Positions 1 through 64,000 of a stretch of DNA of 64,000 nucleotides are shown one piece after another. Source of the DNA: Polynucleobacter sp. AM-25C3 (GTDB lineage Bacteria; Pseudomonadota; Gammaproteobacteria; Burkholderiales; Burkholderiaceae); assembly GCF_018882335.1 (NCBI RefSeq), contig NZ_JACVOS010000003.1, forward strand, positions 124,001 through 188,000, in the 5' to 3' direction. The notes beneath the pieces were generated by a model. That model did not search any database, had not been told where the DNA came from, and was given only the letters and a program-made list of their open reading frames with translations. A program made the position numbers and the translations under genes. Position 1 is the first letter of the stretch. Each line of letters opens with the position of its first letter.

Positions 1-251
1 CACCAGAAGATTTCATGGGTAACGTAATGGGTGACCTTTCATCCCGTCGCGGTATTTTGCAAGGTATGGATGACATTCCAGGGGGCGGCAAGATCGTTCG
101 CGCGGAAGTGCCATTGGCAGAGATGTTTGGTTACTCAACTGGCTTGCGCTCGTTGACCCAAGGTCGCGCTACCTACACCATGGAATTTAAGCATTATTCC
201 GAAGCACCTAAGAACGTTGCTGAAGCAGTTATGGCTGCTAAAGCGAAGTAA
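1..251 (+). CDS. fusA: Elongation factor G, C-terminal end (partial)
   Basis: This is the last part of elongation factor G, the GTPase that moves tRNA and mRNA through the ribosome. The frame is open from the left edge of the window and ends in TAA. About 82 codons remain, covering the end of domain V; the segments GDLSSRRG and [16 protein letters not shown] match the conserved end of the family. The GTPase domain lies outside the window. It stands 50 bp before tuf, the usual str-operon order, so the two are probably co-transcribed. Confidence 0.96.
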
Positions 252-301
252 TTTATCCACATTATTTTGAATATTGACTAGCTAAAAAGGCAGACAAAAA
301 A

Positions 302-1492
302 ATGGCAAAAGAAAAGTTTGAGCGGACAAAACCGCACGTAAACGTTGGCACCATTGGTCACGTTGACCACGGTAAAACCACATTGACAGCAGCTATTGCT
401 ACTGTGCTCTCTAAGCAATTTGGCGGCGAAGCTAAAGCATACGATCAGATCGATGCTGCTCCAGAAGAAAAAGCACGCGGTATTACGATTAATACAGCAC
501 ACGTTGAGTATGAGACAGCAAATCGTCACTACGCACACGTGGATTGCCCAGGACATGCTGACTACGTCAAGAACATGATTACTGGTGCTGCCCAAATGGA
601 CGGCGCTATTTTGGTTTGCTCTGCAGCTGACGGCCCAATGCCACAAACTCGTGAGCACATCCTCTTGGCACGCCAAGTAGGTGTTCCATACATCATCGTA
701 TTTTTGAACAAATGCGACATGGTTGACGATGCTGAGTTGTTAGAACTCGTAGAAATGGAAGTTCGTGAGCTTTTATCGAAGTACGACTTCCCAGGCGATG
801 ACACTCCAATCATTCATGGTTCTGCTAAGTTAGCCCTTGAAGGCGACGAAGGCCCATTGGGTAAAGAAGCCATCATGAAATTGGCTGATGCCTTAGATAC
901 TTATATCCCAACTCCAGAGCGTGCTATTGATGGTGCGTTCTTGATGCCAGTAGAAGATGTGTTCTCAATCTCTGGTCGCGGTACTGTTGTTACAGGCCGT
1001 ATCGAGCGCGGTATTGTTAAAGTAGGTGAAGAGATCGAAGTAATCGGTATCAAGCCAACCATCAAGACTACTTGTACTGGTGTTGAAATGTTCCGCAAAT
1101 TGCTCGACCAAGGTCAAGCAGGCGATAACGTGGGTATCTTGTTACGCGGCACAAAACGTGAAGAAGTTGAGCGCGGCCAAGTATTGGCTAAGCCAGGTTC
1201 AATCACCCCACATACTCACTTTACAGCCGAGGTTTATATCTTGGGTAAAGACGAAGGTGGTCGTCATACACCATTCTTTAACAACTATCGTCCACAGTTT
1301 TACTTCCGTACTACGGACGTAACTGGTTCAATCGAGTTGCCAAAAGACAAAGAAATGGTTATGCCTGGTGATAACGTCACAATTACCGTCAAACTCATCG
1401 CTCCAATCGCGATGGAAGAAGGTTTACGTTTTGCGATCCGTGAAGGTGGCCGTACTGTTGGCGCCGGCGTGGTTGCAAAGATTTTGGCTTAA
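302..1492 (+). CDS. tuf: Elongation factor Tu
   Basis: EF-Tu delivers aminoacyl-tRNA to the ribosomal A site as a GTP complex. The 396 residues are the normal length. The GTPase P-loop GHVDHGKT is at about residues 19-26, DCPGHADY (switch II) and NKCD (guanine specificity) follow, and the C-terminal beta-barrel domains end in [13 protein letters not shown]. It lies between fusA and rpsJ. Many beta-proteobacteria carry a second, near-identical tuf copy elsewhere; this window shows only this one. A hairpin lies in the 126-bp gap before rpsJ. Confidence 0.99.
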
Positions 1493-1538
1493 TAGTTTTA
1501 GGTATTAATTAGTAATCAATATTTAGCGGTTTGCTAAC

Positions 1539-1567
1539 CGGTGACGTCTGTGCTGCAGATGTCACCG
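1539..1567 (+). promoter_or_regulatory. Hairpin in the tuf-rpsJ spacer
   Basis: The spacer holds a 12-bp stem (1539-1550 with 1556-1567, one G-U pair) closed by a 5-nt loop TGCTG. No T-run follows directly, so it is not a classic intrinsic terminator. It may be an attenuator, an RNase processing site or an autoregulatory leader for the S10 cluster. Stem geometry is seen directly; function is inference. Confidence 0.45.
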
Positions 1568-1618
1568 TGCTCTTTAGATTTATAACGTGGCAGCACCACA
1601 ACGCTCTTTGGAATTAAT

Positions 1619-1930
1619 ATGCAAAACCAAAAAATTCGTATTCGTCTTAAAGCATTTGATTACCGTTTGATCGACCAGTCTGCAGCTGAAATCGTTGATA
1701 CAGCTAAGCGCACTGGTGCTGTTGTTAAGGGTCCAGTACCTTTGCCAACCCGTATCGAGCGTTTTGATATCTTGCGTTCACCACACGTAAACAAGACTTC
1801 ACGTGACCAGTTAGAGATTCGTACCCACCTCCGTTTGATGGATATCGTTGATCCTACAGAGAAAACAGTGGATGCCTTAATGAAATTAGATCTTCCAGCA
1901 GGTGTGGACGTCGAAATTAAGTTGCAGTAA
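1619..1930 (+). CDS. rpsJ: 30S ribosomal protein S10 (NusE)
   Basis: Small-subunit protein of the 30S head that also acts as NusE in transcription antitermination, bridging RNA polymerase and ribosome. The 103-residue length and the sequence [20 protein letters not shown] are typical of the family. The segment [20 protein letters not shown] contains the extended loop of S10. It opens the S10 cluster but is separated from rplC by about 197 bp that contain two inverted repeats, so it may be partly uncoupled from the downstream genes. Confidence 0.99.
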
Positions 1931-1940
1931 TTTGGTATTT

Positions 1941-1966
1941 CCAGTCTTAGCGCTTGCCAAGACTGG
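1941..1966 (+). promoter_or_regulatory. Hairpin downstream of rpsJ
   Basis: Perfect 8-bp inverted repeat CCAGTCTT (1941-1948) and AAGACTGG (1959-1966) around a 10-nt loop, beginning 10 nt after the rpsJ stop codon. No T-run follows (the next bases are CCTTTCGGG). It could protect the rpsJ 3' end, attenuate transcription or belong to an L4-type autoregulatory leader. Confidence 0.4.
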
Positions 1967-2094
1967 CCTTTCGGGATAGAATCTAAAGCTTCGCTCAATT
2001 ATTTGGGCGAATAATCAGGTGTTATCAGCATTAAAAACGTCGTAACTTATTGATTTAGAAGTACTTTTACTTGTAAATCACTTAAATTAATTTT

Positions 2095-2114
2095 GCCGAC
2101 CAATCGAAGTCGGC
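2095..2114 (+). promoter_or_regulatory. Inverted repeat abutting the rplC ribosome binding site
   Basis: GCCGAC (2095-2100) and GTCGGC (2109-2114) form a perfect 6-bp stem with an 8-nt loop. The stem ends immediately before the GTGGAG ribosome-binding sequence (2115-2120) of rplC. Folding of this stem could affect access to the start site, but no regulator is shown by the sequence. Confidence 0.35.
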
Positions 2115-2127
2115 GTGGAGCATGAAT

Positions 2128-2784
2128 ATGAGCTTAGGCTTAATCGGTCGCAAGATCGGCATGACCCGTCTATTTACGGACGAAGGGGAAGCAATTCCTG
2201 TCACCGTAATTGACGTGAGCGACAACAGAATCGCTCAAATCAAGACCCAGGCAACTGATGGCTATGATGCTATCCAGTTAGCACATGGCACACGTAGAGC
2301 AACTCGCGTTACCAAAGCAATGGCTGGTCACTTCGCCAAAGCGGGTGTGATGGCTGGTAATGGTCTCAACGAATTCCAATTAGATGCTGCAAAAATCGCA
2401 GAAATGACAACAGGCCAAGTAATTCCTGCTGACACTGCATTTGCTGCTGGCCAAAAAGTTGATGTGCAAGGCGTAACGATTGGTAAAGGCTATGCCGGTA
2501 CCATTAAACGTCACCACTTTAAATCTGGTCGTGCATCACACGGTAACTCACGTTCACATAACGTGCCAGGTTCTATCGGTATGGCGCAAGATCCAGGTCG
2601 TGTTTTCCCAGGTAAGCGCATGACAGGCCACCTTGGTGATGAAACGCGTACTGTACAAAATTTAGTCATCGCACGCATTGATGCAGAACGCAATCTCATC
2701 ATGGTTAAAGGCGCTATTCCAGGTGCCCCAGGCGGTAAAGTTATTGTTACTCCAGCGGTGAAGACACCGTTGAAGAAGAAATAA
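2128..2784 (+). CDS. rplC: 50S ribosomal protein L3
   Basis: Early-assembly large-subunit protein near the peptidyl transferase centre. Two in-frame ATGs occur at 2122 and 2128; I chose 2128 because GGAG at 2117-2120 is only 1 nt from the first but 7 nt from the second, and because the family begins [14 protein letters not shown]. The product is 218 residues. The segment [18 protein letters not shown] contains the glutamine that PrmB methylates in E. coli. It is followed by rplD 11 bp later. Confidence 0.98.
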
Positions 2785-2795
2785 GGAGAGCGAAT

Positions 2796-3416
2796 ATGGA
2801 ACTTAAGCTTCTCCAAGATAACGGAACTTTGGGCGCAGGCATTCAAGCCTCACCAGAAGTATTCGAACGTGAATATAACGAAGCATTGGTGCACCAAGTA
2901 GTTGTGGCTTACCAAGCAAATGCACGTAGCGGTAACCGTGCACAAAAAGACCGTGAGCAAGTTAAGCACACAACTAAGAAGCCTTGGCGTCAAAAAGGTA
3001 CTGGTCGTGCACGTGCTGGTATGAGCTCTTCTCCGCTGTGGCGCGGAGGTGGTCGTATATTCCCGAATTCACCTGAAGAAAATTTCAGCCAAAAAGTAAA
3101 CAAGAAAATGTACCGCGCTGGAATGAGATCTATTCTGTCTCAGTTAGCTCGTGAAGGTCGCTTGAATGTTGTTGACCAATTTACTCTTGATGCTCCAAAG
3201 ACTAAAGTTTTAGCTGACAAAGTTAAAGCAATGGGATTGGATTCAGTCTTGATCATCGTTGATCAGGTTAGCGAGAATTTGTACTTGGCATCACGCAACT
3301 TGCATAAGGTTGCTGTATGTGAGCCACAGCACGCTGATCCATTAGCTTTAGTTCAATACAAAAAAGTATTGGTAAGCAAAGCAGCGATCGCAAAAATTGA
3401 GGAGTTGCTGAAATGA
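2796..3416 (+). CDS. rplD: 50S ribosomal protein L4
   Basis: Large-subunit protein whose extended loop lines the exit tunnel. In E. coli it also represses its own S10 operon at transcription and translation. The 206 residues include the tunnel loop [20 protein letters not shown] at about residues 63-82. A strong ribosome binding site (AAGGAGAG) precedes the ATG. The stop codon overlaps the rplW start by four bases (ATGA), which suggests translational coupling. Whether L4 autoregulation operates here cannot be read from the sequence. Confidence 0.99.
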
Positions 3417-3727
3417 GCCAAGTCCGTAAAAACGATCACAGCTTGATGAAGGTTCTGCTTGGACCGGTTATCTCTGAAAAAGCCACTATGGTTGCAGAGA
3501 AAAACGAACAAGTGGTATTCCAAGTTACACGCGACGCTAATAAGAGCGATGTGAAACAGGCAGTTGAATTGCTCTTCAAAGTGCAAGTTGACTCTGTTCA
3601 AATCGTAAATCAAAAGGGTAAGCCAAAGCGCTATGGCCGTTTTGAAGGTCGTCGTGACCACACTAAGAAGGCCTACGTTAGCTTGAAACCAGGTCAAGAA
3701 ATTAACTTTGAAGCGGAGGCGAATTAA
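3413..3727 (+). CDS. rplW: 50S ribosomal protein L23
   Basis: Large-subunit protein at the polypeptide exit, where trigger factor and SRP dock. The 104-residue protein starts inside the rplD stop codon (ATGA overlap). The sequence [15 protein letters not shown] near the N-terminus and [20 protein letters not shown] in the arm that contacts 23S rRNA are characteristic. rplB begins 2 bp after the stop, consistent with tight coupling within the S10 operon. Confidence 0.99.
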
Positions 3728-3729
3728 TC

Positions 3730-4560
3730 ATGCCTTTGATGAAGACAAAACCGACCTCACCAGGTCGTCGCTCAATGGTCAAGGTGGTAAATCCTGACCT
3801 GCATAAAGGTAAACCTTTTGCAGCGTTGGTAGAGCCACAGTTCCAAAAAGCAGGTCGTAACAATAATGGTCACATCACTACCCGTCATAAAGGTGGTGGT
3901 CATAAGCATCACTATCGTGTTGTTGATTTCAAACGCAACGACAAAGATGGCATTCCAGCAAAAGTAGAGCGCTTGGAATACGATCCAAACCGCAGTGCAA
4001 ATATTGCATTGATCGTGTTTGCTGATGGTGAGCGTCGATACATTCTTGCTGCAAAAGGCATGACTGTTGGTCAGGCATTGATGAGTGGCTCAGAAGCCCC
4101 AATCAAGTCTGGTAACAACTTGCCAATTCGCAACATTCCAGTTGGTAGCACAATTCACTGCGTAGAAATGTTGCCAGGTAAAGGTGCTCAAATCGCACGT
4201 TCCGCTGGTGGCTCTGCAGTGTTATTGGCTCGTGAAGGTGTATACGCTCAGGTGCGCTTGCGCTCTGGTGAAGTACGTCGCATTTTGATCGAATGCCGTG
4301 CCACTATCGGTGAAGTCGGTAATGAAGAGCATAGCTTGCGCGTTATTGGTAAAGCTGGCGCAAATCGCTGGCGTGGTATTCGCCCAACCGTTCGCGGTGT
4401 GGCAATGAACCCAGTAGATCACCCGCACGGTGGTGGTGAAGGTAAGACTGGCGAAGGCCGTGTACCTGTATCCCCATGGGGCACACCAACTAAAGGTTAT
4501 CGTACACGTCGTAACAAGCGTACAACATCGATGATCGTTCAACGCCGTCAGAAGCGCTAA
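3730..4560 (+). CDS. rplB: 50S ribosomal protein L2
   Basis: Universal 23S rRNA-binding protein needed for subunit association and peptidyl transferase activity. It is 276 residues, the normal length. The conserved C-terminal segment [17 protein letters not shown], at about residues 220-236, includes the histidine linked to peptidyl transfer. The N-terminal part has the [15 protein letters not shown]-binding patch. It is followed by rpsS after 20 bp with its own ribosome binding site (AAGGA). Confidence 0.99.
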
Positions 4561-4580
4561 GCGATTAAGGAAAAATAGAT

Positions 4581-4859
4581 ATGACACGTTCAGCTAAAAA
4601 AGGCCCATTTTGCGAAGCCAGCTTAGTAAATAAAGTTGAAGTCGCACAAGCCAACAAAGACAAAAAGCCGATTAAAACTTGGTCACGCCGTTCAACAATC
4701 CTCCCAGACTTTATTGGTCTGACGATTGCTGTACATAACGGTCGTCAACACGTTCCGGTATATGTATCAGAAAACATGGTGGGTCATAAGTTAGGCGAAT
4801 TTGCCTTGACCCGTACTTTCAAAGGTCACGCTGCTGACAAGAAAGTAACGAAGAAGTAA
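4581..4859 (+). CDS. rpsS: 30S ribosomal protein S19
   Basis: 30S head protein that forms a complex with S13 and contacts the A-site finger. The 92 residues begin [20 protein letters not shown], the standard N-terminus, and include the conserved [20 protein letters not shown] segment and the C-terminal [16 protein letters not shown]. It sits in the usual place between rplB and rplV, with 10 bp to the inferred rplV start. Confidence 0.99.
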
Positions 4860-4869
4860 GGGGATGATG

Positions 4870-5199
4870 ATGGAAGTTAAAGCTATTCACAAAGGCGCCC
4901 GCATTTCTGCGCAAAAGACACGTTTGGTCGCTGACCAGATTCGTGGTTTGCCAATTGCACGCGCATTGAACATTTTGAATTTCAGCCCCAAGAAAGCTGC
5001 CTTCATTGTGAAAAAAGTTGTTGAGTCCGCAATGGCCAATGCTGAACACAATAAGGGTGCTGATATTGATGAGCTCAAGGTTTCAACAATTATTGTTGAT
5101 AAAGGTACTTCCTTGAAGCGCTTCACAGCACGTGCTAAGGGTCGTGGCAATCAAATCGAAAAACAAACATGTCACATTACCGTGACCTTGAGTAACTAA
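4870..5199 (+). CDS. rplV: 50S ribosomal protein L22
   Basis: Large-subunit protein whose beta-hairpin lines the exit tunnel near L4; changes there give macrolide resistance in other bacteria. Three consecutive ATGs lie at 4864, 4867 and 4870. I chose the last because AAGGGG (4858-4863) is then 6 nt away and the family starts [13 protein letters not shown]. The product is 109 residues. The hairpin part is [18 protein letters not shown] near the C-terminus. rpsC follows after 8 bp. Confidence 0.97.
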
Positions 5200-5207
5200 G
5201 GAAAGAT

Positions 5208-6029
5208 ATGGGACAAAAGATAAACCCAACCGGATTCCGACTCTCGGTAACGAAGAACTGGACATCAAAGTGGTATGCAAACAATACTGATTTTGCAAAG
5301 ATGCTCAAAGAGGACGTAGATGTCCGCATCTATCTCAAGAAGAAGTTGAAAAATGCATCCGTAAGTAAAGTGATTATTGAGCGTCCTGCAAAGAATGCAC
5401 GGATCACTATTTATAGCTCACGCCCTGGTGTTGTGATCGGTAAAAAAGGTGAAGATATTGAAGTGCTCCGTCGTGAGCTCCAGAAGCGTATGGGCGTTCC
5501 AGTCCATGTGAACATCGAAGAAATTCGTAAGCCTGAAGTTGATGCTCAATTGATCGCTGACTCTATTACTCAACAGCTCGAGAAGCGAATCATGTTCCGT
5601 CGTGCAATGAAGCGTGCAATGCAAAATGCAATGCGCCTTGGTGCACAAGGAATCAAGATCATGTCTTCTGGTCGTTTGAACGGTGCTGAAATTGCACGTC
5701 GCGAATGGTACCGTGAAGGTCGTGTTCCACTTCATACATTGAAGGCTGATATTGATTACGCAACTTCAGAAGCGGAAACAACATACGGCATCATCGGTGT
5801 AAAAGTTTGGGTATACAAAGGCGATACATTAGGTCGTGGTGCTGATGCTCCAGCAGTAACAGCAGAACCAGCGGCTGATGAGAAGAAGCCACGTCGCGCA
5901 CCCGCTAAAACAACCGCACGTAAACCAGCGGCTGACAGCAAGCCATTAGTTGCTTCTAAGCCAGCAGTGAAGCGTGCACCGAAAGCCGTAGAAGCCGTAA
6001 GTGCTGAAGCGCAGAAGTCAGGAGAGTAA
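5208..6029 (+). CDS. rpsC: 30S ribosomal protein S3 with a long basic/Ala-rich tail
   Basis: 30S head protein at the mRNA entry channel with helicase activity. The KH domain ([20 protein letters not shown] at about residues 70-90) and the C-terminal S3 domain ([20 protein letters not shown]) are intact. The core ends near residue 210. A 63-residue tail rich in Ala, Lys, Pro and Arg follows, making the protein 273 residues against 233 in E. coli. The tail looks disordered; extended S3 tails are known in other bacteria. rplP begins 2 bp after the stop. Confidence 0.98.
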
Positions 6030-6031
6030 GC

Positions 6032-6445
6032 ATGCTACAACCAAAGCGTCGTAAGTATCGCAAGGAACAAAAGGGACGTAACACTGGCGTGGCAACACGC
6101 GGTAGTTCAGTAGCCTTTGGTGACTTTGGATTGAAGGCTATTGGCCGCGGTCGTTTGACTGCACGTCAGATTGAATCTGCACGTCGCGCAATGACCCGTC
6201 ACATTAAGCGTGGTGGTCGTATCTGGATTCGTATTTTCCCAGACAAGCCAATTTCACAAAAGCCAGCTGAAGTACGTATGGGTAACGGTAAAGGTAATCC
6301 AGAGTACTACGTAGCAGAAATTCAACCAGGCAAGATTTTGTACGAGATGGATGGCGTGGATGAAACTTTGGCGCGCGAAGCTTTCAAGCTTGCTGCAGCT
6401 AAGTTGCCATTGCAAACCACTTTCGTGATTCGCCACTTAGGTTGA
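6032..6445 (+). CDS. rplP: 50S ribosomal protein L16
   Basis: Large-subunit protein that organises the A-site tRNA binding region. The 137 residues begin [19 protein letters not shown] and carry the conserved [19 protein letters not shown] and [16 protein letters not shown] segments; the latter includes the arginine that is hydroxylated in some bacteria. The usual length is 136-138. It starts 2 bp after rpsC and is followed by rpmC, whose ATG lies 14 bp after the stop. Confidence 0.99.
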
Positions 6446-6459
6446 TCGGGATAGAGATT

Positions 6460-6654
6460 ATGAAAAAGACAGAATTAGCATCCAAAGATCTGGTTGCCTT
6501 AAATGCAGAATTAACAGAGCTCTTGAAGACTAGCTTCAAGCTCCGTATGCAAAAAGGCACTCAGCAACTCACCAATACCAGCCAATTGGGTAAGACTAAG
6601 CGTGAAATTGCTCGCGTAAAGACTTTTATCACCCAAAAAACTGCACAGAAATAA
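6460..6654 (+). CDS. rpmC: 50S ribosomal protein L29
   Basis: Small protein at the exit tunnel next to L23. The frame can be extended upstream to 6442, inside the end of rplP, but the ATG at 6460 gives [20 protein letters not shown], the normal family start, and 64 residues. A GGG-ATAGAG stretch (6448-6456) could serve as ribosome binding site. The two-helix fold is indicated by the coiled heptads in residues 8-60, including the conserved [14 protein letters not shown] turn. It is followed by rpsQ after 12 bp. Confidence 0.97.
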
Positions 6655-6666
6655 GGAAAAAGGGAT

Positions 6667-6936
6667 ATGACAGAATTATCTAAACCCTTGCGCCGCACCC
6701 TTGTGGGTCGTGTCGTTAGCGACAAAATGCAAAAAACTGTGACTGTGCTAGTTGAGCGCCAAGTAAAACATGCGCTTTATGGCAAATATGTTGGACAGTC
6801 CAAAAAATACCACGCTCATGACGAGGCTGGCCAATACAAGATGGGTGACACCGTTGAAATTGCTGAATCTAGGCCAATTTCACGCACTAAATCTTGGGTT
6901 GTAACCCGTTTAGTTCAAGAATCAAAGGGTATTTAA
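6667..6936 (+). CDS. rpsQ: 30S ribosomal protein S17
   Basis: 16S rRNA-binding assembly protein with an OB fold. The 89 residues contain [20 protein letters not shown] and the conserved YHAHDE and [17 protein letters not shown] segments. It is the last gene of the S10 part. The 186 bp to rplN contain a terminator-like hairpin, a candidate promoter and two further hairpins, matching the S10/spc boundary known from E. coli. Confidence 0.99.
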
Positions 6937-6945
6937 AGAAATACT

Positions 6946-6984
6946 AGGGATTTTGGCAAAAATACTTGCCAGATCCCTGTTTTT
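6946..6984 (+). terminator. Terminator-like hairpin at the S10/spc boundary
   Basis: AGGGAT (6946-6951) pairs with ATCCCT (6973-6978) and TGGCAA (6954-6959) with TTGCCA (6966-6971), with a small TT/G internal loop and a 6-nt apical loop. A run of five T (6980-6984) follows one base after the stem. This has the layout of an intrinsic terminator for the S10 transcript; it may be leaky, since the spc genes follow. Confidence 0.65.
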
Positions 6985-6995
6985 CGTAGTAAGAT
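6966..6995 (+). promoter_or_regulatory. Candidate spc operon promoter
   Basis: TTGCCA (6966-6971, one mismatch to the sigma-70 -35 box) and TAAGAT (6990-6995, two mismatches to the -10 box) are 18 nt apart. The -35 box is the 3' arm of the preceding terminator-like hairpin, so terminator and promoter overlap. A start near 7002 would give a leader of about 120 nt before rplN. The E. coli spc promoter lies at the same gene boundary. Confidence 0.5.
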
Positions 6996-7000
6996 AGAAG

Positions 7001-7036
7001 GCTTCTCTGGTTTTATTGGGAGAAGCAGTGTTTTTT
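7001..7036 (+). promoter_or_regulatory. Hairpin plus T-run in the spc leader
   Basis: GCTTCTC (7001-7007) and GAGAAGC (7020-7026) form a perfect 7-bp stem with a 12-nt loop, and six T (7031-7036) follow four bases later. If transcription starts near 7002, this stem would be at the very 5' end of the spc mRNA. It could attenuate transcription or stabilise the 5' end. Confidence 0.4.
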
Positions 7037-7046
7037 CATTAATTCC

Positions 7047-7070
7047 GGGTTTTAGCTTTCGTTAAAACCC
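7047..7070 (+). promoter_or_regulatory. Second hairpin in the spc leader
   Basis: GGGTTTTA (7047-7054) and TAAAACCC (7063-7070) form a perfect 8-bp stem, extendable by one G-U pair, around CTTTCG. It lies about 50 nt before the rplN start codon. No T-run follows. Function unknown; a leader regulatory element is one possibility. Confidence 0.4.
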
Positions 7071-7122
7071 CTAGACGGAACCAAGACTGTTTGCCTTTGG
7101 CTAACAAGTTGGGGATTAGAAA

Positions 7123-7491
7123 ATGATTCAGACCGAAAGTAGATTGCAGGTCGCCGATAACACAGGCGCCAGTGAAGTTTTGTGCATCAAGGTATTGGGC
7201 GGCTCTAAGCGTCGTTACGCCAGTATCGGTGATGTCATTAAAGTGACTGTAAAGTCTGCTGCTCCACGTGGCCGTGTAAAAAAAGGTGACATTTATAACG
7301 CCGTAGTAGTGAGAACTGCTAAGGGTGTTCGCCGTCCAGATGGTTCATTGATTAAGTTCGATGGCAACGCTGCGGTATTGCTCAACGCTAAGTTAGAGCC
7401 AATTGGCACACGTATCTTTGGACCAGTCACACGCGAATTGCGTACTGAAAAGTTCATGAAGATCGTTTCTCTCGCCCCCGAAGTTATTTAA
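7123..7491 (+). CDS. rplN: 50S ribosomal protein L14
   Basis: Large-subunit protein at the 30S interface, contacting 16S rRNA and the silencing factor RsfS. The 122-residue length is universal. It begins [20 protein letters not shown] and ends [18 protein letters not shown], both diagnostic. It opens the spc cluster after a 186-bp spacer with a candidate promoter and leader hairpins. The ribosome binding site is probably GGGGA at 7112-7116. Confidence 0.99.
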
Positions 7492-7500
7492 GAGGCTGAT

Positions 7501-7809
7501 ATGAAAAAGATTCGTAAAGGTGATTCCGTAGTTCTGTTGACTGGCCGCGATAAGGGCAAGCAAGGAACTGTTACAGCTGTCCTCGAGAACAAATTAGTGA
7601 TCGAAGGCGTAAATATTTATAAAAAGAGCGTTAAGCCAAATCCAGCAGCCGGTGTTACTGGCGGCATGATTGACAAGACGATGCCTGTTCACATTTCTAA
7701 TGTGGCTGTGGTTGACGGTAACGGCAAACCATCACGTGTTGGTATCAAACTCGTTGACGGTAAAAAGCAGCGTTTCCTCAAAACCACTGGCGCAACTTTA
7801 AGCGCATAA
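7501..7809 (+). CDS. rplX: 50S ribosomal protein L24
   Basis: Assembly-initiator protein that binds the 5' part of 23S rRNA. The 102 residues contain the KOW motif ([19 protein letters not shown], residues 6-24) and the conserved [20 protein letters not shown] loop. It sits 9 bp after rplN and 16 bp before rplE. In E. coli the rplX-rplE junction carries the S8 translational repressor site; I could not recognise such a site here by eye. Confidence 0.99.
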
Positions 7810-7825
7810 GGGTCACGGAGAAATT

Positions 7826-8368
7826 ATGAGCACACGTTTTCAAGAACACTACCAAGCTAAAGTTGTTGCTGATTTGATCGCCAAATTTGGCTACAAGTCA
7901 GTAATGGAAGTTCCACGTATCACTAAGGTTACCCTGAACATGGGCTTGGGCGATGCAGTGAACGACAAGAAAATTATCGAAAATGCAGTTGGTGATTTGA
8001 CTAAAGTAGCAGGTCAAAAACCAGTTGTAACCAAAGCGAAAAAAGCGATTGCTGGTTTCAAAATTCGCCAAGGCTACCCAATCGGTGCCATGGTGACATT
8101 GCGCGGACAGCGCATGTACGAATTTTTAGATCGTTTCGTTACTGTTGCTTTGCCACGCGTACGTGACTTCCGCGGAATTTCCGGTAAGGCATTTGACGGC
8201 CGTGGTAACTACAACATCGGCGTTAAAGAGCAAATCATTTTCCCTGAAATCGAATACGACAAGATTGATGCCCTCCGTGGTCTCAATATCAGTATTACGA
8301 CGACCGCTAAGACTGACGAAGAAGCAAAAGCTTTGTTGGCAGCGTTCAAATTCCCTTTCCGCAATTAA
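7826..8368 (+). CDS. rplE: 50S ribosomal protein L5
   Basis: 5S rRNA-binding protein of the central protuberance that contacts P-site tRNA and S13. The 180 residues include [20 protein letters not shown], the [19 protein letters not shown] segment and the C-terminal [20 protein letters not shown] part. Length is normal. A GGAG ribosome binding site precedes the ATG. rpsN follows after 9 bp. Confidence 0.99.
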
Positions 8369-8377
8369 GAGGCTAAC

Positions 8378-8683
8378 GTGGCAAAACTATCCCTAATTGA
8401 GCGCGAGAATAAGCGCGCAAAAACTGTAGAGAAGTACGCTGTAAAGCGTGCTGAACTCAAGGCAATCATTGCTGATCAATCACGCAGTGATGAAGAGCGC
8501 TATGAGGCTCGCTTGAAGCTACAGGCACTTCCACGTAACGCAAGCCCGATTCGTCAAAGAAATCGTTGTTCATTAACCGGTCGTCCACGTGGCACATTCC
8601 GTAAGTTTGGTTTGGCTCGTAGCAAGATTCGTGAAATCGCCTTCCGTGGCGAAATCCCCGGTTTAACCAAGGCCAGCTGGTAA
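8378..8683 (+). CDS. rpsN: 30S ribosomal protein S14 (zinc-free form)
   Basis: 30S head protein. The start is GTG at 8378, preceded by AGAGG (8368-8372). The 101-residue product is the long form of S14, without the CxxC zinc ribbon of the short type. The C-terminal segment [20 protein letters not shown] is diagnostic. It lies between rplE and rpsH, the standard spc order. A single-type rpsN without a zinc-free paralogue nearby suggests no zinc-dependent switching at this locus. Confidence 0.98.
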
Positions 8684-8707
8684 GCGGCGAAAGAATTAGG
8701 AGAACTC

Positions 8708-9103
8708 ATGAGTATCAGCGATCCAATCGCCGACATGTTGACAAGGATCCGCAATGCGCAAGCAGTGCAGAAACCCGTAGTCTTGATGCCGTCGTCAAAA
8801 GTTAAAGTAGCTATTGCAAAAGTCTTGCAGGATGAAGGTTATATTGATAGTTTTGAAATCAAAGGTGAAGCAGCTAAGCCAGTGCTACACATTGAACTCA
8901 AATACTATGCAGGCCGCCCTGTAATTGAGCGCATTGACCGTGTTTCAACACCAAGTCTGCGTATCTACAAAGGCCGCCACGACATTCCAGAAGTAATGAA
9001 TGGCTTGGGCATTGCAATTATTTCAACCCCACAAGGCGTAATGACAGACCGCAAAGCCCGTGCAAACGGCGTTGGTGGCGAAGTTATTTGCTACGTCGCG
9101 TAA
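8708..9103 (+). CDS. rpsH: 30S ribosomal protein S8
   Basis: 16S rRNA-binding assembly protein of the platform; in E. coli it represses spc operon translation. The 131 residues begin [18 protein letters not shown], and the C-terminal domain [20 protein letters not shown] includes the RNA-binding loop. AGGAG at 8698-8702 is the ribosome binding site. rplF follows after 10 bp. Confidence 0.99.
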
Positions 9104-9113
9104 GGAGAGAAAT

Positions 9114-9647
9114 ATGTCCCGCGTTGGTAAATCACCTATTCCAGTCCCTAAGGGCGCTGAAATCAGCATTAACGGTGCAAACATTACTGTTAAAGGCCCA
9201 TTGGGCACTTTGACGCATAACTTGCATCCTTCAGTTGGTTTGAAACAAGAAGATGGCGTATTGACTGTTGTTTTAAACAACAATTCACCAGAAGCTGGTG
9301 CTCAGTCAGGTACTGCACGTGCTTTAGTAAACAACATGGTTGTTGGCGTAACTACTGGCTTTGAGCGCAAGCTCAGCTTGGTAGGCGTTGGTTACCGTGC
9401 TGCTGCTCAAGGTGAATCATTGAAGTTGCAGTTAGGTTTTTCTCACGACATTATTTACAACCTGCCAAAGGGTGTAAAGGCTGAGACTCCTACTCAAACT
9501 GAAATTATTATCAAAGGCTCCAACAAGCAGCAAGTTGGCCAGGTCGCAGCTGAAGTTCGCGCATACCGTTCACCAGAGCCATACAAAGGCAAAGGCGTTC
9601 GCTACGTTGACGAAGTTGTGCATCTGAAAGAAACCAAGAAGAAGTAA
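9114..9647 (+). CDS. rplF: 50S ribosomal protein L6
   Basis: Large-subunit protein near the sarcin-ricin loop and GTPase centre. The frame is open further upstream into rpsH, but the ATG at 9114, preceded by AAGGAGAG, gives the family N-terminus [17 protein letters not shown] and 177 residues, the usual length. Two repeated alpha/beta domains are present; the second carries [14 protein letters not shown] near the end. rplR follows after 13 bp. Confidence 0.98.
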
Positions 9648-9660
9648 GCGAGATTAAAAA

Positions 9661-10014
9661 ATGAATAAAGACGAATCCAGACAAAGACGTGCTCGGCAGA
9701 CTCGTATTCGCATTGCCGAAGCATTGGCAAATCGCTTAACAGTTATCCGTAGCAATTCACATATTTCTGCACAGGTATATAGCCCATGTGGAACCAAAGT
9801 TGTAGCAGCTGCTTCAACAATGGAAAAAGATTTGCGCCAAGCAATCAAAAACGGCGGCAACGCTGAAGCGGCTAAACAAATCGGCAAGATAGTTGCTGAG
9901 CGTGCTGTTAAAGCAGGCGTTGTTGATGTTGCATTTGATCGCTCCGGTCATCGTTACCACGGCCGTATTAAGGCCTTAGCTGAAGCTGCGCGTGAAGCCG
10001 GCCTGAAGTTCTAA
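9661..10014 (+). CDS. rplR: 50S ribosomal protein L18
   Basis: 5S rRNA-binding protein of the central protuberance. The 117 residues have a basic N-terminus ([20 protein letters not shown]), then the conserved [19 protein letters not shown] strand region, and the C-terminal [20 protein letters not shown] motif. Length is exactly that of E. coli L18. It is placed between rplF and rpsE as in other spc operons. Confidence 0.99.
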
Positions 10015-10032
10015 TAGGGTTTAGGAAAAAAC

Positions 10033-10551
10033 ATGGCAAAAATGCAAAACAAGATGCAAAACGAAGAGCGTGATGACGGTCTTCGCGAGAAGATGATTGC
10101 TGTTAATCGTGTAACTAAAGTGGTTAAGGGTGGTCGAATTCTCGGCTTCGCTGCACTTACTGTAGTTGGCGATGGCGATGGTCGTATCGGCATGGGCAAA
10201 GGCAAATCAAAAGAAGTTCCAGTTGCTGTTCAAAAGGCAATGGACGAAGCACGTCGCAAGATGATCAAAGTTTCCTTGCGTAAAGGTACTTTGCAGCACA
10301 CTGTGATTGGTAAGCATGGCGCGTCACGCGTGATGATTTCTCCAGCTAAAGACGGTACTGGCGTTATCGCTGGTGGCCCAATGCGCGCAATTTTCGATGT
10401 AATGGGTGTAACTAACGTTGTTGCTAAGTCACTTGGCTCAACTAACCCTTACAACATGGTTCGTGCAACGATTGATGGTTTGAGCAAGATGAGCACTCCT
10501 TCTGAAATTGCTGCTAAGCGCGGTAAGTCAGTTGAAGAGATTCTCGGCTAA
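10033..10551 (+). CDS. rpsE: 30S ribosomal protein S5
   Basis: 30S body protein controlling fidelity and the mRNA entry site. The 172 residues include the double-stranded RNA-binding-like S5 N-domain ([20 protein letters not shown], about residues 20-39) and the S5 C-domain with [20 protein letters not shown]. Loop residues linked in E. coli to spectinomycin response lie in the VVKGGRIL region. AGGAAAAAAC precedes the ATG. rpmD follows after 24 bp. Confidence 0.99.
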
Positions 10552-10575
10552 GACCAAAAGATTAGGAATCTATAA

Positions 10576-10764
10576 ATGACAACAACTCACTCTAAACTCA
10601 AACTGCAATTAGTACGCAGCTTGATCGGCACACGCGAAAGCCATCGTGCAACCGTTCGCGGCTTAGGCCTGCGTCGCATCAATTCTGTTTCAGAATTGGA
10701 AGACACGCCAGCTGTTCGCGGAATGATTAATAAAGTTTCTTATCTAGTTAAAGTCGTTGGCTAA
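10576..10764 (+). CDS. rpmD: 50S ribosomal protein L30
   Basis: Small large-subunit protein. The 62 residues carry the signature [20 protein letters not shown] followed by [20 protein letters not shown], and the C-terminal [10 protein letters not shown]. Length is normal for the bacterial form (about 60). It lies between rpsE and rplO. AGGAATCT precedes the ATG as a modest ribosome binding site. Confidence 0.98.
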
Positions 10765-10791
10765 TAACTAGCAAGTAAATAGGCGAAGAAT

Positions 10792-11232
10792 ATGCAACTC
10801 AATACACTCAAACCCGCAGCGGGCTCCAATAAAAATCGTCGTCGCGTAGGTCGCGGCATTGGTTCTGGTCTTGGAAAAACAGCTGGTCGTGGTCACAAAG
10901 GTCAAAAATCACGTTCAGGCGGATTCCACAAGGTTGGATTCGAGGGCGGACAGATGCCAATGTATCGTCGTTTGCCAAAGCGTGGCTTCGTATCTTTGAC
11001 ACGTCGTCACGTTGGTCAAATTACTTTGAATGACTTAGCAAAAATTAACTTGCCAGAAGTGGACTTGTTAGTATTGAGAGCTCATGGTTTTGCTGGTGAG
11101 CAAATCAATTCAGTCAAAGTTATCAAGACTGGTGAATTGTCGATTGCGGTAACCCTCAAGGGTATTACAGCAACTGCAGGCGCAAAAGCAGCTATTGAAG
11201 CGGCTGGCGGCAAATTGGTCGATTTAGTTTAA
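10792..11232 (+). CDS. rplO: 50S ribosomal protein L15
   Basis: Late-assembly large-subunit protein. The 146 residues have the long basic Gly-rich N-terminal extension ([20 protein letters not shown] and KGQKSRSGG) typical of L15, then the [18 protein letters not shown] segment. The C-terminal globular part ends [10 protein letters not shown]. It directly precedes secY (16 bp), the usual order. Confidence 0.99.
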
Positions 11233-11248
11233 TTAGTTTCGGTAAACG

Positions 11249-12586
11249 ATGGCACTCGCACCTACTAACACAGCAAATACTGCTCAATCAGGAAACAAGT
11301 TTGGCGAATTACGTCAACGCTTGATATTCCTGGTATTGGCATTGCTCGTGTTCCGTTTGGGTGCACATATTCCTGTGCCGGGTATTGATCCTGACCAATT
11401 GGCCCAATTATTTTCAGGGCAAAAAGACGGCATCTTGGGAATGTTTAACCTGTTCTCAGGTGGCGCTTTATCCCGCTTTACCGTCTTTGCTTTAGGCATC
11501 ATGCCGTATATTTCTGCGTCGATCATCATGCAGTTAATGACGATTGTTGTTCCTTCGTTGGAGTCTTTGAAAAAAGAAGGCCAAGCTGGTCAACGCAAGA
11601 TTACTCAGTACACCCGTTATGGCACAGTGTTCTTAGCAACATTCCAGGCATTGGGCATTTCAGTTGCACTACAAGCTCAACCGGGCTTGGTTATCAACCC
11701 AGGTTTGATGTTTGAATTGAATACTGTCGTTACTTTAGTAACTGGCACGATGTTCTTGATGTGGCTTGGCGAACAAATTACTGAGCGTGGTCTTGGTAAT
11801 GGTATTTCCATCATTATTTTTGGCGGCATTGTTTCTGGTCTGCCAACTGCAATCGGTAGCTTGCTTGAATTAGTGCGTACTGGTTCCATGAATATATTGT
11901 CTGCATTGCTGATCGTAGTGATTTGTATTGCGGTGACTTATTTTGTAGTGTTTGTAGAGCGTGGACAGCGCCGTATCTTGGTGAACTACGCTAAGCGTCA
12001 AGTTGGCAATAAGGTATATGGTGGTCAATCTTCCTACTTCCCTTTGAAGTTGAATATGGCTGGCGTGATTCCCCCAATTTTTGCTTCATCTATTATTTTG
12101 TTCCCTGCAACGATTGCTGGCTGGTTTACATCAGGCGAGCCAACAAACATGTTTAGCAGAATTATTAAAGACTTGGCAGCTACATTGGCTCCAGGCCAGC
12201 CGGTTTACACGATCCTGTACGCAGCTGCGATTATTTTCTTCTGCTTCTTTTACACAGCGCTGGTTTTCAATAGTCGCGATACTGCAGAGAATTTAAAGAA
12301 GAGCGGTGCTTTTGTTCCCGGTATTCGTCCTGGCGATCAGACTGGTCGCTACATCGACAAGATCTTGGTCCGCTTGACCTTGGCTGGTGCGATTTATATG
12401 GTTTTGGTTTGCTTGTTACCAGAATTCTTAGTGTTGAAGTACAACGTGCCATTCTATTTTGGCGGTACTTCATTGTTGATTATTGTCGTTGTTGCAATGG
12501 ATTTTATGGCTCAAGTTCAGTCATTCGTAATGCAGCAACAGTATGGTTCTTTAATGAAAAAAGCTAACTTTAAGATGGGCGCTTAA
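11249..12586 (+). CDS. secY: Protein translocase subunit SecY
   Basis: Pore-forming subunit of the SecYEG translocon in the inner membrane, for export of signal-peptide proteins and insertion of membrane proteins. The 445 residues contain ten hydrophobic segments. Diagnostic segments are [34 protein letters not shown] and the cytoplasmic loop [18 protein letters not shown]. Membrane clients in this window would include PBP1A, MlaE and TatC. It starts 16 bp after rplO and is followed by infA after 4 bp. Confidence 0.99.
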
Positions 12587-12590
12587 CTGA

Positions 12591-12809
12591 ATGTCTAAAG
12601 ACGATGTAATTCAGATGGCGGGAGAAATTATTGAGAATTTGCCGAACGCAATGTTTCGCGTGAAGCTAGAGAACGGACATGTGGTTCTAGGGCACATTTC
12701 TGGGAAGATGAGGATGCATTACATCCGCATATTGCCAGGAGATAAGGTGACGGTGGAGTTGACTCCATACGACCTAACCCGCGCCAGAATCATATTCCGA
12801 GCGAAGTAA
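12591..12809 (+). CDS. infA: Translation initiation factor IF-1
   Basis: S1-fold factor that occupies the ribosomal A site during initiation. The 72 residues match the family length. [20 protein letters not shown] and the segment [20 protein letters not shown] are characteristic. Its place between secY and rpmJ is the normal Gram-negative beta arrangement; E. coli has infA elsewhere. It starts 4 bp after secY, so it is probably translated from the same transcript. Confidence 0.98.
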
Positions 12810-12843
12810 AGATTAAGTTGTACATATTTTTAAGAGGTGAGTT

Positions 12844-12960
12844 ATGAAAGTTTTAGCATCCGTTAAGTGTATTTGCAGAAATTGCAAGATCATTAAGCGC
12901 AAACGCGTTGTTCGCGTGATCTGTTCTTCAGACGCACGTCATAAGCAGCGTCAAGGCTGA
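12844..12960 (+). CDS. rpmJ: 50S ribosomal protein L36 (zinc form)
   Basis: Smallest ribosomal protein, here 38 residues. It begins [18 protein letters not shown] and ends RHKQRQG. The zinc ligands C11, C14, C27 and H33 are all present, so it is the zinc-binding type. AAGAGGTG before the ATG is a clear ribosome binding site. It lies between infA and rpsM, the usual place. Confidence 0.97.
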
Positions 12961-12984
12961 TCTGGTTAATTAAGAGGAAATCTC

Positions 12985-13350
12985 ATGGCACGTATCGCTG
13001 GGGTAAACATCCCAAATCATCAACATACTGTTATCGGTTTAACAGCAATTTTTGGCATTGGCACAACACGTGCCCGCAAAATTTGTGAAACCACCGGTGT
13101 TGCTATCGACAAAAAAGTTAAAGATCTTACTGACGGTGACTTGGAAAAGTTGCGTGATGAAGTAGGTAAATTTATTACTGAAGGTGACCTTCGTCGTGAA
13201 GTAACGATGAGCATCAAGCGTTTGATGGACTTAGGCTGCTACCGCGGCGTACGTCATCGTAAGGGCTTGCCTGTACGTGGTCAACGTACTAAGACTAACG
13301 CGCGTACCCGCAAGGGCCCACGTAAGTCTGGCGTGCAACTCAAGAAATAA
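12985..13350 (+). CDS. rpsM: 30S ribosomal protein S13
   Basis: 30S head protein with a C-terminal tail reaching P-site tRNA and bridges to L5. The 121 residues begin [20 protein letters not shown] and include the helix-two-turns-helix [13 protein letters not shown]. The tail [20 protein letters not shown] is characteristic. AAGAGGAAAT precedes the ATG. It opens the alpha part of the cluster, followed by rpsK after 18 bp. Confidence 0.99.
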
Positions 13351-13368
13351 TCAAGAAAGTTTATTGAC

Positions 13369-13776
13369 ATGGCAAAACAACAATCCGCATCCGCAGCTTC
13401 ACAGCGCGCACGCAAGAAGGTTAAAAAGAACGTTGCTGACGGTATTGCACACGTTCATGCTTCTTTTAATAACACCATTATTACGATCACTGATCGCCAA
13501 GGTAATGCGCTTTCATGGGCAACATCTGGTGGACAGGGCTTCAAAGGTTCACGTAAATCAACACCTTTTGCTGCTCAGGTAGCTGCAGAAGTAGCTGGTA
13601 AAGCTGCTGTTGAATGCGGTATCAAGAACTTAGAAGTTCAGATCAAGGGCCCAGGCCCAGGTCGTGAATCAGCGGTTCGTGCATTGAACTCTTTGGGCAT
13701 CAAGATCACTGAGATTCAAGACGTAACTCCAGTTCCACATAATGGTTGCCGTCCTCCTAAGCGTCGTCGTATCTAA
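13369..13776 (+). CDS. rpsK: 30S ribosomal protein S11
   Basis: 30S platform protein near the E site and the Shine-Dalgarno helix. The 135 residues are slightly longer than the E. coli protein at the N-terminus. [20 protein letters not shown] and the C-terminal [15 protein letters not shown], both diagnostic, are present. A 116-bp spacer with a weak inverted repeat separates it from rpsD. Confidence 0.99.
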
Positions 13777-13892
13777 GTTAGGAAGTTGGCAGTACAAGTT
13801 TTAGCAGTTTTTTATTAAAGCCCACTGTTCATCTGAATTAAAGGGTGAACTCACCGCCTGTCGTAAGACTGCGGCAAAGAAAGGAAAGCATC

Positions 13893-14516
13893 GTGGCACG
13901 TTACTTAGGGCCTAAGGCCAAATTAGCACGTCGGGAAGGTACCGACTTATTTTTAAAGAGCGCACGTCGCGCCCTGTCAGACAAGTGCAAGTTAGATACT
14001 AAGCCTGGTCAACATGGCCGTACATCTGGCTCAAGAACATCTGATTACGGTAATCAATTGCGTGAAAAGCAAAAGGTTAAGCGTATGTACGGAATTTTAG
14101 AGCGTCAGTTCCGTCGTTACTTCGCAGAAGCTGAGCGTCGTAAGGGCAACACTGGCTCAACATTACTCCAGTTATTGGAATCACGTCTTGATAACGTTGT
14201 TTATCGTATGGGCTTTGGTTCTACCCGTGCTGAAGCGCGTCAATTGGTTTCCCACTGCGCAATTTTGCTCAATGGTAGCCCAGTAAATATTCCATCTATT
14301 CAGGTTAAGCCTGGTGATGTAGTTGCGATTCGCGAAAAAGCGAAGAAGCAAACACGTATTACAGAATCACTCAATTTGGTTCAGCAGATGGCGGCAGTTG
14401 GCTGGGTATCAGTCGATGCAGCGAAGCTGGAGGGAACATTTAAGCAAGTGCCTGACCGTGAAGACATTAGCGGCGAAATTAATGAAAGTTTGATCGTTGA
14501 ATTGTATTCACGCTAA
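13893..14516 (+). CDS. rpsD: 30S ribosomal protein S4
   Basis: Primary 16S rRNA-binding protein; in E. coli it represses the alpha operon. The reading frame extends upstream, but the GTG at 13893 with AAGGA (13881-13885) 7 nt upstream gives the family start [16 protein letters not shown] and 207 residues. The S4 RNA-binding domain covers about residues 97-160 ([20 protein letters not shown]). It lies between rpsK and rpoA. No zinc ligands of the CxxC type are seen at the N-terminus. Confidence 0.97.
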
Positions 14517-14539
14517 TTAGGTACTCTCAAGGGAAAAAT

Positions 14540-15520
14540 ATGCAAACAAATTTGCTCAAGCCAAAAATTATTTCTGTTGAAGCGCTTACCGCCAACCAAG
14601 CTAAGGTTGTTATGGAGCCGTTCGAGCGTGGTTATGGCCACACACTCGGCAATGCATTACGTCGTGTTTTGTTGTCCTCGATGGTTGGTTATGCGCCAAC
14701 TGAAGTTGCAATCGCAGGTGTTGTTCATGAATACTCCACATTAGATGGCGTTCAAGAGGATGTAGTAAACCTTTTGTTGAACCTCAAAGGAATCGTATTT
14801 AAGTTGCAGTCACGTGATGAAGTTACCATCAATTTGCGTAAAGAAGGTCCAGGCGTTGTTACAGCAAAAGATATCGACTTGCCACATGATGTAGAAATTG
14901 TTAACCCTGATCACGTTATCGCTCACTTGTCAGCTGGTGGCAAGTTGGATATGCAGATCAAGGTTGAAAAAGGCCGTGGCTATGTACCAGGTAATATGCG
15001 TCAATACCACGACGAAGCTACCAAGATCATTGGTCGCATCGTGTTGGATGCCTCATTTAGCCCAGTAAGTCGTGTTAGCTACGCTGTTGAGTCTGCTCGT
15101 GTAGAACAACGTACCGACCTCGATCGTCTCGTAATGACTATCGAAACAAATGGTGTGTTATCTCCTGAAGAAGCAATTCGTCAAGCAGCTACCATTTTGG
15201 TTGATCAGTTAGTTGTATTCGCAGCCCTCGAAAGCAGCGAAATTTCTGGTGATCTTGCACCAAGCCGCTCTTCAATGGTTGATCCAATGTTGATGCGTCC
15301 AGTGGATGATCTCGAACTCACAGTGCGCTCTGCAAACTGCTTGAAGGCTGAGAACATTTATTACATCGGTGACTTGATTCAACGTACAGAGAATGAATTG
15401 TTGAAGACGCCTAATCTAGGTCGTAAGTCTTTGAATGAAATCAAGGATGTATTGGCGGCTCGTGGCTTAAGTCTTGGCATGAAACTCGAAAGCTGGCCTC
15501 CAGCTAACCTCGAGAAATAA
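14540..15520 (+). CDS. rpoA: DNA-directed RNA polymerase subunit alpha
   Basis: Assembly subunit of RNA polymerase, and through its C-terminal domain the contact for UP elements and activators. The 326 residues show the N-terminal dimerisation domain ([20 protein letters not shown] at about residues 31-50) and the alpha-CTD ([20 protein letters not shown], then [19 protein letters not shown]). The domains are joined by a flexible linker near residue 235-250. It lies between rpsD and rplQ, co-transcribed with the ribosomal genes. Confidence 0.99.
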
Positions 15521-15536
15521 TTAGAAAGGAAGCATC

Positions 15537-15929
15537 ATGCGTCACGGAAACGGCTTACGCAAACTAAACAGAACATCATCACATCGCTTGGCGATGCTGC
15601 GCAACATGTCCAATTCTCTTTTGGAGCACGAAGTGATTAAAACCACTTTGCCAAAAGCAAAAGAATTGCGCATGGTTGTTGAGCCCTTGATTACCTTAGG
15701 TAAAAAAGATAACTTAGCAAATCGTCGCTTAGCATTCAATCGCACACGCGATCGCGATATCGTGACCAAACTCTTTACAGAGCTCGGCCCACGTTACGCA
15801 ACTCGTCCAGGCGGCTACCTTCGTATTTTGAAGTTTGGCTTCCGTCATGGTGACAATGCGCCTATGGCTTTGGTTGAGTTGGTAGATCGTCCAGAAGTTG
15901 AAGATACAGTAGTAGCTGAAGAGGCTTAA
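15537..15929 (+). CDS. rplQ: 50S ribosomal protein L17
   Basis: Large-subunit protein near the exit tunnel. The 130 residues begin [20 protein letters not shown] and include the conserved [20 protein letters not shown] and [20 protein letters not shown] segments. AGAAAGGAAGC precedes the ATG. It ends the long ribosomal gene block, and a strong intrinsic terminator follows 16 bp after the stop. Confidence 0.99.
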
Positions 15930-15945
15930 GCCCTTTAGCAAGATT

Positions 15946-15973
15946 AAAAGCCAGGCTTCGGTCTGGCTTTTTT
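15946..15973 (+). terminator. Intrinsic terminator of the ribosomal gene block
   Basis: AAAAGCCAG-GC and GT-CTGGCTTTT form a stem capped by a TTCG loop closed by C-G (the very stable cUUCGg tetraloop), followed by a run of six T (15968-15973). It ends the alpha operon just before cutA. Confidence 0.92.
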
Positions 15974-15997
15974 CATTTATACGCTTATAAACACAAC

Positions 15998-16330
15998 ATG
16001 ACCCCAGATAAATTCCCTGAATTGCTCATTGTGCTTACTAGTTTCTCTAAGCTTGCGGATGCACAAGATATGGCTCGCAAACTCATTAAAAGTCGACTGG
16101 CAGCATGTGTGCAGATTAAAGAGGGTGTTCAATCTATTTATCGCTGGGAAGGGGAGATCTGCGAAGAGCAAGAAGTATTATTAACTGCCAAAACAATTGC
16201 AGTTAAGTGGGCGGAAATCTCTGACTTTATTAAAAGCCATCATCCCTATGATTTACCGGAGGTGATCGCATTGATCCCCGAGAAATACGAAGAGCAATAT
16301 GGTAAATGGGTGCAAGCAGAGGTAAAGTGA
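15998..16330 (+). CDS. cutA: Divalent-cation tolerance protein CutA
   Basis: Small trimeric protein of the CutA1 family, linked in E. coli to copper tolerance; its exact role is unsettled. The 110 residues carry the family signature: LVVLTSFSKLADAQ-like start, AACVQIKEGVQSIYRWEGEI, and HPYDLPEVIALIP near the C-terminus. It overlaps the possible GTG start of dsbD (GTGA). The cutA-dsbD pairing is common in beta- and gamma-proteobacteria. Confidence 0.95.
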   Translation: MTPDKFPELLIVLTSFSKLADAQDMARKLIKSRLAACVQIKEGVQSIYRWEGEICEEQEVLLTAKTIAVKWAEISDFIKSHHPYDLPEVIALIPEKYEEQYGKWVQAEVK

Positions 16331-18009
16331 TTGCCATGAGATTTGTTAACAGAATCATCCTTGTTATTGCGGCTTTCGCATTTACCTTCGGACAGGCTTT
16401 TGCCTCCCCAGACTTTCTGCCTCCTGAAAAAGCTTTTCAGGCTGAGGTAACTTGGGCACCAAATACCAATGACATCGAGATGGAAATTTTTCCGGCTAAG
16501 GGTTACTACATCTATCAAGAGTCACTGCATTTCAAGATCGGCTCGCAACCCAATAAATTAGGGCTTGCAAAGGCGTCGCTACCCGCTGGCCTTGAAAAGT
16601 TTGATGAGACATTTCAAAAGAAAATGCAAATCTACAAACAAGCATTTCTTCTGACTTTAGATAAAAAAGCAGAGATAGGAAAGCCACTCTACCTAGAGTT
16701 AGAGCTACAAGGATGCGCCGAAGCCGGTATTTGTTATCCACCCATGACTCTCAAATTTTTAGTTGCAGGCCCAGGGGTAAAGTCGAGTCCAATTCCCGAG
16801 ATATTAGATGGTGTTACTACGACCTCGCCATCAAAAGCAGAATTTAGTTTGATGGATGTGTGGCGTGAGCGTGATGACGTCAATGCCATTGGTCGCTTCT
16901 TAGAAAGTACGCCAACAGGGTATCTATTTTTAGCCTTCTTCATTCTGGGCCTGGCATTAGCTTTCACCCCCTGTGTGCTTCCGATGCTGCCTATTCTGTC
17001 CAGCGTGGTATTTGGAACGCAGGGTAATAAATCTATTAGTAAAGGACGTGCAAGCCTCTTGGCTGTGGCATACGTACTTGGAATGGCTTGCGTATACGCT
17101 CTTGCGGGAGTCTTGATGGCCGCTCTGGGTGGTAGCGTTCAAAGAGCGCTACAGAGCCCTATAGCCCTTGCTGGATTTGCACTACTGCTATTGGCTTTGT
17201 CGGGGAGTCTCTTTGGCCTGTATGACCTTAGATTGCCACAAAGTTGGCATCAGCAGATTGATCGGTTGGCAGGACGCCATCAGGGTGGGAGCATTGCTGG
17301 TGCTTTTGCCTTAGGCGGCATATCCACTCTGGTTGCTAGCCCGTGTATTACCGCCCCCTTAGCTGGGGTACTTACTTTTATTGCTCAAACTGGGTCAATG
17401 AGTTTGGGTGCAGGATTGCTGTTCGTCATGGCTTTGGGTATGGGCTTGCCACTGCTGTTTATTGCCATTGAGGCACGCATCCTGATTCCATCCACTGGCA
17501 TTTGGATGGTTTGGTTGCAAAGAACATTGGGTGTTTTACTAGTGGCAACAGCTGCGTGGATAGCTTCACCATTGATCCAGGGTGGAAGTGGTGGATCTAG
17601 CAATATCGCCACTAATGGCCAAGGACAGCACCAGATTGGCAATGCTCGGTTTTCTGTTATTGAATCTAACGCGCAGTTAGATCAATTTTTAGCTAAAGCA
17701 AAAGAGCAGAATAAATTAGTGCTCTTAGATTTTTATGCAGACTGGTGCATCTCCTGCAAAGAGATGGAGGTCAATACATTTGCTAATTCGGAAGTGAATC
17801 AAGAGCTGCAGAAGTTTGTTTTGCTGCAAGCTGATGTAACAAAAAATAGCCCAGACAATCAAGCCCTATTGAAGCGTTTTGGTCTGTTTGGCCCACCCGG
17901 AATTTTGATCTTTGATCTTAACTCTGCAGAATTAAAAGATCAGCGTGTGATTGGTTATATGCCACCGCAACGTTTTGTAGAGCGACTGAAGAAGGTGCTC
18001 AGTAATTAA
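16327..18009 (+). CDS. dsbD: Thiol:disulfide interchange protein DsbD
   Basis: Inner-membrane protein that carries electrons from cytoplasmic thioredoxin to periplasmic DsbC and cytochrome maturation proteins. Start chosen at GTG 16327, which overlaps the cutA stop and has AGAGG 4 nt upstream; ATG 16336 is the alternative. From the latter, residues 1-23 are a signal peptide, the alpha domain has C127 and C133 (GCAEAGIC), the membrane domain has FTPCVLP and SPCITAP cysteines among about eight segments, and the gamma thioredoxin domain has C471 and C474 (DWCISCK). All redox cysteines are present, at about 560 residues. Confidence 0.96.
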   Translation: MIAMRFVNRIILVIAAFAFTFGQAFASPDFLPPEKAFQAEVTWAPNTNDIEMEIFPAKGYYIYQESLHFKIGSQPNKLGLAKASLPAGLEKFDETFQKKMQIYKQAFLLTLDKKAEIGKPLYLELELQGCAEAGICYPPMTLKFLVAGPGVKSSPIPEILDGVTTTSPSKAEFSLMDVWRERDDVNAIGRFLESTPTGYLFLAFFILGLALAFTPCVLPMLPILSSVVFGTQGNKSISKGRASLLAVAYVLGMACVYALAGVLMAALGGSVQRALQSPIALAGFALLLLALSGSLFGLYDLRLPQSWHQQIDRLAGRHQGGSIAGAFALGGISTLVASPCITAPLAGVLTFIAQTGSMSLGAGLLFVMALGMGLPLLFIAIEARILIPSTGIWMVWLQRTLGVLLVATAAWIASPLIQGGSGGSSNIATNGQGQHQIGNARFSVIESNAQLDQFLAKAKEQNKLVLLDFYADWCISCKEMEVNTFANSEVNQELQKFVLLQADVTKNSPDNQALLKRFGLFGPPGILIFDLNSAELKDQRVIGYMPPQRFVERLKKVLSN

Positions 18010-18026
18010 GTTGCTGAACAGTTAAA

Positions 18027-18053
18027 TGGGTGATAAACCCACTTCACTTTTTT
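18027..18053 (+). terminator. Weak terminator after dsbD
   Basis: TGGGT (18027-18031) and ACCCA (18037-18041) form a short stem with loop GATAA; six T (18048-18053) follow after six bases. It lies between the convergent dsbD and hemB. The short stem and the gap before the T-run make it weak. Confidence 0.4.
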
Positions 18054-18063
18054 GTGTAGCCAA

Positions 18064-19732
<1,669 letters not shown>

Positions 19733-19846
19733 GTGCAGAAGCTATTGTAAAATCACGCAAAATCATGAAATATCTCATGGTGTTGGGTAAAGGGTTGTAA
19801 AAGTAGGGCCCAAACACTTTTAGGAATTTTTGCCAAGGTAAACATA

Positions 19847-20584
19847 ATGCGTCAAACCTCCCAAATCTCCAAATTAACTAGCTTAAGTGCTAGCCTAGCC
19901 GCCAGCCTTTTCCTGGCTGCAACCAGCTTCTCAAGCGCGGTTAGCGCCGCAGATCCGGCTCCAGCAGCTGCGCCAATGGCCGAGGCTCCAGCAGCCAAGC
20001 CAGCGGTCCCAGGCAAGCCTAAAGCTGACCCTGCAGCTGGTGAAGCGCTTTACTCGAACGGTGATGCTAGCCGTGGCGTGACCGCTTGCCTGACTTGCCA
20101 TGGCCCTAAAGGTCAGAGTGCAATTGCTACTTGGCCTAAGTTGTCTGCTCAACATGCTGCTTACACCGCTAAGCAGTTGAAGAACTTTAAGGATGGCACT
20201 CGTGCTAATCCCATCATGATGGGTATGGTAGCCACTTTAAATGAGCAAGATATGAACAATATTTCTGCTTACCTAGCCAGCCAGCCTGTATCGCAGGGCG
20301 TTGCTCAGAATAAAGACACGATTGAATTGGGTCAAAGTATCTACCGTGGCGGTATCGCTGCTAAAGGTGTTCCAGCATGTGCAGCATGCCATAGTCCAAC
20401 CGGTGCTGGTATTCCTTCACAGTACCCACGTATGGGTGGCCAGTGGGCCGAGTACAACGCGGCGCAGTTGTTAGCTTTCCGTGAGGGCACTCGCAAAAAT
20501 AGCACTCAGATGACCACGATCGCTACCAAGCTTTCTGATCAAGAGATGAAAGCAGTTTCTGATTACATGGCAGGCTTGCATTAG
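19847..20584 (+). CDS. Cytochrome c4, dihaem periplasmic
   Basis: Dihaem cytochrome c that passes electrons from the bc1 complex to terminal oxidases. Two CxxCH haem sites are seen: CLTCH at residues 81-85 and CAACH at 178-182, in two similar domains with Met ligands probably at MMGM and STQM. Residues 1-34 form a signal peptide ending ...SAVSA. Residues 35-62 form an Ala/Pro-rich linker not typical of short class I cytochromes. The gene is monocistronic between a divergent engB and a strong terminator. Which Met residues bind haem is inference. Confidence 0.93.
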   Translation: MRQTSQISKLTSLSASLAASLFLAATSFSSAVSAADPAPAAAPMAEAPAAKPAVPGKPKADPAAGEALYSNGDASRGVTACLTCHGPKGQSAIATWPKLSAQHAAYTAKQLKNFKDGTRANPIMMGMVATLNEQDMNNISAYLASQPVSQGVAQNKDTIELGQSIYRGGIAAKGVPACAACHSPTGAGIPSQYPRMGGQWAEYNAAQLLAFREGTRKNSTQMTTIATKLSDQEMKAVSDYMAGLH

Positions 20585-20605
20585 TAGTCGCTTTCAGTAC
20601 AAAAC

Positions 20606-20635
20606 AAAAACCCCGCTGATGTAGCGGGGTTTTTT
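20606..20635 (+). terminator. Bidirectional terminator, cytochrome c4 / lysA
   Basis: A perfect 12-bp stem AAAAACCCCGCT / AGCGGGGTTTTT with a 5-nt loop, T-run on the plus strand and A-run opposite, lies between the convergent cytochrome c4 and lysA genes. It can serve both. Confidence 0.92.
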
Positions 20636-20678
20636 ATTGCCTAGAAAGTTACCAATCCAAATTCGTTGCCAAGCGAAT

Positions 20679-21977
20679 TTAGTTTGGCAGGATAGTTTCA
20701 CTAGCAAAGAGATCGGCAACGTTTTCTCGTGAGCGAATGACGTAGGCATTTTTTCCATCCACCATAATTTCTGCAGGCTTGGGTCTGGTGTTGTAGTTGG
20801 AGGCCATGACAAAGCCATAGGCACCCGCAGACAGGATCGCTAAGAGGTCACCTTCTTCAACCGCAAGGGTGCGGTCTCTTCCAAGCCAGTCTCCGGATTC
20901 GCATACCGGTCCAACGATGTCATAGGTAGAGCTTGAGACTTCTTTAGTTTCAACAGGAACAATGCCGTGATAAGCCTCGTAGAGTGCTGGACGCATTAAC
21001 TCTGTCATCGCGGCGTCTACTATGCAAAAGTTTTTCTCGGCGCCAGGCTTGAGATATTCCACTTGAGTCAGGAGCACGCCAGCATTGCCCACCAAGGATC
21101 TGCCTGGCTCCAAGACCACATCGAGATGCCCAAAGCCACGCTCAGCAACTCTGTTGAGCAAAGTATTGGTGAACTCAGTAATGTCCGGTGGATTGTCATC
21201 GCCATAAGAGATGCCTAAGCCACCACCTAAATCGAGATGGTGAATCACTATGCCTTCTTTTTTCAATTGAGCGACTAGCTCGAGGACTTTATCGAGGGCA
21301 TCTAAATAAGGGGCGGTGTTCGTAATCTGAGAGCCAATATGACAGTCAATGCCAACCACGTCAATTTGTGGAAGTAATGCAGCTTCACGGTACGTTTTCA
21401 AGACCTCGTGATATGCGATACCAAATTTGTTGCCTTTTAATCCGGTAGAAATATAGGGATGAGTTTGGGCATCGACATCTGGGTTCACACGTAAAGAAAT
21501 CGGCGCGCGGCAATTGAGCTTGGTGGCAACGCGATTAATTTGGTGAAGCTCGGCAATGGATTCGATATTGATACATTTAACGCCCGCTTGTAATGCTTGA
21601 GCAATTTCGCTTGCAGATTTGCCAACGCCTGCAAAGACTAGGCTTTTAGGGTCGGCGCCTATTGCAAGTGCGCGCGCCAACTCACCGCCGCTAACTAGGT
21701 CAAAGCCAGCGCCTAATTTTTTAAAGCAATCAATTACTGCTAAGTTGCTATTGGCTTTCATGGCGTAGTGAACACGAGCACGTCGCTTACCGGTGGAATC
21801 TACGCAGGCTTTGTCATAGGCTTGATAAGCCTGCGTTAATGCTTTTTTGCTATAGACATAAAGGGGCGTACCAAACTCTTTTGCCAAATCTGACAAAGGA
21901 ATTTCTTCGGCATACCAATTGCCGTTGCGCTCTGTAAATCCAGCTAAATGTGGAAGTGGGATTGTTTTACTTGTCAT
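20679..21977 (-). CDS. lysA: Diaminopimelate decarboxylase
   Basis: PLP enzyme that decarboxylates meso-diaminopimelate to L-lysine, the last step of lysine synthesis. The 432 residues have the PLP lysine in HYAMKANSN (about residue 74), the phosphate-binding GGGLGISYG and the substrate-site CESGDWLGRDR. Fold type III, alanine racemase-like barrel. The ATG overlaps the lptM stop by four bases (ATGA), so the two are translationally coupled. It ends at a shared terminator with the cytochrome c4 gene. Confidence 0.98.
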   Translation of the reverse strand: MTSKTIPLPHLAGFTERNGNWYAEEIPLSDLAKEFGTPLYVYSKKALTQAYQAYDKACVDSTGKRRARVHYAMKANSNLAVIDCFKKLGAGFDLVSGGELARALAIGADPKSLVFAGVGKSASEIAQALQAGVKCINIESIAELHQINRVATKLNCRAPISLRVNPDVDAQTHPYISTGLKGNKFGIAYHEVLKTYREAALLPQIDVVGIDCHIGSQITNTAPYLDALDKVLELVAQLKKEGIVIHHLDLGGGLGISYGDDNPPDITEFTNTLLNRVAERGFGHLDVVLEPGRSLVGNAGVLLTQVEYLKPGAEKNFCIVDAAMTELMRPALYEAYHGIVPVETKEVSSSTYDIVGPVCESGDWLGRDRTLAVEEGDLLAILSAGAYGFVMASNYNTRPKPAEIMVDGKNAYVIRSRENVADLFASETILPN

Positions 21978-22165
21978 TGCTTGGCCGGCGTTGGGTTAGT
22001 CACAGCAGGGCTTTGAGGAGGGTAGAGCTTGCCTTTAGGCTCCGGCTCACTAGGTGGTGCAGGAGTGGGCGGCACATTTGGCAAATATAGCGGACCTCTA
22101 ACCCCACACCCAACAAGGGATATTAGAAGGCTAATGCCGAGAGTTCTTTTAAGAATCGCTATCAT
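21974..22165 (-). CDS. lptM: LptM/YifL-type small outer-membrane lipoprotein
   Basis: Predicted 63-residue lipoprotein. Start chosen at ATG 22165 (MIAILKRTLGISLLISLVGC); the frame extends upstream without need. The lipobox LVGC gives lipidated C20, followed by the family mark GVRGPLYLP, then a Pro-rich tail. In E. coli LptM helps the LptD/E lipopolysaccharide translocon mature. It overlaps lysA by four bases, an arrangement that is common in proteobacteria, and is divergent from cyaY. Confidence 0.85.
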   Translation of the reverse strand: MIAILKRTLGISLLISLVGCGVRGPLYLPNVPPTPAPPSEPEPKGKLYPPQSPAVTNPTPAKQ

Positions 22166-22212
22166 GAATGTCTCTAAAACGAATGATTGAATATAGCATG
22201 CAGGACTCCAAT

Positions 22213-22596
22213 ATGAATCCAAACAATCTAGCCGTGGAAACCATTGATGACAAGCAATTTCATCAACTAGGAAGCAATTTACTGCAGTCGATTGAAGTGG
22301 CTTTGGAGGGGGCAGATGACAAATTGGATCTAGACCTCGATGTGGAGCGTCAGGGTGGAAATGTCATCAATATTCGATTTAGGGATCGCAGCGTGATTGT
22401 CGTCAATACCCAACCCCCTTTGCATGAAATCTGGGTAGCAGCTAAATCCGGTGGTTATCACTATCGTTGGGCTGGCACTTTAGTATCACCACTCTGGTTG
22501 GATACTAAAACTGGGCGGGAATTGCTAAGCGACCTTTCTGAATTTGCTAGCGCTCAAGCAGGCCAAGCGCTAACTATTAGTCTGATTCAGAAATAA
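22213..22596 (+). CDS. cyaY: Iron-sulfur assembly protein CyaY (frataxin)
   Basis: Bacterial frataxin, which modulates iron-sulfur cluster assembly with IscS. The frame reaches back to 22168, but ATG 22213 has AGGA (22202-22205) 7 nt upstream, giving 127 residues. The acidic first helix (QSIEVALEGADDKLDLDLD) and the strand region NIRFRDRSVIVVNTQPPLHE and IWVAAKSGGYHYRW match the fold. It is divergent from lptM-lysA with only 47 bp between the starts, so the two promoters must overlap. Confidence 0.93.
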   Translation: MNPNNLAVETIDDKQFHQLGSNLLQSIEVALEGADDKLDLDLDVERQGGNVINIRFRDRSVIVVNTQPPLHEIWVAAKSGGYHYRWAGTLVSPLWLDTKTGRELLSDLSEFASAQAGQALTISLIQK

Positions 22597-22611
22597 GACC
22601 TCAAGCAGAAA

Positions 22612-23694
22612 TTACGTTGCCCCAGTCGCTGATAGAGTTTCTATGACTTGGGCATCTGGCACGCTCTGAATTTGAGCCTTACCAATTTTTTCTAGAACGA
22701 CATAGCGAATCTGGCCGCCTTCGGTCTTTTTATCTACTTGCATTAATTCCATGTAACGCTGGGCACCAAACTTCGGTGGATCGGTTGGCAGGTTCATGGA
22801 TTGAATAATCTTTGTTAAGCGATTGACTTCATTTTGAGTAATGAAGTTGAGGCGTCGTGATAGATCGGCGCCCATCACCATCCCACAACCAACAGCTTCA
22901 CCATGTAACCATGTGCCATAGCCCATACCAGCTTCAATGGCATGACCAAAGGTATGTCCAAAGTTCAGCGTAGCCCGAATGCCGCCTTCTCTCTCATCGG
23001 CAGACACTACTGCTGATTTGATTTCACAAGAGCGTAGTACAGCATGGGCCATTGCTGCGGTGTCACAGGCTAGTAAAGCTTTTACGTTCGCCTCAATCCA
23101 GTTTAAGAACTCTGCATCAGCAATGGCACCGTGCTTCACCACTTCTGCGAGACCGGCAGAGAGTTCACGTGCTGGCAAAGTCTTCAGAGTATTGAGATCG
23201 GCAATCACCGCGGCTGGTTGATGAAATGCCCCAATCATGTTTTTTCCAAGCGGGTGGTTGATACCCGTTTTACCGCCAACGGAAGAATCCACTTGTGCCA
23301 ACAAAGTTGTTGGCACCTGGATAAACCGAATACCACGCATGAAGCTTGCTGCCGCAAAGCCGGTCATATCGCCAATGACTCCACCACCTAAGGCTACCAA
23401 CATGGTCTGACGGTCTGCGCCAAATTTGAGGAGGTCATCAAAAATCAGTTGGAGGTTTTTCCAGTCCTTATAAGACTCTCCATCGGGCAAGACAATTGTT
23501 CTGACGGGCTTACCCAGCTTCTCTAAAGTCTTGGTCAATCGCTCTGCATACAAAGGGGCTACCGTCGTATTGGTAACGATATAAATCGATGTGGCTTTTT
23601 CGCAAGCGCTAAACAGCTCTGGCTGATCTATTAAATCGCTACCAATATGGATGGGGTAACTGCGATTGCCTAGATCAACTTCTAATGTTTTCAT
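22612..23694 (-). CDS. aroB: 3-dehydroquinate synthase
   Basis: Second shikimate-pathway enzyme, converting DAHP to 3-dehydroquinate with NAD and a divalent metal. I chose the ATG at 23694 ([20 protein letters not shown]), giving 360 residues; a TTG at 23706 overlapping the aroK stop is an alternative. [14 protein letters not shown] (NAD loop), [13 protein letters not shown] and the metal region GHTFGHAIE and HGEAVGCGM are present. aroK lies directly upstream, so the two shikimate genes form one unit. Confidence 0.97.
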
Positions 23695-23702
23695 GGATAA
23701 AT

Positions 23703-24227
23703 TCAAGTGGAAAGTTCGAGTTGCATGATTAAGGTGTTGACCAATTGATTGACGCTGGGTTTCCCCGTTTCAATCACATGGTCAGCAATTTCGCGATAAA
23801 GAGGGTCGCGAATGGTATATAGATTTTCTAAAATCTTTTTTGCATCGCCATTTCTAAGAAGCGGTCTACCTTCGCCGCCCTTGGTCCGATGCCATAGCTC
23901 CATCGGATTAGCGTGGAGATAAATGACTGTGCCTCTTTCGTTGAGGAATTGACGATTCTCAGGAAGCAATACGGCGCCACCGCCGGTTGCCAAAATGACA
24001 TCTTGCTCTGCGGTAATATCTTTAATGGCCTGGGCTTCGCGCTTACGGAAGCCGTCTTCACCTTCCATTTCGAAAATCACGGGGATCTTGACGCCACAAC
24101 GTTCTTCAATGACGTGGTCAGCATCCAGAAAGCGACGACCTAATTTCTTGGCCAACAATTTGCCGACGGTCGACTTCCCAGCGCCCATGAGGCCAATCAG
24201 AAATATATTGTTCGATGCAGAGTTCAC
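23703..24227 (-). CDS. aroK: Shikimate kinase
   Basis: Phosphorylates shikimate to shikimate 3-phosphate. The start is a GTG at 24227 just after a G-rich stretch. The 174 residues have the Walker [10 protein letters not shown] (residues 12-20), the shikimate-binding LDADHVIEE and TGGGAV, and the lid arginines in GEGRPLL. It is 12 bp downstream of pilQ and just before aroB, the standard pilQ-aroK-aroB order. Expression may depend on the pil promoter upstream. Confidence 0.96.
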
Positions 24228-24239
24228 CCCCTGATTTTA

Positions 24240-25361
24240 TTAGTGTTTATCTAGGACGGTGGGAGTTAAGAAGACTAATAGTTCAGTTTTATCAGCCAAT
24301 TTGGATTTATGGCGAAACAAATGCCCAATTAATGGGATGTCGCCTAGTAGGGGCACCTTAACCTCATCATCTCGTTCGGTGGTTTGAAAAATACCGCCAA
24401 TGATGGCTGTACCCCCGTTTTCAACGGTTACTTCAGAGCTGAGATTTTTGGTGTCAATGGCATACCCCTGCTCAGTTTTCATGCCAACAGTATCTTTATT
24501 AATGCTCACCAACATGGAAATCTTTCCATCGGGATGAATTTTGGGTAAGACTTCTAGCCGTAAATTGGCTTTGCGGAACTGCAATTTGCTGCCGCTTTGG
24601 GAACTCACTTGGTAGGGAAGTTCTGTCCCCTGTTCAATGGTTGCCTTGACCTGATCCCCAGTCATGATCCTGGGGTTAGAGAGGATCTTGCCTTGCCCAT
24701 CAGATTCCAGGGCTGATAACTCCATTTGTAGGAGTCTGGCGGCGTTCCTGGAAACCAGGGTAGCTGCTAAGGTTGCTGGATTGAATCCAGCTAAACCAGT
24801 TCCAGCTAAATCTAGATTGGCGCTTGCAGCTTGGTCTGGGTGAATGCCGATACCGTTAGCCTGATACCCCAATTTGATGCCTAGCTCCCGGGCAAAGCGT
24901 TGATCCGCCTCCACAATGCGAGCTTCTATGAGGATCTGGCGAGGGCTATTAATATGATCGCCTCCAAAAGGGAGGGCGGCATCCTCTCGACGAAATTTCT
25001 GGAAGCTTTGAATTTCTGCATGGGGGCCAATCCAGTAAATATCCCCATTTCGGACGAGGCGCAATCCTCTGCTGGCGATGATGGAGTGGAGGGCGGTTTG
25101 CCAGGGGGTGTCCTTGAGGTCGACTGAGATCTTCCCCTGGATAGACTCGCTGAGGAGGAAGTTGGAATTCCCCATTTTGGCCAAAACCTGCAAAAGCTCG
25201 GTCAACTCAATCTCACTAAATTGGAGGCTGATACGGGTATCTTTTGGGATGCTGGAAGAATTGAGTCCTAGATGATTTCCTAGGGCTGGACTGAGTAAAA
25301 AAACCAGCAATAAGGGGAGCAGGATGGTGGTGGTTTGTCGAAGGATTTTCAAGAATGTCAT
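24240..25361 (-). CDS. pilQ: Minimal PilQ-like secretin
   Basis: Outer-membrane secretin of the type IV pilus or DNA-uptake class. It has 373 residues, about half of a usual PilQ. Residues 1-28 are a hydrophobic leader, residues 42-112 an STN (N0) domain, and from about 140 the secretin domain, ending with GGTAIIGGIFQTTERDDE and VPLLGDIPLIGHLFR. No AMIN domains and no N1 domain can be seen; about 28 residues join N0 to the secretin. The start overlaps the upstream gene by four bases (ATGA). The position before aroK supports pilQ. Confidence 0.85.
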   Translation of the reverse strand: MTFLKILRQTTTILLPLLLVFLLSPALGNHLGLNSSSIPKDTRISLQFSEIELTELLQVLAKMGNSNFLLSESIQGKISVDLKDTPWQTALHSIIASRGLRLVRNGDIYWIGPHAEIQSFQKFRREDAALPFGGDHINSPRQILIEARIVEADQRFARELGIKLGYQANGIGIHPDQAASANLDLAGTGLAGFNPATLAATLVSRNAARLLQMELSALESDGQGKILSNPRIMTGDQVKATIEQGTELPYQVSSQSGSKLQFRKANLRLEVLPKIHPDGKISMLVSINKDTVGMKTEQGYAIDTKNLSSEVTVENGGTAIIGGIFQTTERDDEVKVPLLGDIPLIGHLFRHKSKLADKTELLVFLTPTVLDKH

Positions 25362-26038
25362 TCCGAGCGGGTTGATTTAAAGCGAATAGATTTACCTTTG
25401 GGGTGGGCCAATATGGCCACTCCTTTTTCGGCTTGAGTCAGTCGCCATTCACCCAAAGCAAGACCATCTTTGCCCACCATCAGCGTGGTTTTACCATTGT
25501 GAAAAAAGGCCTGCTCCGCCGCCCCCATTCGAGTAAGGCCCAAATATCTCCAGCGACGTAGCTCGGTCTCATGTGGGATCATGACTGGCTTGCTTTGGGG
25601 TGCGGATACGGTTGGTTTTACCTCTATTGAGTGAATACTCACCTCTATTTCATCCAAAGCGATATATAAATCTTCTTGTTCTGATGCCCAGTCATTCTGG
25701 GCTAAAGCAAGTTCATTCTTTAGGGTCGATATTTGGCTTTGCAGGCCGTTGAGCTCTAGTTCAGAGCTTGCCTTACTGGACTCCAAGAGAAAAAATACAG
25801 CGGCGACTGTGAGCGCAAATAGTGCCCCAATAATCAAGATGGAGATATTTTTTGGCCCATTAAGGTGAAGGTCGGAAATAGAAAAAGACGATGCCTTTGG
25901 CGTAACTTTACTTTCGGGCACCGGCCTTGGGGATGTTGATGATTTACGAATGCCATGGGGGTCAGGAATGGCAGGGTCATCCCCCAGCTCACTCAAAATG
26001 TCATCAAAAGATTGGGGGGAAATGTGGCGTGAAGGCAT
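25358..26038 (-). CDS. Single-span membrane protein with PilP/GspC-like end (pilus locus)
   Basis: No confident family. ATG 26038 gives 226 residues; a GTG at 26083 would add 15. It has a polar N-terminus, one membrane span at about residues 65-85, a likely coiled coil at 90-140, and a C-terminal domain (160-220) with WRYLGLTRMGAAEQAFF and GLALGEWRL that resembles the strand pattern of PilP and GspC periplasmic domains. It overlaps pilQ by four bases and faces mrcA, the place where pilMNOP normally lie. It could be a fused or reduced PilO/PilP. Function is inference from place and shape. Confidence 0.6.
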   Translation of the reverse strand: MPSRHISPQSFDDILSELGDDPAIPDPHGIRKSSTSPRPVPESKVTPKASSFSISDLHLNGPKNISILIIGALFALTVAAVFFLLESSKASSELELNGLQSQISTLKNELALAQNDWASEQEDLYIALDEIEVSIHSIEVKPTVSAPQSKPVMIPHETELRRWRYLGLTRMGAAEQAFFHNGKTTLMVGKDGLALGEWRLTQAEKGVAILAHPKGKSIRFKSTRSE

Positions 26039-26140
26039 GCCATATTGTTCGCTCTGGGGATGGCAAAAACGATCAGGGAACACGGAATTGCATGTCAGAA
26101 AACCCCACCTCAGAAATTTTCAAACAAGGGTTTTGGAGCT

Positions 26141-26170
26141 TTCAGGAAAATTGGCCAAGCACCCTATAAT
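26141..26170 (+). promoter_or_regulatory. -10 box very close to the mrcA start
   Basis: A perfect TATAAT (26165-26170) ends 8 nt before the mrcA ATG (26179), with a weak -35 (TTCAGG, 26141-26146) 18 nt upstream. A transcript would begin at about the start codon, and no Shine-Dalgarno is seen, suggesting a leaderless mRNA. Confidence 0.4.
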
Positions 26171-26178
26171 TTGATTCT

Positions 26179-28512
26179 ATGGCTCTAACTCCAAAAGACA
26201 AGCCGCCTTTAAACCGACGGTTTAACCGACAGCCTGATAGACGTCCTGGTCAGCATAGAGCGGAGCATTCCGCGTCGAAGTCGGGAAGTAATCCCCTAAT
26301 TAAAGCCTTGCTGATAATCAGCATGGTCTTTGCAGTGGTCATTACTTTGTTGCTGGGCTACGCCTTCTTGATAGCCAAACCGAATTTGCCAAAGATTTCA
26401 GCCTTGGTGGACTACAACCCTAAAACACCATTGCGTATCTATACGGCCGATAAGGTCCTTATTGGAGAGTTTGGGGAAGAGCGCCGTAAGGTTATTCCTT
26501 TGAATGAGATCCCCATGAGCATGCGTAATGCAGTCTTGGCCATTGAGGATGATCGGTTTTACTCCCATGGCGGGGTTGATTATGTGGGGATCCTAAGAGC
26601 TGCCTTAACCAATTTACGCGGCAACCTTTCGCAAGGTGCATCAACGATCACGATGCAGGTGGCGCGCAATTTCTTCTTAAGTAATGAGAAAACCTTCAGC
26701 CGTAAGATCTACGAGGTTCTGCTCTCTTGGGAAATCGAGTCCCAATTAAGCAAAGACAAGATTCTGGAGATCTATATGAATCAGATCTTCTTGGGTCAGA
26801 GGGCTTATGGATTTTCGAGTGCGGCTCAGATCTATTTTGGTAAAGAATTAAAAGACATCACGATTGCTGAATCTGCGATGTTGGCTGGCTTGCCTAAAGC
26901 GCCTTCAGCCTATAACCCAATAAGCAATTTCCGTCGCGCCAAAATCCGCCAAGAATATATCCTGCAGCGGATGCGCGATTTGTCTTACATCACTCCTGAG
27001 CAGTATCAGATTGCCATGGCAGAAGAGTTGCATATTCGTGGTCTCGGAAATGAATTTAGTACGCGCGCGGACTTCGCATCAGAGATGGTGCGTCAGCTAC
27101 TGTTTACTCAATATGGTGAGGCCATCTACTCCCAAGGAATCGATGTTTACACCACGATCTTGAAGGCAGATCAAGATGCGGCATACAAGGCGGTACGTCG
27201 CGGTATTTTTGAATATGACTTGCGCCACGCTTATCGTGGACCCGAGGGATTCATTGAGCTACCGGAAGATACGGTTAAGCGTCAACGCGCGATTGATGAG
27301 GCTTTATTGGCTTATCCACAGTTAGATGATTTGCAGTCGGGTGTAGTACTCGATATCAAGCCAAAAGAAATGCAGGTCATGATTTCTACTGGAGATACGA
27401 TCACTCTCAAAGGTGAGGGCATGAAACTTGCCACCGCCTCTTTAACCGATAGCACTCAACCTAAAAAACGTTTACGTCCTGGCGCCATCGTGAGGCTGTT
27501 ATCTGATGGCGGGGTTTGGAAGCTGGCGCAATTACCGCAAGTAGAAGCCGCCTTTGTTTCTATGAACGCAGAGACAGGCGCAATTCTCTCCTTGGTGGGC
27601 GGCTTTGATTTCCGCCGCAATCAATTTAATCACGTGACTCAGGCTCAGCGCCAACCCGGATCTTCCTTTAAGCCATTTATCTACGCCGCTGCCATTGAAA
27701 AAGGCTTTTCTCCGAGCACGATGGTGAATGATGCGCCATTGTCTATTGGCAGTATGGAAACTGGCAGCCAAGCTTGGGAGCCAAAGAACTACGACGGCAA
27801 ATACGAGGGCATGATGCGTTTACGTACTGCCTTGGCTAAATCCAAGAACTTAGTTTCTGTTCGCATCATTCGTGCTATCGGGCCTTCCTATGCGCAAGAA
27901 TATATTCAACGTTTTGGCTTTGAAGCAGAGAAGCACCCTCCTTATTTAACAATGGCTTTGGGTGCGGGTTCTGTAACCCCTTTGCAAATGGCATCTGCCT
28001 ATAGCGTGTTTGCTAACGGCGGCTATCGTGTAGACCCGTACTTAATTAATAAGATGACGGATTCAAAAGGTACGGTTTTATTTGAAGCAAAACCTACCCA
28101 TGCGCGTGAAGATGCTACTCGCGTATTGGATGCGCGCACTGCCTTTGTAATGGATAGCATGCTGCAAGAGGTAACAAAGACTGGGACTGCGGGTAGTGCT
28201 AGGGGAAAATTAGGCCGCAGTGACATCGCGGGTAAAACGGGTACAACCAATGATTCGCACGATGCCTGGTTTGCGGGATACAACCCTAAAGTCGTTGCAA
28301 TCGCATGGATTGGTTTTGATAAGCCTGCAAGTCTAGGTGATCGTGAAACTGGCGGCGGTCTCGCCTTGCCAATGTGGATCTCTTACATGGGAACCGCTTT
28401 GAGAGATGAGCCACAACAGGCGCGTGAAGTGCCGGCAGGCGTTACTCAGGTTGATGGTGATTGGTTTATCCCTGAGTTTTCTAATAATGGTGGTGTGCGC
28501 GAACTTCAGTAG
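26179..28512 (+). CDS. mrcA: Penicillin-binding protein 1A (bifunctional)
   Basis: Class A penicillin-binding protein that polymerises glycan and cross-links peptidoglycan in the periplasm. The 777 residues have an inner-membrane anchor at about 40-67, a GT51 glycosyltransferase domain with EDDRFYSHGGVD and QGASTITMQVARNF, an OB-like insertion, and a transpeptidase domain with SSFK, SKN and KTGT motifs. It is divergent from the reduced pilus genes, the usual ponA-pilM place in beta-proteobacteria. No ribosome binding site is seen; see the adjacent -10 box. Confidence 0.97.
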   Translation: MALTPKDKPPLNRRFNRQPDRRPGQHRAEHSASKSGSNPLIKALLIISMVFAVVITLLLGYAFLIAKPNLPKISALVDYNPKTPLRIYTADKVLIGEFGEERRKVIPLNEIPMSMRNAVLAIEDDRFYSHGGVDYVGILRAALTNLRGNLSQGASTITMQVARNFFLSNEKTFSRKIYEVLLSWEIESQLSKDKILEIYMNQIFLGQRAYGFSSAAQIYFGKELKDITIAESAMLAGLPKAPSAYNPISNFRRAKIRQEYILQRMRDLSYITPEQYQIAMAEELHIRGLGNEFSTRADFASEMVRQLLFTQYGEAIYSQGIDVYTTILKADQDAAYKAVRRGIFEYDLRHAYRGPEGFIELPEDTVKRQRAIDEALLAYPQLDDLQSGVVLDIKPKEMQVMISTGDTITLKGEGMKLATASLTDSTQPKKRLRPGAIVRLLSDGGVWKLAQLPQVEAAFVSMNAETGAILSLVGGFDFRRNQFNHVTQAQRQPGSSFKPFIYAAAIEKGFSPSTMVNDAPLSIGSMETGSQAWEPKNYDGKYEGMMRLRTALAKSKNLVSVRIIRAIGPSYAQEYIQRFGFEAEKHPPYLTMALGAGSVTPLQMASAYSVFANGGYRVDPYLINKMTDSKGTVLFEAKPTHAREDATRVLDARTAFVMDSMLQEVTKTGTAGSARGKLGRSDIAGKTGTTNDSHDAWFAGYNPKVVAIAWIGFDKPASLGDRETGGGLALPMWISYMGTALRDEPQQAREVPAGVTQVDGDWFIPEFSNNGGVRELQ

Positions 28513-28524
28513 TTCGTTCTAGCG

Positions 28525-29229
28525 ATGGCAAGGCAAGCGCGCACCGTTATTCCCGGCCAAGCAATGCATGTCATGGTCCGCGGCAATAACCGAGAAATTC
28601 TCTTTTTTAGCGATGCTGATCGCCGCATGTATTTAGATTGGCTGCGAGAGGCAGCGAAGCAATTTGGTAGTGCCGTACATGCTTTTGCCCTAATGCCAAA
28701 TCATGTCCATCTGTTGATCACCCCTCAGAATGCAGATTCACTCGCTAAAACGATGCAGTCGTTGGGAAGGCGCTATGCCCAGTATTTCAATCGGCAGCAT
28801 CATCGCTCCGGAACTATTTGGGAGGGGCGCTACCGTTCTTCTTTAATAGACCCTGACTATTTTTTGCGTTGTCAGCGCTATATAGAACTCAATCCTGTCA
28901 GGGCCGGTTTTGAATCCAGCCCCCAGGATTCGACTTGGACTAGCTTCCCCTCCCATATCGGTGGTAATGCAGAGCCATGGCTGGTGGATCATCAACACTT
29001 TTGGAAGTTAGGTAATACCCCTTTTGAGCGGCAAATGATTTGGGCAGCATTCGTGAAGGATGGCGCCCCGCATTGGGAAGACCGACAAATTACCGAAGCA
29101 CTCATTCGATCTAAGCCTTGGGTAAGTGATATTTACGCCAAAAAGCTATTTAAAGACGACCCTGATCAAGCACTAATTCGTTATCGGGGCCGGCCAAAGA
29201 AATTAATTCAAATAAATTCAATAACTTAA
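28525..29229 (+). CDS. REP-associated tyrosine transposase (RAYT)
   Basis: HUH-type single-strand nuclease of the Y1/IS200-like superfamily, the RAYT branch, which acts on REP hairpins. The 234 residues are intact. RGNNREILFF at 19-28, the HUH pair in MPNHVHLL (H60, H62), the catalytic tyrosine in GRRYAQYFNR (Y84 or Y87) and the family mark YIELNPVRAG (119-128) are seen. It is 12 bp after mrcA on the same strand. A 14-bp inverted repeat lies 45 bp downstream. RAYTs are usually single-copy and vertically kept; whether this is active is unknown. Confidence 0.9.
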   Translation: MARQARTVIPGQAMHVMVRGNNREILFFSDADRRMYLDWLREAAKQFGSAVHAFALMPNHVHLLITPQNADSLAKTMQSLGRRYAQYFNRQHHRSGTIWEGRYRSSLIDPDYFLRCQRYIELNPVRAGFESSPQDSTWTSFPSHIGGNAEPWLVDHQHFWKLGNTPFERQMIWAAFVKDGAPHWEDRQITEALIRSKPWVSDIYAKKLFKDDPDQALIRYRGRPKKLIQINSIT

Positions 29230-29273
29230 AGAATATTGGATGGGTCTGATGATCTGCTTGGGGTGAGCGCTGC

Positions 29274-29340
29274 AATGAGTCTGTCCCCTTATTGGTAATT
29301 CATTTTGGTGCTTCCCTTATTTAAATGGGACAGACTCATT
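29274..29340. repeat. REP-like inverted repeat next to the RAYT gene
   Basis: AATGAGTCTGTCCC (29274-29287) and GGGACAGACTCATT (29327-29340) are perfect 14-bp complements separated by 39 nt. The GGGACAGAC core resembles repeats I recall near RAYT genes in other proteobacteria. It lies between the RAYT gene and the gltB promoter. Role as a RAYT target is inference; other copies would be expected in the genome. Confidence 0.7.
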
Positions 29341-29349
29341 TTATTTCTA

Positions 29350-29378
29350 TTGCATCAGCATGGGTATTCACCTATATT
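29350..29378 (+). promoter_or_regulatory. Candidate gltB promoter
   Basis: TTGCAT (29350-29355) and TATATT (29373-29378) are 17 nt apart, a good sigma-70 match. A start near 29385 gives a leader of about 38 nt before gltB. It begins 10 nt after the REP-like repeat. Confidence 0.55.
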
Positions 29379-29422
29379 GGATCCTCCAAAAGTAATCAGG
29401 CCTCAAGGCAAACGGAAATACC

Positions 29423-32400
29423 ATGACTACACAAATGAATACAGATCTTCGTCCAATCGCTCAAGGTCTCTACGATCCACGAAACGAGCATGATGCTTGC
29501 GGTGTAGGATTCGTCGCACACATCAAGGGTAAGAAGTCGCATGAGATCGTTGCTCAGGGATTGAAAATTCTGGAGAACTTAGATCACCGGGGAGCAGTTG
29601 GTGCCGATCCATTAATGGGTGATGGTGCCGGAATCTTGATTCAAGTTCCCGATACTCTGTATCGCGAAGAGATGGCTAAACAAGGCATTGAGTTGCCACC
29701 GCAGGGTGAGTATGGCGTTGGTATGATTTTCTTGCCTAAAGAACATGCTTCCCGCCTGGCTTGCGAGCAAGAGTTAGAGCGCACCGTGCGTTTGGAAGGT
29801 CAAGTTGTTTTGGGTTGGAGAGATGTGCCTATCGATGTGAAATTGCCGATGTCTCCAACAGTACAAATGACCGAGCCATTTATTCGTCAGATCTTTATTG
29901 GTCGTGGGCGCGAGATCATGACAACTGATGCGTTAGAGCGCAAGTTGTATGTCATTCGCAAAACAGCAAGTCATGCCATTCAAGATTTACATTTAAAGCA
30001 CGGCAAAGAATATTTTGTTGCGTCGATGTCTGCACGCACTATTGTTTATAAGGGTTTGCTGTTGGCAAATCAGGTGGGTGCGTACTACAAAGATTTACAA
30101 GATCCACGCACTGTATCCGCATTGGCTTTAGTGCATCAACGTTTCTCAACCAATACTTTCCCGGCTTGGGAGTTGGCTCACCCGTATCGCATGATTGCGC
30201 ATAACGGCGAGATCAATACAGTTAAAGGCAACGTCAACTGGGTTAATGCACGCGAAGGTGCTATTAGCTCCCCAGTGCTTGGAGATGACCTCAAAAAATT
30301 GTGGCCACTCATTTATCCAGGTCAGTCAGACACCGCTTGTTTTGATAACTGCTTAGAGTTATTGGTCATGGCGGGCTACCCGCTGGCACAAGCCATGATG
30401 ATGATGATCCCAGAAGCTTGGGAACAGCATACCTTGATGGACGACAACCGTCGGGCCTTCTATGAGTATCACGCTGCGATGATGGAGCCATGGGATGGTC
30501 CAGCAGCAATGGCGTTTACAGATGGCCGTCAAATTGGCGCAACTTTAGACCGTAATGGTTTGCGTCCAGCGCGTTATTACGTGACTGATGATGATTTAGT
30601 CATCATGGGTTCTGAGGCTGGTGTGTTGCCAATTCCTGAAAGCAAGATTGTTCAAAAATGGCGCTTGCAACCAGGCAAGATGTTCATGATTGATATGGAG
30701 CAGGGCCGCATTATTGATGACATCGAATTAAAAGATGCCGTCTCAAAAGCCAAGCCATATAAGAGTTGGATTGACGCTGTTCGCGTTAAGCTGGATGAAG
30801 TCGATGCCAGCAAAGTTGATTTGGTTGATGAAAAAACCACTATTCGTCCAGCGGCAAAACTATTAGACCGTCAGCAAGCCTTTGGATATACCCAAGAGGA
30901 CATCAAGTACCTCATGGCGCCGATGGCAATGAACGGTGAAGAGGCTATTGGATCCATGGGTAACGATAGCCCATTGGCAGTGCTCTCGAATAAGAACAAG
31001 CCACTGTATAACTATTTCAAGCAATTATTTGCGCAGGTAACCAATCCTCCGATTGATTCTATCCGTGAAAACATGGTGATGTCTTTGGTGTCTTTCATAG
31101 GACCTAAGCCGAATTTGTTGGATACAAACAATATCAACCCGCCAATGCGCTTGGAAGTAAGTCAGCCGATTTTAGATTTTGACGACATGGCCAAAATTCG
31201 TCATATCGGTCACTACACCAACGGCAAGTTCCGCTCATACGAATTAGATATTTGCTACCCAGCATCATGGGGCAAAGCTGGCATTGAGGCGCGCTTAGCA
31301 TCTCTATGTGCTGAAGCGGCTGATGCTGTTCGATCTGGCTACAACATCTTGATCGTGAGTGATCGTCAGGTGGATGAAGAGCATGTGGCTATTCCTGCAT
31401 TGTTAGCTACTTCGGCTATTCATCAGCACTTAGTTGAAAAAGGTTTACGTACAAGCGTTGGCCTCGTTGTTGAAACGGGTAGCGCACGTGAGACACACCA
31501 CTTCGCGCTATTGGCTGGCTATGGTGCAGAAGCAGTTCACCCATACCTGGCAATGGAAACTTTGGCTGAAATGGCTAAAGGCTTATCTGGAGATTTATCT
31601 GCTGAAAAAGCAGTGAAGAATTTTGTCAAAGCCGTTGGTAAAGGCTTGCAAAAAGTGATGTCCAAAATGGGCATCTCTACTTACATGTCTTATACCGGCT
31701 CACAGATTTTTGAAGCCATTGGTTTAAATAAAGAGGTTATTGATCATTACTTCAAAGGCACTCCATCAAACGTTGGTGGTATCGGTGTATTTGAGGTGGC
31801 CGAAGAAGCCTTGCGTATGCATCAGTCTGCCTTTGGCAATGACCCAGTCTTAACCAATATGCTCGAAGCGGGCGGTGAGTACGCATTTCGTATTCGTGGT
31901 GAAAACCATATGTGGACTCCAGACACGATTGCGAAGTTGCAGCACTCCACACGTATTGGTGCTGAGAAGGGCTATCAGACCTATAAAGAGTACGCCAACA
32001 TCATCAACGACCAAACTAAGCGTCAGATGACATTGCGCGGTTTGTTTGAATTTAAGATTGATCCAGCTAAAGCGATTCCATTGGATGAAGTGGAGTCTGC
32101 AAAAGAAATCGTCAAACGTTTTGCTACGGGTGCGATGTCTTTAGGTTCTATTTCTACTGAAGCTCACGCTACGTTGGCGATCGCCATGAACCGGATTGGC
32201 GGTAAGTCCAATACTGGTGAGGGTGGTGAAGATCCTAATCGTTATGTGAATGAACTCAAAGGCATTCCTATCAAAAAAGGTGAAACCTTAGCGAGTATTT
32301 TGGGTAGCGATGTGGTTGAAGCAAACATTCCTTTGCTCGATGGCGATTCATTGCGCTCGAAAATTAAGCAAGTTGCTTCAGGACGTTTTGGTGTCACTAC

Positions 32401-34168
32401 TGAGTATTTGCGCTCTGCTGATCAGATTCAGATCAAGATGGCTCAAGGTGCTAAGCCTGGTGAGGGCGGTCAATTGCCTGGCGGCAAAGTTTCTGATTAC
32501 ATTGGTAAGTTGCGCTTCTCCGTGCCAGGCGTTGGTTTGATTTCGCCTCCTCCGCACCACGATATTTACTCGATTGAAGATATTGCACAGTTGATTCACG
32601 ATCTGAAGAATGTGAACCCAGCTGCTGATGTATCTGTGAAGTTGGTGTCTGAAGTGGGTGTTGGCACGATTGCTGCTGGTGTTGCCAAAGCAAAAGCGGA
32701 TCACGTCGTTATCGCCGGACATGATGGCGGTACAGGTGCATCACCACTGTCTTCTATTAAGCATGCTGGCTCCCCATGGGAATTGGGATTGGCTGAAACT
32801 CAACAAACATTAGTACTCAATGGTTTGCGTAGTCGTATCCGTGTTCAAGCTGACGGCCAAATGAAAACCGGTCGTGACGTCGTGATTGGCGCCTTGTTGG
32901 GTGCGGATGAGTTCGGTTTTGCCACTGCGCCATTGGTCGTTGAAGGTTGCATCATGATGCGTAAGTGTCATTTGAATACCTGTCCAGTTGGCGTTGCCAC
33001 TCAAGATCCAGCATTGCGTAAAAAGTTCTCTGGTAAACCTGAGCATGTTGTGAACTTCTTCTTCTTTATTGCTGAAGAAGTGCGCGAGATCATGGCGCAA
33101 CTCGGTATTCGTAAGTTTGATGATTTGATTGGTCGTGTTGACCTCTTAGATACCCGTAAAGGGATTGAGAACTGGAAAGTGCATGGCTTAGATTTCAGCA
33201 AGATTTTTGCTGAGCCTAATGTAGCTAAAGACGCTCCTCGCTATCAGATCCTCACTCAAGAGCACGGCTTAGGTAGTGCTTTGGATAATATTCTGATTGA
33301 GAAGAGTGAACCTGCGCTGCAACGTGGCGAGAAGGTTTCTTTCATTGTTCCAGTGAAGAACGTGAATCGTACTGTTGGCGCAATGCTCTCCGGAGAAATT
33401 GCTCAGCGTTATGGCCACGCTGGCTTGCCTGATGACACTATTCATATTCAATTGAACGGCACTGCTGGTCAAAGTTTTGCCGCTTTCTTGGCACGCGGTG
33501 TCACTTTGGATTTAGTTGGCGACGGTAATGACTATGTTGGTAAGGGTCTCTCAGGCGGCCGAGTCATCGTGCGCGCTCCCCATGGGTTCCGTGGTGACAC
33601 AGCAAAGAACATCATTGTCGGCAACACTGTTCTTTACGGCGCAATCGGTGGCGAGGCATTCTTCAATGGCGTTGCTGGTGAGCGTTTTGCAGTTCGTAAT
33701 TCTGGTGCAACAACAGTGGTTGAGGGTACCGGCGATCACGGATGCGAGTACATGACTGGCGGTACTGTAGTTGTACTGGGCGCAACTGGTCGCAATTTTG
33801 CTGCAGGTATGAGTGGTGGTATTGCTTATGTCTATGACGAAGATGGACTCTTTGATAAGCGTTGCAATACCAGCATGGCGACTTTGGAAAAAGTATTGCC
33901 TTCTGCTGAGCAGATTGCCAAGATGCCTCAGTCTCAATGGCATGCCCCTGTTGATGTGAAGGATGGTGGCGAGCGCATGACTGATGAGCAAATTCTAAAG
34001 GGTTTGATCGAGCGTCATTTCCGCCATACCGGTTCAGAGCGTGCAAAAGCACTCTTGGCCGATTGGGAAAATGCCCGTGGTCGTTTTGTGAAAGTGCTTC
34101 CTACTGAGTACAAGCGTGCTTTGGGTGAGTTGTGGGAAAAAGCACAAAACAAAACTGTGACTGCATAA
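29423..34168 (+). CDS. gltB: Glutamate synthase (NADPH) large subunit
   Basis: Transfers the glutamine amide to 2-oxoglutarate. The 1581 residues hold an N-terminal class II amidotransferase domain whose catalytic cysteine is C26 (HDACGVGF) after a 25-residue propeptide, a central domain, an FMN synthase barrel, and a C-terminal GXGXG domain. The 3Fe-4S ligands are C1176, C1182 and C1187 ([12 protein letters not shown]). Length is about 70 residues above the E. coli mature protein. gltD follows after 58 bp. A candidate promoter is upstream. Confidence 0.98.
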
Positions 34169-34226
34169 GTTGCTAATAAGCTGCTTAATTAATAAAGACA
34201 TCAAGAAAAGATACTAAGGATTCGAT

Positions 34227-35690
34227 ATGGGTAAGGTCACTGGATTTATGGGGTTTGAGCGCGTAGATGAAACCTACGAAGCTCCCGTTAAACGCCTACA
34301 TCACTACAAAGAGTTCGTTGCCGCATTAACGGATGACGAAGCCAAAGTGCAGGGTGCACGTTGTATGGACTGTGGCATTCCGTTTTGCAATAACGGTTGC
34401 CCTGTGAACAACATCATTCCGGACTTCAATGACTTGGTGTTTCATAACGATTGGAAGAATGCATTAGATGTTTTGCAATCAACCAATAACTTCCCTGAAT
34501 TCACTGGCCGTATTTGCCCGGCTCCTTGTGAGGCTGCTTGCACATTGGGAATCAATAGCGATGCGGTTGGAATCAAGTCTATCGAGCACGCCATTATTGA
34601 TAAGGGCTGGGAAAGTGGCTGGGTTAAGCCACAACCATCGAAAACTAAGACGGGCAAAAAAGTAGCTGTCGTTGGCGGCGGCCCTGCGGGCATGGCGACT
34701 GCGCAGCAATTGGCGCGCGTGGGTCATGACGTTACTGTCTTTGAAAAGAATGATCGTATCGGTGGATTACTTCGCTACGGTATTCCTGATTTCAAAATGG
34801 AAAAGTGGTTAATTGATCGCCGTGTTGAGCAGATGCAAGCCGAAGGCGTGAAATTTGAGACGGGTGTATTTGTTGGTAAAGAAGCTATTGGTGCTGAAGT
34901 AAAAAATTACTCAACCAAGACGGTTTCCCCTGATCAGCTGATGAAGGATTTTGATGCGGTTGTTATTAGTGGCGGATCTGAGCAGCCACGTGACTTGCCA
35001 GTTCCTGGCCGTGAGTTGAAGGGTGTTCACTATGCTTTGGAATTTTTGATTCCTCAGAACAAAGAAAATGCCGGCGATTTCAAAAATGAAATTTCTGCAG
35101 CGGGCAAGAATGTGGTGGTGATCGGTGGTGGTGATACTGGATCCGATTGCGTCGGAACCTCTAACCGTCATGGCGCTACCAAGATTACCCAGTTTGAATT
35201 GATGCCCCAGCCACCAGAAGTCGAGAATAAGCCTCTGGTATGGCCATATTGGCCAACGAAGTTACGTACCTCTTCATCTCATGAAGAGGGTTGCGATCGT
35301 GATTGGTCTGTTGCCACTAAGCGTTTTGAAGGCAAAGACGGCAAACTCGAGAAATTGATCTGTGTCCGTTTGGAGTGGAAAGACGGCAAGATGACAGAAA
35401 TGCCAAACTCTGAATTTGAGATCAAGGCAGATTTAGTGTTCTTGGCAATGGGCTTTGTGTCCCCGGCAGCCCAAGTGCTCAATGCCTTTGGTGTCGAAAA
35501 AGATGCTCGCGGTAATGCAAAAGCCACTGTTGACGGCCAAAATGCGTATCAAACCAATGTTCCTAAGGTATTTGCTGCTGGCGATATGCGTCGCGGACAA
35601 TCTTTGGTAGTGTGGGCGATTCGTGAAGGCCGTCAGGCAGCCCAGGCAGTAGATGAGTATTTGATGGGGTCTTCTGTTCTGCCGCGATAA
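34227..35690 (+). CDS. gltD: Glutamate synthase (NADPH) small subunit
   Basis: FAD- and iron-sulfur-containing subunit that feeds NADPH electrons to GltB. The 487 residues have N-terminal 4Fe-4S cysteines ([14 protein letters not shown] from C46 and [11 protein letters not shown]), an FAD-binding GGGPAGM at about 150-156 and an NADPH-binding GGGDTGSD in the second half. The ribosome binding site AAGGA precedes the ATG. mlaF begins 10 bp after the stop, so the gltBD transcript may run into the mla genes. Confidence 0.98.
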
Positions 35691-35700
35691 TATCGAGGAT

Positions 35701-36567
35701 ATGAACACTAGCCACCCAGACTCAGTGGAAGCAAAGCAAAAAACCGCTAGCGGTGGCCATGGCGAAGTTGTTGTTGCAGTGAAGGACATCAATTTTTCCT
35801 ACGCCCCGGGCGAGCGGCAAATTCTATCGGGACTCAATATGGAGTTTCGCCGTGGTCAAGTCGTCGCAGTAATGGGCGGCTCTGGTTGCGGCAAGACCAC
35901 TATTCTGAGACTGATTGGCGGCCAGTTCACTGCGCAGTCAGGCCAAGTTTTATTTGAAGGCCGTGATATCGGCAAAATGAATGGCACTGAATTAATGGCT
36001 GCCCGTCGCCGCATGGGCATGCTCTTTCAGTTTGGAGCACTCTTTACTGATCTTAGTGTTTTTGAAAACGTTGCCTTTCCTTTGCGTGAGCATACCGATT
36101 TGAGTGAAGAGTTATTACGCTCTTTGGTGCTCATGAAACTCAATGCCGTTGGCTTGCGTGGTGCACGCGATTTAATGCCTTCACAAATTTCTGGTGGCAT
36201 GGCGCGTCGTGTTGCCTTGGCAAGAGCAATTGCTCTTGATCCACCTTTAATTATGTATGACGAGCCATTTGCTGGTTTAGATCCAATTTCTTTAGGAATT
36301 ACCGCACGTTTGATTCGGGATTTGAATCAGGCTTTGGGTGCAACTAGTCTATTGGTCACTCATGATGTTGAGGAAACTTTTGAGATTGCAGATTACGTTT
36401 ATTTCATTGCTAATGGTCGCATTGGCGCTGAAGGCACACCAGAAGAGTTGAGCTGCTCACCAGATCCTTTTGTGCGACAGTTCTTGGATGCATCGCCTGA
36501 TGGACCGGTGCCGTTTCACTACCCAGGCCAAAGTCTTGCAGAAGATTTTGGGGTGAGCCTGAAATGA
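35701..36567 (+). CDS. mlaF: Phospholipid transport ATP-binding protein MlaF
   Basis: ATPase of the MlaFEDB inner-membrane complex that moves phospholipids between the membranes to keep the outer membrane asymmetric. The 288 residues have Walker A GGSGCGKTT, signature SGGMARR and Walker B MYDEPFAGLD. It starts 10 bp after gltD, with GAGGAT upstream, and its stop overlaps mlaE by four bases. A 20-residue polar N-terminal extension precedes the ABC core. Confidence 0.96.
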   Translation: MNTSHPDSVEAKQKTASGGHGEVVVAVKDINFSYAPGERQILSGLNMEFRRGQVVAVMGGSGCGKTTILRLIGGQFTAQSGQVLFEGRDIGKMNGTELMAARRRMGMLFQFGALFTDLSVFENVAFPLREHTDLSEELLRSLVLMKLNAVGLRGARDLMPSQISGGMARRVALARAIALDPPLIMYDEPFAGLDPISLGITARLIRDLNQALGATSLLVTHDVEETFEIADYVYFIANGRIGAEGTPEELSCSPDPFVRQFLDASPDGPVPFHYPGQSLAEDFGVSLK

Positions 36568-37361
36568 CAGTTCTAAATAAGGCTTTAGATCTCTTTGGCG
36601 ATCTGGGATTTTTCGTTCGTCGCAACTTAACGAGTCTTGGGCTTGCTGCGCGGATGTTTGCTGCAGTCATTTGGCGTTCAGGTTTCTTATTAAAAAGACC
36701 CCGCTTAGTTTCCGATCAAATTTTGTTTGTGGGCAACCACTCGTTTGTAATTATTGCGATATCCGGTTTATTTGTTGGCTTCGTCTTGGGTTTGCAGGGT
36801 TATTACACCCTCAACCGTTATGGATCAGAGCAGGCGCTGGGTTTATTGGTTGCCTTGTCGCTGACACGTGAGCTGGGCCCGGTCATTACGGCTTTGTTAT
36901 TTGCTGGTCGCGCTGGCACTTCACTGACGGCGGAAATTGGTTTGATGAAGGCTGGCGAGCAATTGAGTGCCATGGAGATGATGGCGGTAGATCCATTGAG
37001 TCGCGTGATTGCACCACGTCTCTGGGCGGGCATTATTGCGATGCCGATTTTGGCGACAATCTTTACTGCTGTAGGTGTCATGGGTGGTTACTTTGTTGGC
37101 GTACCCTTAATTGGTGTGGACTCTGGCGCCTTTTGGTCACAGATGCAGGGCGGGGTAGACCTCTTTTCGGATATCGGCAATGGCCTGATTAAAAGCTTGG
37201 TATTTGGCGTAGCTGTGACTTTTATAGCCCTGTATCAGGGTTATGAGGCAAAGCCAACACCAGAGGGCGTGTCGCAAGCGACTACCCGCACCGTGGTGAT
37301 CTCCTCTTTATCGGTTTTAGCATTGGATTTCTTGCTAACCGCGATGATGTTCTCGAATTAG
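36564..37361 (+). CDS. mlaE: Phospholipid transport permease MlaE
   Basis: Integral membrane permease of the Mla complex. The 265 residues begin with an amphipathic interfacial helix followed by about five membrane segments; LGLQGYYTLNRYGSEQALG and the conserved ELGPVITALLFAGRAGTSLT stretch, then EIGLMKAGEQLSAMEMM, mark the MlaE family. The start overlaps the end of mlaF (ATGA). mlaD follows after 21 bp. Confidence 0.97.
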   Translation: MTVLNKALDLFGDLGFFVRRNLTSLGLAARMFAAVIWRSGFLLKRPRLVSDQILFVGNHSFVIIAISGLFVGFVLGLQGYYTLNRYGSEQALGLLVALSLTRELGPVITALLFAGRAGTSLTAEIGLMKAGEQLSAMEMMAVDPLSRVIAPRLWAGIIAMPILATIFTAVGVMGGYFVGVPLIGVDSGAFWSQMQGGVDLFSDIGNGLIKSLVFGVAVTFIALYQGYEAKPTPEGVSQATTRTVVISSLSVLALDFLLTAMMFSN

Positions 37362-37382
37362 AAAGAATAAACTGGGACTCTT

Positions 37383-37865
37383 ATGAGAAAAAGTGCAATT
37401 GATGTTTGGGTCGGAATTTTTGTAGCCATTGGTTTATTGGCTGCTTTATTCCTCGCATTGAAAGTCGGCAATATGAATGCCGTTTCTTTTGCACCCACTT
37501 ATAAAATTTCCGCGCGTTTTGACAATATCGGCGGCTTGAAGCCACGCGCACCCGTCAAAAGTGCGGGCGTGGTTGTGGGCCGTATTGCGAATATCTCTTT
37601 TGATGACAAGACCTATCAAGCAACGGTCACCATGACAATTGAGGACAGTTATAAGTTTCCTAAAGACTCCTCTGCCAAGATTTTGACTTCGGGTTTGTTG
37701 GGCGAACAATATATTGGTCTTGAGGCAGGTGGTTCAGATGATATGTTGGCAGCCGGAGATAAAATTTCTCAGACTCAGTCCGCAGTGGTTTTAGAAAACC
37801 TCATTAGCCAGTTTTTGTACAACAAGGCTGCTGATAGCGGTCAAGATAAGGGTGCGGCAAAATAA
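37383..37865 (+). CDS. mlaD: Phospholipid-binding MCE protein MlaD
   Basis: Inner-membrane anchored MCE protein that forms a hexameric ring and passes lipid between MlaFE and MlaC. The 160 residues have one span (about 7-27) and an MCE domain (about 38-116) with the family pattern FDNIGGLKPRAPVKSAGVVV and SGLLGEQYIGLEAGG. A short polar tail follows. Its last stop base is the first base of the mlaA ATG. Confidence 0.97.
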   Translation: MRKSAIDVWVGIFVAIGLLAALFLALKVGNMNAVSFAPTYKISARFDNIGGLKPRAPVKSAGVVVGRIANISFDDKTYQATVTMTIEDSYKFPKDSSAKILTSGLLGEQYIGLEAGGSDDMLAAGDKISQTQSAVVLENLISQFLYNKAADSGQDKGAAK

Positions 37866-38611
37866 TGTTGTGGTTAGCAAAGCTTAAACGTCTGCTGCTG
37901 CTGGGTTTGGTGGGTGCCATGGTGGGCTGTGCGTCTATTCCTGCTGGAGTTGAACCTTCCCCGCATGACCCCTGGGAGCCGTTTAACCGCTCCGTTTTTG
38001 AATTCAATGAAGGCTTAGATGCCTACTTGCTCAAGCCGATTGTTGCTGGCTATCGCTTTGTTTTGCCTGAATTTGTAAGAGATGGTATTTACAATTTTTT
38101 TGGTAATTACAGCGATATTTACACTGCACTACAAAACTTATTACAGGGCAACCCTGACCTTGCCTTTAGTGACCTCATGCGGGTCGTCGTGAATACCACT
38201 TTCGGGCTCGGCGGTTTAATTGATATGGCTACCCCCGGAGGTCTTCCTAAGCATAAAGAAGACTGGGGTCAAACTTTTGGAGTTTGGGGTGTTCCTGCAG
38301 GCCCTTATGTGGTTTTGCCATTTTTTGGCCCAAGCAATGTGCGCGATACCTTTGGAACGGTAGCTGATTTAGAGTCCGATTATTTATTTGGCTATGTAAA
38401 GGATATTGGCCTGCGTAATAGTATTACCGGCCTTCGCATCATTAATGGCCGCAATACTTACTATGAAGCAGGTGATTTATTGGATGTGGCAGCTATTGAT
38501 AAGTACAGCTTTATGCGTGATGCCTATATTCAGAGGCGTGAATATCAGATCAATGAGGGGCGTGAGGGCGACCCAGTATTGATGCCGCCGTATCAAAATC
38601 CCTACGAATAA
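37865..38611 (+). CDS. mlaA: Outer-membrane lipoprotein MlaA (VacJ)
   Basis: Outer-membrane ring protein that removes misplaced phospholipids from the outer leaflet and hands them to MlaC. The 248 residues have a lipobox MVGC with lipidated C22, then DPWEPFNRSVFEFNEGLDAY, the family signature, and TFGVWGVPAGPYVVLPFFGP. Here it is inside the mla operon, between mlaD and mlaC, unlike E. coli where mlaA is elsewhere. The start overlaps the mlaD stop by one base. Confidence 0.96.
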   Translation: MLWLAKLKRLLLLGLVGAMVGCASIPAGVEPSPHDPWEPFNRSVFEFNEGLDAYLLKPIVAGYRFVLPEFVRDGIYNFFGNYSDIYTALQNLLQGNPDLAFSDLMRVVVNTTFGLGGLIDMATPGGLPKHKEDWGQTFGVWGVPAGPYVVLPFFGPSNVRDTFGTVADLESDYLFGYVKDIGLRNSITGLRIINGRNTYYEAGDLLDVAAIDKYSFMRDAYIQRREYQINEGREGDPVLMPPYQNPYE

Positions 38612-38684
38612 AGGCTCCCAAGCCTGACTAGATTCCCTTAAAGGGCTAAAATGAGCCTCAATGACCAGCATCGATCGAGGACAC

Positions 38685-39332
38685 ATGAAAAGCCATAAAA
38701 CCATTCAAAAATACAGCGCAGTATTGCTATCAAGTTTGTTTTTGGCTGTTGGCGCTGTTTCCGCCCAGGCGGTTGATCAGTCCACGCCAGATGGCCTGAT
38801 CAAAGCAGTTGTTTCGGATGTAATGGCATCTGTAAAGTCTGATCCTGAGATTCAAAAAGGAAATATTCCGCGTATTGTGGATTTGGTAGAAAAGAAAATT
38901 GTTCCCTATACCGATATGCGTCGCACTACTGAAATGGCGATGGGACCTAATTGGAAGAAGGCTACTCCTGAGCAGCAAGCGCAATTAGTAAGTGAGTTTA
39001 AGAATTTGCTTATCCGCACCTACTCCGGTGCATTAAGCCAGCTCCGCGATCAAACGATTCAATTCAAGCCGTTGCGCGCAGCGCCAGACGATAAAGAGGT
39101 GGTTGTTAAAACGGTAGTGATTGGGCGCGGCGATCCAGTGCCCCTTGACTATCGGCTCGAGAAAACGGCCAACGGTTGGAGAGTCTACGACATGAACATT
39201 ATGGGTGTATGGCTAGTTGAGGCCTATAGAAATCAATTTGCCAATCAAATTAGTCAGAACGGCGTTGAGGGCCTGGTGAAGTTTTTGCAAGATCGCAATA
39301 AGCAACTCGCCGCCGCAAAGCCTGCGAATTAA
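38685..39332 (+). CDS. mlaC: Periplasmic phospholipid carrier MlaC
   Basis: Soluble periplasmic lipid shuttle between MlaA and MlaD. Start chosen at ATG 38685 with GAGG (38677-38680) upstream; an in-frame ATG at 38661 is 24 nt earlier. The 215 residues have a signal peptide ending near ...GAVSAQA (residue 29). MRRTTEMAMGPNWKKATPEQ and the DQTIQFKPLRAAPDD region are typical. Two small hairpins (38612-38625 and 38635-38645) lie between mlaA and mlaC. Confidence 0.95.
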   Translation: MKSHKTIQKYSAVLLSSLFLAVGAVSAQAVDQSTPDGLIKAVVSDVMASVKSDPEIQKGNIPRIVDLVEKKIVPYTDMRRTTEMAMGPNWKKATPEQQAQLVSEFKNLLIRTYSGALSQLRDQTIQFKPLRAAPDDKEVVVKTVVIGRGDPVPLDYRLEKTANGWRVYDMNIMGVWLVEAYRNQFANQISQNGVEGLVKFLQDRNKQLAAAKPAN

Positions 39333-39367
39333 AGATCACATTCAGATCAAGCAAAGATAAATAGAAG

Positions 39368-39628
39368 ATGCCATTTTTATTGCCCGTTTCAGTGACGCAA
39401 GACAATGTTTTGCAATTGGAAAAAGATGGCTTATTAAATTTGGCTGCATTAAGAACAGTCGATTGCATCAGCCTCAAAGATTTTGACTCTACCGTATTAA
39501 CGGTGCTGCTAGCATGGCAGAAAAAATTACAGGCCGACGGTCAGCAGATCGAAGTTCTAAACGCGCCTGAAAAGTTAAAGGTGTTGGCTGGCGTGTATGG
39601 CGTTGCTGAGTTGCTAGGTTTGTCATAG
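39368..39628 (+). CDS. mlaB: STAS-domain protein MlaB
   Basis: Cytoplasmic STAS protein that binds MlaF and supports the ATPase complex. The 86 residues have the STAS pattern, with DFDSTVLTVLLAWQKKLQA at about 43-61 where the conserved Ser-Thr pair sits on the helix facing MlaF. The identification leans on position at the end of the mla genes. The next ABC transporter gene starts 1 bp after its stop. Confidence 0.88.
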   Translation: MPFLLPVSVTQDNVLQLEKDGLLNLAALRTVDCISLKDFDSTVLTVLLAWQKKLQADGQQIEVLNAPEKLKVLAGVYGVAELLGLS

Positions 39629-39629
39629 C

Positions 39630-40382
39630 ATGCACGCCGCGATATCGATTAAAAACATTTCAAAAAATTATGGAGCGCTTAAAGCGTTAGATGATGTCTC
39701 TTTATCAATCGAGCAAGGCGAGTTCTTTGGCCTGCTTGGCCCCAATGGCGCTGGCAAGACAACTCTGATCTCGATTCTGGCTGGCTTAGTGACTGCCGAT
39801 CAAGGACATGCTGCGATTATGGGTGCCGATGTACAAAGTCAATTTCGTGAGGCGCGCCGGATGCTGGGAGTCGTGCCGCAGGAGTTGGTATTTGATCCCT
39901 TCTTTACTGTTCGCGAAACGCTGCAATTTCAGTCAGGGTATTTTGGTATTCGTCATAACGATGCTTGGATTGATGAGATCATGGCCAATCTGGACCTAAG
40001 CAGTAAAGCGGATAGCAACATGCGCTCCTTATCTGGCGGCATGAAGCGTCGAGTCTTGGTGGCGCAGGCCTTGGTGCATAGACCGCCAGTCATTATTTTG
40101 GATGAGCCTACCGCAGGTGTCGATGTAGAGTTACGTCAATCGCTTTGGCAATTTATTAGTCGTCTTAATCAAGATGGGCACACGATTGTTTTAACAACCC
40201 ATTACTTGGAAGAGGCAGAGGCACTCTGTCAGCGCATTGCCATGCTCAAGCAAGGAAAGATTGTTGCTCTTGATACCACCGTGAATCTATTAAGCCAGCA
40301 TGGCTCAGTTAAAAAAGACGGCGAAGGAAAGACTGATCTTGAAGAAGTGTTTGTCAACATCATGTCGGGGAATGCCTTATGA
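39630..40382 (+). CDS. ABC-2 type exporter, ATP-binding protein (YadG-like)
   Basis: ATPase of a drug/lipid/polysaccharide-type exporter. The 250 residues have Walker A GPNGAGKTT, signature LSGGMKRR, Walker B IILDEPTAGVD, and switch histidine in LTTHYLEEAE. The C-terminal DLEEVFVNIM is typical of DrrA/YadG-type ATPases. It starts 1 bp after mlaB and overlaps its permease by four bases. In E. coli mlaB is followed directly by ibaG, so the pair is an insertion relative to that order. Substrate unknown. Confidence 0.93.
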   Translation: MHAAISIKNISKNYGALKALDDVSLSIEQGEFFGLLGPNGAGKTTLISILAGLVTADQGHAAIMGADVQSQFREARRMLGVVPQELVFDPFFTVRETLQFQSGYFGIRHNDAWIDEIMANLDLSSKADSNMRSLSGGMKRRVLVAQALVHRPPVIILDEPTAGVDVELRQSLWQFISRLNQDGHTIVLTTHYLEEAEALCQRIAMLKQGKIVALDTTVNLLSQHGSVKKDGEGKTDLEEVFVNIMSGNAL

Positions 40383-41167
40383 AGCCCATTCTCAATCACG
40401 CATCAATGTCATATGGTAGCGGCTTTCCGACGCTATTGCGCAAAGAAATTAAGCGTTTTTATAAAGTAGGATTTCAGACGGTTGCAGCACCAGTACTGAC
40501 TGCTGTTTTGTATTTAATGATTTTTGGACACGTGCTAGAGGGAAAAGAGGTCTATGGCCGCCTTAACTACACAGCCTTCTTGATTCCTGGCCTAGTCATG
40601 ATGAGTGTCTTGCAGAATGCTTTTGCGAATACCTCCTCTTCTCTCATTCAATCCAAAGTTACAGGTAACTTGGTGTTTGTCTTGCTGGCACCTTTTAGTC
40701 ATCTCGAGTTTTATGCTGCCTATGTGTTGGCTGCGGTGTTCCGTGGTGTGGTTGTAGGTGCGGGCGTACTGGCGATTACCGCATGGTTTGCCATGCCATC
40801 ATTTGAATATCCTTTGTGGATCATGGTGTTTGCCCTGTTGGGGGCGGCAATTCTGGGTAGCATGGGTTTAATTGCGGGTATATGGGCTGATAAATATGAT
40901 CAACTAGCAGCCTTCCAGAACTTCATCATCATGCCGGCGACGATGTTATCTGGTGTGTTCTATTCCATCCACTCTTTGCCTGCTGCTTGGCAAGTCGTAT
41001 CGCATTTCAACCCCTTTTTCTACATGATTGATGGGTTTCGTTATGGCTTCTTTGGAGTGTCCGATATATCCCCTTGGGATAGCTTGGCAATTGTTGCAGC
41101 CTTTTTAGTCTTGGTTTCGGTGGTGGCTTTGCGTTTATTGCAAAAGGGCTATAAGTTAAGAAACTAG
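40379..41167 (+). CDS. ABC-2 type exporter, permease (YadH-like)
   Basis: Membrane partner of the preceding ATPase. The 262 residues have about six hydrophobic segments and the ABC-2 signature region LPAAWQVVSHFNPFFYMIDG near residues 203-222. The N-terminus includes LLRKEIKRFYKV, the usual elbow helix. It overlaps the ATPase gene (ATGA) and is 78 bp before ibaG. The substrate cannot be told; location suggests envelope lipids or glycans, which is inference. Confidence 0.9.
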   Translation: MKPILNHASMSYGSGFPTLLRKEIKRFYKVGFQTVAAPVLTAVLYLMIFGHVLEGKEVYGRLNYTAFLIPGLVMMSVLQNAFANTSSSLIQSKVTGNLVFVLLAPFSHLEFYAAYVLAAVFRGVVVGAGVLAITAWFAMPSFEYPLWIMVFALLGAAILGSMGLIAGIWADKYDQLAAFQNFIIMPATMLSGVFYSIHSLPAAWQVVSHFNPFFYMIDGFRYGFFGVSDISPWDSLAIVAAFLVLVSVVALRLLQKGYKLRN

Positions 41168-41179
41168 TTGACGATTGAG

Positions 41180-41209
41180 TTGCATCAAAATATTGAATAC
41201 AGAAATTAT
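41180..41209 (+). promoter_or_regulatory. Candidate promoter before ibaG-murA
   Basis: TTGCAT (41180-41185) and AATTAT (41204-41209) are 18 nt apart in the 78-bp gap before ibaG. This is a moderate match; the operon may also be read from upstream. Confidence 0.3.
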
Positions 41210-41245
41210 TAGCAGTTGTTGTTTATTCAGAATTAGGAGATCGAG

Positions 41246-41494
41246 ATGTTGCCAACCCCAGAGCAAATTGAGGGCTATATCCAGCAGGGTATAGCCTGCA
41301 CCCATATTAAAGTTGAAGGTGATGGCCAACATTTCTTTGCGACGATCGTGAGTCCTGAGTTTGAGGGTAAACGTCTCATTCAGCGTCATCAGTTGGTGTA
41401 TGGCGCCATGGGTGATCGTATGAAGGCGGAAGTACATGCCTTGTCAATCAAAGCGTTTACGCCTGAAGAGTTCGCGCAAAACTCCACAACCTAA
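41246..41494 (+). CDS. ibaG: BolA-family protein IbaG
   Basis: BolA-type protein that in other bacteria forms complexes with monothiol glutaredoxins and holds iron-sulfur clusters. The 82 residues match IbaG: HIKVEGDGQHFFATIVSPEF, the RHQLVYGAMGD helix, and HALSIKAFTPEEF at the end. The mla-ibaG-murA order is the same as in E. coli, which supports ibaG over bolA. A candidate partner, grxD, is at 62,257. AGGAGATCGAG precedes the ATG. Confidence 0.92.
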   Translation: MLPTPEQIEGYIQQGIACTHIKVEGDGQHFFATIVSPEFEGKRLIQRHQLVYGAMGDRMKAEVHALSIKAFTPEEFAQNSTT

Positions 41495-41527
41495 AATACC
41501 GCATTAGCTTTTTACTGGAATAGATTC

Positions 41528-42802
41528 ATGGATAAATTACGAATGGTTGGCGGCACTCCGCTCAAGGGCGAAGTGATGATTGCTGGCGCGAAGAACGCAG
41601 CCTTGCCAATTCTGTGTGCTTGCTTGCTTTGCGACGAGCCAATCACCTTGCGTAATGTTCCCGACTTGCAAGATGTACGGACGATGCTCAAGCTTCTCCA
41701 GGAAATTGGCGTAGCCGTCACTTTCCCGGACGCCAATGATCGCAATCATGTTGTTCTCAATGCGGCCAACATTAAGAGCTCTGAAGCAACTTACGAAATG
41801 GTGAAAACCATGCGTGCCTCGATTTTGGTTTTGGGTCCATTGCTTGCCAGAATGCATAGCGCGAAGGTTTCGTTGCCGGGCGGTTGTGCGATTGGTGCGA
41901 GACCTGTGGATCAGCACATCAAGGGTTTGAAGGCGATGGGCGCCACTATCAAAATTAAGAGTGGCTATATTCAAGCAGAAACTAAATCAGAAGATGGCCG
42001 TTTGCAGGGCGCCTCGATTTTGACTGACATGATTACGGTTACTGGCACAGAAAATTTATTGATGGCTGCCACTTTGGCATCTGGCACGAGTATTCTGGAG
42101 AACGCTGCCCGTGAACCTGAAGTGGGTGACTTGGCAGAGTTGCTTGTAAAGATGGGCGCCAAGATTAGCGGCATCGGCAGTGATCGTTTAGTTATTGAGG
42201 GTGTTGAAAAGCTTCATAGCGCAGAACATTCTGTGATCGCCGACCGTATTGAGACGGGCACATTCTTGTGTGCTGTTGCGGCTACTGGTGGGGAGGTGCT
42301 TGTAAGGCACTGTCGTCCTGACACCTTAGATGCTGTGATCGTCAAACTCAAAGAAGCAGGCTTGGAGATGGAGCTTGGGCCAGACTGGATTAAGGCTTCC
42401 ATGAAAGGTCGTCCTAAGGCAGTTAGCTTCCGCACTTCTGAATACCCAGCTTTTCCCACTGACATGCAGGCCCAGTTAATGGCGGTCAATGCCATTGCTG
42501 AGGGTAATGCCACGATTACTGAAACCATCTTTGAGAACCGTTTTATGCACGTTCAGGAGATGAATCGCCTCGGCGCTGATATCGCTATTGAGGGAAATAC
42601 GGCAATTGCGCAGGGCGTGGAGAAGCTGTCTGGCGCGATTGTGATGGCTACGGATTTGCGCGCTTCCGCAAGTTTGGTGATTGCCGGTTTGGCTGCCCAA
42701 GGCGAAACTCAGGTAGACCGGATTTATCACTTGGATCGTGGATATGACCGCATGGAGCAAAAGTTAACCCTCTTAGGGGCTAACATTCAGCGGATCAAGT
42801 AA
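41528..42802 (+). CDS. murA: UDP-N-acetylglucosamine 1-carboxyvinyltransferase
   Basis: First committed enzyme of peptidoglycan synthesis, transferring enolpyruvate to UDP-GlcNAc; the target of fosfomycin. The 424 residues have the catalytic cysteine C120 in [13 protein letters not shown], and the two inside-out alpha/beta barrel domains typical of EPSP synthase-like enzymes. [20 protein letters not shown] and the LIAG-type end are normal. It lies between ibaG and hisG, 20 bp upstream of hisG. Confidence 0.98.
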
Positions 42803-42822
42803 GCCTGATGGATAATTAGTCC

Positions 42823-43449
42823 ATGAAGTTAACTTTAGCCCTCTCGAAGGGGCGTATCTTCGAAGAAACCGCTGAGATCTTATCTAAGATCGGCATTCGT
42901 CCGCTTGAAGATCCTGAGAAGTCACGCAAACTCATTATTGAGACCTCCAATCCGGATGTGCGCTTAATTATTGTGCGCGCTTCGGATGTGCCGACCTACG
43001 TTCAGTTCGGTGGTGCCGATTTTGGGGTGGCTGGCTTAGATGTCTTGATGGAAAACGGTACAGACGGACTCTATGTCCCTTTTGATCTCAATATCGCCAA
43101 ATGCCGTATGTCGGTAGCTGTCAAAGAAGGCTTTGATTACGCCACTGCTGTAAAGCAAGGATCTCGTTTGAAAGTTGCAACTAAGTATGTCAACTGTGCA
43201 CGTGAGCACTTTGCTAATAAGGGCGTACACATTGATACGATTCATTTATATGGCTCGATGGAGTTAGCCCCATTAGTTGGATTGGCTGATGCGATTGTAG
43301 ATCTAGTATCTACAGGCAATACTTTGCGCGCAAATGGTTTGGTTGAGGTTGAGCCCATCGCTGACATCAGCGCCCGCATGGTTGTTAATCAAGCTTCGTA
43401 TAAACGTAAGCGCGCACAACTTCAGCCATTCTTTGAATTATTGAAGTAA
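42823..43449 (+). CDS. hisG: ATP phosphoribosyltransferase, short form
   Basis: First enzyme of histidine synthesis. The 208 residues are the short form, which in other bacteria needs a HisZ regulatory subunit; no hisZ is in this window. [16 protein letters not shown], the [20 protein letters not shown] segment and [13 protein letters not shown] (the PRPP-binding loop) are present. It begins the his cluster 20 bp after murA; hisD follows after 14 bp. Confidence 0.97.
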
Positions 43450-43463
43450 ACAAGAAAATCCCT

Positions 43464-44786
43464 ATGTCCGCTGAAGTCAAAGTCAAGCGCCTCAATAGCA
43501 AAGACGCAGGTTTCAAAGAAACGCTGCTCTCTAGTCTTTCGTTGCCGATGGCTGATGATGAGGCGATTGATGCTGTCGTAGTGAAGGTCTTGGCACAAGT
43601 AAAAGCCAATGGTGATACTGCAGTGTTGGATTACACAAAACAATTTGATCGATTAGATGTTGCGAGCGTTGCTGAGCTAGAGATTTCTCAATCAGCATTA
43701 AAAAATGCTTACGATGGTTTATCGGCCGAGCAGAAAAATGCTTTGGATATTGCTGCGCAACGTGTGCGCGCTTATCACGAGAAGCAAAAGATTGAAGCGG
43801 GTTGCCACTCTTGGGAATATGAAGAGGCTGATGGAACTCGCTTGGGTCAAAAAGTCACCGCTTTAGATCGCGTCGGAATTTATGTGCCCGGTGGCAAAGC
43901 AGCATATCCTTCCTCCGTATTGATGAATGCTATCCCCGCAAAAGTTGCTGGCGTGGCTGAGGTCATCATGGTAGTGCCCACTCCTGATGGCGCTCGTAAC
44001 CCCTTGGTCTTGGCCGCTGCCTATTTATCCGGTGTTGATCGCGTCTTTACGATTGGTGGTGCGCAAGCAGTTGGCGCTTTGGCTTACGGCACAAAAACGA
44101 TTCCTTCTGTCGATAAAATTGTTGGTCCTGGTAATGCTTATGTAGCTGCTGCCAAGCGCCGTGTGTTTGGGATCGTCGGCATCGATATGATCGCTGGCCC
44201 ATCAGAAATCTTGGTTCTCTGTGATGGCTCTAGTAATCCCGATTGGATTGCGATGGATTTGTTCTCACAAGCTGAGCACGATGAATTAGCGCAATCTATT
44301 TTGCTTTGCCCAGATGAGCAATTTATTGAGCAAGTGCAAGCAAGCATCAATAAGCTACTCCCAGAGATGCCTAGAAAGAAAGTGATTGAAGCATCACTCA
44401 CGAATCGCGCTTTATTGATTCAGGTAAAAGATATGGCGCAGGCTTGCGAGATTGCCAACGACATCGCTGCAGAGCATTTAGAAATTTGCGCTGCCGAGCC
44501 ACGAAAGTGGGCTGAATTGATTCGTCATGCGGGCGCGATCTTTATGGGTAACTACACCAGCGAGTCCCTTGGTGATTATTGCGCTGGCCCGAATCACGTT
44601 TTACCAACAGCACGCACTGCACGCTTCTCTTCGCCGTTAGGTGTGTATGACTTCATCAAACGTTCTAGCATGATTGAGGTTAGTGAGGCAGGTGCTCAAA
44701 CCTTAGGTGCCGTTGCTAGTACGCTCGCACACGGTGAGGGCTTGACAGCTCATGCTCGCGCTGCCGAGATGCGCCTAAAAAAATAG
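43464..44786 (+). CDS. hisD: Histidinol dehydrogenase
   Basis: Zinc enzyme for the last two oxidations to histidine. The 440 residues have the signature [13 protein letters not shown], the zinc ligands in FSQAEHDE and [16 protein letters not shown], and the catalytic glutamate/histidine pair near the C-terminus ([15 protein letters not shown]). It ends 36 bp before the convergent hisC stop, with no hairpin in between. Confidence 0.98.
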
Positions 44787-44822
44787 ATTCGGAAATAAAT
44801 ACGAAATAAATTTCTAGCTAGC

Positions 44823-45896
44823 TCAAGTGCTGGCCAGAATTTCTTTCAGTGCGGAAATCAATTCATTCGTTTGCTCATCGGTACCGATGGTGATGCGCAA
44901 AAATTCTTCGATGCGTGGTGACTTAAAGTGGCGCACGATAATGCCGCGATCCCGCAAAACTTGATATAACTTTCCACCGGCATGTTTTGGGTGACGCGTA
45001 AATATAAAGTTGGCTGTAGATGGCAAAGTGTCAAAACCCAATGCACTTAATTCAGTGACCAAGCGTTCGCGAGTTTGAATTACTTTTTTACTTGTAGATT
45101 CCAAATGGGCTTGATCTTGTATTGCCGCAATTGCTCCAGCTTGCGCTAAGCGACCCAGCGGGTAAGAGTTAAAGCTATTCTTGACACGCTCTAGACCCTC
45201 AATTAAAGCGGGGTGACCCACGGCAAACCCAACACGCAACCCTGCTAGGGCGCGGGATTTGGAAAGGGTATGCACGACTAAGAGGTTTTCTGGGCATGCA
45301 TTTCCGCGTAGAAGTGGAATGCAAGACTCGGTCCCGTAATCGACATAGGCTTCATCGATGACCACTACTGAATCTGTATTTTTGCTGAGCAGGGCTTCGA
45401 TATCTGATCGTGGGATGGCGCGACCAGTGGGGGCATTCGGATTGGGGAAAATAACCCCACCATTCGGGGTCTTGAAATCCGCTATCTGAATTTCAAAATT
45501 AGGGCCTAAGGGGACTGTTTGATAGTCAATCCCAAATAACTTGCAATAGACTGGATAGAAGCTATAGGTGATATCTGGAAACTGGATGGGCTTAGCTTGC
45601 TTGAGGAGGCCTAAAAAGACGTGGGCTAGAACCTCATCTGAACCATTTCCTAAAAACACCTGTTTTGGGTCCAGACCATGTAAATCAGCAATAGCCTTTT
45701 TAAGGGCTACACCCTCGGGATCTGGATAGAGCCTTAGATCATCATTTGTTTGGGTATTAATGGCCGTTAGCGCCTTGAGAGACGGGCCGTAGGGGCTCTC
45801 ATTGGTGTTGAGTTTGACCAGTCGCTGCATTTGCGGCTGCTCCCCGGGAATATAGGGGGTGAGGGTCTGAACAACGGGGCTCCAAAAGCGGCTCAT
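44823..45896 (-). CDS. hisC: Histidinol-phosphate aminotransferase
   Basis: PLP aminotransferase making histidinol phosphate. The 357 residues show N-terminal [18 protein letters not shown], the [10 protein letters not shown] loop, [10 protein letters not shown]181 and Y184 (DEAYVDYG), and the PLP lysine K213 in [11 protein letters not shown]. It lies between hisD and hisB as in other beta-proteobacteria but on the opposite strand, converging on hisD and diverging from hisB. No disruption of the gene is seen. Confidence 0.96.
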
Positions 45897-45954
45897 GAGG
45901 GACTCTGGTCAAAAATCAGCAAAAATGAATAAACGCCAACAATCAAAATTGGCA

Positions 45955-45982
45955 TTTATATCTGTATTAGGAATGATATTAT
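45955..45982 (+). promoter_or_regulatory. Candidate promoter for hisB and downstream genes
   Basis: TGATATTAT (45974-45982) is an extended -10 element; a weak -35, TTTATA (45955-45960), is 16 nt upstream. It lies in the hisC-hisB divergent gap. A promoter is expected here because hisC inversion cuts hisB off from hisGD. Confidence 0.45.
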
Positions 45983-46022
45983 GAGGCTTCAATCAACACT
46001 TCGCCTCGCGGCGCACTGAAGC

Positions 46023-46610
46023 ATGCGGCAAGCCGACGTTACCCGAAACACTTCGGAAACCAAAATTCAAATTGACATCAACTTGGATGGCACAGGTAAA
46101 GCTGAGCTAGCCTCGGGCGTACCTTTCCTAGACCATATGCTCGATCAAATTGCCCGTCACGGCATGATCGATCTTAAAGTGGTCGCTACAGGCGATACCC
46201 ATATTGATGATCACCACACTGTTGAGGATGTGGGCATTACTTTGGGGCAGGCATTTGCCAAAGCGGTTGGCGATAAGGCTGGTATTACTCGCTATGGCCA
46301 TTCCTACGTGCCTTTGGATGAAACCCTTTCTCGCGTTGTGATCGACTTTTCTGGTCGCCCAGGACTGGAATTCAATGTCCCATTTACTCGTGCGCGTGTA
46401 GGTGATTTTGACGTGGATCTCAGCATCGAGTTCTTCCGTGGCTTTGTAAACCATGCTGGAGTCACTTTACACATCGATAACTTGCGTGGCATTAATGCCC
46501 ACCACCAGATTGAAACCGTCTTCAAGGCCTTTGGCCGTGCTTTGCGCATGGCTTTAGAGTTGGATCCACGTGCATCTGGTGTTGTTCCTTCGACTAAGGG
46601 CAGTCTCTAA
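46023..46610 (+). CDS. hisB: Imidazoleglycerol-phosphate dehydratase
   Basis: Manganese enzyme that dehydrates IGP to imidazole acetol phosphate. The 195 residues are the monofunctional form, without the phosphatase domain found in E. coli. The metal-binding histidines are in [29 protein letters not shown] and GINAHHQIE. The histidinol phosphatase must be a separate protein elsewhere. It heads the second half of the his cluster after the inverted hisC; hisH follows after 62 bp. Confidence 0.97.
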
Positions 46611-46672
46611 TCTAGAAAAATTCTAGTGTTGAGTAGAAGACTGTCACAAAACTACAGAACATAGGCTAACCA

Positions 46673-47335
46673 TTGACGCAAACCATTGCGATCGTTGACT
46701 ACGGAATGGGTAACCTGCGTTCCGTCTATCAGGCCTTTCATCATGTGGCGCCGGATGCTAATGTCTTAATTGCACACACCCCAGAAGAAATCCTTGCCGC
46801 CGAGCGAGTGGTGCTTCCAGGACAGGGCGCTATGCCGGACTGCATGAAGCATCTCCAAGAGTCTGGTTTACTAGAGGCGCTTTTAGATGCTGCCAAAAAT
46901 AAACCGCTATTGGGTGTTTGTGTGGGCGAGCAGATGCTGTTTGATCAAAGCGCTGAAGTGCGAGCAAGCTCTAATACCCCCTGGACACCTTGTTTAGGAT
47001 TGATTCCGGGTGAAGTAAGACGTTTTGAGCTTACTGGCAAATTGCAGCCAGATGGCTCTGCGTCCAAGGTTCCGCATATGGGCTGGAACCAGGTACGTCA
47101 GGATCGCCAACACCCAATTTGGGATGGCATTCCCGATTTAACAAGTTTTTACTTTGTGCACAGTTACTATGTTGTGCCGCAACGTAAGGAAGATATTGCG
47201 GGCTCAACCGAATACGGTGACTGGTTTACTTCTGCTGTTGCAAGGGATAATATTTTTGCAACGCAATTTCATCCAGAAAAAAGTGCAGAATACGGACTAA
47301 AGCTCTACAAAAATTTTGTTTCTTGGCAACCTTAA
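46673..47335 (+). CDS. hisH: Imidazole glycerol phosphate synthase, glutaminase subunit
   Basis: Class I glutamine amidotransferase that supplies ammonia to HisF. The start is a TTG at 46673 ([20 protein letters not shown]), the only start that keeps the N-terminus. The 220 residues have the catalytic cysteine in [11 protein letters not shown], and the histidine and glutamate in [13 protein letters not shown]. It is followed by hisA after 20 bp, as usual. Confidence 0.95.
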
Positions 47336-47355
47336 TACTTTTCTAAACTACCGCT

Positions 47356-48117
47356 ATGCTGCTGATTCCCGCGATTGACCTAAAAGACGGCCACTGTGTT
47401 CGACTCGAACAAGGTGATATGGATAAAGCCACTGTTTTTTCTGAGGATCCTGGCGCGATGGCGGCACATTGGATCAGCAAGGGCGCACGTCGTTTACACC
47501 TAGTAGATTTGAATGGCGCATTTGCTGGGAAGCTCAAAAATGAGTCTGCAATTAAATCCATTCTTAAAGCGGTTGGCGATGAGATTCCAGTTCAGCTAGG
47601 TGGCGGTATCCGCGATCTCGAAACGATTGAGCGTTTATTGGATGACGGCATCAGTACCGTCATTATTGGCACAGCTGCTGTGAAGAGTCCTGGCTTTGTT
47701 CAGGATGCTTGCACTGCTTTCCCTGGCCACATCATGGTGGGCTTAGATGCACGTGATGGCAAAGTAGCCACTGATGGCTGGAGCAAGATTACGGGCCATG
47801 AAGTGATCGACCTTGCTAAAAAATTTGAAGGCTACGGCGTAGAAGCAATTATCTATACTGACATTGGTCGTGATGGCATGATGAAGGGCATCAATATGGA
47901 TGCCACGATTAAATTGGCACAAGCGATCCGGATCCCAGTGATTGCTAGTGGTGGTTTATCGAATAATCAAGATATTGAAGCGCTATGTGAGGCTGAAGCT
48001 GAAGGCATTATGGGCGTGATTGCGGGACGCTCAATTTACGCTGGTGATTTAGATTTAACGGCGGCGCAAAAATATGCCGATGAGTTAACCCTGAAGTTCA
48101 TCAAGAAAATTGTCTAG
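47356..48117 (+). CDS. hisA: Phosphoribosylformimino-AICAR-P isomerase
   Basis: TIM-barrel isomerase converting ProFAR to PRFAR. The 253 residues begin [20 protein letters not shown], with the catalytic aspartate in PAIDLKDG and the second in [10 protein letters not shown]. The two half-barrels and the phosphate-binding GGGIRD and SGGLS turns are intact. It lies between hisH and hisF. The GC and codon use look like the neighbours. Confidence 0.98.
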
Positions 48118-48128
48118 AGTGCTGATCA

Positions 48129-48887
48129 GTGCTAACTAAGCGAATTATTCCCTGCCTTGATGTCACAGCAGGGCGCGTTGTTAAAGGCGTGAACTTTGTT
48201 GGCTTGCGTGATGCGGGTGATCCTGTAGAGATTGCAAAACGTTATGACACCCAAGGTGCCGATGAGCTCACTTTCTTGGACATCACAGCTACATCTGATG
48301 GGCGCGATCTAATATTGCACATCATTGAAGATGTTGCATCCCAAGTATTTATTCCTTTAACCGTTGGTGGCGGTGTGCGCGCCGTAGCGGATGTACGCCG
48401 CTTACTCAATGCTGGCGCTGACAAGGTGAGCATGAATTCTTCTGCTGTAGCCAATCCAGATTTAGTATCTGATGCTGCAGCCTATTACGGTTCGCAGTGC
48501 ATCGTCGTTGCCATTGATGCTAAAAAAACTGAAGCGGGTAATTGGGAAGTCTTTACCCATGGCGGTAGAACTGCTACTGGTATGGATGTAGTCGCGTGGG
48601 CAACTGAAGTGGCCAAACGCGGTGCTGGTGAAATACTTCTCACCAGTATGAATCGCGATGGTAGTAAAGATGGCTTTGACCTTGAGTTAACTGCAGCAGT
48701 GAGCGATGCGGTAAGTGTTCCGGTGATTGCATCTGGCGGGGTGGGTAATTTGCAGCACTTGGTCGATGGCATTGCCAAAGGTCATGCTGATGCCGTTCTT
48801 GCGGCGAGTATTTTTCATTATGGTGAATACACCGTTGGCCAAGCAAAAGAATATATGGCTAGCCAAGGAATTCCGGTCCGTATTTAA
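48129..48887 (+). CDS. hisF: Imidazole glycerol phosphate synthase, cyclase subunit
   Basis: TIM-barrel cyclase that uses HisH-derived ammonia to form IGP and AICAR. The start is GTG at 48129. The 252 residues begin [20 protein letters not shown] (catalytic D11), have the second catalytic aspartate in [16 protein letters not shown], and the SGGVG phosphate loop. It is 11 bp after hisA and 29 bp before hisI. Confidence 0.98.
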
Positions 48888-48916
48888 GAGCTAATAAAAA
48901 TATAGAGAAGATAAAT

Positions 48917-49318
48917 ATGAGCTCGTTCACCCCAATTGACACTTTAGAAGCGGGCGCATGGCTTGATGCCGTTACTTGGAATGAGCAGGGCTTGGTTCCG
49001 GTGATTGCTCAAGAGGTTGGCAGCAAAGATATCTTGATGATGGCCTGGATGAATCGGGACGCCTTATTGGCTACATTGCGTTTGGGCGAGGCGGTCTATT
49101 GGACTCGCTCAAGACAAAAGCTTTGGCACAAGGGTGAAGAATCGGGCCACATCCAAAAAGTTAAAGAAATCCGCCTCGATTGTGATGGCGATACGATTTT
49201 GATCTTGGTTGAGCAAAAAGATGGCATTGCTTGCCATACTGGTGAGCATAGTTGCTTTTTCCAGCGGTGGGATTCAGCGCAATCTGCTTGGGTAGATGAG
49301 TCTCAGGGTCTTAAATAA
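48917..49318 (+). CDS. hisI: Phosphoribosyl-AMP cyclohydrolase
   Basis: Zinc enzyme opening the purine ring of PR-AMP. The 133 residues include [20 protein letters not shown] and [14 protein letters not shown], and zinc ligands in DCDGDT and [10 protein letters not shown]. It is the single-domain form, separate from hisE, unlike the E. coli HisIE fusion. hisE follows after 43 bp. Confidence 0.97.
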
Positions 49319-49361
49319 GCCTTCTTAGTCTTCATGGCGATAAAAGACATAAAATCCCTTT

Positions 49362-49763
49362 ATGACTAGTTCAGCACAAAACCCCTCCAATTTAGATTCT
49401 GCCTTGGCTCATTTGGCCGATGTGGTGGATCAACGACGTGATGCATTTAAGGCTGGTCAAGCAGATCCAAAGACCTCTTACACTGCTTTGCTCTTTTCCA
49501 AGGGTGATGATGGGATTCTCAAGAAGATTGGTGAGGAGGCTACTGAGGCGGTGATGGCGGCTAAGGATGCGCGTAACTCCAATCTAGCCCCTGAGCAGCA
49601 AAAGCTCTTAGTTGGCGAGATGGCTGACCTTTGGTTCCATTGCTTAATAGCACTTTCTCAGTTTGGCTTACGCCCAGAGGATGTGGTGGCTGAGCTCAAT
49701 CGTCGCCTGGGGACCTCGGGAATTGAAGAAAAGGCGGCCAGAAAAGCTGCTGGTAAAGAGTAA
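49362..49763 (+). CDS. hisE: Phosphoribosyl-ATP pyrophosphatase
   Basis: MazG-like hydrolase that converts PR-ATP to PR-AMP. The 133 residues include [16 protein letters not shown], the metal-binding EExxE-type helix, and [14 protein letters not shown]. The N-terminal 35 residues are a short extension. It is the last his gene; HIT-family and tat genes follow in the same direction, a usual order in this group. Confidence 0.96.
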
Positions 49764-49806
49764 ATACAGTAAAACTCGATAAATTCATCAAAACTAGAAC
49801 GAAACC

Positions 49807-50163
49807 GTGAACCACGATCCTAACTGCTTGTTTTGTAAGATTTCTAAGGGCGAAATCCCATCCCAAAAGGTATACGAGGATGAGGAGATATTTGCTTTTA
49901 AAGATATCAATCCGGCTGCACCAATTCATTTTCTAATGATTCCCAAGAAGCATATCCCTATGTTGGAGTTGGCAGAAGTGGTGGATGCGCCATTGCTAGG
50001 TAGAATGATGGAATTAGCACCGCGTCTTGCCAAGGAGCAGGGTTGCCGTCCCGGAAAAGATGGCGGCTTTAGATTGGTAGTGAACAATGGTGCGGATGGT
50101 GGGCAAGAGGTTTATCACCTGCACTTGCATGTGATGGGCGGTCCACGCCCCTGGAAAAAATAG
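49807..50163 (+). CDS. HIT-family nucleotide-binding protein (HinT-like)
   Basis: Histidine-triad hydrolase of purine phosphoramidates, close to HinT. The start is a GTG at 49807. The 118 residues have the triad in [10 protein letters not shown] near the C-terminus and [13 protein letters not shown] at the N-terminus. It lies between hisE and tatA, 16 bp before the tatA ATG. The true substrate is unknown. Confidence 0.94.
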
Positions 50164-50179
50164 TCCGAGGAGATTGAAG

Positions 50180-50422
50180 ATGGGTTCATTTAGCATTTGG
50201 CATTGGTTAATTGTTTTGGTAATCGTGATGTTGGTATTTGGTACCAAAAAATTGCGCAATATCGGAACTGACTTAGGCGGCGCTGTTAAAGGCTTCAAAG
50301 ATGGTATGAAAACGCCTGAGGGAACTGAAGAGTCGCAAGATAAAGCCAAGGAACAAATCCAGAGCGCTACCGCATCAACAGAGAAAACTGTGGATGTGCA
50401 GGCTAAAGACGTAAACAAGTAA
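50180..50422 (+). CDS. tatA: Sec-independent protein translocase TatA
   Basis: Pore-forming component of the twin-arginine translocase. The start is ATG 50180, preceded by GAGGAG (50167-50172) 7 nt upstream; a TTG at 50174 is a weaker alternative. The 80 residues have one span (about 5-22), an amphipathic helix with [20 protein letters not shown], and a charged tail. It is followed by tatB after 38 bp. A likely client, the Rieske protein, is at 55,479. Confidence 0.97.
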
Positions 50423-50460
50423 ATATCAACAGTGTGCAATTACCCGCGCATCATTTTTAA

Positions 50461-50937
50461 ATGATTGATCTTGGTGTTTCAAAGCTTGCACTCATTGCAG
50501 TAGTTGCATTGGTGGTGGTCGGCCCCGAGCGTCTTCCTAAGATTGCCCGCATGGCAGGTAATCTATTCGGACGAGCACAGCGCTACATGGCTGACGTGAA
50601 ATCTGAAGTGAGTCGCCAGATGGACATTGAAGAGTTTAAGAAACTCCGTGAAGAAAGTGTCTCTGCCTTTAAAGATGTCGAGAGTTCCATTCAATCTACC
50701 GTGCAAGAGGCAGGTGCTAATTTAAGCGACCAAGCTGATATCGGTTCGAATATGTTTACACGAGCCCCTTTAGATGAAAAGGAAGTGCTACAAAAATCGA
50801 TACGCCAAGGTCGCAAGAGCTGGGGCGTGAGACGCGCAGCAAGACCGATTTGGTTTAAGCGCTCGACTGGCATGCGTACGAGAGTTCAATCAGGCGCTGC
50901 TCGCATGAAGCGTTTTCATCATAGCGCCACCAAGTAA
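50461..50937 (+). CDS. tatB: Sec-independent protein translocase TatB
   Basis: Receptor subunit that with TatC binds twin-arginine signals. The 158 residues have one N-terminal span, the LVVVGPERLPKIARMAG hinge, a long amphipathic helix to about residue 100, then a basic tail (RRAARPIWFKRSTGMRTRVQ). The E8-type glutamate of E. coli TatB corresponds to the start helix region (MIDLGVSKL). tatC follows after 17 bp. Confidence 0.95.
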   Translation: MIDLGVSKLALIAVVALVVVGPERLPKIARMAGNLFGRAQRYMADVKSEVSRQMDIEEFKKLREESVSAFKDVESSIQSTVQEAGANLSDQADIGSNMFTRAPLDEKEVLQKSIRQGRKSWGVRRAARPIWFKRSTGMRTRVQSGAARMKRFHHSATK

Positions 50938-50954
50938 CTCAAAATTATATTTAG

Positions 50955-51767
50955 ATGACGCAAAACAACTCAACAGAAGATTCGAGTTTACAAGAATCTT
51001 TCTTATCGCACTTGTATGAGTTGCGTGATCGCATTATCAAGGCTGCAATAGCTATTATTATTGTCTTCTTGAGCCTTGTATATTGGGCGCCAGATATTTT
51101 CCATTTATTTGCACAGCCATTACTTGAAGCGCTGCCCGCTGGCGGCAAGATGATTGTGACCGATGTCACTGGCTCTTTCTTTGTGCCAATGAAGGTGACC
51201 ATGCTAGTTGCTTTCTTAATTGCCTTGCCAGTAGTGATGTACCAGATATGGGCTTTTATTGCGCCAGGACTCTACCAACATGAGCGCAAGCTGATCGTGC
51301 CTTTGGTCGTGAGTAGTTACAGCCTGTTTATTTTTGGGATGGCTTTTGCTTACTTCTTAGTATTCCCGACTGTATTTAAATTCATGGCAAGTTATAACGC
51401 GCCACTGGGTGCTGAGATGTCTACGGATATCGATAATTACCTCAGCTTTGCGATGACCACTTTTTTAGCTTTTGGTATCACCTTCGAGGTGCCGGTAGTG
51501 GTAGTGGTATTGGTACGCATGGGGATAGTTCCCTTGGCTAAGCTGAGAGAAATTCGCCCTTACGTCATTGTTGGTGCGTTTGTGATCTCTGCCATCGTTA
51601 CGCCGCCCGACGTTCTCTCACAATTACTTTTAGCGGTGCCAATGAGCTTGCTCTACGAGCTAGGGCTTTTAATAGCGCGCTTCTATGTCCCTAAGCCGAC
51701 GGATGAAGATGCTGGTGCCGCTAAAGATAGCGAATCTAAAGACGTCGATCCTCAAGCGACTGCTTGA
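50955..51767 (+). CDS. tatC: Sec-independent protein translocase TatC
   Basis: Six-span membrane receptor for twin-arginine signal peptides. The 270 residues begin with a polar stretch, then SFLSHLYELRDRIIKA, the FxxHLxELRxR motif that defines TatC, and VYQIWAFIAPGLYQHERKL in the first periplasmic/cytoplasmic loops. The last 17 codons run into the convergent gene by 16 bp, so the stop codons of the two overlap on opposite strands. Confidence 0.98.
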   Translation: MTQNNSTEDSSLQESFLSHLYELRDRIIKAAIAIIIVFLSLVYWAPDIFHLFAQPLLEALPAGGKMIVTDVTGSFFVPMKVTMLVAFLIALPVVMYQIWAFIAPGLYQHERKLIVPLVVSSYSLFIFGMAFAYFLVFPTVFKFMASYNAPLGAEMSTDIDNYLSFAMTTFLAFGITFEVPVVVVVLVRMGIVPLAKLREIRPYVIVGAFVISAIVTPPDVLSQLLLAVPMSLLYELGLLIARFYVPKPTDEDAGAAKDSESKDVDPQATA

Positions 51768-53227
51768 TCTTGTGAGAAGGTGGTTTGAAGCCACTCGGTG
51801 ACTCGATCAAATCGATAGCGTCTTTGTCGTAGATTTCCCTCGAGGTCGGCTTCGCTTCCGGCAAAGATCTTTCCTGCAGCTAGTAAAGAGCGGCGCTGCT
51901 GAGTGGTGTCTATTTGAATCAATCGAGGCAGAATCTTTGGTAATTCATGACGAATGTCTACAACAACGCAATGTTCATGCTGTAGTTGCCCCACTTCGCA
52001 AAGCAATAACTCGGCCTTGCTGAGATTAAATTGATTGGCGATGATGAGTCGGTGGCATAACAAAATCCACTCCTCCTCCAATTTATGCTCCGCATGATGA
52101 TTCAAGGCTTGTTCTGCATGGTTAGCTAACTGATGCCAATCGTTGCTCTTGGGGCTGGAAACATTCTCCAAAACTTTGCCTAGTAATTCTTTTGCTTCAG
52201 GTACGCCTTGTTGATGGGCTTGCCAAATCCAGTAAGACGCTTGCAGTCCACGCACTTTCTCTTCAATCTTTTCACGCTTGCGCCACAAATTGGCACCTTT
52301 CCGAAACTGCGCTTGCGCATGACCTAAGTCAGCAGCCCGATCAAAGCAGCGATCGCTCTCGCTTGCGTTATAGCCAGAGAACTGTGGGCGACGATAGATC
52401 TCGCCCAAAGCGAACCAGGCATCACGATCGCCATCTTTTGCTGCAAGCTCTAACCAATAGGCTGCCTTCTTAAGAGAGGCATTTGATTTGCCGCCGCCCG
52501 CCCCAATCGAATCTTTCGCATCAGAATTAACTTCATTGAATTGGGCTAGACGTAAGCCTAAGGCGAGTTTTGCAATCGTTAGGCCAAGTTCTGCTGCCTG
52601 TATTAGCGATACTTCATTCCTTTCCAAGATCCAAGCATTCCAAAGGGAGGAGAGTGCTTCATCTTTTGGCTGTAATTTAATGAGAAGCTCTTTTGCTGAA
52701 TTGGTATACGGTGACTCTGTCTCAGCTAGATTTGATAGAAATTGTTTGGCGATTTTCTGCAGCGTGGAAAGATCGCTCTCGCCACTTTGTTTGACAAGCC
52801 ATGTAGCAAGTTCACTTTGGAGATCTTTTTTATCGGGATGCAAAAGTAGATCAGCTAGTTGCCATTGCGCAGCGTAACGCGCAGGAACTTCTAGTCTTGT
52901 TGTTTGCCAGAATGATTTCCATCCAAAGGAAAATGCTGGAGAATTAAAAGTGACTGCTAGTGGAACTGCAGCAATTTGCTCAAGCATCCCCAGAATTTGC
53001 GGGGATGGCACCCCAAGATCAGAAATTTCCTCATTACTTGAGCTTGCATTGCTAACTATCTGATTTGTAAGTGATAAGTATGATTTTTCTAGCCAAATCA
53101 AGGCATTAGCTGGTTGTATTGGGGTTTTAAAGGCCCCGGTAAGATAGGCGGATGCTAAATTTTGTTGCGCAGAAACGTCACCAATACGGGCTAATTGTAG
53201 GATTTTTAGGAATTCACGGCTTGCCAT
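51752..53227 (-). CDS. Sel1/TPR-repeat protein of unknown role
   Basis: 491 residues with Sel1-type repeats: ARIGDVSAQQNLASAYLTG at 13-31, AAKDGDRDAWFALGEIYRRP in the middle and AADLGHAQAQFRKGANLW after it. No signal peptide or membrane span is seen, so cytoplasmic. The middle (about 85-230) and the C-terminal 120 residues have no recognised motif. It is convergent with tatC (16-bp overlap). Sel1 proteins are scaffolds; the partner is not known here. I do not recognise a named family. Confidence 0.75.
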   Translation of the reverse strand: MASREFLKILQLARIGDVSAQQNLASAYLTGAFKTPIQPANALIWLEKSYLSLTNQIVSNASSSNEEISDLGVPSPQILGMLEQIAAVPLAVTFNSPAFSFGWKSFWQTTRLEVPARYAAQWQLADLLLHPDKKDLQSELATWLVKQSGESDLSTLQKIAKQFLSNLAETESPYTNSAKELLIKLQPKDEALSSLWNAWILERNEVSLIQAAELGLTIAKLALGLRLAQFNEVNSDAKDSIGAGGGKSNASLKKAAYWLELAAKDGDRDAWFALGEIYRRPQFSGYNASESDRCFDRAADLGHAQAQFRKGANLWRKREKIEEKVRGLQASYWIWQAHQQGVPEAKELLGKVLENVSSPKSNDWHQLANHAEQALNHHAEHKLEEEWILLCHRLIIANQFNLSKAELLLCEVGQLQHEHCVVVDIRHELPKILPRLIQIDTTQQRRSLLAAGKIFAGSEADLEGNLRQRRYRFDRVTEWLQTTFSQDQAVA

Positions 53228-53316
53228 ATGACAATTTTGGCATTCAAGGCCCTAAAAAGACAGAAATCAAAGCCCTTGTTGCCCTGATACAACGAAGAAA
53301 GCCAAAAAACTGCCTT

Positions 53317-53345
53317 TTGACAAGCAAAAAGAGCTCCTAAATACT
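53317..53345 (+). promoter_or_regulatory. Candidate porin promoter
   Basis: A perfect TTGACA (53317-53322) and AATACT (53340-53345; 4 of 6) are 17 nt apart. A start near 53352 would give an 84-nt leader before the porin ATG. The 208-bp gap before the porin holds nothing else I can name. Confidence 0.55.
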
Positions 53346-53435
53346 CTAACCCCCAGTCTAGTAGGGCAAAACAAGCAAAATTCGTAGGTCCCAGTTTTAT
53401 TTGGGCATTACTTTCAATTTATGGAGATTTAAAGA

Positions 53436-54617
53436 ATGAAAAAATCGCTATTAGCAATCGCAGCAATGACAGCATTTGCTGGCGCTGCACAAGCTCAGTC
53501 ATCAGTGACTGTTTACGGTATCTTGGACGTTGGTTTTACTGGTGCTGATGCAAAAGCATTCCCTGCATCTAATGCAGTTGGAAGCAAGAAGACAACTTCT
53601 GCTCAGTTCGGTCAATCAGCAGAGACAACATCACGCTTAGGCTTCAAAGGTACTGAAGATTTAGGCGGCGGATTAGCTGGTTTCTTCACAGCTGAATTCC
53701 AACTCTATCCACAAGAAGACCGTCTGTCAGGCTCAACAGCTGGCGGCTTAACTAACCGTCAAACATTTGTTGGTTTGAGCAAAAAAGGTTTGGGTCAAGC
53801 TGCTATTGGTACTCAGTACACTCCAATCCATACTTCTGTTGCCGCAACTGACCCTGGTCAGCAAAACAACGTAGTTGGTAGCATCATCTACCCTGCAAAA
53901 GCAAACTCTGTTGATACATCAACAGCTGCTTACACAATTCGTCAAAACAACGCGATCACATTTAACACTGAGAAATTTGCTGGTTTTAGCGCAAAAGGTA
54001 TTTACTCACAAAAGAATCAAAACGAAACACAAACTGGTGCTAACAACACAGCTGCGCTATACACAGCCGGTGGTACAAAGAACGTTAACGGTTGGGGTTT
54101 GGGTGTTGATTACACATGGCAGAAATTGCTTGTAACAGCCGCTTATCAGTCTTTCAGAAATGAGACTAACGTAAGCACTGTTAATCCAATTACAACGACC
54201 AATACCAACGACAATGGTACTAACGTAAAAGATAACCAAGCTTATGTTGGTGCAACTTATGATTTCGGTATCTTGAAAGCTTACGCTTCATGGATTAGCC
54301 GCAAGGAACTCTCAGTTTTGAACTCTAATGACTACGTTAAGCGTTCAGGTCAACAGATTGGTGTACGTAGCTTTATTACACCAACAATCGAAGCATGGGC
54401 AAACATTGGTAACGGTAGCTACAAAGCTGCTGGTGTAGGCGAGCCAACAGCTAACATGAACGCATGGCAGTTAGGTTCAAACTACTTGTTGAGCAAGCGT
54501 ACAAACTTGTATGCAATCTACGGTAAAACACAAACTTCTAACATCACTACTGTGTTAGGTGTAACTGGTTCAGCTGCTGCTAGCCAATACGCAGTTGGCG
54601 TACGTCACACTTTCTAA
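53436..54617 (+). CDS. Outer-membrane porin, Burkholderiales type
   Basis: Trimeric 16-strand general porin of the Gram-negative porin family. The 393 residues have a signal peptide MKKSLLAIAAMTAFAGAAQA, the QSSVTVYGILDVGF first strand, RLGFKGTEDLGGGLAGFF and the terminal strand QYAVGVRHTF with C-terminal Phe recognised by the Bam complex. Asn/Thr-rich loops (about 230-240) suggest surface exposure. It is monocistronic with its own promoter and terminator. Codon use is strongly biased, fitting high expression; substrate preference is unknown. Confidence 0.95.
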   Translation: MKKSLLAIAAMTAFAGAAQAQSSVTVYGILDVGFTGADAKAFPASNAVGSKKTTSAQFGQSAETTSRLGFKGTEDLGGGLAGFFTAEFQLYPQEDRLSGSTAGGLTNRQTFVGLSKKGLGQAAIGTQYTPIHTSVAATDPGQQNNVVGSIIYPAKANSVDTSTAAYTIRQNNAITFNTEKFAGFSAKGIYSQKNQNETQTGANNTAALYTAGGTKNVNGWGLGVDYTWQKLLVTAAYQSFRNETNVSTVNPITTTNTNDNGTNVKDNQAYVGATYDFGILKAYASWISRKELSVLNSNDYVKRSGQQIGVRSFITPTIEAWANIGNGSYKAAGVGEPTANMNAWQLGSNYLLSKRTNLYAIYGKTQTSNITTVLGVTGSAAASQYAVGVRHTF

Positions 54618-54663
54618 TTCATTGCTAGCGTAAGCTAGTTGATGATTAGTTTGGTATTAAATT

Positions 54664-54693
54664 AACCCACCATGGAAACATGGTGGGTTTTTT
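54664..54693 (+). terminator. Terminator after the porin gene
   Basis: A perfect 11-bp stem AACCCACCATG / CATGGTGGGTT with a GAAA (GNRA-type) loop followed by six T (54688-54693). Strong intrinsic terminator. Confidence 0.93.
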
Positions 54694-54719
54694 CTTAATC
54701 TTTTAAAAGGTGGATATTA

Positions 54720-54866
54720 GTGAAATACATATCAATAATCTTGTTGATCCTCACGTTAGCGGGTTGTCTAGCCAGTACAAAATCTCCAGTTGGCGTATCT
54801 TGCGATTACAGTCAAGGTAAACCTATGTGGGAAATGCCGCTTGTTTGCCAGCCTAACGGAGGTTAA
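54720..54866 (+). CDS. Small putative lipoprotein, 48 residues
   Basis: GTG start at 54720 with AAAGGTGG (54706-54713) 6 nt upstream. The product begins MKYISIILLILTLAGC, a clear lipoprotein signal with lipobox LAGC and lipidated C16, then a 32-residue polar part with two further cysteines (C28, C43) that could form a disulfide. It lies between the porin terminator and mscL. I do not recognise the family. The good ribosome binding site and lipobox support a real gene, but short length leaves doubt. Confidence 0.65.
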   Translation: MKYISIILLILTLAGCLASTKSPVGVSCDYSQGKPMWEMPLVCQPNGG

Positions 54867-54890
54867 TGAGACAACCTTTGGGTAAAGGAT

Positions 54891-54910
54891 GCAAATGGTA
54901 TCCATTCTGC
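54891..54910 (+). terminator. Possible terminator of the small lipoprotein gene
   Basis: GCAAATGG and CCATTcTGC form a stem with a one-base bulge and TAT loop, 24 nt after the stop codon; a T-rich stretch follows ten bases later inside the convergent mscL end. Weak by usual criteria. Confidence 0.3.
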
Positions 54911-54918
54911 AAGCAAAT

Positions 54919-55341
54919 TTATTTTTTCAGGCTATCCCGGATCTCTCTTAATAAGACGATATCTTCTGGTGTTGGCGGAGCTGGAGGGGCATCCATTGAA
55001 CGTACTCTATTAACTACTTTGACCATCTGAAAGATTACAAAGGCCAAGAGAATGAAGTTAATGGAGATGGTGATGAAGTTGCCATAAGCAAAAATAGGTA
55101 CACCAGCCTTTTTGAGGGCATCAAATGTCCGTGGAACGCCGTCTGGGATTGTGCCCAGCACGAGGAAAAGATTTGTAAAATCAATGTGCCCACCCAAAAG
55201 GGTGGAAATAACCGGCATAACAATGTCATTTACCAGGGAGTCCACGATTTTCCCGAAGGCTCCCCCAATGATCACGCCCACTGCCAAATCAATGACATTG
55301 CCCTTGACTGCGAAGTCCCGAAATTCCTTTAAAACGCTCAT
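54919..55341 (-). CDS. mscL: Large-conductance mechanosensitive channel
   Basis: Inner-membrane emergency valve that opens under hypo-osmotic shock. The 140 residues have [20 protein letters not shown] (first helix and pore constriction), a second span at about 75-100 and a C-terminal bundle helix [22 protein letters not shown] lies before the ATG. It is divergent from petA across 137 bp. Confidence 0.97.
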
Positions 55342-55398
55342 AAATGCCTTCCTTTTGATTTAGATTGAGATTAACTCAAGATTAACCCCATAACTTTG

Positions 55399-55426
55399 TT
55401 GCATACCCCACTTTTTACTTTAAAAT
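55399..55426 (+). promoter_or_regulatory. Candidate petABC promoter
   Basis: TTGCAT (55399-55404) and TAAAAT (55421-55426) are 16 nt apart in the mscL-petA gap. A start near 55433 would give a leader of about 46 nt before petA. Confidence 0.55.
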
Positions 55427-55478
55427 CTTACCTTTAAGCAATTTCCACCTATAAATGCTCTATCGAGGAATTTTGTAA

Positions 55479-56081
55479 ATGAGTGACAAGCCCTGTATGG
55501 ACAAGGATCGTCGTAATTGGTTGATCGCTACTTCAGCGGTCGGCGGTGTTGGTGCAGCCGCAGCCCTTTACCCTTTTGTGGACAGTTTTCAGCCTTCTGA
55601 GCGTGCTAAGGCCGCTGGCGCTGCTGTTGAGATCGATATTGCTGGCATGCAGCCAGATGAGATGCGTATGGTTGAATGGCGTGGTAAGCCCGTCTGGGTT
55701 GTGCGTCGCACGCCAGAGCAGGTTGCCGAACTTTCCAAAATTGATTCGGAGCTCGCAGACCCTGATTCTTTAAGGGATCCCGCTCAATTTACCCCTCCTT
55801 ATGCTCAAAACCAATGGCGCTCAATTAAGCCTGAGTACTTAGTTGTAGTGGGTATTTGTACCCATTTAGGTTGCTCCCCTACAGCGAAGTTTGAGTCAGG
55901 CCCACAGCCTTCTTTGCCTAATACTTGGCCAGGCGGCTTCCTTTGCCCATGCCATGGCTCTACATTTGATATGGCAGGCCGTGTATTTAAGAACAAACCA
56001 GCCCCAGACAATATGGAAGTACCGCCGCATATGTATTTGAGCGATACCAAGATTCTGGTTGGCGAAGATAAGAAGGCCTAA
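55479..56081 (+). CDS. petA: Ubiquinol-cytochrome c reductase iron-sulfur (Rieske) subunit
   Basis: 2Fe-2S subunit of the bc1 complex, carrying electrons from ubiquinol to cytochrome c1. The 200 residues have a twin-arginine-like anchor (DRRNWLIATSAVGGVG) that suggests Tat export, and the cluster ligands C127 and H129 (CTHLGC) and C156 and H159 (CPCHGS), with C132-C158 as disulfide by analogy with the bovine protein. petB follows after 10 bp with a strong ribosome binding site (AAGGAGAG). Confidence 0.98.
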   Translation: MSDKPCMDKDRRNWLIATSAVGGVGAAAALYPFVDSFQPSERAKAAGAAVEIDIAGMQPDEMRMVEWRGKPVWVVRRTPEQVAELSKIDSELADPDSLRDPAQFTPPYAQNQWRSIKPEYLVVVGICTHLGCSPTAKFESGPQPSLPNTWPGGFLCPCHGSTFDMAGRVFKNKPAPDNMEVPPHMYLSDTKILVGEDKKA

Positions 56082-56091
56082 GGAGAGATAA

Positions 56092-57492
56092 ATGGCATTT
56101 CACGAAAAAGAAGTCCCGGCAGACGCTCCTGTATCCCAGAAGGTGTTAGCTTGGGTTGACTCCCGTTTCCCCCTCACATCCTCGATTAAAGCCCATTTAA
56201 CCGAGTATTACGCACCTAAAAACCTCAATTTTTGGTACTTTTTTGGCTCCTTAGCCATTGTTGTACTGGCATTGCAAATCATTACAGGTATTTTCTTGGT
56301 AATGAACTACAAGCCTGACGCTGCAAAGGCTTTCGAGTCTGTTGAGTACATCATGCGCGAAGTGCCATGGGGTTGGTTGATTCGTTACCTACATTCAACT
56401 GGTGCCTCAATGTTCTTCGTAGTGGTCTATTTGCACATGTTCCGTGGTTTGATCTACGGTTCATATCGCAAGCCACGTGAATTAATTTGGGTTTTCGGTT
56501 GCGCAATTTTCTTGTGCTTGATGGGTGAAGCTTTCTTTGGCTACTTGCTCCCATGGGGTCAAATGTCCTACTGGGGTGCTCAAGTAATCGTGAACTTGTT
56601 CTCTGCTATCCCATTGATCGGCCCAGACCTGTCTTTATGGTTACGTGGAGACTATGTAGTTGGTGATGCAACTTTGAATCGCTTCTTTGCATTCCACGTG
56701 ATTGCGATCCCATTAGTGCTGATTGGTTTGGTTGCTGCCCACATCATTGCTTTGCATGAAGTTGGCTCCAACAATCCAGATGGTGTTGAAATTAAAGAAA
56801 CCGTAGATGAAAAAGGCATTCCATTAGACGGCATTCCTTTTCATCCTTACTACACCGTGCACGATGTATTTGGATTGGGCGTTTTCTTAATGGTGTTTGC
56901 TTGTATTGTGTTCTTTGCTCCTGAGATGAATGGTTACTTCCTAGAGGCGAATAACTTTATTCCTGCAAATCCATTTGTTACTCCAACGCACATTGCACCA
57001 GTATGGTATTTCACGCCGTTCTACTCGATGTTGCGTGCAACTACCACTAACTTCTTATTGCCATTGTGGATTTTCTTGGCAGTGATTTTGGGCATGTTTG
57101 CGATTAGCACTAAAGACATTAAGGTTAAGGGTGCTTGCGCTGCTATTGCTTTGGTGTTGGCTGCTGGCTTCTACGCATTTGATGCCAAGTTTTGGGGTGT
57201 TGTGATCATGGGTGGTTCTGTTGTGATCATGTTCTTCTTGCCTTGGTTGGATCATTCTCCGGTGAAATCTATTCGCTATCGTCCACAGTTCCATAAATAT
57301 ATTTATGGTGTGTTTGTGGTGAGCTTTGTGGTTTTGGGTTACTTGGGTATTGAGCCGCCATCACCAGTGTTTGAAAAGATTTCTCAGATTTGCACTATTT
57401 ATTATCTGGGCTTCTTCTTGGCAATGCCGTTCTGGAGCAAGCTTGGCACATTCAAGCAAGTTCCAACCCGCGTTACTTTTAAGGCCCATTAA
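56092..57492 (+). CDS. petB: Cytochrome b of the bc1 complex
   Basis: Membrane cytochrome b with haems bL and bH and the quinone sites. The 466 residues have eight or more spans, haem-ligand histidines in WLIRYLHSTGAS and the FFAFHVIAIPLVLIG region, and the PEWY-equivalent PVWYFTPFYSML. The C-terminus is longer than the mitochondrial protein. It is the middle gene of petABC, 41 bp before petC. Confidence 0.98.
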   Translation: MAFHEKEVPADAPVSQKVLAWVDSRFPLTSSIKAHLTEYYAPKNLNFWYFFGSLAIVVLALQIITGIFLVMNYKPDAAKAFESVEYIMREVPWGWLIRYLHSTGASMFFVVVYLHMFRGLIYGSYRKPRELIWVFGCAIFLCLMGEAFFGYLLPWGQMSYWGAQVIVNLFSAIPLIGPDLSLWLRGDYVVGDATLNRFFAFHVIAIPLVLIGLVAAHIIALHEVGSNNPDGVEIKETVDEKGIPLDGIPFHPYYTVHDVFGLGVFLMVFACIVFFAPEMNGYFLEANNFIPANPFVTPTHIAPVWYFTPFYSMLRATTTNFLLPLWIFLAVILGMFAISTKDIKVKGACAAIALVLAAGFYAFDAKFWGVVIMGGSVVIMFFLPWLDHSPVKSIRYRPQFHKYIYGVFVVSFVVLGYLGIEPPSPVFEKISQICTIYYLGFFLAMPFWSKLGTFKQVPTRVTFKAH

Positions 57493-57533
57493 TTCACGCC
57501 TGAGATATTGGCAAAGAGAAATTAGGAACTAGT

Positions 57534-58307
57534 ATGAAACGAATTCTGCAAACTTTGAAGGGCATCTGCCAAGTAACAATATTGGTTGCTGCCCTTGGTT
57601 TTGGCCTCAACGCTAGCGCCAATGAAGAAGGTTTTCCATTGGATAAAGCGCCTAATCGGGTAAGCAACAATGCTTCCTTGCAAAATGGCGCCAAGCTATT
57701 TGTGAACTATTGCTTAAACTGCCATTCAGCAGTGAGCATGCGTTACAACCGTCTGCGCGACATTGGCTTGACGGATCAGCAAATCAAAGATAACTTGATT
57801 TTGAATGATGCCAAGGTCGGGGATCTCATGACTATCTCGATGACACCAAAGGAAGGCAAGGCATTCTTCGGTAAGACTCCCCCTGACTTATCCGTTGAGG
57901 CGCGTGCACGTGGTACTGATTGGCTTTATACCTATTTCCGCACTTTCTACAAGGATGACACTACTCAAACTGGGTGGAATAACTTGTTGTTTCCAAACGT
58001 AGGTATGCCGCACGTATTGTGGCAACTGCAGGGTGAGCGCGCGGCGAAGTTTGAAGAGCGTAAAGATCCGCATGACGAAGCCAGAATGGAAAAAGTATTC
58101 GTAGGTTTCGAGCAATTGACTCCGGGAACCATGAAGCCACAAGAGTATGACGATAACATCGCAGACTTAGTTGCGTTTATGTCTTGGATGGCAGAGCCAG
58201 TTCAACTAGAGCGTAAGCGTCTGGGTGTGATTGTGCTTATCTTCTTGGCAATCTTTACCTTGTTGGCATGGCGTTTGAATAAGGCTTATTGGAAAGATAT
58301 CCACTAA
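57534..58307 (+). CDS. petC: Cytochrome c1 of the bc1 complex
   Basis: Haem c subunit that passes electrons to soluble cytochromes such as c4. The 257 residues have a signal peptide to about residue 29, haem site C60-x2-C63-H64 (CLNCH), the Met ligand probably in the NVGMPHVLW or GTMKP region, and a C-terminal membrane anchor (about 228-250) ending KAYWKDIH. It is the last bc1 gene; sspA follows after 79 bp. Confidence 0.97.
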   Translation: MKRILQTLKGICQVTILVAALGFGLNASANEEGFPLDKAPNRVSNNASLQNGAKLFVNYCLNCHSAVSMRYNRLRDIGLTDQQIKDNLILNDAKVGDLMTISMTPKEGKAFFGKTPPDLSVEARARGTDWLYTYFRTFYKDDTTQTGWNNLLFPNVGMPHVLWQLQGERAAKFEERKDPHDEARMEKVFVGFEQLTPGTMKPQEYDDNIADLVAFMSWMAEPVQLERKRLGVIVLIFLAIFTLLAWRLNKAYWKDIH

Positions 58308-58386
58308 GCCACGGTTGTATGAGATGTAAAGTCGCAGTTGTTTGTGCGTTTGTTGTATTGAAGTAGATATTTAAGGAAATAAATTT

Positions 58387-58998
58387 ATGATGGTGTTGTA
58401 CTCGGGCACAAACTGCCCATTCTCGCAACGCTGCCGTTTGGTGCTTTTCGAAAAAGGCATGGACTTTGAGATCCGTGATGTGGACTTGTTTAACAAGCCA
58501 GAAGACATCTCGGTTATGAACCCTTATGGCCAAGTCCCCATCTTGGTTGAGCGCGACTTAATTTTGTATGAGTCAAACATCATTAATGAGTACATTGATG
58601 AACGTTTTCCGCATCCACAATTGATGCCGCCTGATCCTGTTGCACGCGCACGCGCACGCCTCTTCCTCTTCAACTTTGAGAAAGAATTGTTTGTACATGT
58701 AGCTGCTTTGGAAAATGAAAAAGGCAAGGCCGCTGAGAAGTCCCATGAAAAAGCACGTTTAGCTATTCGTGATCGATTGACTCAATTGGCACCTATTTTT
58801 GTGAAGAATAAGTACATGTTGGGTGAAGAGTTCTCTATGCTTGATGTGGCAATTGCTCCTCTATTGTGGCGTTTGGAGCATTACGGCATTGATCTCTCGC
58901 GCAATGCGGCAGCCTTGTTGAAATACGCTGAGCGTATTTTCAGTAGGCCTGCTTACATTGAGGCTTTAACGCCTTCAGAAAAGGTAATGCGCCGCTAA
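58387..58998 (+). CDS. sspA: Stringent starvation protein A
   Basis: Glutathione transferase-fold protein that binds RNA polymerase and controls stationary-phase and stress genes in E. coli. The 203 residues have the thioredoxin-like N-domain with GTNCPFSQRCRLVLFEKGM and the FEIRDVDLFNKPEDI turn, then PYGQVPILVERDL. The helical C-domain follows. AAGGA lies 9 nt before the ATG; ATG 58390 is an alternative. petABC-sspA-sspB is a conserved order here. Confidence 0.96.
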   Translation: MMVLYSGTNCPFSQRCRLVLFEKGMDFEIRDVDLFNKPEDISVMNPYGQVPILVERDLILYESNIINEYIDERFPHPQLMPPDPVARARARLFLFNFEKELFVHVAALENEKGKAAEKSHEKARLAIRDRLTQLAPIFVKNKYMLGEEFSMLDVAIAPLLWRLEHYGIDLSRNAAALLKYAERIFSRPAYIEALTPSEKVMRR

Positions 58999-59022
58999 GC
59001 GGCACATTACTCAGGCGGCTAA

Positions 59023-59436
59023 ATGAGCATGTCTGACGTCCCAAGCAATAAACCCTACCTAATCCGTGCGCTACATCAGTGGTGCACGGATTTTGGTTTT
59101 ACGCCTTTCATGGCGGTCTTTGTAGACTCTAGCGTTGAAGTCCCCATGGAGTTTGTTAAGAATGATGAAATCGTCTTAAATCTCTCTATCGAAGCCTGTC
59201 ATCAACTGAATTTAGATAATGATTGGATCAGCTTCCAAGCAAGATTTGGTGGGGTTCCGAGAAAGATTATGGTTCCCGTGACGCACGTTCTGGCAATCTA
59301 TGCGAGAGAAAATGGCCAGGGCATGTCTTTTCCCTTTGATGCCCGCCAAACTCCCGCTAGTAAATCAGAAATAGGAAGCCTAGGTGAGGCAGAAAAGCCA
59401 AAGGCCAGCAGACCTTCCTTGACGATTGTGAAATAG
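59023..59436 (+). CDS. sspB: ClpXP protease specificity-enhancing factor SspB
   Basis: Adaptor that delivers ssrA-tagged proteins to ClpXP. The 137 residues have the SspB core (PYLIRALHQWCTDFGFTPFM and GVPRKIMVPVTHVLAIYARE) and a flexible acidic linker ending RPSLTIVK, which fits the ClpX-binding tail (XB motif) of known SspB. It is 24 bp after sspA and 18 bp before the tRNA gene. Confidence 0.95.
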   Translation: MSMSDVPSNKPYLIRALHQWCTDFGFTPFMAVFVDSSVEVPMEFVKNDEIVLNLSIEACHQLNLDNDWISFQARFGGVPRKIMVPVTHVLAIYARENGQGMSFPFDARQTPASKSEIGSLGEAEKPKASRPSLTIVK

Positions 59437-59454
59437 GTTAAAATATTATCCGTT

Positions 59455-59530
59455 GCCCCTTTAGCTCATCTGGTAGAGCAACTGATTTGTAATCAGTAGG
59501 TGGTCTGTTCGAGTCGGACAAGGGGCACCA
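59455..59530 (+). tRNA. tRNA-Thr (anticodon TGT)
   Basis: Cloverleaf of 76 nt with encoded CCA. The acceptor stem is GCCCCTT / AAGGGGC, the D arm has TAGCTC...GAGCA, the anticodon stem-loop is ACTGA-TTTGTAA-TCAGT with anticodon TGT (reads ACA), and the T arm is GTCTG-TTCGAGT-CGGAC. A TTGACG...TATTAT pair (59419-59449, 19 nt apart) overlapping the end of sspB may be its promoter; co-transcription with sspB is the alternative. A terminator follows. Confidence 0.97.
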
Positions 59531-59538
59531 TAAATTTG

Positions 59539-59569
59539 AAACCTAAATTCTCGCGAATTTAGGTTTTTT
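59539..59569 (+). terminator. Terminator after tRNA-Thr
   Basis: A 12-bp stem AAACCTAAATTC / GAATTTAGGTTT with loop TCGC, followed by T's to 59569. The A-rich left arm makes it able to serve the opposing MHS transporter gene too. Confidence 0.9.
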
Positions 59570-59606
59570 CATTTTCTGACTTATCTTTTTTCGCTACCTG
59601 GTTGCT

Positions 59607-60950
59607 TTAACTCAGCAGGTTCGTTGTTCTGGTTTCCGGCAAGTACAGTATTGCCACCACTGCACCGCTAACTAAAAAAATCGTCGGATACCAAAGTCCC
59701 GCAAGATTGCTACCCCATTCTTGGTTTAACCAGGTAACAATTAATGGCAGAAGGCCGCCAATCCAGCCCGCTGCTAAGTTGTGTGGAAGTGTTGCTGCAC
59801 TATTTCTAGTTTTAGCTGGGAAGAGCTCTGCAAGTAGTGCAGTTTGTGGGCCTACTACTAATGCCAGAATTGCTGACAATCCAATCAATATGAGGGTGAT
59901 TATTATTTTTGAAGTTGCACTATCTTGAATTACTTCCTGACCAATGTTTTGTAATAAGTGAAATGCGGGCAAAATGAGCGTCGCCCCCAAAATGAGGCCA
60001 CTCACAATCACCGGCTTTCTACCAATCTTGTCTGAGAGCCAACCGGCAAAGATGGTGAGTGGGAGCAGGGCAATTGTTGCGTAAACACTCAATTGATCTA
60101 CTAATTGAGGAGGTAGTTTTACTGAAGTCTTTAGGAAGATCGAGGTATAGACCTGAACACAGAAAAACAGCACCGCACCACCTGCAGAGATGCAGAAGAA
60201 GAGTAGAAACATTCTCTTTCTGGTTTCTGGATCTTTGAAGTTGTCTCTCAGAGGGTTTTTAGATTGAGCTTCCGTTTTACTGAGTTGCAGGTAGATTGGC
60301 GTTTCTTCTAAAGCCATTCGGGCTTTAAAGGCGACCAATAACAAAATGAGGGAGACCCAAAACGGAACTCGCCAACCCCAGGATAGAAATTCTTCTTGAG
60401 TCAGATAGCCTTGAAGCAGTGCAATTTGTAGGGTGGAAACTAAAATACCTAATGGCCCCATGAGCTGCAAGAAGCTGGTCTTAAAGCCGCGATTCGAGTC
60501 GCCAGCATGTTCTGTGAGGTAAACGGCACTGCCACCAATTTCACCGCCTGCTGAGAGGCCCTGCAAGAGTCTCAAGCCAACTAGAAGAATAGGCGCCCAG
60601 ATGCCTACTTGGCCATAGGTCGGCAAAAAACCAACACATACCGTAGCAATTCCCATGAGGGTAATTGTGATCATGAAGACGGGTCGCCGCCCAATACGAT
60701 CGCCGATGCTCCCGAAAATGGCCGCTCCAATAGGTCTCACCACCATGCCTACTCCAAAGGTCGCAAGGCTTGCTAAGAGGGCTGTACTAGGATCGGTGGA
60801 GGGGAAGAAGAGCGGGGCAAATACAACGGCCAGAGTGGCGAACGTCAGGAAGTCATACCATTCTAAGAAAGTGCCAAAGCAGGCTGCAATAGCTACTTTT
60901 CGATAAGAATGCGATGAGACTTTGAATTCTGATGTGCTGATAGCAGTCAA
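59607..60950 (-). CDS. MHS-family major facilitator transporter
   Basis: Proton symporter-type MFS protein of the metabolite:H+ symporter group (ProP/KgtP/ShiA relatives). The 447 residues have 12 hydrophobic segments, FGTFLEWYDFLTFATLAVVF at the N-terminus, the loop motif GDRIGRRPVF between spans 2 and 3, and LSDKIGRKPVIV in the second half. The start is a TTG at 60950, 3 bp after the rmuC stop, as no ATG is available at the N-terminus. Substrate cannot be told; carboxylates or osmolytes are typical. Confidence 0.88.
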   Translation of the reverse strand: MTAISTSEFKVSSHSYRKVAIAACFGTFLEWYDFLTFATLAVVFAPLFFPSTDPSTALLASLATFGVGMVVRPIGAAIFGSIGDRIGRRPVFMITITLMGIATVCVGFLPTYGQVGIWAPILLVGLRLLQGLSAGGEIGGSAVYLTEHAGDSNRGFKTSFLQLMGPLGILVSTLQIALLQGYLTQEEFLSWGWRVPFWVSLILLLVAFKARMALEETPIYLQLSKTEAQSKNPLRDNFKDPETRKRMFLLFFCISAGGAVLFFCVQVYTSIFLKTSVKLPPQLVDQLSVYATIALLPLTIFAGWLSDKIGRKPVIVSGLILGATLILPAFHLLQNIGQEVIQDSATSKIIITLILIGLSAILALVVGPQTALLAELFPAKTRNSAATLPHNLAAGWIGGLLPLIVTWLNQEWGSNLAGLWYPTIFLVSGAVVAILYLPETRTTNLLS

Positions 60951-60953
60951 TTT

Positions 60954-62228
60954 TTATTCTGGGTCTGTAGACGATTCAATTAAGGGCGCGGAGAGAGTCT
61001 TACTGGGCTTAACGCCCAGCTCACGCACCTTCTCCGCAGTACGAATCAGATTACCCTTGCCAGATTTCAGTTTATTGAAGGCATCGTGGTAACTAGTTTG
61101 AGCCTGATCTAAGCGTTGGCCTAGCTTTTCGAGATCATCCACAAAACCAACAAACTTGTCATAGAGCGTGCCGCACTGTTTTGCAATTTCTAGTGCATTG
61201 CGGTTTTGCGAATCTTGACGCCACAAATGCGCAACAGTTCTCAAGGTTGCCATCAGGGTGCTTGGGCAGACCAGCACAATATTCTTTGCTAGCGCTTCTT
61301 GATATAGGTTGGGTGCAGTCTTGAGTGCCAATAAGAATGCTGGCTCAATGGGCACAAACATCAATACAAAGTCTACCGAGCCAATGCCGTACAGAGAGCT
61401 ATAGTTCTTGCTGGATAGCCCTTGAATATGCTGACGTAGTGATTGGATATGGGCAGTCAGTTCTTGTTCTGCAATTACTGAATCTGAAGCCTCGGCATGA
61501 CGGGAGTAAGCCGTGATGGAAACCTTGCTGTCGACTACTAGACTTCTACCTTCGGGCAGCTTGACGACAACGTCAGGCTGAAGGCGTGAGCCATCAGTTT
61601 GGGTGTGACTATCTTGTACTAGGTATTCCTCGCCCTTGCGAAGACCTGAGGACTCTAAGATGGACTCTAGAACCAATTCACCCCAATTGCCCTGTACTTT
61701 TGAGTCACCTTTGAGCGCTTGGGTGAGGGAGCGCGTTTCGTCTGACATCCGGAGGTTGAGGTTGGCAAGTCGCTCGATTTCACTCTTGAGTGCAAAACGC
61801 TCACGCGCTTCATTGCCATAGGAAGTATTGACCTGCTCCTTGAATTCAGTCAACTTAGTTTGCAATGGCTTAAGTAAGGCATCCAAGTTGGCGACGTTCT
61901 GTTCAGTAAAGCGCTTGGACTTGTCTTCTAAAATTTCATTGGCGAGGTTTTTGAATTGGCTAGTCAATGCCTCTTTAGCTTCATTTAGGGATTCAATCCT
62001 GCCTAGGCCCTGCTTGCGCTCAGAATCCAGTGCCGACTCAAGTCGAATGGCGTTTTGTAAAGCTTGATCACGCTCTGTTCGAAGGCTAATGGAGAGTGCA
62101 ACTTCCGCTTGATTTTGTTGCTCGACCCGTATAAGTGCAGAACGCAAATTGAGCGCATAGACCAAAAGGCCTGCGCATAAACCGAATGGCAGGCCAAATA
62201 GTAAAAGGGAGCTTAAGTCAAAAGTCAC
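60954..62228 (-). CDS. rmuC: DNA recombination protein RmuC homologue
   Basis: RmuC-family protein, linked in E. coli to limiting inversion at short inverted repeats. The start is GTG at 62228. The 424 residues have an N-terminal membrane span (8-28), a coiled coil to about 175, and the nuclease-like RmuC domain with GNWGELVLESILESSGLRKG, DVVVKLPEGRSLVVDSKVSI (D and K of a PD-(D/E)xK-like site) and FVPIEPAFLLAL. It is upstream of the MHS gene on the same strand. Confidence 0.94.
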   Translation of the reverse strand: MTFDLSSLLLFGLPFGLCAGLLVYALNLRSALIRVEQQNQAEVALSISLRTERDQALQNAIRLESALDSERKQGLGRIESLNEAKEALTSQFKNLANEILEDKSKRFTEQNVANLDALLKPLQTKLTEFKEQVNTSYGNEARERFALKSEIERLANLNLRMSDETRSLTQALKGDSKVQGNWGELVLESILESSGLRKGEEYLVQDSHTQTDGSRLQPDVVVKLPEGRSLVVDSKVSITAYSRHAEASDSVIAEQELTAHIQSLRQHIQGLSSKNYSSLYGIGSVDFVLMFVPIEPAFLLALKTAPNLYQEALAKNIVLVCPSTLMATLRTVAHLWRQDSQNRNALEIAKQCGTLYDKFVGFVDDLEKLGQRLDQAQTSYHDAFNKLKSGKGNLIRTAEKVRELGVKPSKTLSAPLIESSTDPE

Positions 62229-62256
62229 AAATGTGGTCTGTGCAATTAATAAATTA

Positions 62257-62565
62257 TTAAGCCTTCACCAGCTTTTGCAATTCACCACTTTGGAACATCT
62301 CAGTCATGATGTCGGAGCCGCCAATGAATTCACCATTGATATAGAGCTGTGGGATGGTTGGCCAGTTAGCAAACTCTTTAATACCCTGGCGGATTTCTGC
62401 ATCTTCTAATACATTCACTGTGTGCAGCTTGTCTACACCACTTGAACGCAGGATGTTGACTGCATTTCCAGAAAAGCCACATTGAGGAAACTGAGCATTT
62501 CCCTTCATAAACAATACAACGGGATGGCTAGAAACGATTTCTTGAATTTTTGCTTGGGTATCCAT
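62257..62565 (-). CDS. grxD: Monothiol glutaredoxin GrxD
   Basis: CGFS-type glutaredoxin that binds and carries 2Fe-2S clusters. The 102 residues have the active site C29-G-F-S (QFPQCGFSG), [20 protein letters not shown] (glutathione and cis-Pro site), and normal length. Family partners are BolA/IbaG proteins; ibaG is at 41,246. It is 28 bp upstream of rmuC and about 100 bp downstream of prmC. Confidence 0.97.
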
Positions 62566-62667
62566 ATTTTTTCCTGAATTTATGCTGTAGGGCGATATTG
62601 ATTTGCAACTAATAATGAGGGTAATTTTAAGGCTATCTGAGGAAAAGGGTTAATTCGCTAATGGCTA

Positions 62668-63516
62668 TTAGGGTGATTTTCTTCCTGAGGCAGCACGGCT
62701 TAAGCCTGCTAAATCAAGATGCACCTGAATGTTGACTAATCCTGCAAGTTTCATGAGCGCTATCACTGCTTCAGATTGATCAAAGCCATGCTCAACAACG
62801 ATCAAGCCACCAGGTTTTAAGAATTCATCGGCCTGAGAAATAATGATCTCCAAGCAGCTAAGACCGCTGGCGTAATCGGTTAGAGCTGAAGGGGGCTCAA
62901 ATCGAAGATCTCCTTGAGTAAGGTGTGGGTCCCGGTCAGTTATGTAGGGGGGATTGCTGACAATCACATCAAACTGATTTTGTGGGCCCACAGCTTCATA
63001 CCAACTACCTTGTGAAAACTGAACTTGATCTGTCAGATTGAGGAATTTGGCATTTTGCCTGGCAATGACCAAAGCCTCTGTCGATTGATCTGTTGCAATA
63101 AGTGATGCTAATGGAGTCGCACTTGCGACTGCGAGTGCGATAGCGCCAGAGCCCGTTCCCAGATCCAGAACCCTGGTTGACTGATTGAGTCTAGTGATTT
63201 CAGCAAGGACAATATCTACCAGGAGCTCGGTTTCTGGACGAGGAATCAAAACACCTGGGGCTACTAGAAGTTCAATATTGTGGAATCCTTTTTTACCCAA
63301 GATGTACGCAATGGGCTCGCCATTCACTCTTCTTGAGACTAGGCTTTCCCATTCCTGAAAAGCTTGCTCATTCAAGCTCATATCATCACGAGATAGAAGG
63401 GCAGAGCGTGGGAGCTGGTAGTACTTCTCTAGTAGGTGGGCTAGTAATATCCGTGCTTCATTCGCTGGCAATGCGCAGTTACCAATTAATTCCCGTAAAG
63501 ACTGGCCGATGCTCAT
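62668..63516 (-). CDS. prmC: Peptide chain release factor N5-glutamine methyltransferase
   Basis: SAM enzyme that methylates the glutamine of the GGQ motif in RF1 and RF2. Start chosen at ATG 63516 (MSIGQSLRELIGN); the frame continues upstream into prfA without need. The 282 residues have an N-terminal helical domain, the SAM site LDLGTGSGAIALAVA, and the catalytic NPPY in VSNPPYI. It lies 10 bp downstream of prfA, its substrate gene. Confidence 0.95.
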   Translation of the reverse strand: MSIGQSLRELIGNCALPANEARILLAHLLEKYYQLPRSALLSRDDMSLNEQAFQEWESLVSRRVNGEPIAYILGKKGFHNIELLVAPGVLIPRPETELLVDIVLAEITRLNQSTRVLDLGTGSGAIALAVASATPLASLIATDQSTEALVIARQNAKFLNLTDQVQFSQGSWYEAVGPQNQFDVIVSNPPYITDRDPHLTQGDLRFEPPSALTDYASGLSCLEIIISQADEFLKPGGLIVVEHGFDQSEAVIALMKLAGLVNIQVHLDLAGLSRAASGRKSP

Positions 63517-63526
63517 CCTGCTTGTA

Positions 63527-64000
63527 TTAGCTATCGCCAAGTGCCGCAAGCAGCTCTGCTTGATGCTCAGACGCAAGAGCATTGCAAAGATCATCAATAT
63601 CGCCATCCATCATGGCATCAATTTTGTAGAGCGTCAGGTTGATGCGGTGATCAGTAATCCGACCTTGTGGAAAGTTATAGGTCCGAATACGATCACTGCG
63701 ATCACCTGAGCCAACCAGAGATTTTCTGGTTTGGGCTTCGAGTTGGTGCTTTTCACGTTCGCGTGCATCCATGATGCGTGAGACAAGAGCCTTCATTGCT
63801 TGCTCACGATTGCGGTGCTGGCTTCGATCATCCTGGCACTCAACGACTGTGCCCGTAGGTAAGTGGGTAATGCGGACTGCGGAATCCGTTTTATTAATAT
63901 GCTGACCACCCGCACCTGAAGCTCTAAAGGTATCAATACGTAGTTCGGCAGGATTAATTTTCACAGCCTCTAGCTCATCTGCTTCGGGCATGACTGCCAC
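63527..64000 (-). CDS. prfA: Peptide chain release factor 1, C-terminal part (partial)
   Basis: RF1 ends translation at UAA and UAG codons. The gene runs off the right edge; 157 codons are in the window. The GGQ peptidyl-hydrolysis motif is in [20 protein letters not shown], and [17 protein letters not shown] follows. The stop-codon-reading PxT domain lies mainly outside. GGQ methylation is by the adjacent prmC. Confidence 0.97.

Follow-up and report, generated by a model that had tools for sequence, protein, structure and literature searches.

The two genes that lie between mrcA and aroK in Polynucleobacter sp. AM-25C3 probably encode the outer-membrane and linker half of a type IVa-type competence pilus that, in the genus Polynucleobacter, is pared down yet still works. 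Judged from sequence, DNA uptake appears with good probability to be the likeliest use of this pilus. The window analysed here is a 64,000-nucleotide stretch of the genome, on the minus strand of which the order after mrcA is P2, pilQ, aroK and aroB, P2 being the gene directly upstream of pilQ; the two reading frames overlap by 4 bases. This is the site of the type IVa pilMNOPQ locus (mrcA-pilMNOPQ-aroK-aroB), with one gene in the place of four. The initial annotation had described just two genes at this position and had taken them for a reduced pilus locus, and both statements hold, a single gene besides pilQ being found where relatives use pilMNOP. The common start of the P2 orthologues corresponds to an ATG inside the longest reading frame, so that the protein is probably 226 residues long (Table 1); this numbering is used below.

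Table 1. Features of the mrcA-aroK interval and its flanks in the window
Feature	Position	Strand	Description	Basis
pilQ	24240..25361	-	373 aa	ORF; profile matches, alignment, model
P2, longest frame	25358..26083	-	241 aa, from GTG at 26083	ORF
P2, from conserved ATG at 26038	25358..26038	-	226 aa	orthologue starts
P2, first 32 codons	25943..26038	-	near-invariant peptide	
aroK (shikimate kinase)	23703..24227	-	flank of canonical pilMNOPQ site	ORF and family match
mrcA (PBP1a-type)	26179..28512	+	divergent flank of canonical pilMNOPQ site	ORF and family match

The two-gene layout is genus-wide. The short PilQ is matched in 97 of the 101 Polynucleobacter genomes, a figure that includes a few matches to fragments at contig ends, to broken copies or to another secretin. 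P2 was found by sequence in 79 of the 101, and in each of the 18 genomes inspected by position, out of the 22 missed, one gene of 170-270 aa occupies the P2 slot. Where both ORFs are present, mrcA and pilQ lie 583-1010 bp apart in Polynucleobacter (22 of 25 loci, two of them with a broken pilQ) and 1818-3985 bp apart outside the genus (82 of 87 loci); the other 3 and 5 loci, in which one of the two ORFs is absent, were left out, and the lengths are approximate since they were measured from longest-ORF starts. A gap that is short in Polynucleobacter and long in its relatives argues that the reduced layout is not due to chance. The flanking genes nearest in the tree (97%) are those of Polynucleobacter sp. 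31A-FELB (L182), to whose PilQ that of the window is 90% identical. pilQ is under strong purifying selection, with a dN/dS of 0.054 (99 of 435 pairs with usable dS), compared with 0.030 for aroK (141 pairs) and 0.209 for P2 (98 pairs). pilQ or P2 is broken or lost in four genomes (G083, G017, G022 and G188; loci L138-L141), the last three of which are small single-contig genomes that, at a guess, belong to host-bound strains.

PilQ begins with a hydrophobic N-terminus, followed by an N0 domain (about residues 43-113), a helix and linker (about 114-140) and a secretin domain that extends to residue 370. Pfam recovers Secretin at 217-370 and STN at 67-113, with a sub-threshold match to N0, and detects neither AMIN nor Secretin_N in the protein. 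Its score against the NCBIfam profile for PilQ (TIGR02515) is 309.6 bits, over the cut-off of 284.35, whilst that against GspD (TIGR02517) is 170.1 bits, under the cut-off of 351.35; the HofQ profiles of NCBIfam match below their cut-offs. Among 68 distinct PilQ proteins of the genus (67 from loci, plus that of the window), Secretin is detected in all 68 and STN in 67, and AMIN and Secretin_N in none (E <= 0.01). When the window protein is aligned with its longer relatives, the stretch that it lacks falls between residues 135 and 136, at the junction of the N0 and secretin domains. In the model (mean pLDDT 67.9, about 90 in N0) a single helix and a loose linker connect N0 to the secretin strands, and there is no domain of the Secretin_N type. 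The proposed loss of AMIN and of an N1 domain, by which the Pfam Secretin_N domain was meant, is thus confirmed by profiles, and that of Secretin_N by alignment and model as well. Secretin_N is the domain named N3 in PMC7545093. Among the 197 proteobacterial T4aP secretins treated in that paper, the prevailing architecture consists of AMIN repeats followed by N0, N3 and secretin; 27 have no AMIN, and essentially all, a few exceptions apart, belong to complete pilMNOPQ clusters. Loss of AMIN was therefore already known; it is the additional loss of Secretin_N that departs from the dominant architecture described there.

P2 alone matches no Pfam or NCBIfam family over cut-off. It can be divided into an N-terminal peptide (residues 1-32), a span with a long helix (63-137) and a PilP/GspC-type HR domain (156-224). 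The model, made from a 10-sequence alignment (mean pLDDT 73.1, pTM 0.33), shows a short helix at 8-18 within an N-terminus of low confidence, then a helix at 63-137 and a beta domain at 164-222, with pLDDT values of 85-89 across residues 161-220. When the end of P2 was searched with Foldseek, the top four matches were PilP or GspC structures at probability 1.00 and E 0.016-0.025 (PilP of Neisseria, chain Pa of the T4aP machine model 3jc8, chain C of the GspC-GspD complex 3oss, and PilP of Pseudomonas); nothing was matched at E <= 0.001. VIA-align gave Z scores of 8.8 for 2y4y (PilP), 8.6 for 3jc8, 8.5 for 2lc4, 8.4 for 2y4x and 8.0 for 3oss, against 6.5 for the best unrelated row, which is helical, although a best Z of 7-8 is common among models without a clear match. 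As modelled, then, the C-terminal domain of P2 has the HR fold of PilP and GspC, and it is carried on a protein with one predicted span. The earlier description of a single-span protein with a helical middle part and an end like that of PilP or GspC, standing where PilMNOP would be, agrees with these results.

Profile comparison by hhalign points the same way. The ends of 20 deep-branch P2 proteins match the ends of 29 PilP proteins at 94.8% probability (0.4% for the reversed control), and pooled P2 ends match PilP at 85.5-89.0%; 36 main-clade ends gave no match to the PilP profile (0.2-1.9%). Main-clade and deep-branch P2 match one another over nearly their full length (98.2%, with 6 deep members). 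As the main-clade ends by themselves lack a PilP match, the tie between P2 and PilP comes from the deep-branch members, the main-to-deep match and the fold. Three broken or partial pieces (two from L139, one from L141) were dropped from the P2 profiles, and the PilM, PilN, PilO and PilP profiles were made from the 29 listed loci that passed the length filter. PilP and GspC are tied as the nearer parent of P2. The suggestion that PilO and PilP had been merged into one protein fails, because P2 carries no PilO signal: full-length P2 profiles reach just 2.6-14% probability against PilO (reversed controls, where run, 0.6-3.2%), and the middle of the protein is modelled as one long helix. Deep-branch P2 also matched PilN, at 59.9% with 6 members and 41.6% with 20 (reversed, 0.9%); these matches are located on the span and helix, and were put aside as likely compositional. 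Comparison with the sequences of solved structures returned only chance-like matches at E 0.03 and worse, to coiled coils and interleukin-2.

The most conserved part of P2 is its N-terminus. Across 30 sequences, median identity to the P2 of the window is 0.97 in residues 1-32, 0.23 in residues 33-62, 0.25 in the span (63-86), 0.49 in residues 87-137, 0.42 in residues 138-156 and 0.73 in residues 157-226. The peptide is polar and lies well ahead of the span. In the 28 of 30 sequences that passed a motif filter, 25 of its 32 positions are invariant, a count that leans towards the motif because the two failing sequences were dropped. The codons at the invariant positions vary, and the constraint is therefore on the peptide; a nucleotide-level cause can be set aside. 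Synonymous diversity is 0.383 in the peptide and 0.495 in the last 70 codons. Most deep-branch members begin with a related sequence, roughly M-x-K/R-R-x-I/L-T/S-x-x-S/A-F/Y-D, and a loose form of the pattern fits 51 of 56 P2 proteins; NLLP or NLLT is found in none of the 56. Two related genomes (G045 and G077; loci L130 and L131) do not have the usual N-terminal peptide.

The remainder of the machine is encoded elsewhere in the genome. As the initial annotation recommended, pilB, pilC and pilD were searched for, and they were found, short, in one locus with coaE (L084), an arrangement shared with the type IVa pilus. PilB (356 aa), PilC (357 aa) and PilD (166 aa; 7781-8281 of L084, minus strand) match T2SSE, T2SSF and Peptidase_A24, respectively. 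MshEN was not detected in this PilB; it was detected in just one of four relatives' PilB proteins scanned, so that its absence is not special to Polynucleobacter. In five relatives PilB is 534-575 aa long in three and 415-431 aa in two. PilD, which in relatives is 279-305 aa long and has A24_N_bact in all three proteins scanned, shows no A24_N_bact match here, and methylation of the pilin N-terminus may therefore be missing or done elsewhere. The major pilin, of 167 aa, has Pilin and N_methyl domains, and there is a cluster of minor-pilin-like genes, one member of which has GspH and N_methyl domains. T2SSE has five matches in this genome: a GspE-type protein, the short PilB and three on contig C1. 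These last lie close to a second secretin (a 591-aa frame) at about 42-51 kb of C1 (L003), and the group may belong to a type IVb or conjugative pilus. A contig of 8.5 kb (L264, C31) carries, towards its edge, GspD- and GspE-type genes with, by eye, a GspF-like frame, a type II secretion set separate from the mrcA-aroK pilus locus.

The corresponding search for pilM and pilN returned nothing from the window's genome (PF11104 and PF05137), and no PilO was found within the mrcA-aroK locus by ORFs or profiles. PF11104 matches do occur in 31 of the 41 genus genomes searched; most are weak (about E 1e-4 to 1e-3), at positions 172-236 of 355-aa frames that we read as MreB, and the strong ones, in G002, G022 and G035, lie in other clusters. 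PF05137 is matched in 4 of the 41, by frames of 557-580 aa in another cluster away from the pilQ locus. The extra cluster of G002, G022, G035 and G012 (L074-L076, L281-L284) holds these PilN-match frames, with PilM matches in three of the genomes; in G002, G022 and G035 it also holds a secretin frame of 484-543 aa. The locus thus resembles its type IVa counterpart in site, in a PilQ over the profile cut-off and in a PilP-type HR domain just upstream of pilQ. It differs in its missing PilM and PilN matches, in a PilQ without AMIN and Secretin_N, in a PilD without A24_N_bact and in a PilB without MshEN, the last also undetected in three of the four relatives scanned.

A scheme for the working of such a pilus can be proposed. 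In Neisseria meningitidis the C-terminal domain of PilP binds the N0 domain of PilQ, not N1, and GspC likewise binds N0 of GspD (PMC3441751). HR and N0, the partners in this binding, are the two domains kept in Polynucleobacter. The HR domain of P2 would dock on N0 of PilQ, as in PilP and GspC, the helix would bridge towards the inner membrane, and the conserved N-terminal peptide would bind the motor or platform, PilB or PilC, in the cytoplasm. In this way one protein could do the linking work of PilMNOP. The pilus would extrude through the short PilQ and bring DNA to ComEA and ComEC. A bolder reading is put forward tentatively, at somewhat short of even confidence: that this is a diderm pilus that works with neither PilM nor PilN, and probably lacks PilO too, in which P2 forms the direct link between the N0 ring and either the assembly ATPase or the platform via its near-invariant 32-residue peptide, the peptide having taken over once the 'NLLP' peptide of PilN and PilM itself were lost, and in which the pore is a secretin of two domains, N0 and secretin.

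PMC6668835 and PMC10191384 describe PilMNOP as essential to the assembly of type IVa pili in Neisseria. A thinner linker has precedent, since PMC10191384 describes monoderm Com pili (ComGA, ComGB, ComC) that have core parts only, without PilMNO, and TcpR and TcpD of type IVb pili in the place of PilMNOP. Unlike the Com pilus, Polynucleobacter keeps a secretin and a linker protein. It is similar to the TcpRD system, as described, in having fewer proteins in the place of PilMNOP, but P2 has the HR fold of PilP. That the pilus genes are under selection, and yet PilM and PilN have been dropped, points to HR on N0 and the N-terminal peptide as the indispensable contacts, and the Polynucleobacter pilus offers a small natural system for reconstitution. 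No published account of the locus was found in the literature on Polynucleobacter pili and competence or on secretins without N1, in a search whose coverage excluded most subscription journals.

A use in DNA uptake is favoured by the presence of competence genes. ComEC is found in the window's genome and in 87 of 101 genus genomes, and all 41 genomes searched have a short, ComEA-sized frame with HHH_3 (122-184 aa; 141 aa in the window's genome, on contig C5), which we read as ComEA. Losses of the two systems are associated. In a set of 79 genomes with completeness of 90% or more and contamination of 5% or less, nine had no ComEC match; loss or breakage of pilQ or pilB was seen in 4 of these nine and in 4 of the 70 others (Fisher p = 0.0047, uncorrected for phylogeny). 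When G017 and G022, which are small, are left out, p is 0.013; among the 66 genomes at least 97% complete the counts are 3 of 7 and 1 of 59 (p = 0.0029). The damaged set comprises G017, G022, G045, G054, G077, G083, G089 and G094, of which G045, G054, G077 and G094 are draft assemblies in 100-260 contigs; gaps may account for some of the absences. G079, with a stop in its pilB match, and G095, with a stop in its pilQ match, were counted as intact; if one or the other is taken as damaged, p becomes 0.0006 or 0.008. G083 has no comEC or pilB match and just debris of pilQ and P2. In G045 and G077 pilQ is present in its short form together with the neighbouring gene, but no short PilB was found; the only PilB match of G045 is a 471-aa frame of the GspE type. 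ComEA-sized frames remain in ComEC-less genomes such as G017 and G031.

These observations also bear on the strongest alternative, a reduced type IV pilus used in adhesion or in contact with surfaces, with ComEC and ComEA serving another route or persisting as relics. A major pilin with a Pilin domain and minor-pilin-like genes would suit such a pilus, as would the 5 of 9 ComEC-less genomes that retain both pilQ and pilB. The wide occurrence of ComEC and of ComEA-sized frames, and the association of ComEC absence with pil damage, tell against it; moreover, four of the 41 genomes (G010, G011, G016 and G039) have a single T2SSE match, which is the short PilB, and so presumably no PilT for twitching. 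This alternative is considered unlikely, if still worth some weight.

The initial annotation had also raised a different secretin-based export machine, which would here be built, like type II secretion or otherwise, from PilQ and a GspC-like protein. GspC has a short N-terminus, one span, a linker and an HR domain, a layout that P2 shares, and P2 matches 3oss nearly as well as it does PilP. P2 differs from GspC in sitting with PilQ and in its genus-specific N-terminal peptide. Since a separate GspD-/GspE-type set is present in the genome, PilQ scores far higher against the PilQ profile than against that of GspD, the major pilin is of the pilus type, and ComEC and a ComEA-sized protein are at hand, an export machine seems very improbable. 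Least probable of all, with hardly any weight left to it, is a decaying remnant without function, where the initial annotation had spoken of a DNA-uptake remnant. The damage or loss seen in G017, G022, G083 and G188, and the shortness of the parts relative to those of the relatives examined, might speak for it, but the frames are intact and widely retained, pilQ is under strong purifying selection, the P2 peptide is conserved, and all 68 genus PilQ scanned have an intact Secretin domain while lacking AMIN and Secretin_N.

The competence pilus preferred here can be set beside known systems. At this site the HofMNOPQ and ComA-F loci of Enterobacteria and Pasteurellaceae have a short competence secretin that lacks AMIN; HofQ retains an N1-type domain and the MNOP genes, whereas both are gone from the Polynucleobacter locus. 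P2 has the HR-type C-terminal fold of PilP, a lipoprotein, but looks anchored by its own span, and it has a polar N-terminal peptide and a long helix.

Within the family, a quick tree of AroB, AroK and MrcA (43 rows, SH-aLRT only, with an author-chosen outgroup) recovered a clade with Cupriavidus as the sister group of Polynucleobacter (support 84, unstarred); the two PilQ proteins scanned from it (L113, L115) have all four of AMIN, N0, Secretin_N and secretin. Other reductions are found in a second clade (98, starred), of groups g8, g10, g11, g12, g18, g20 and g25. There PilQ lacks AMIN and keeps Secretin_N in 5 of 5 scanned (L114, L117, L118, L126, L127), and the gene ahead of pilQ may encode a PilO region combined with an HR end. 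Its PilO score is 22.5 bits in L126 (cut-off 22) and 18.5 in L117, with 11.7 in L278 of group g9 and no PilO match in L127. The ends of these four proteins match g18 at 97.9%, deep-branch P2 at 95.4% and PilP at 84.4% (reversed PilP control, 0.1%). In g18 the order is PilM (37.5 bits, L118), a 179-aa protein and PilQ, the 179-aa protein having an FNLLPYR peptide ahead of its span and an HR-like end in 3 of 3 sequences. A peptide of this NLLP type stands at the start of PilN, where 24 of 29 fit the strict pattern and four of the other five read NLLPYH; it seems, from the sequences, to be absent where PilM has gone. In two other genera of the family, g21 (L123) and g22 (L122), PilQ lacks Secretin_N and pil-sized ORFs still stand upstream of pilQ, those of g21, as profiled in L121 only, matching PilM, PilN and PilP. 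Reduction thus seems to have arisen more than once, and relatives of the same family show other routes to it: a PilO region with an HR end, an NLLP peptide with an HR end, and a separate loss of the N1-type domain. On the far side of the locus, directly 3' of mrcA, the window encodes a 234-aa protein with an HVHLLITP stretch (28525-29229, plus strand), which looks like a REP-associated (Y1-type) transposase.
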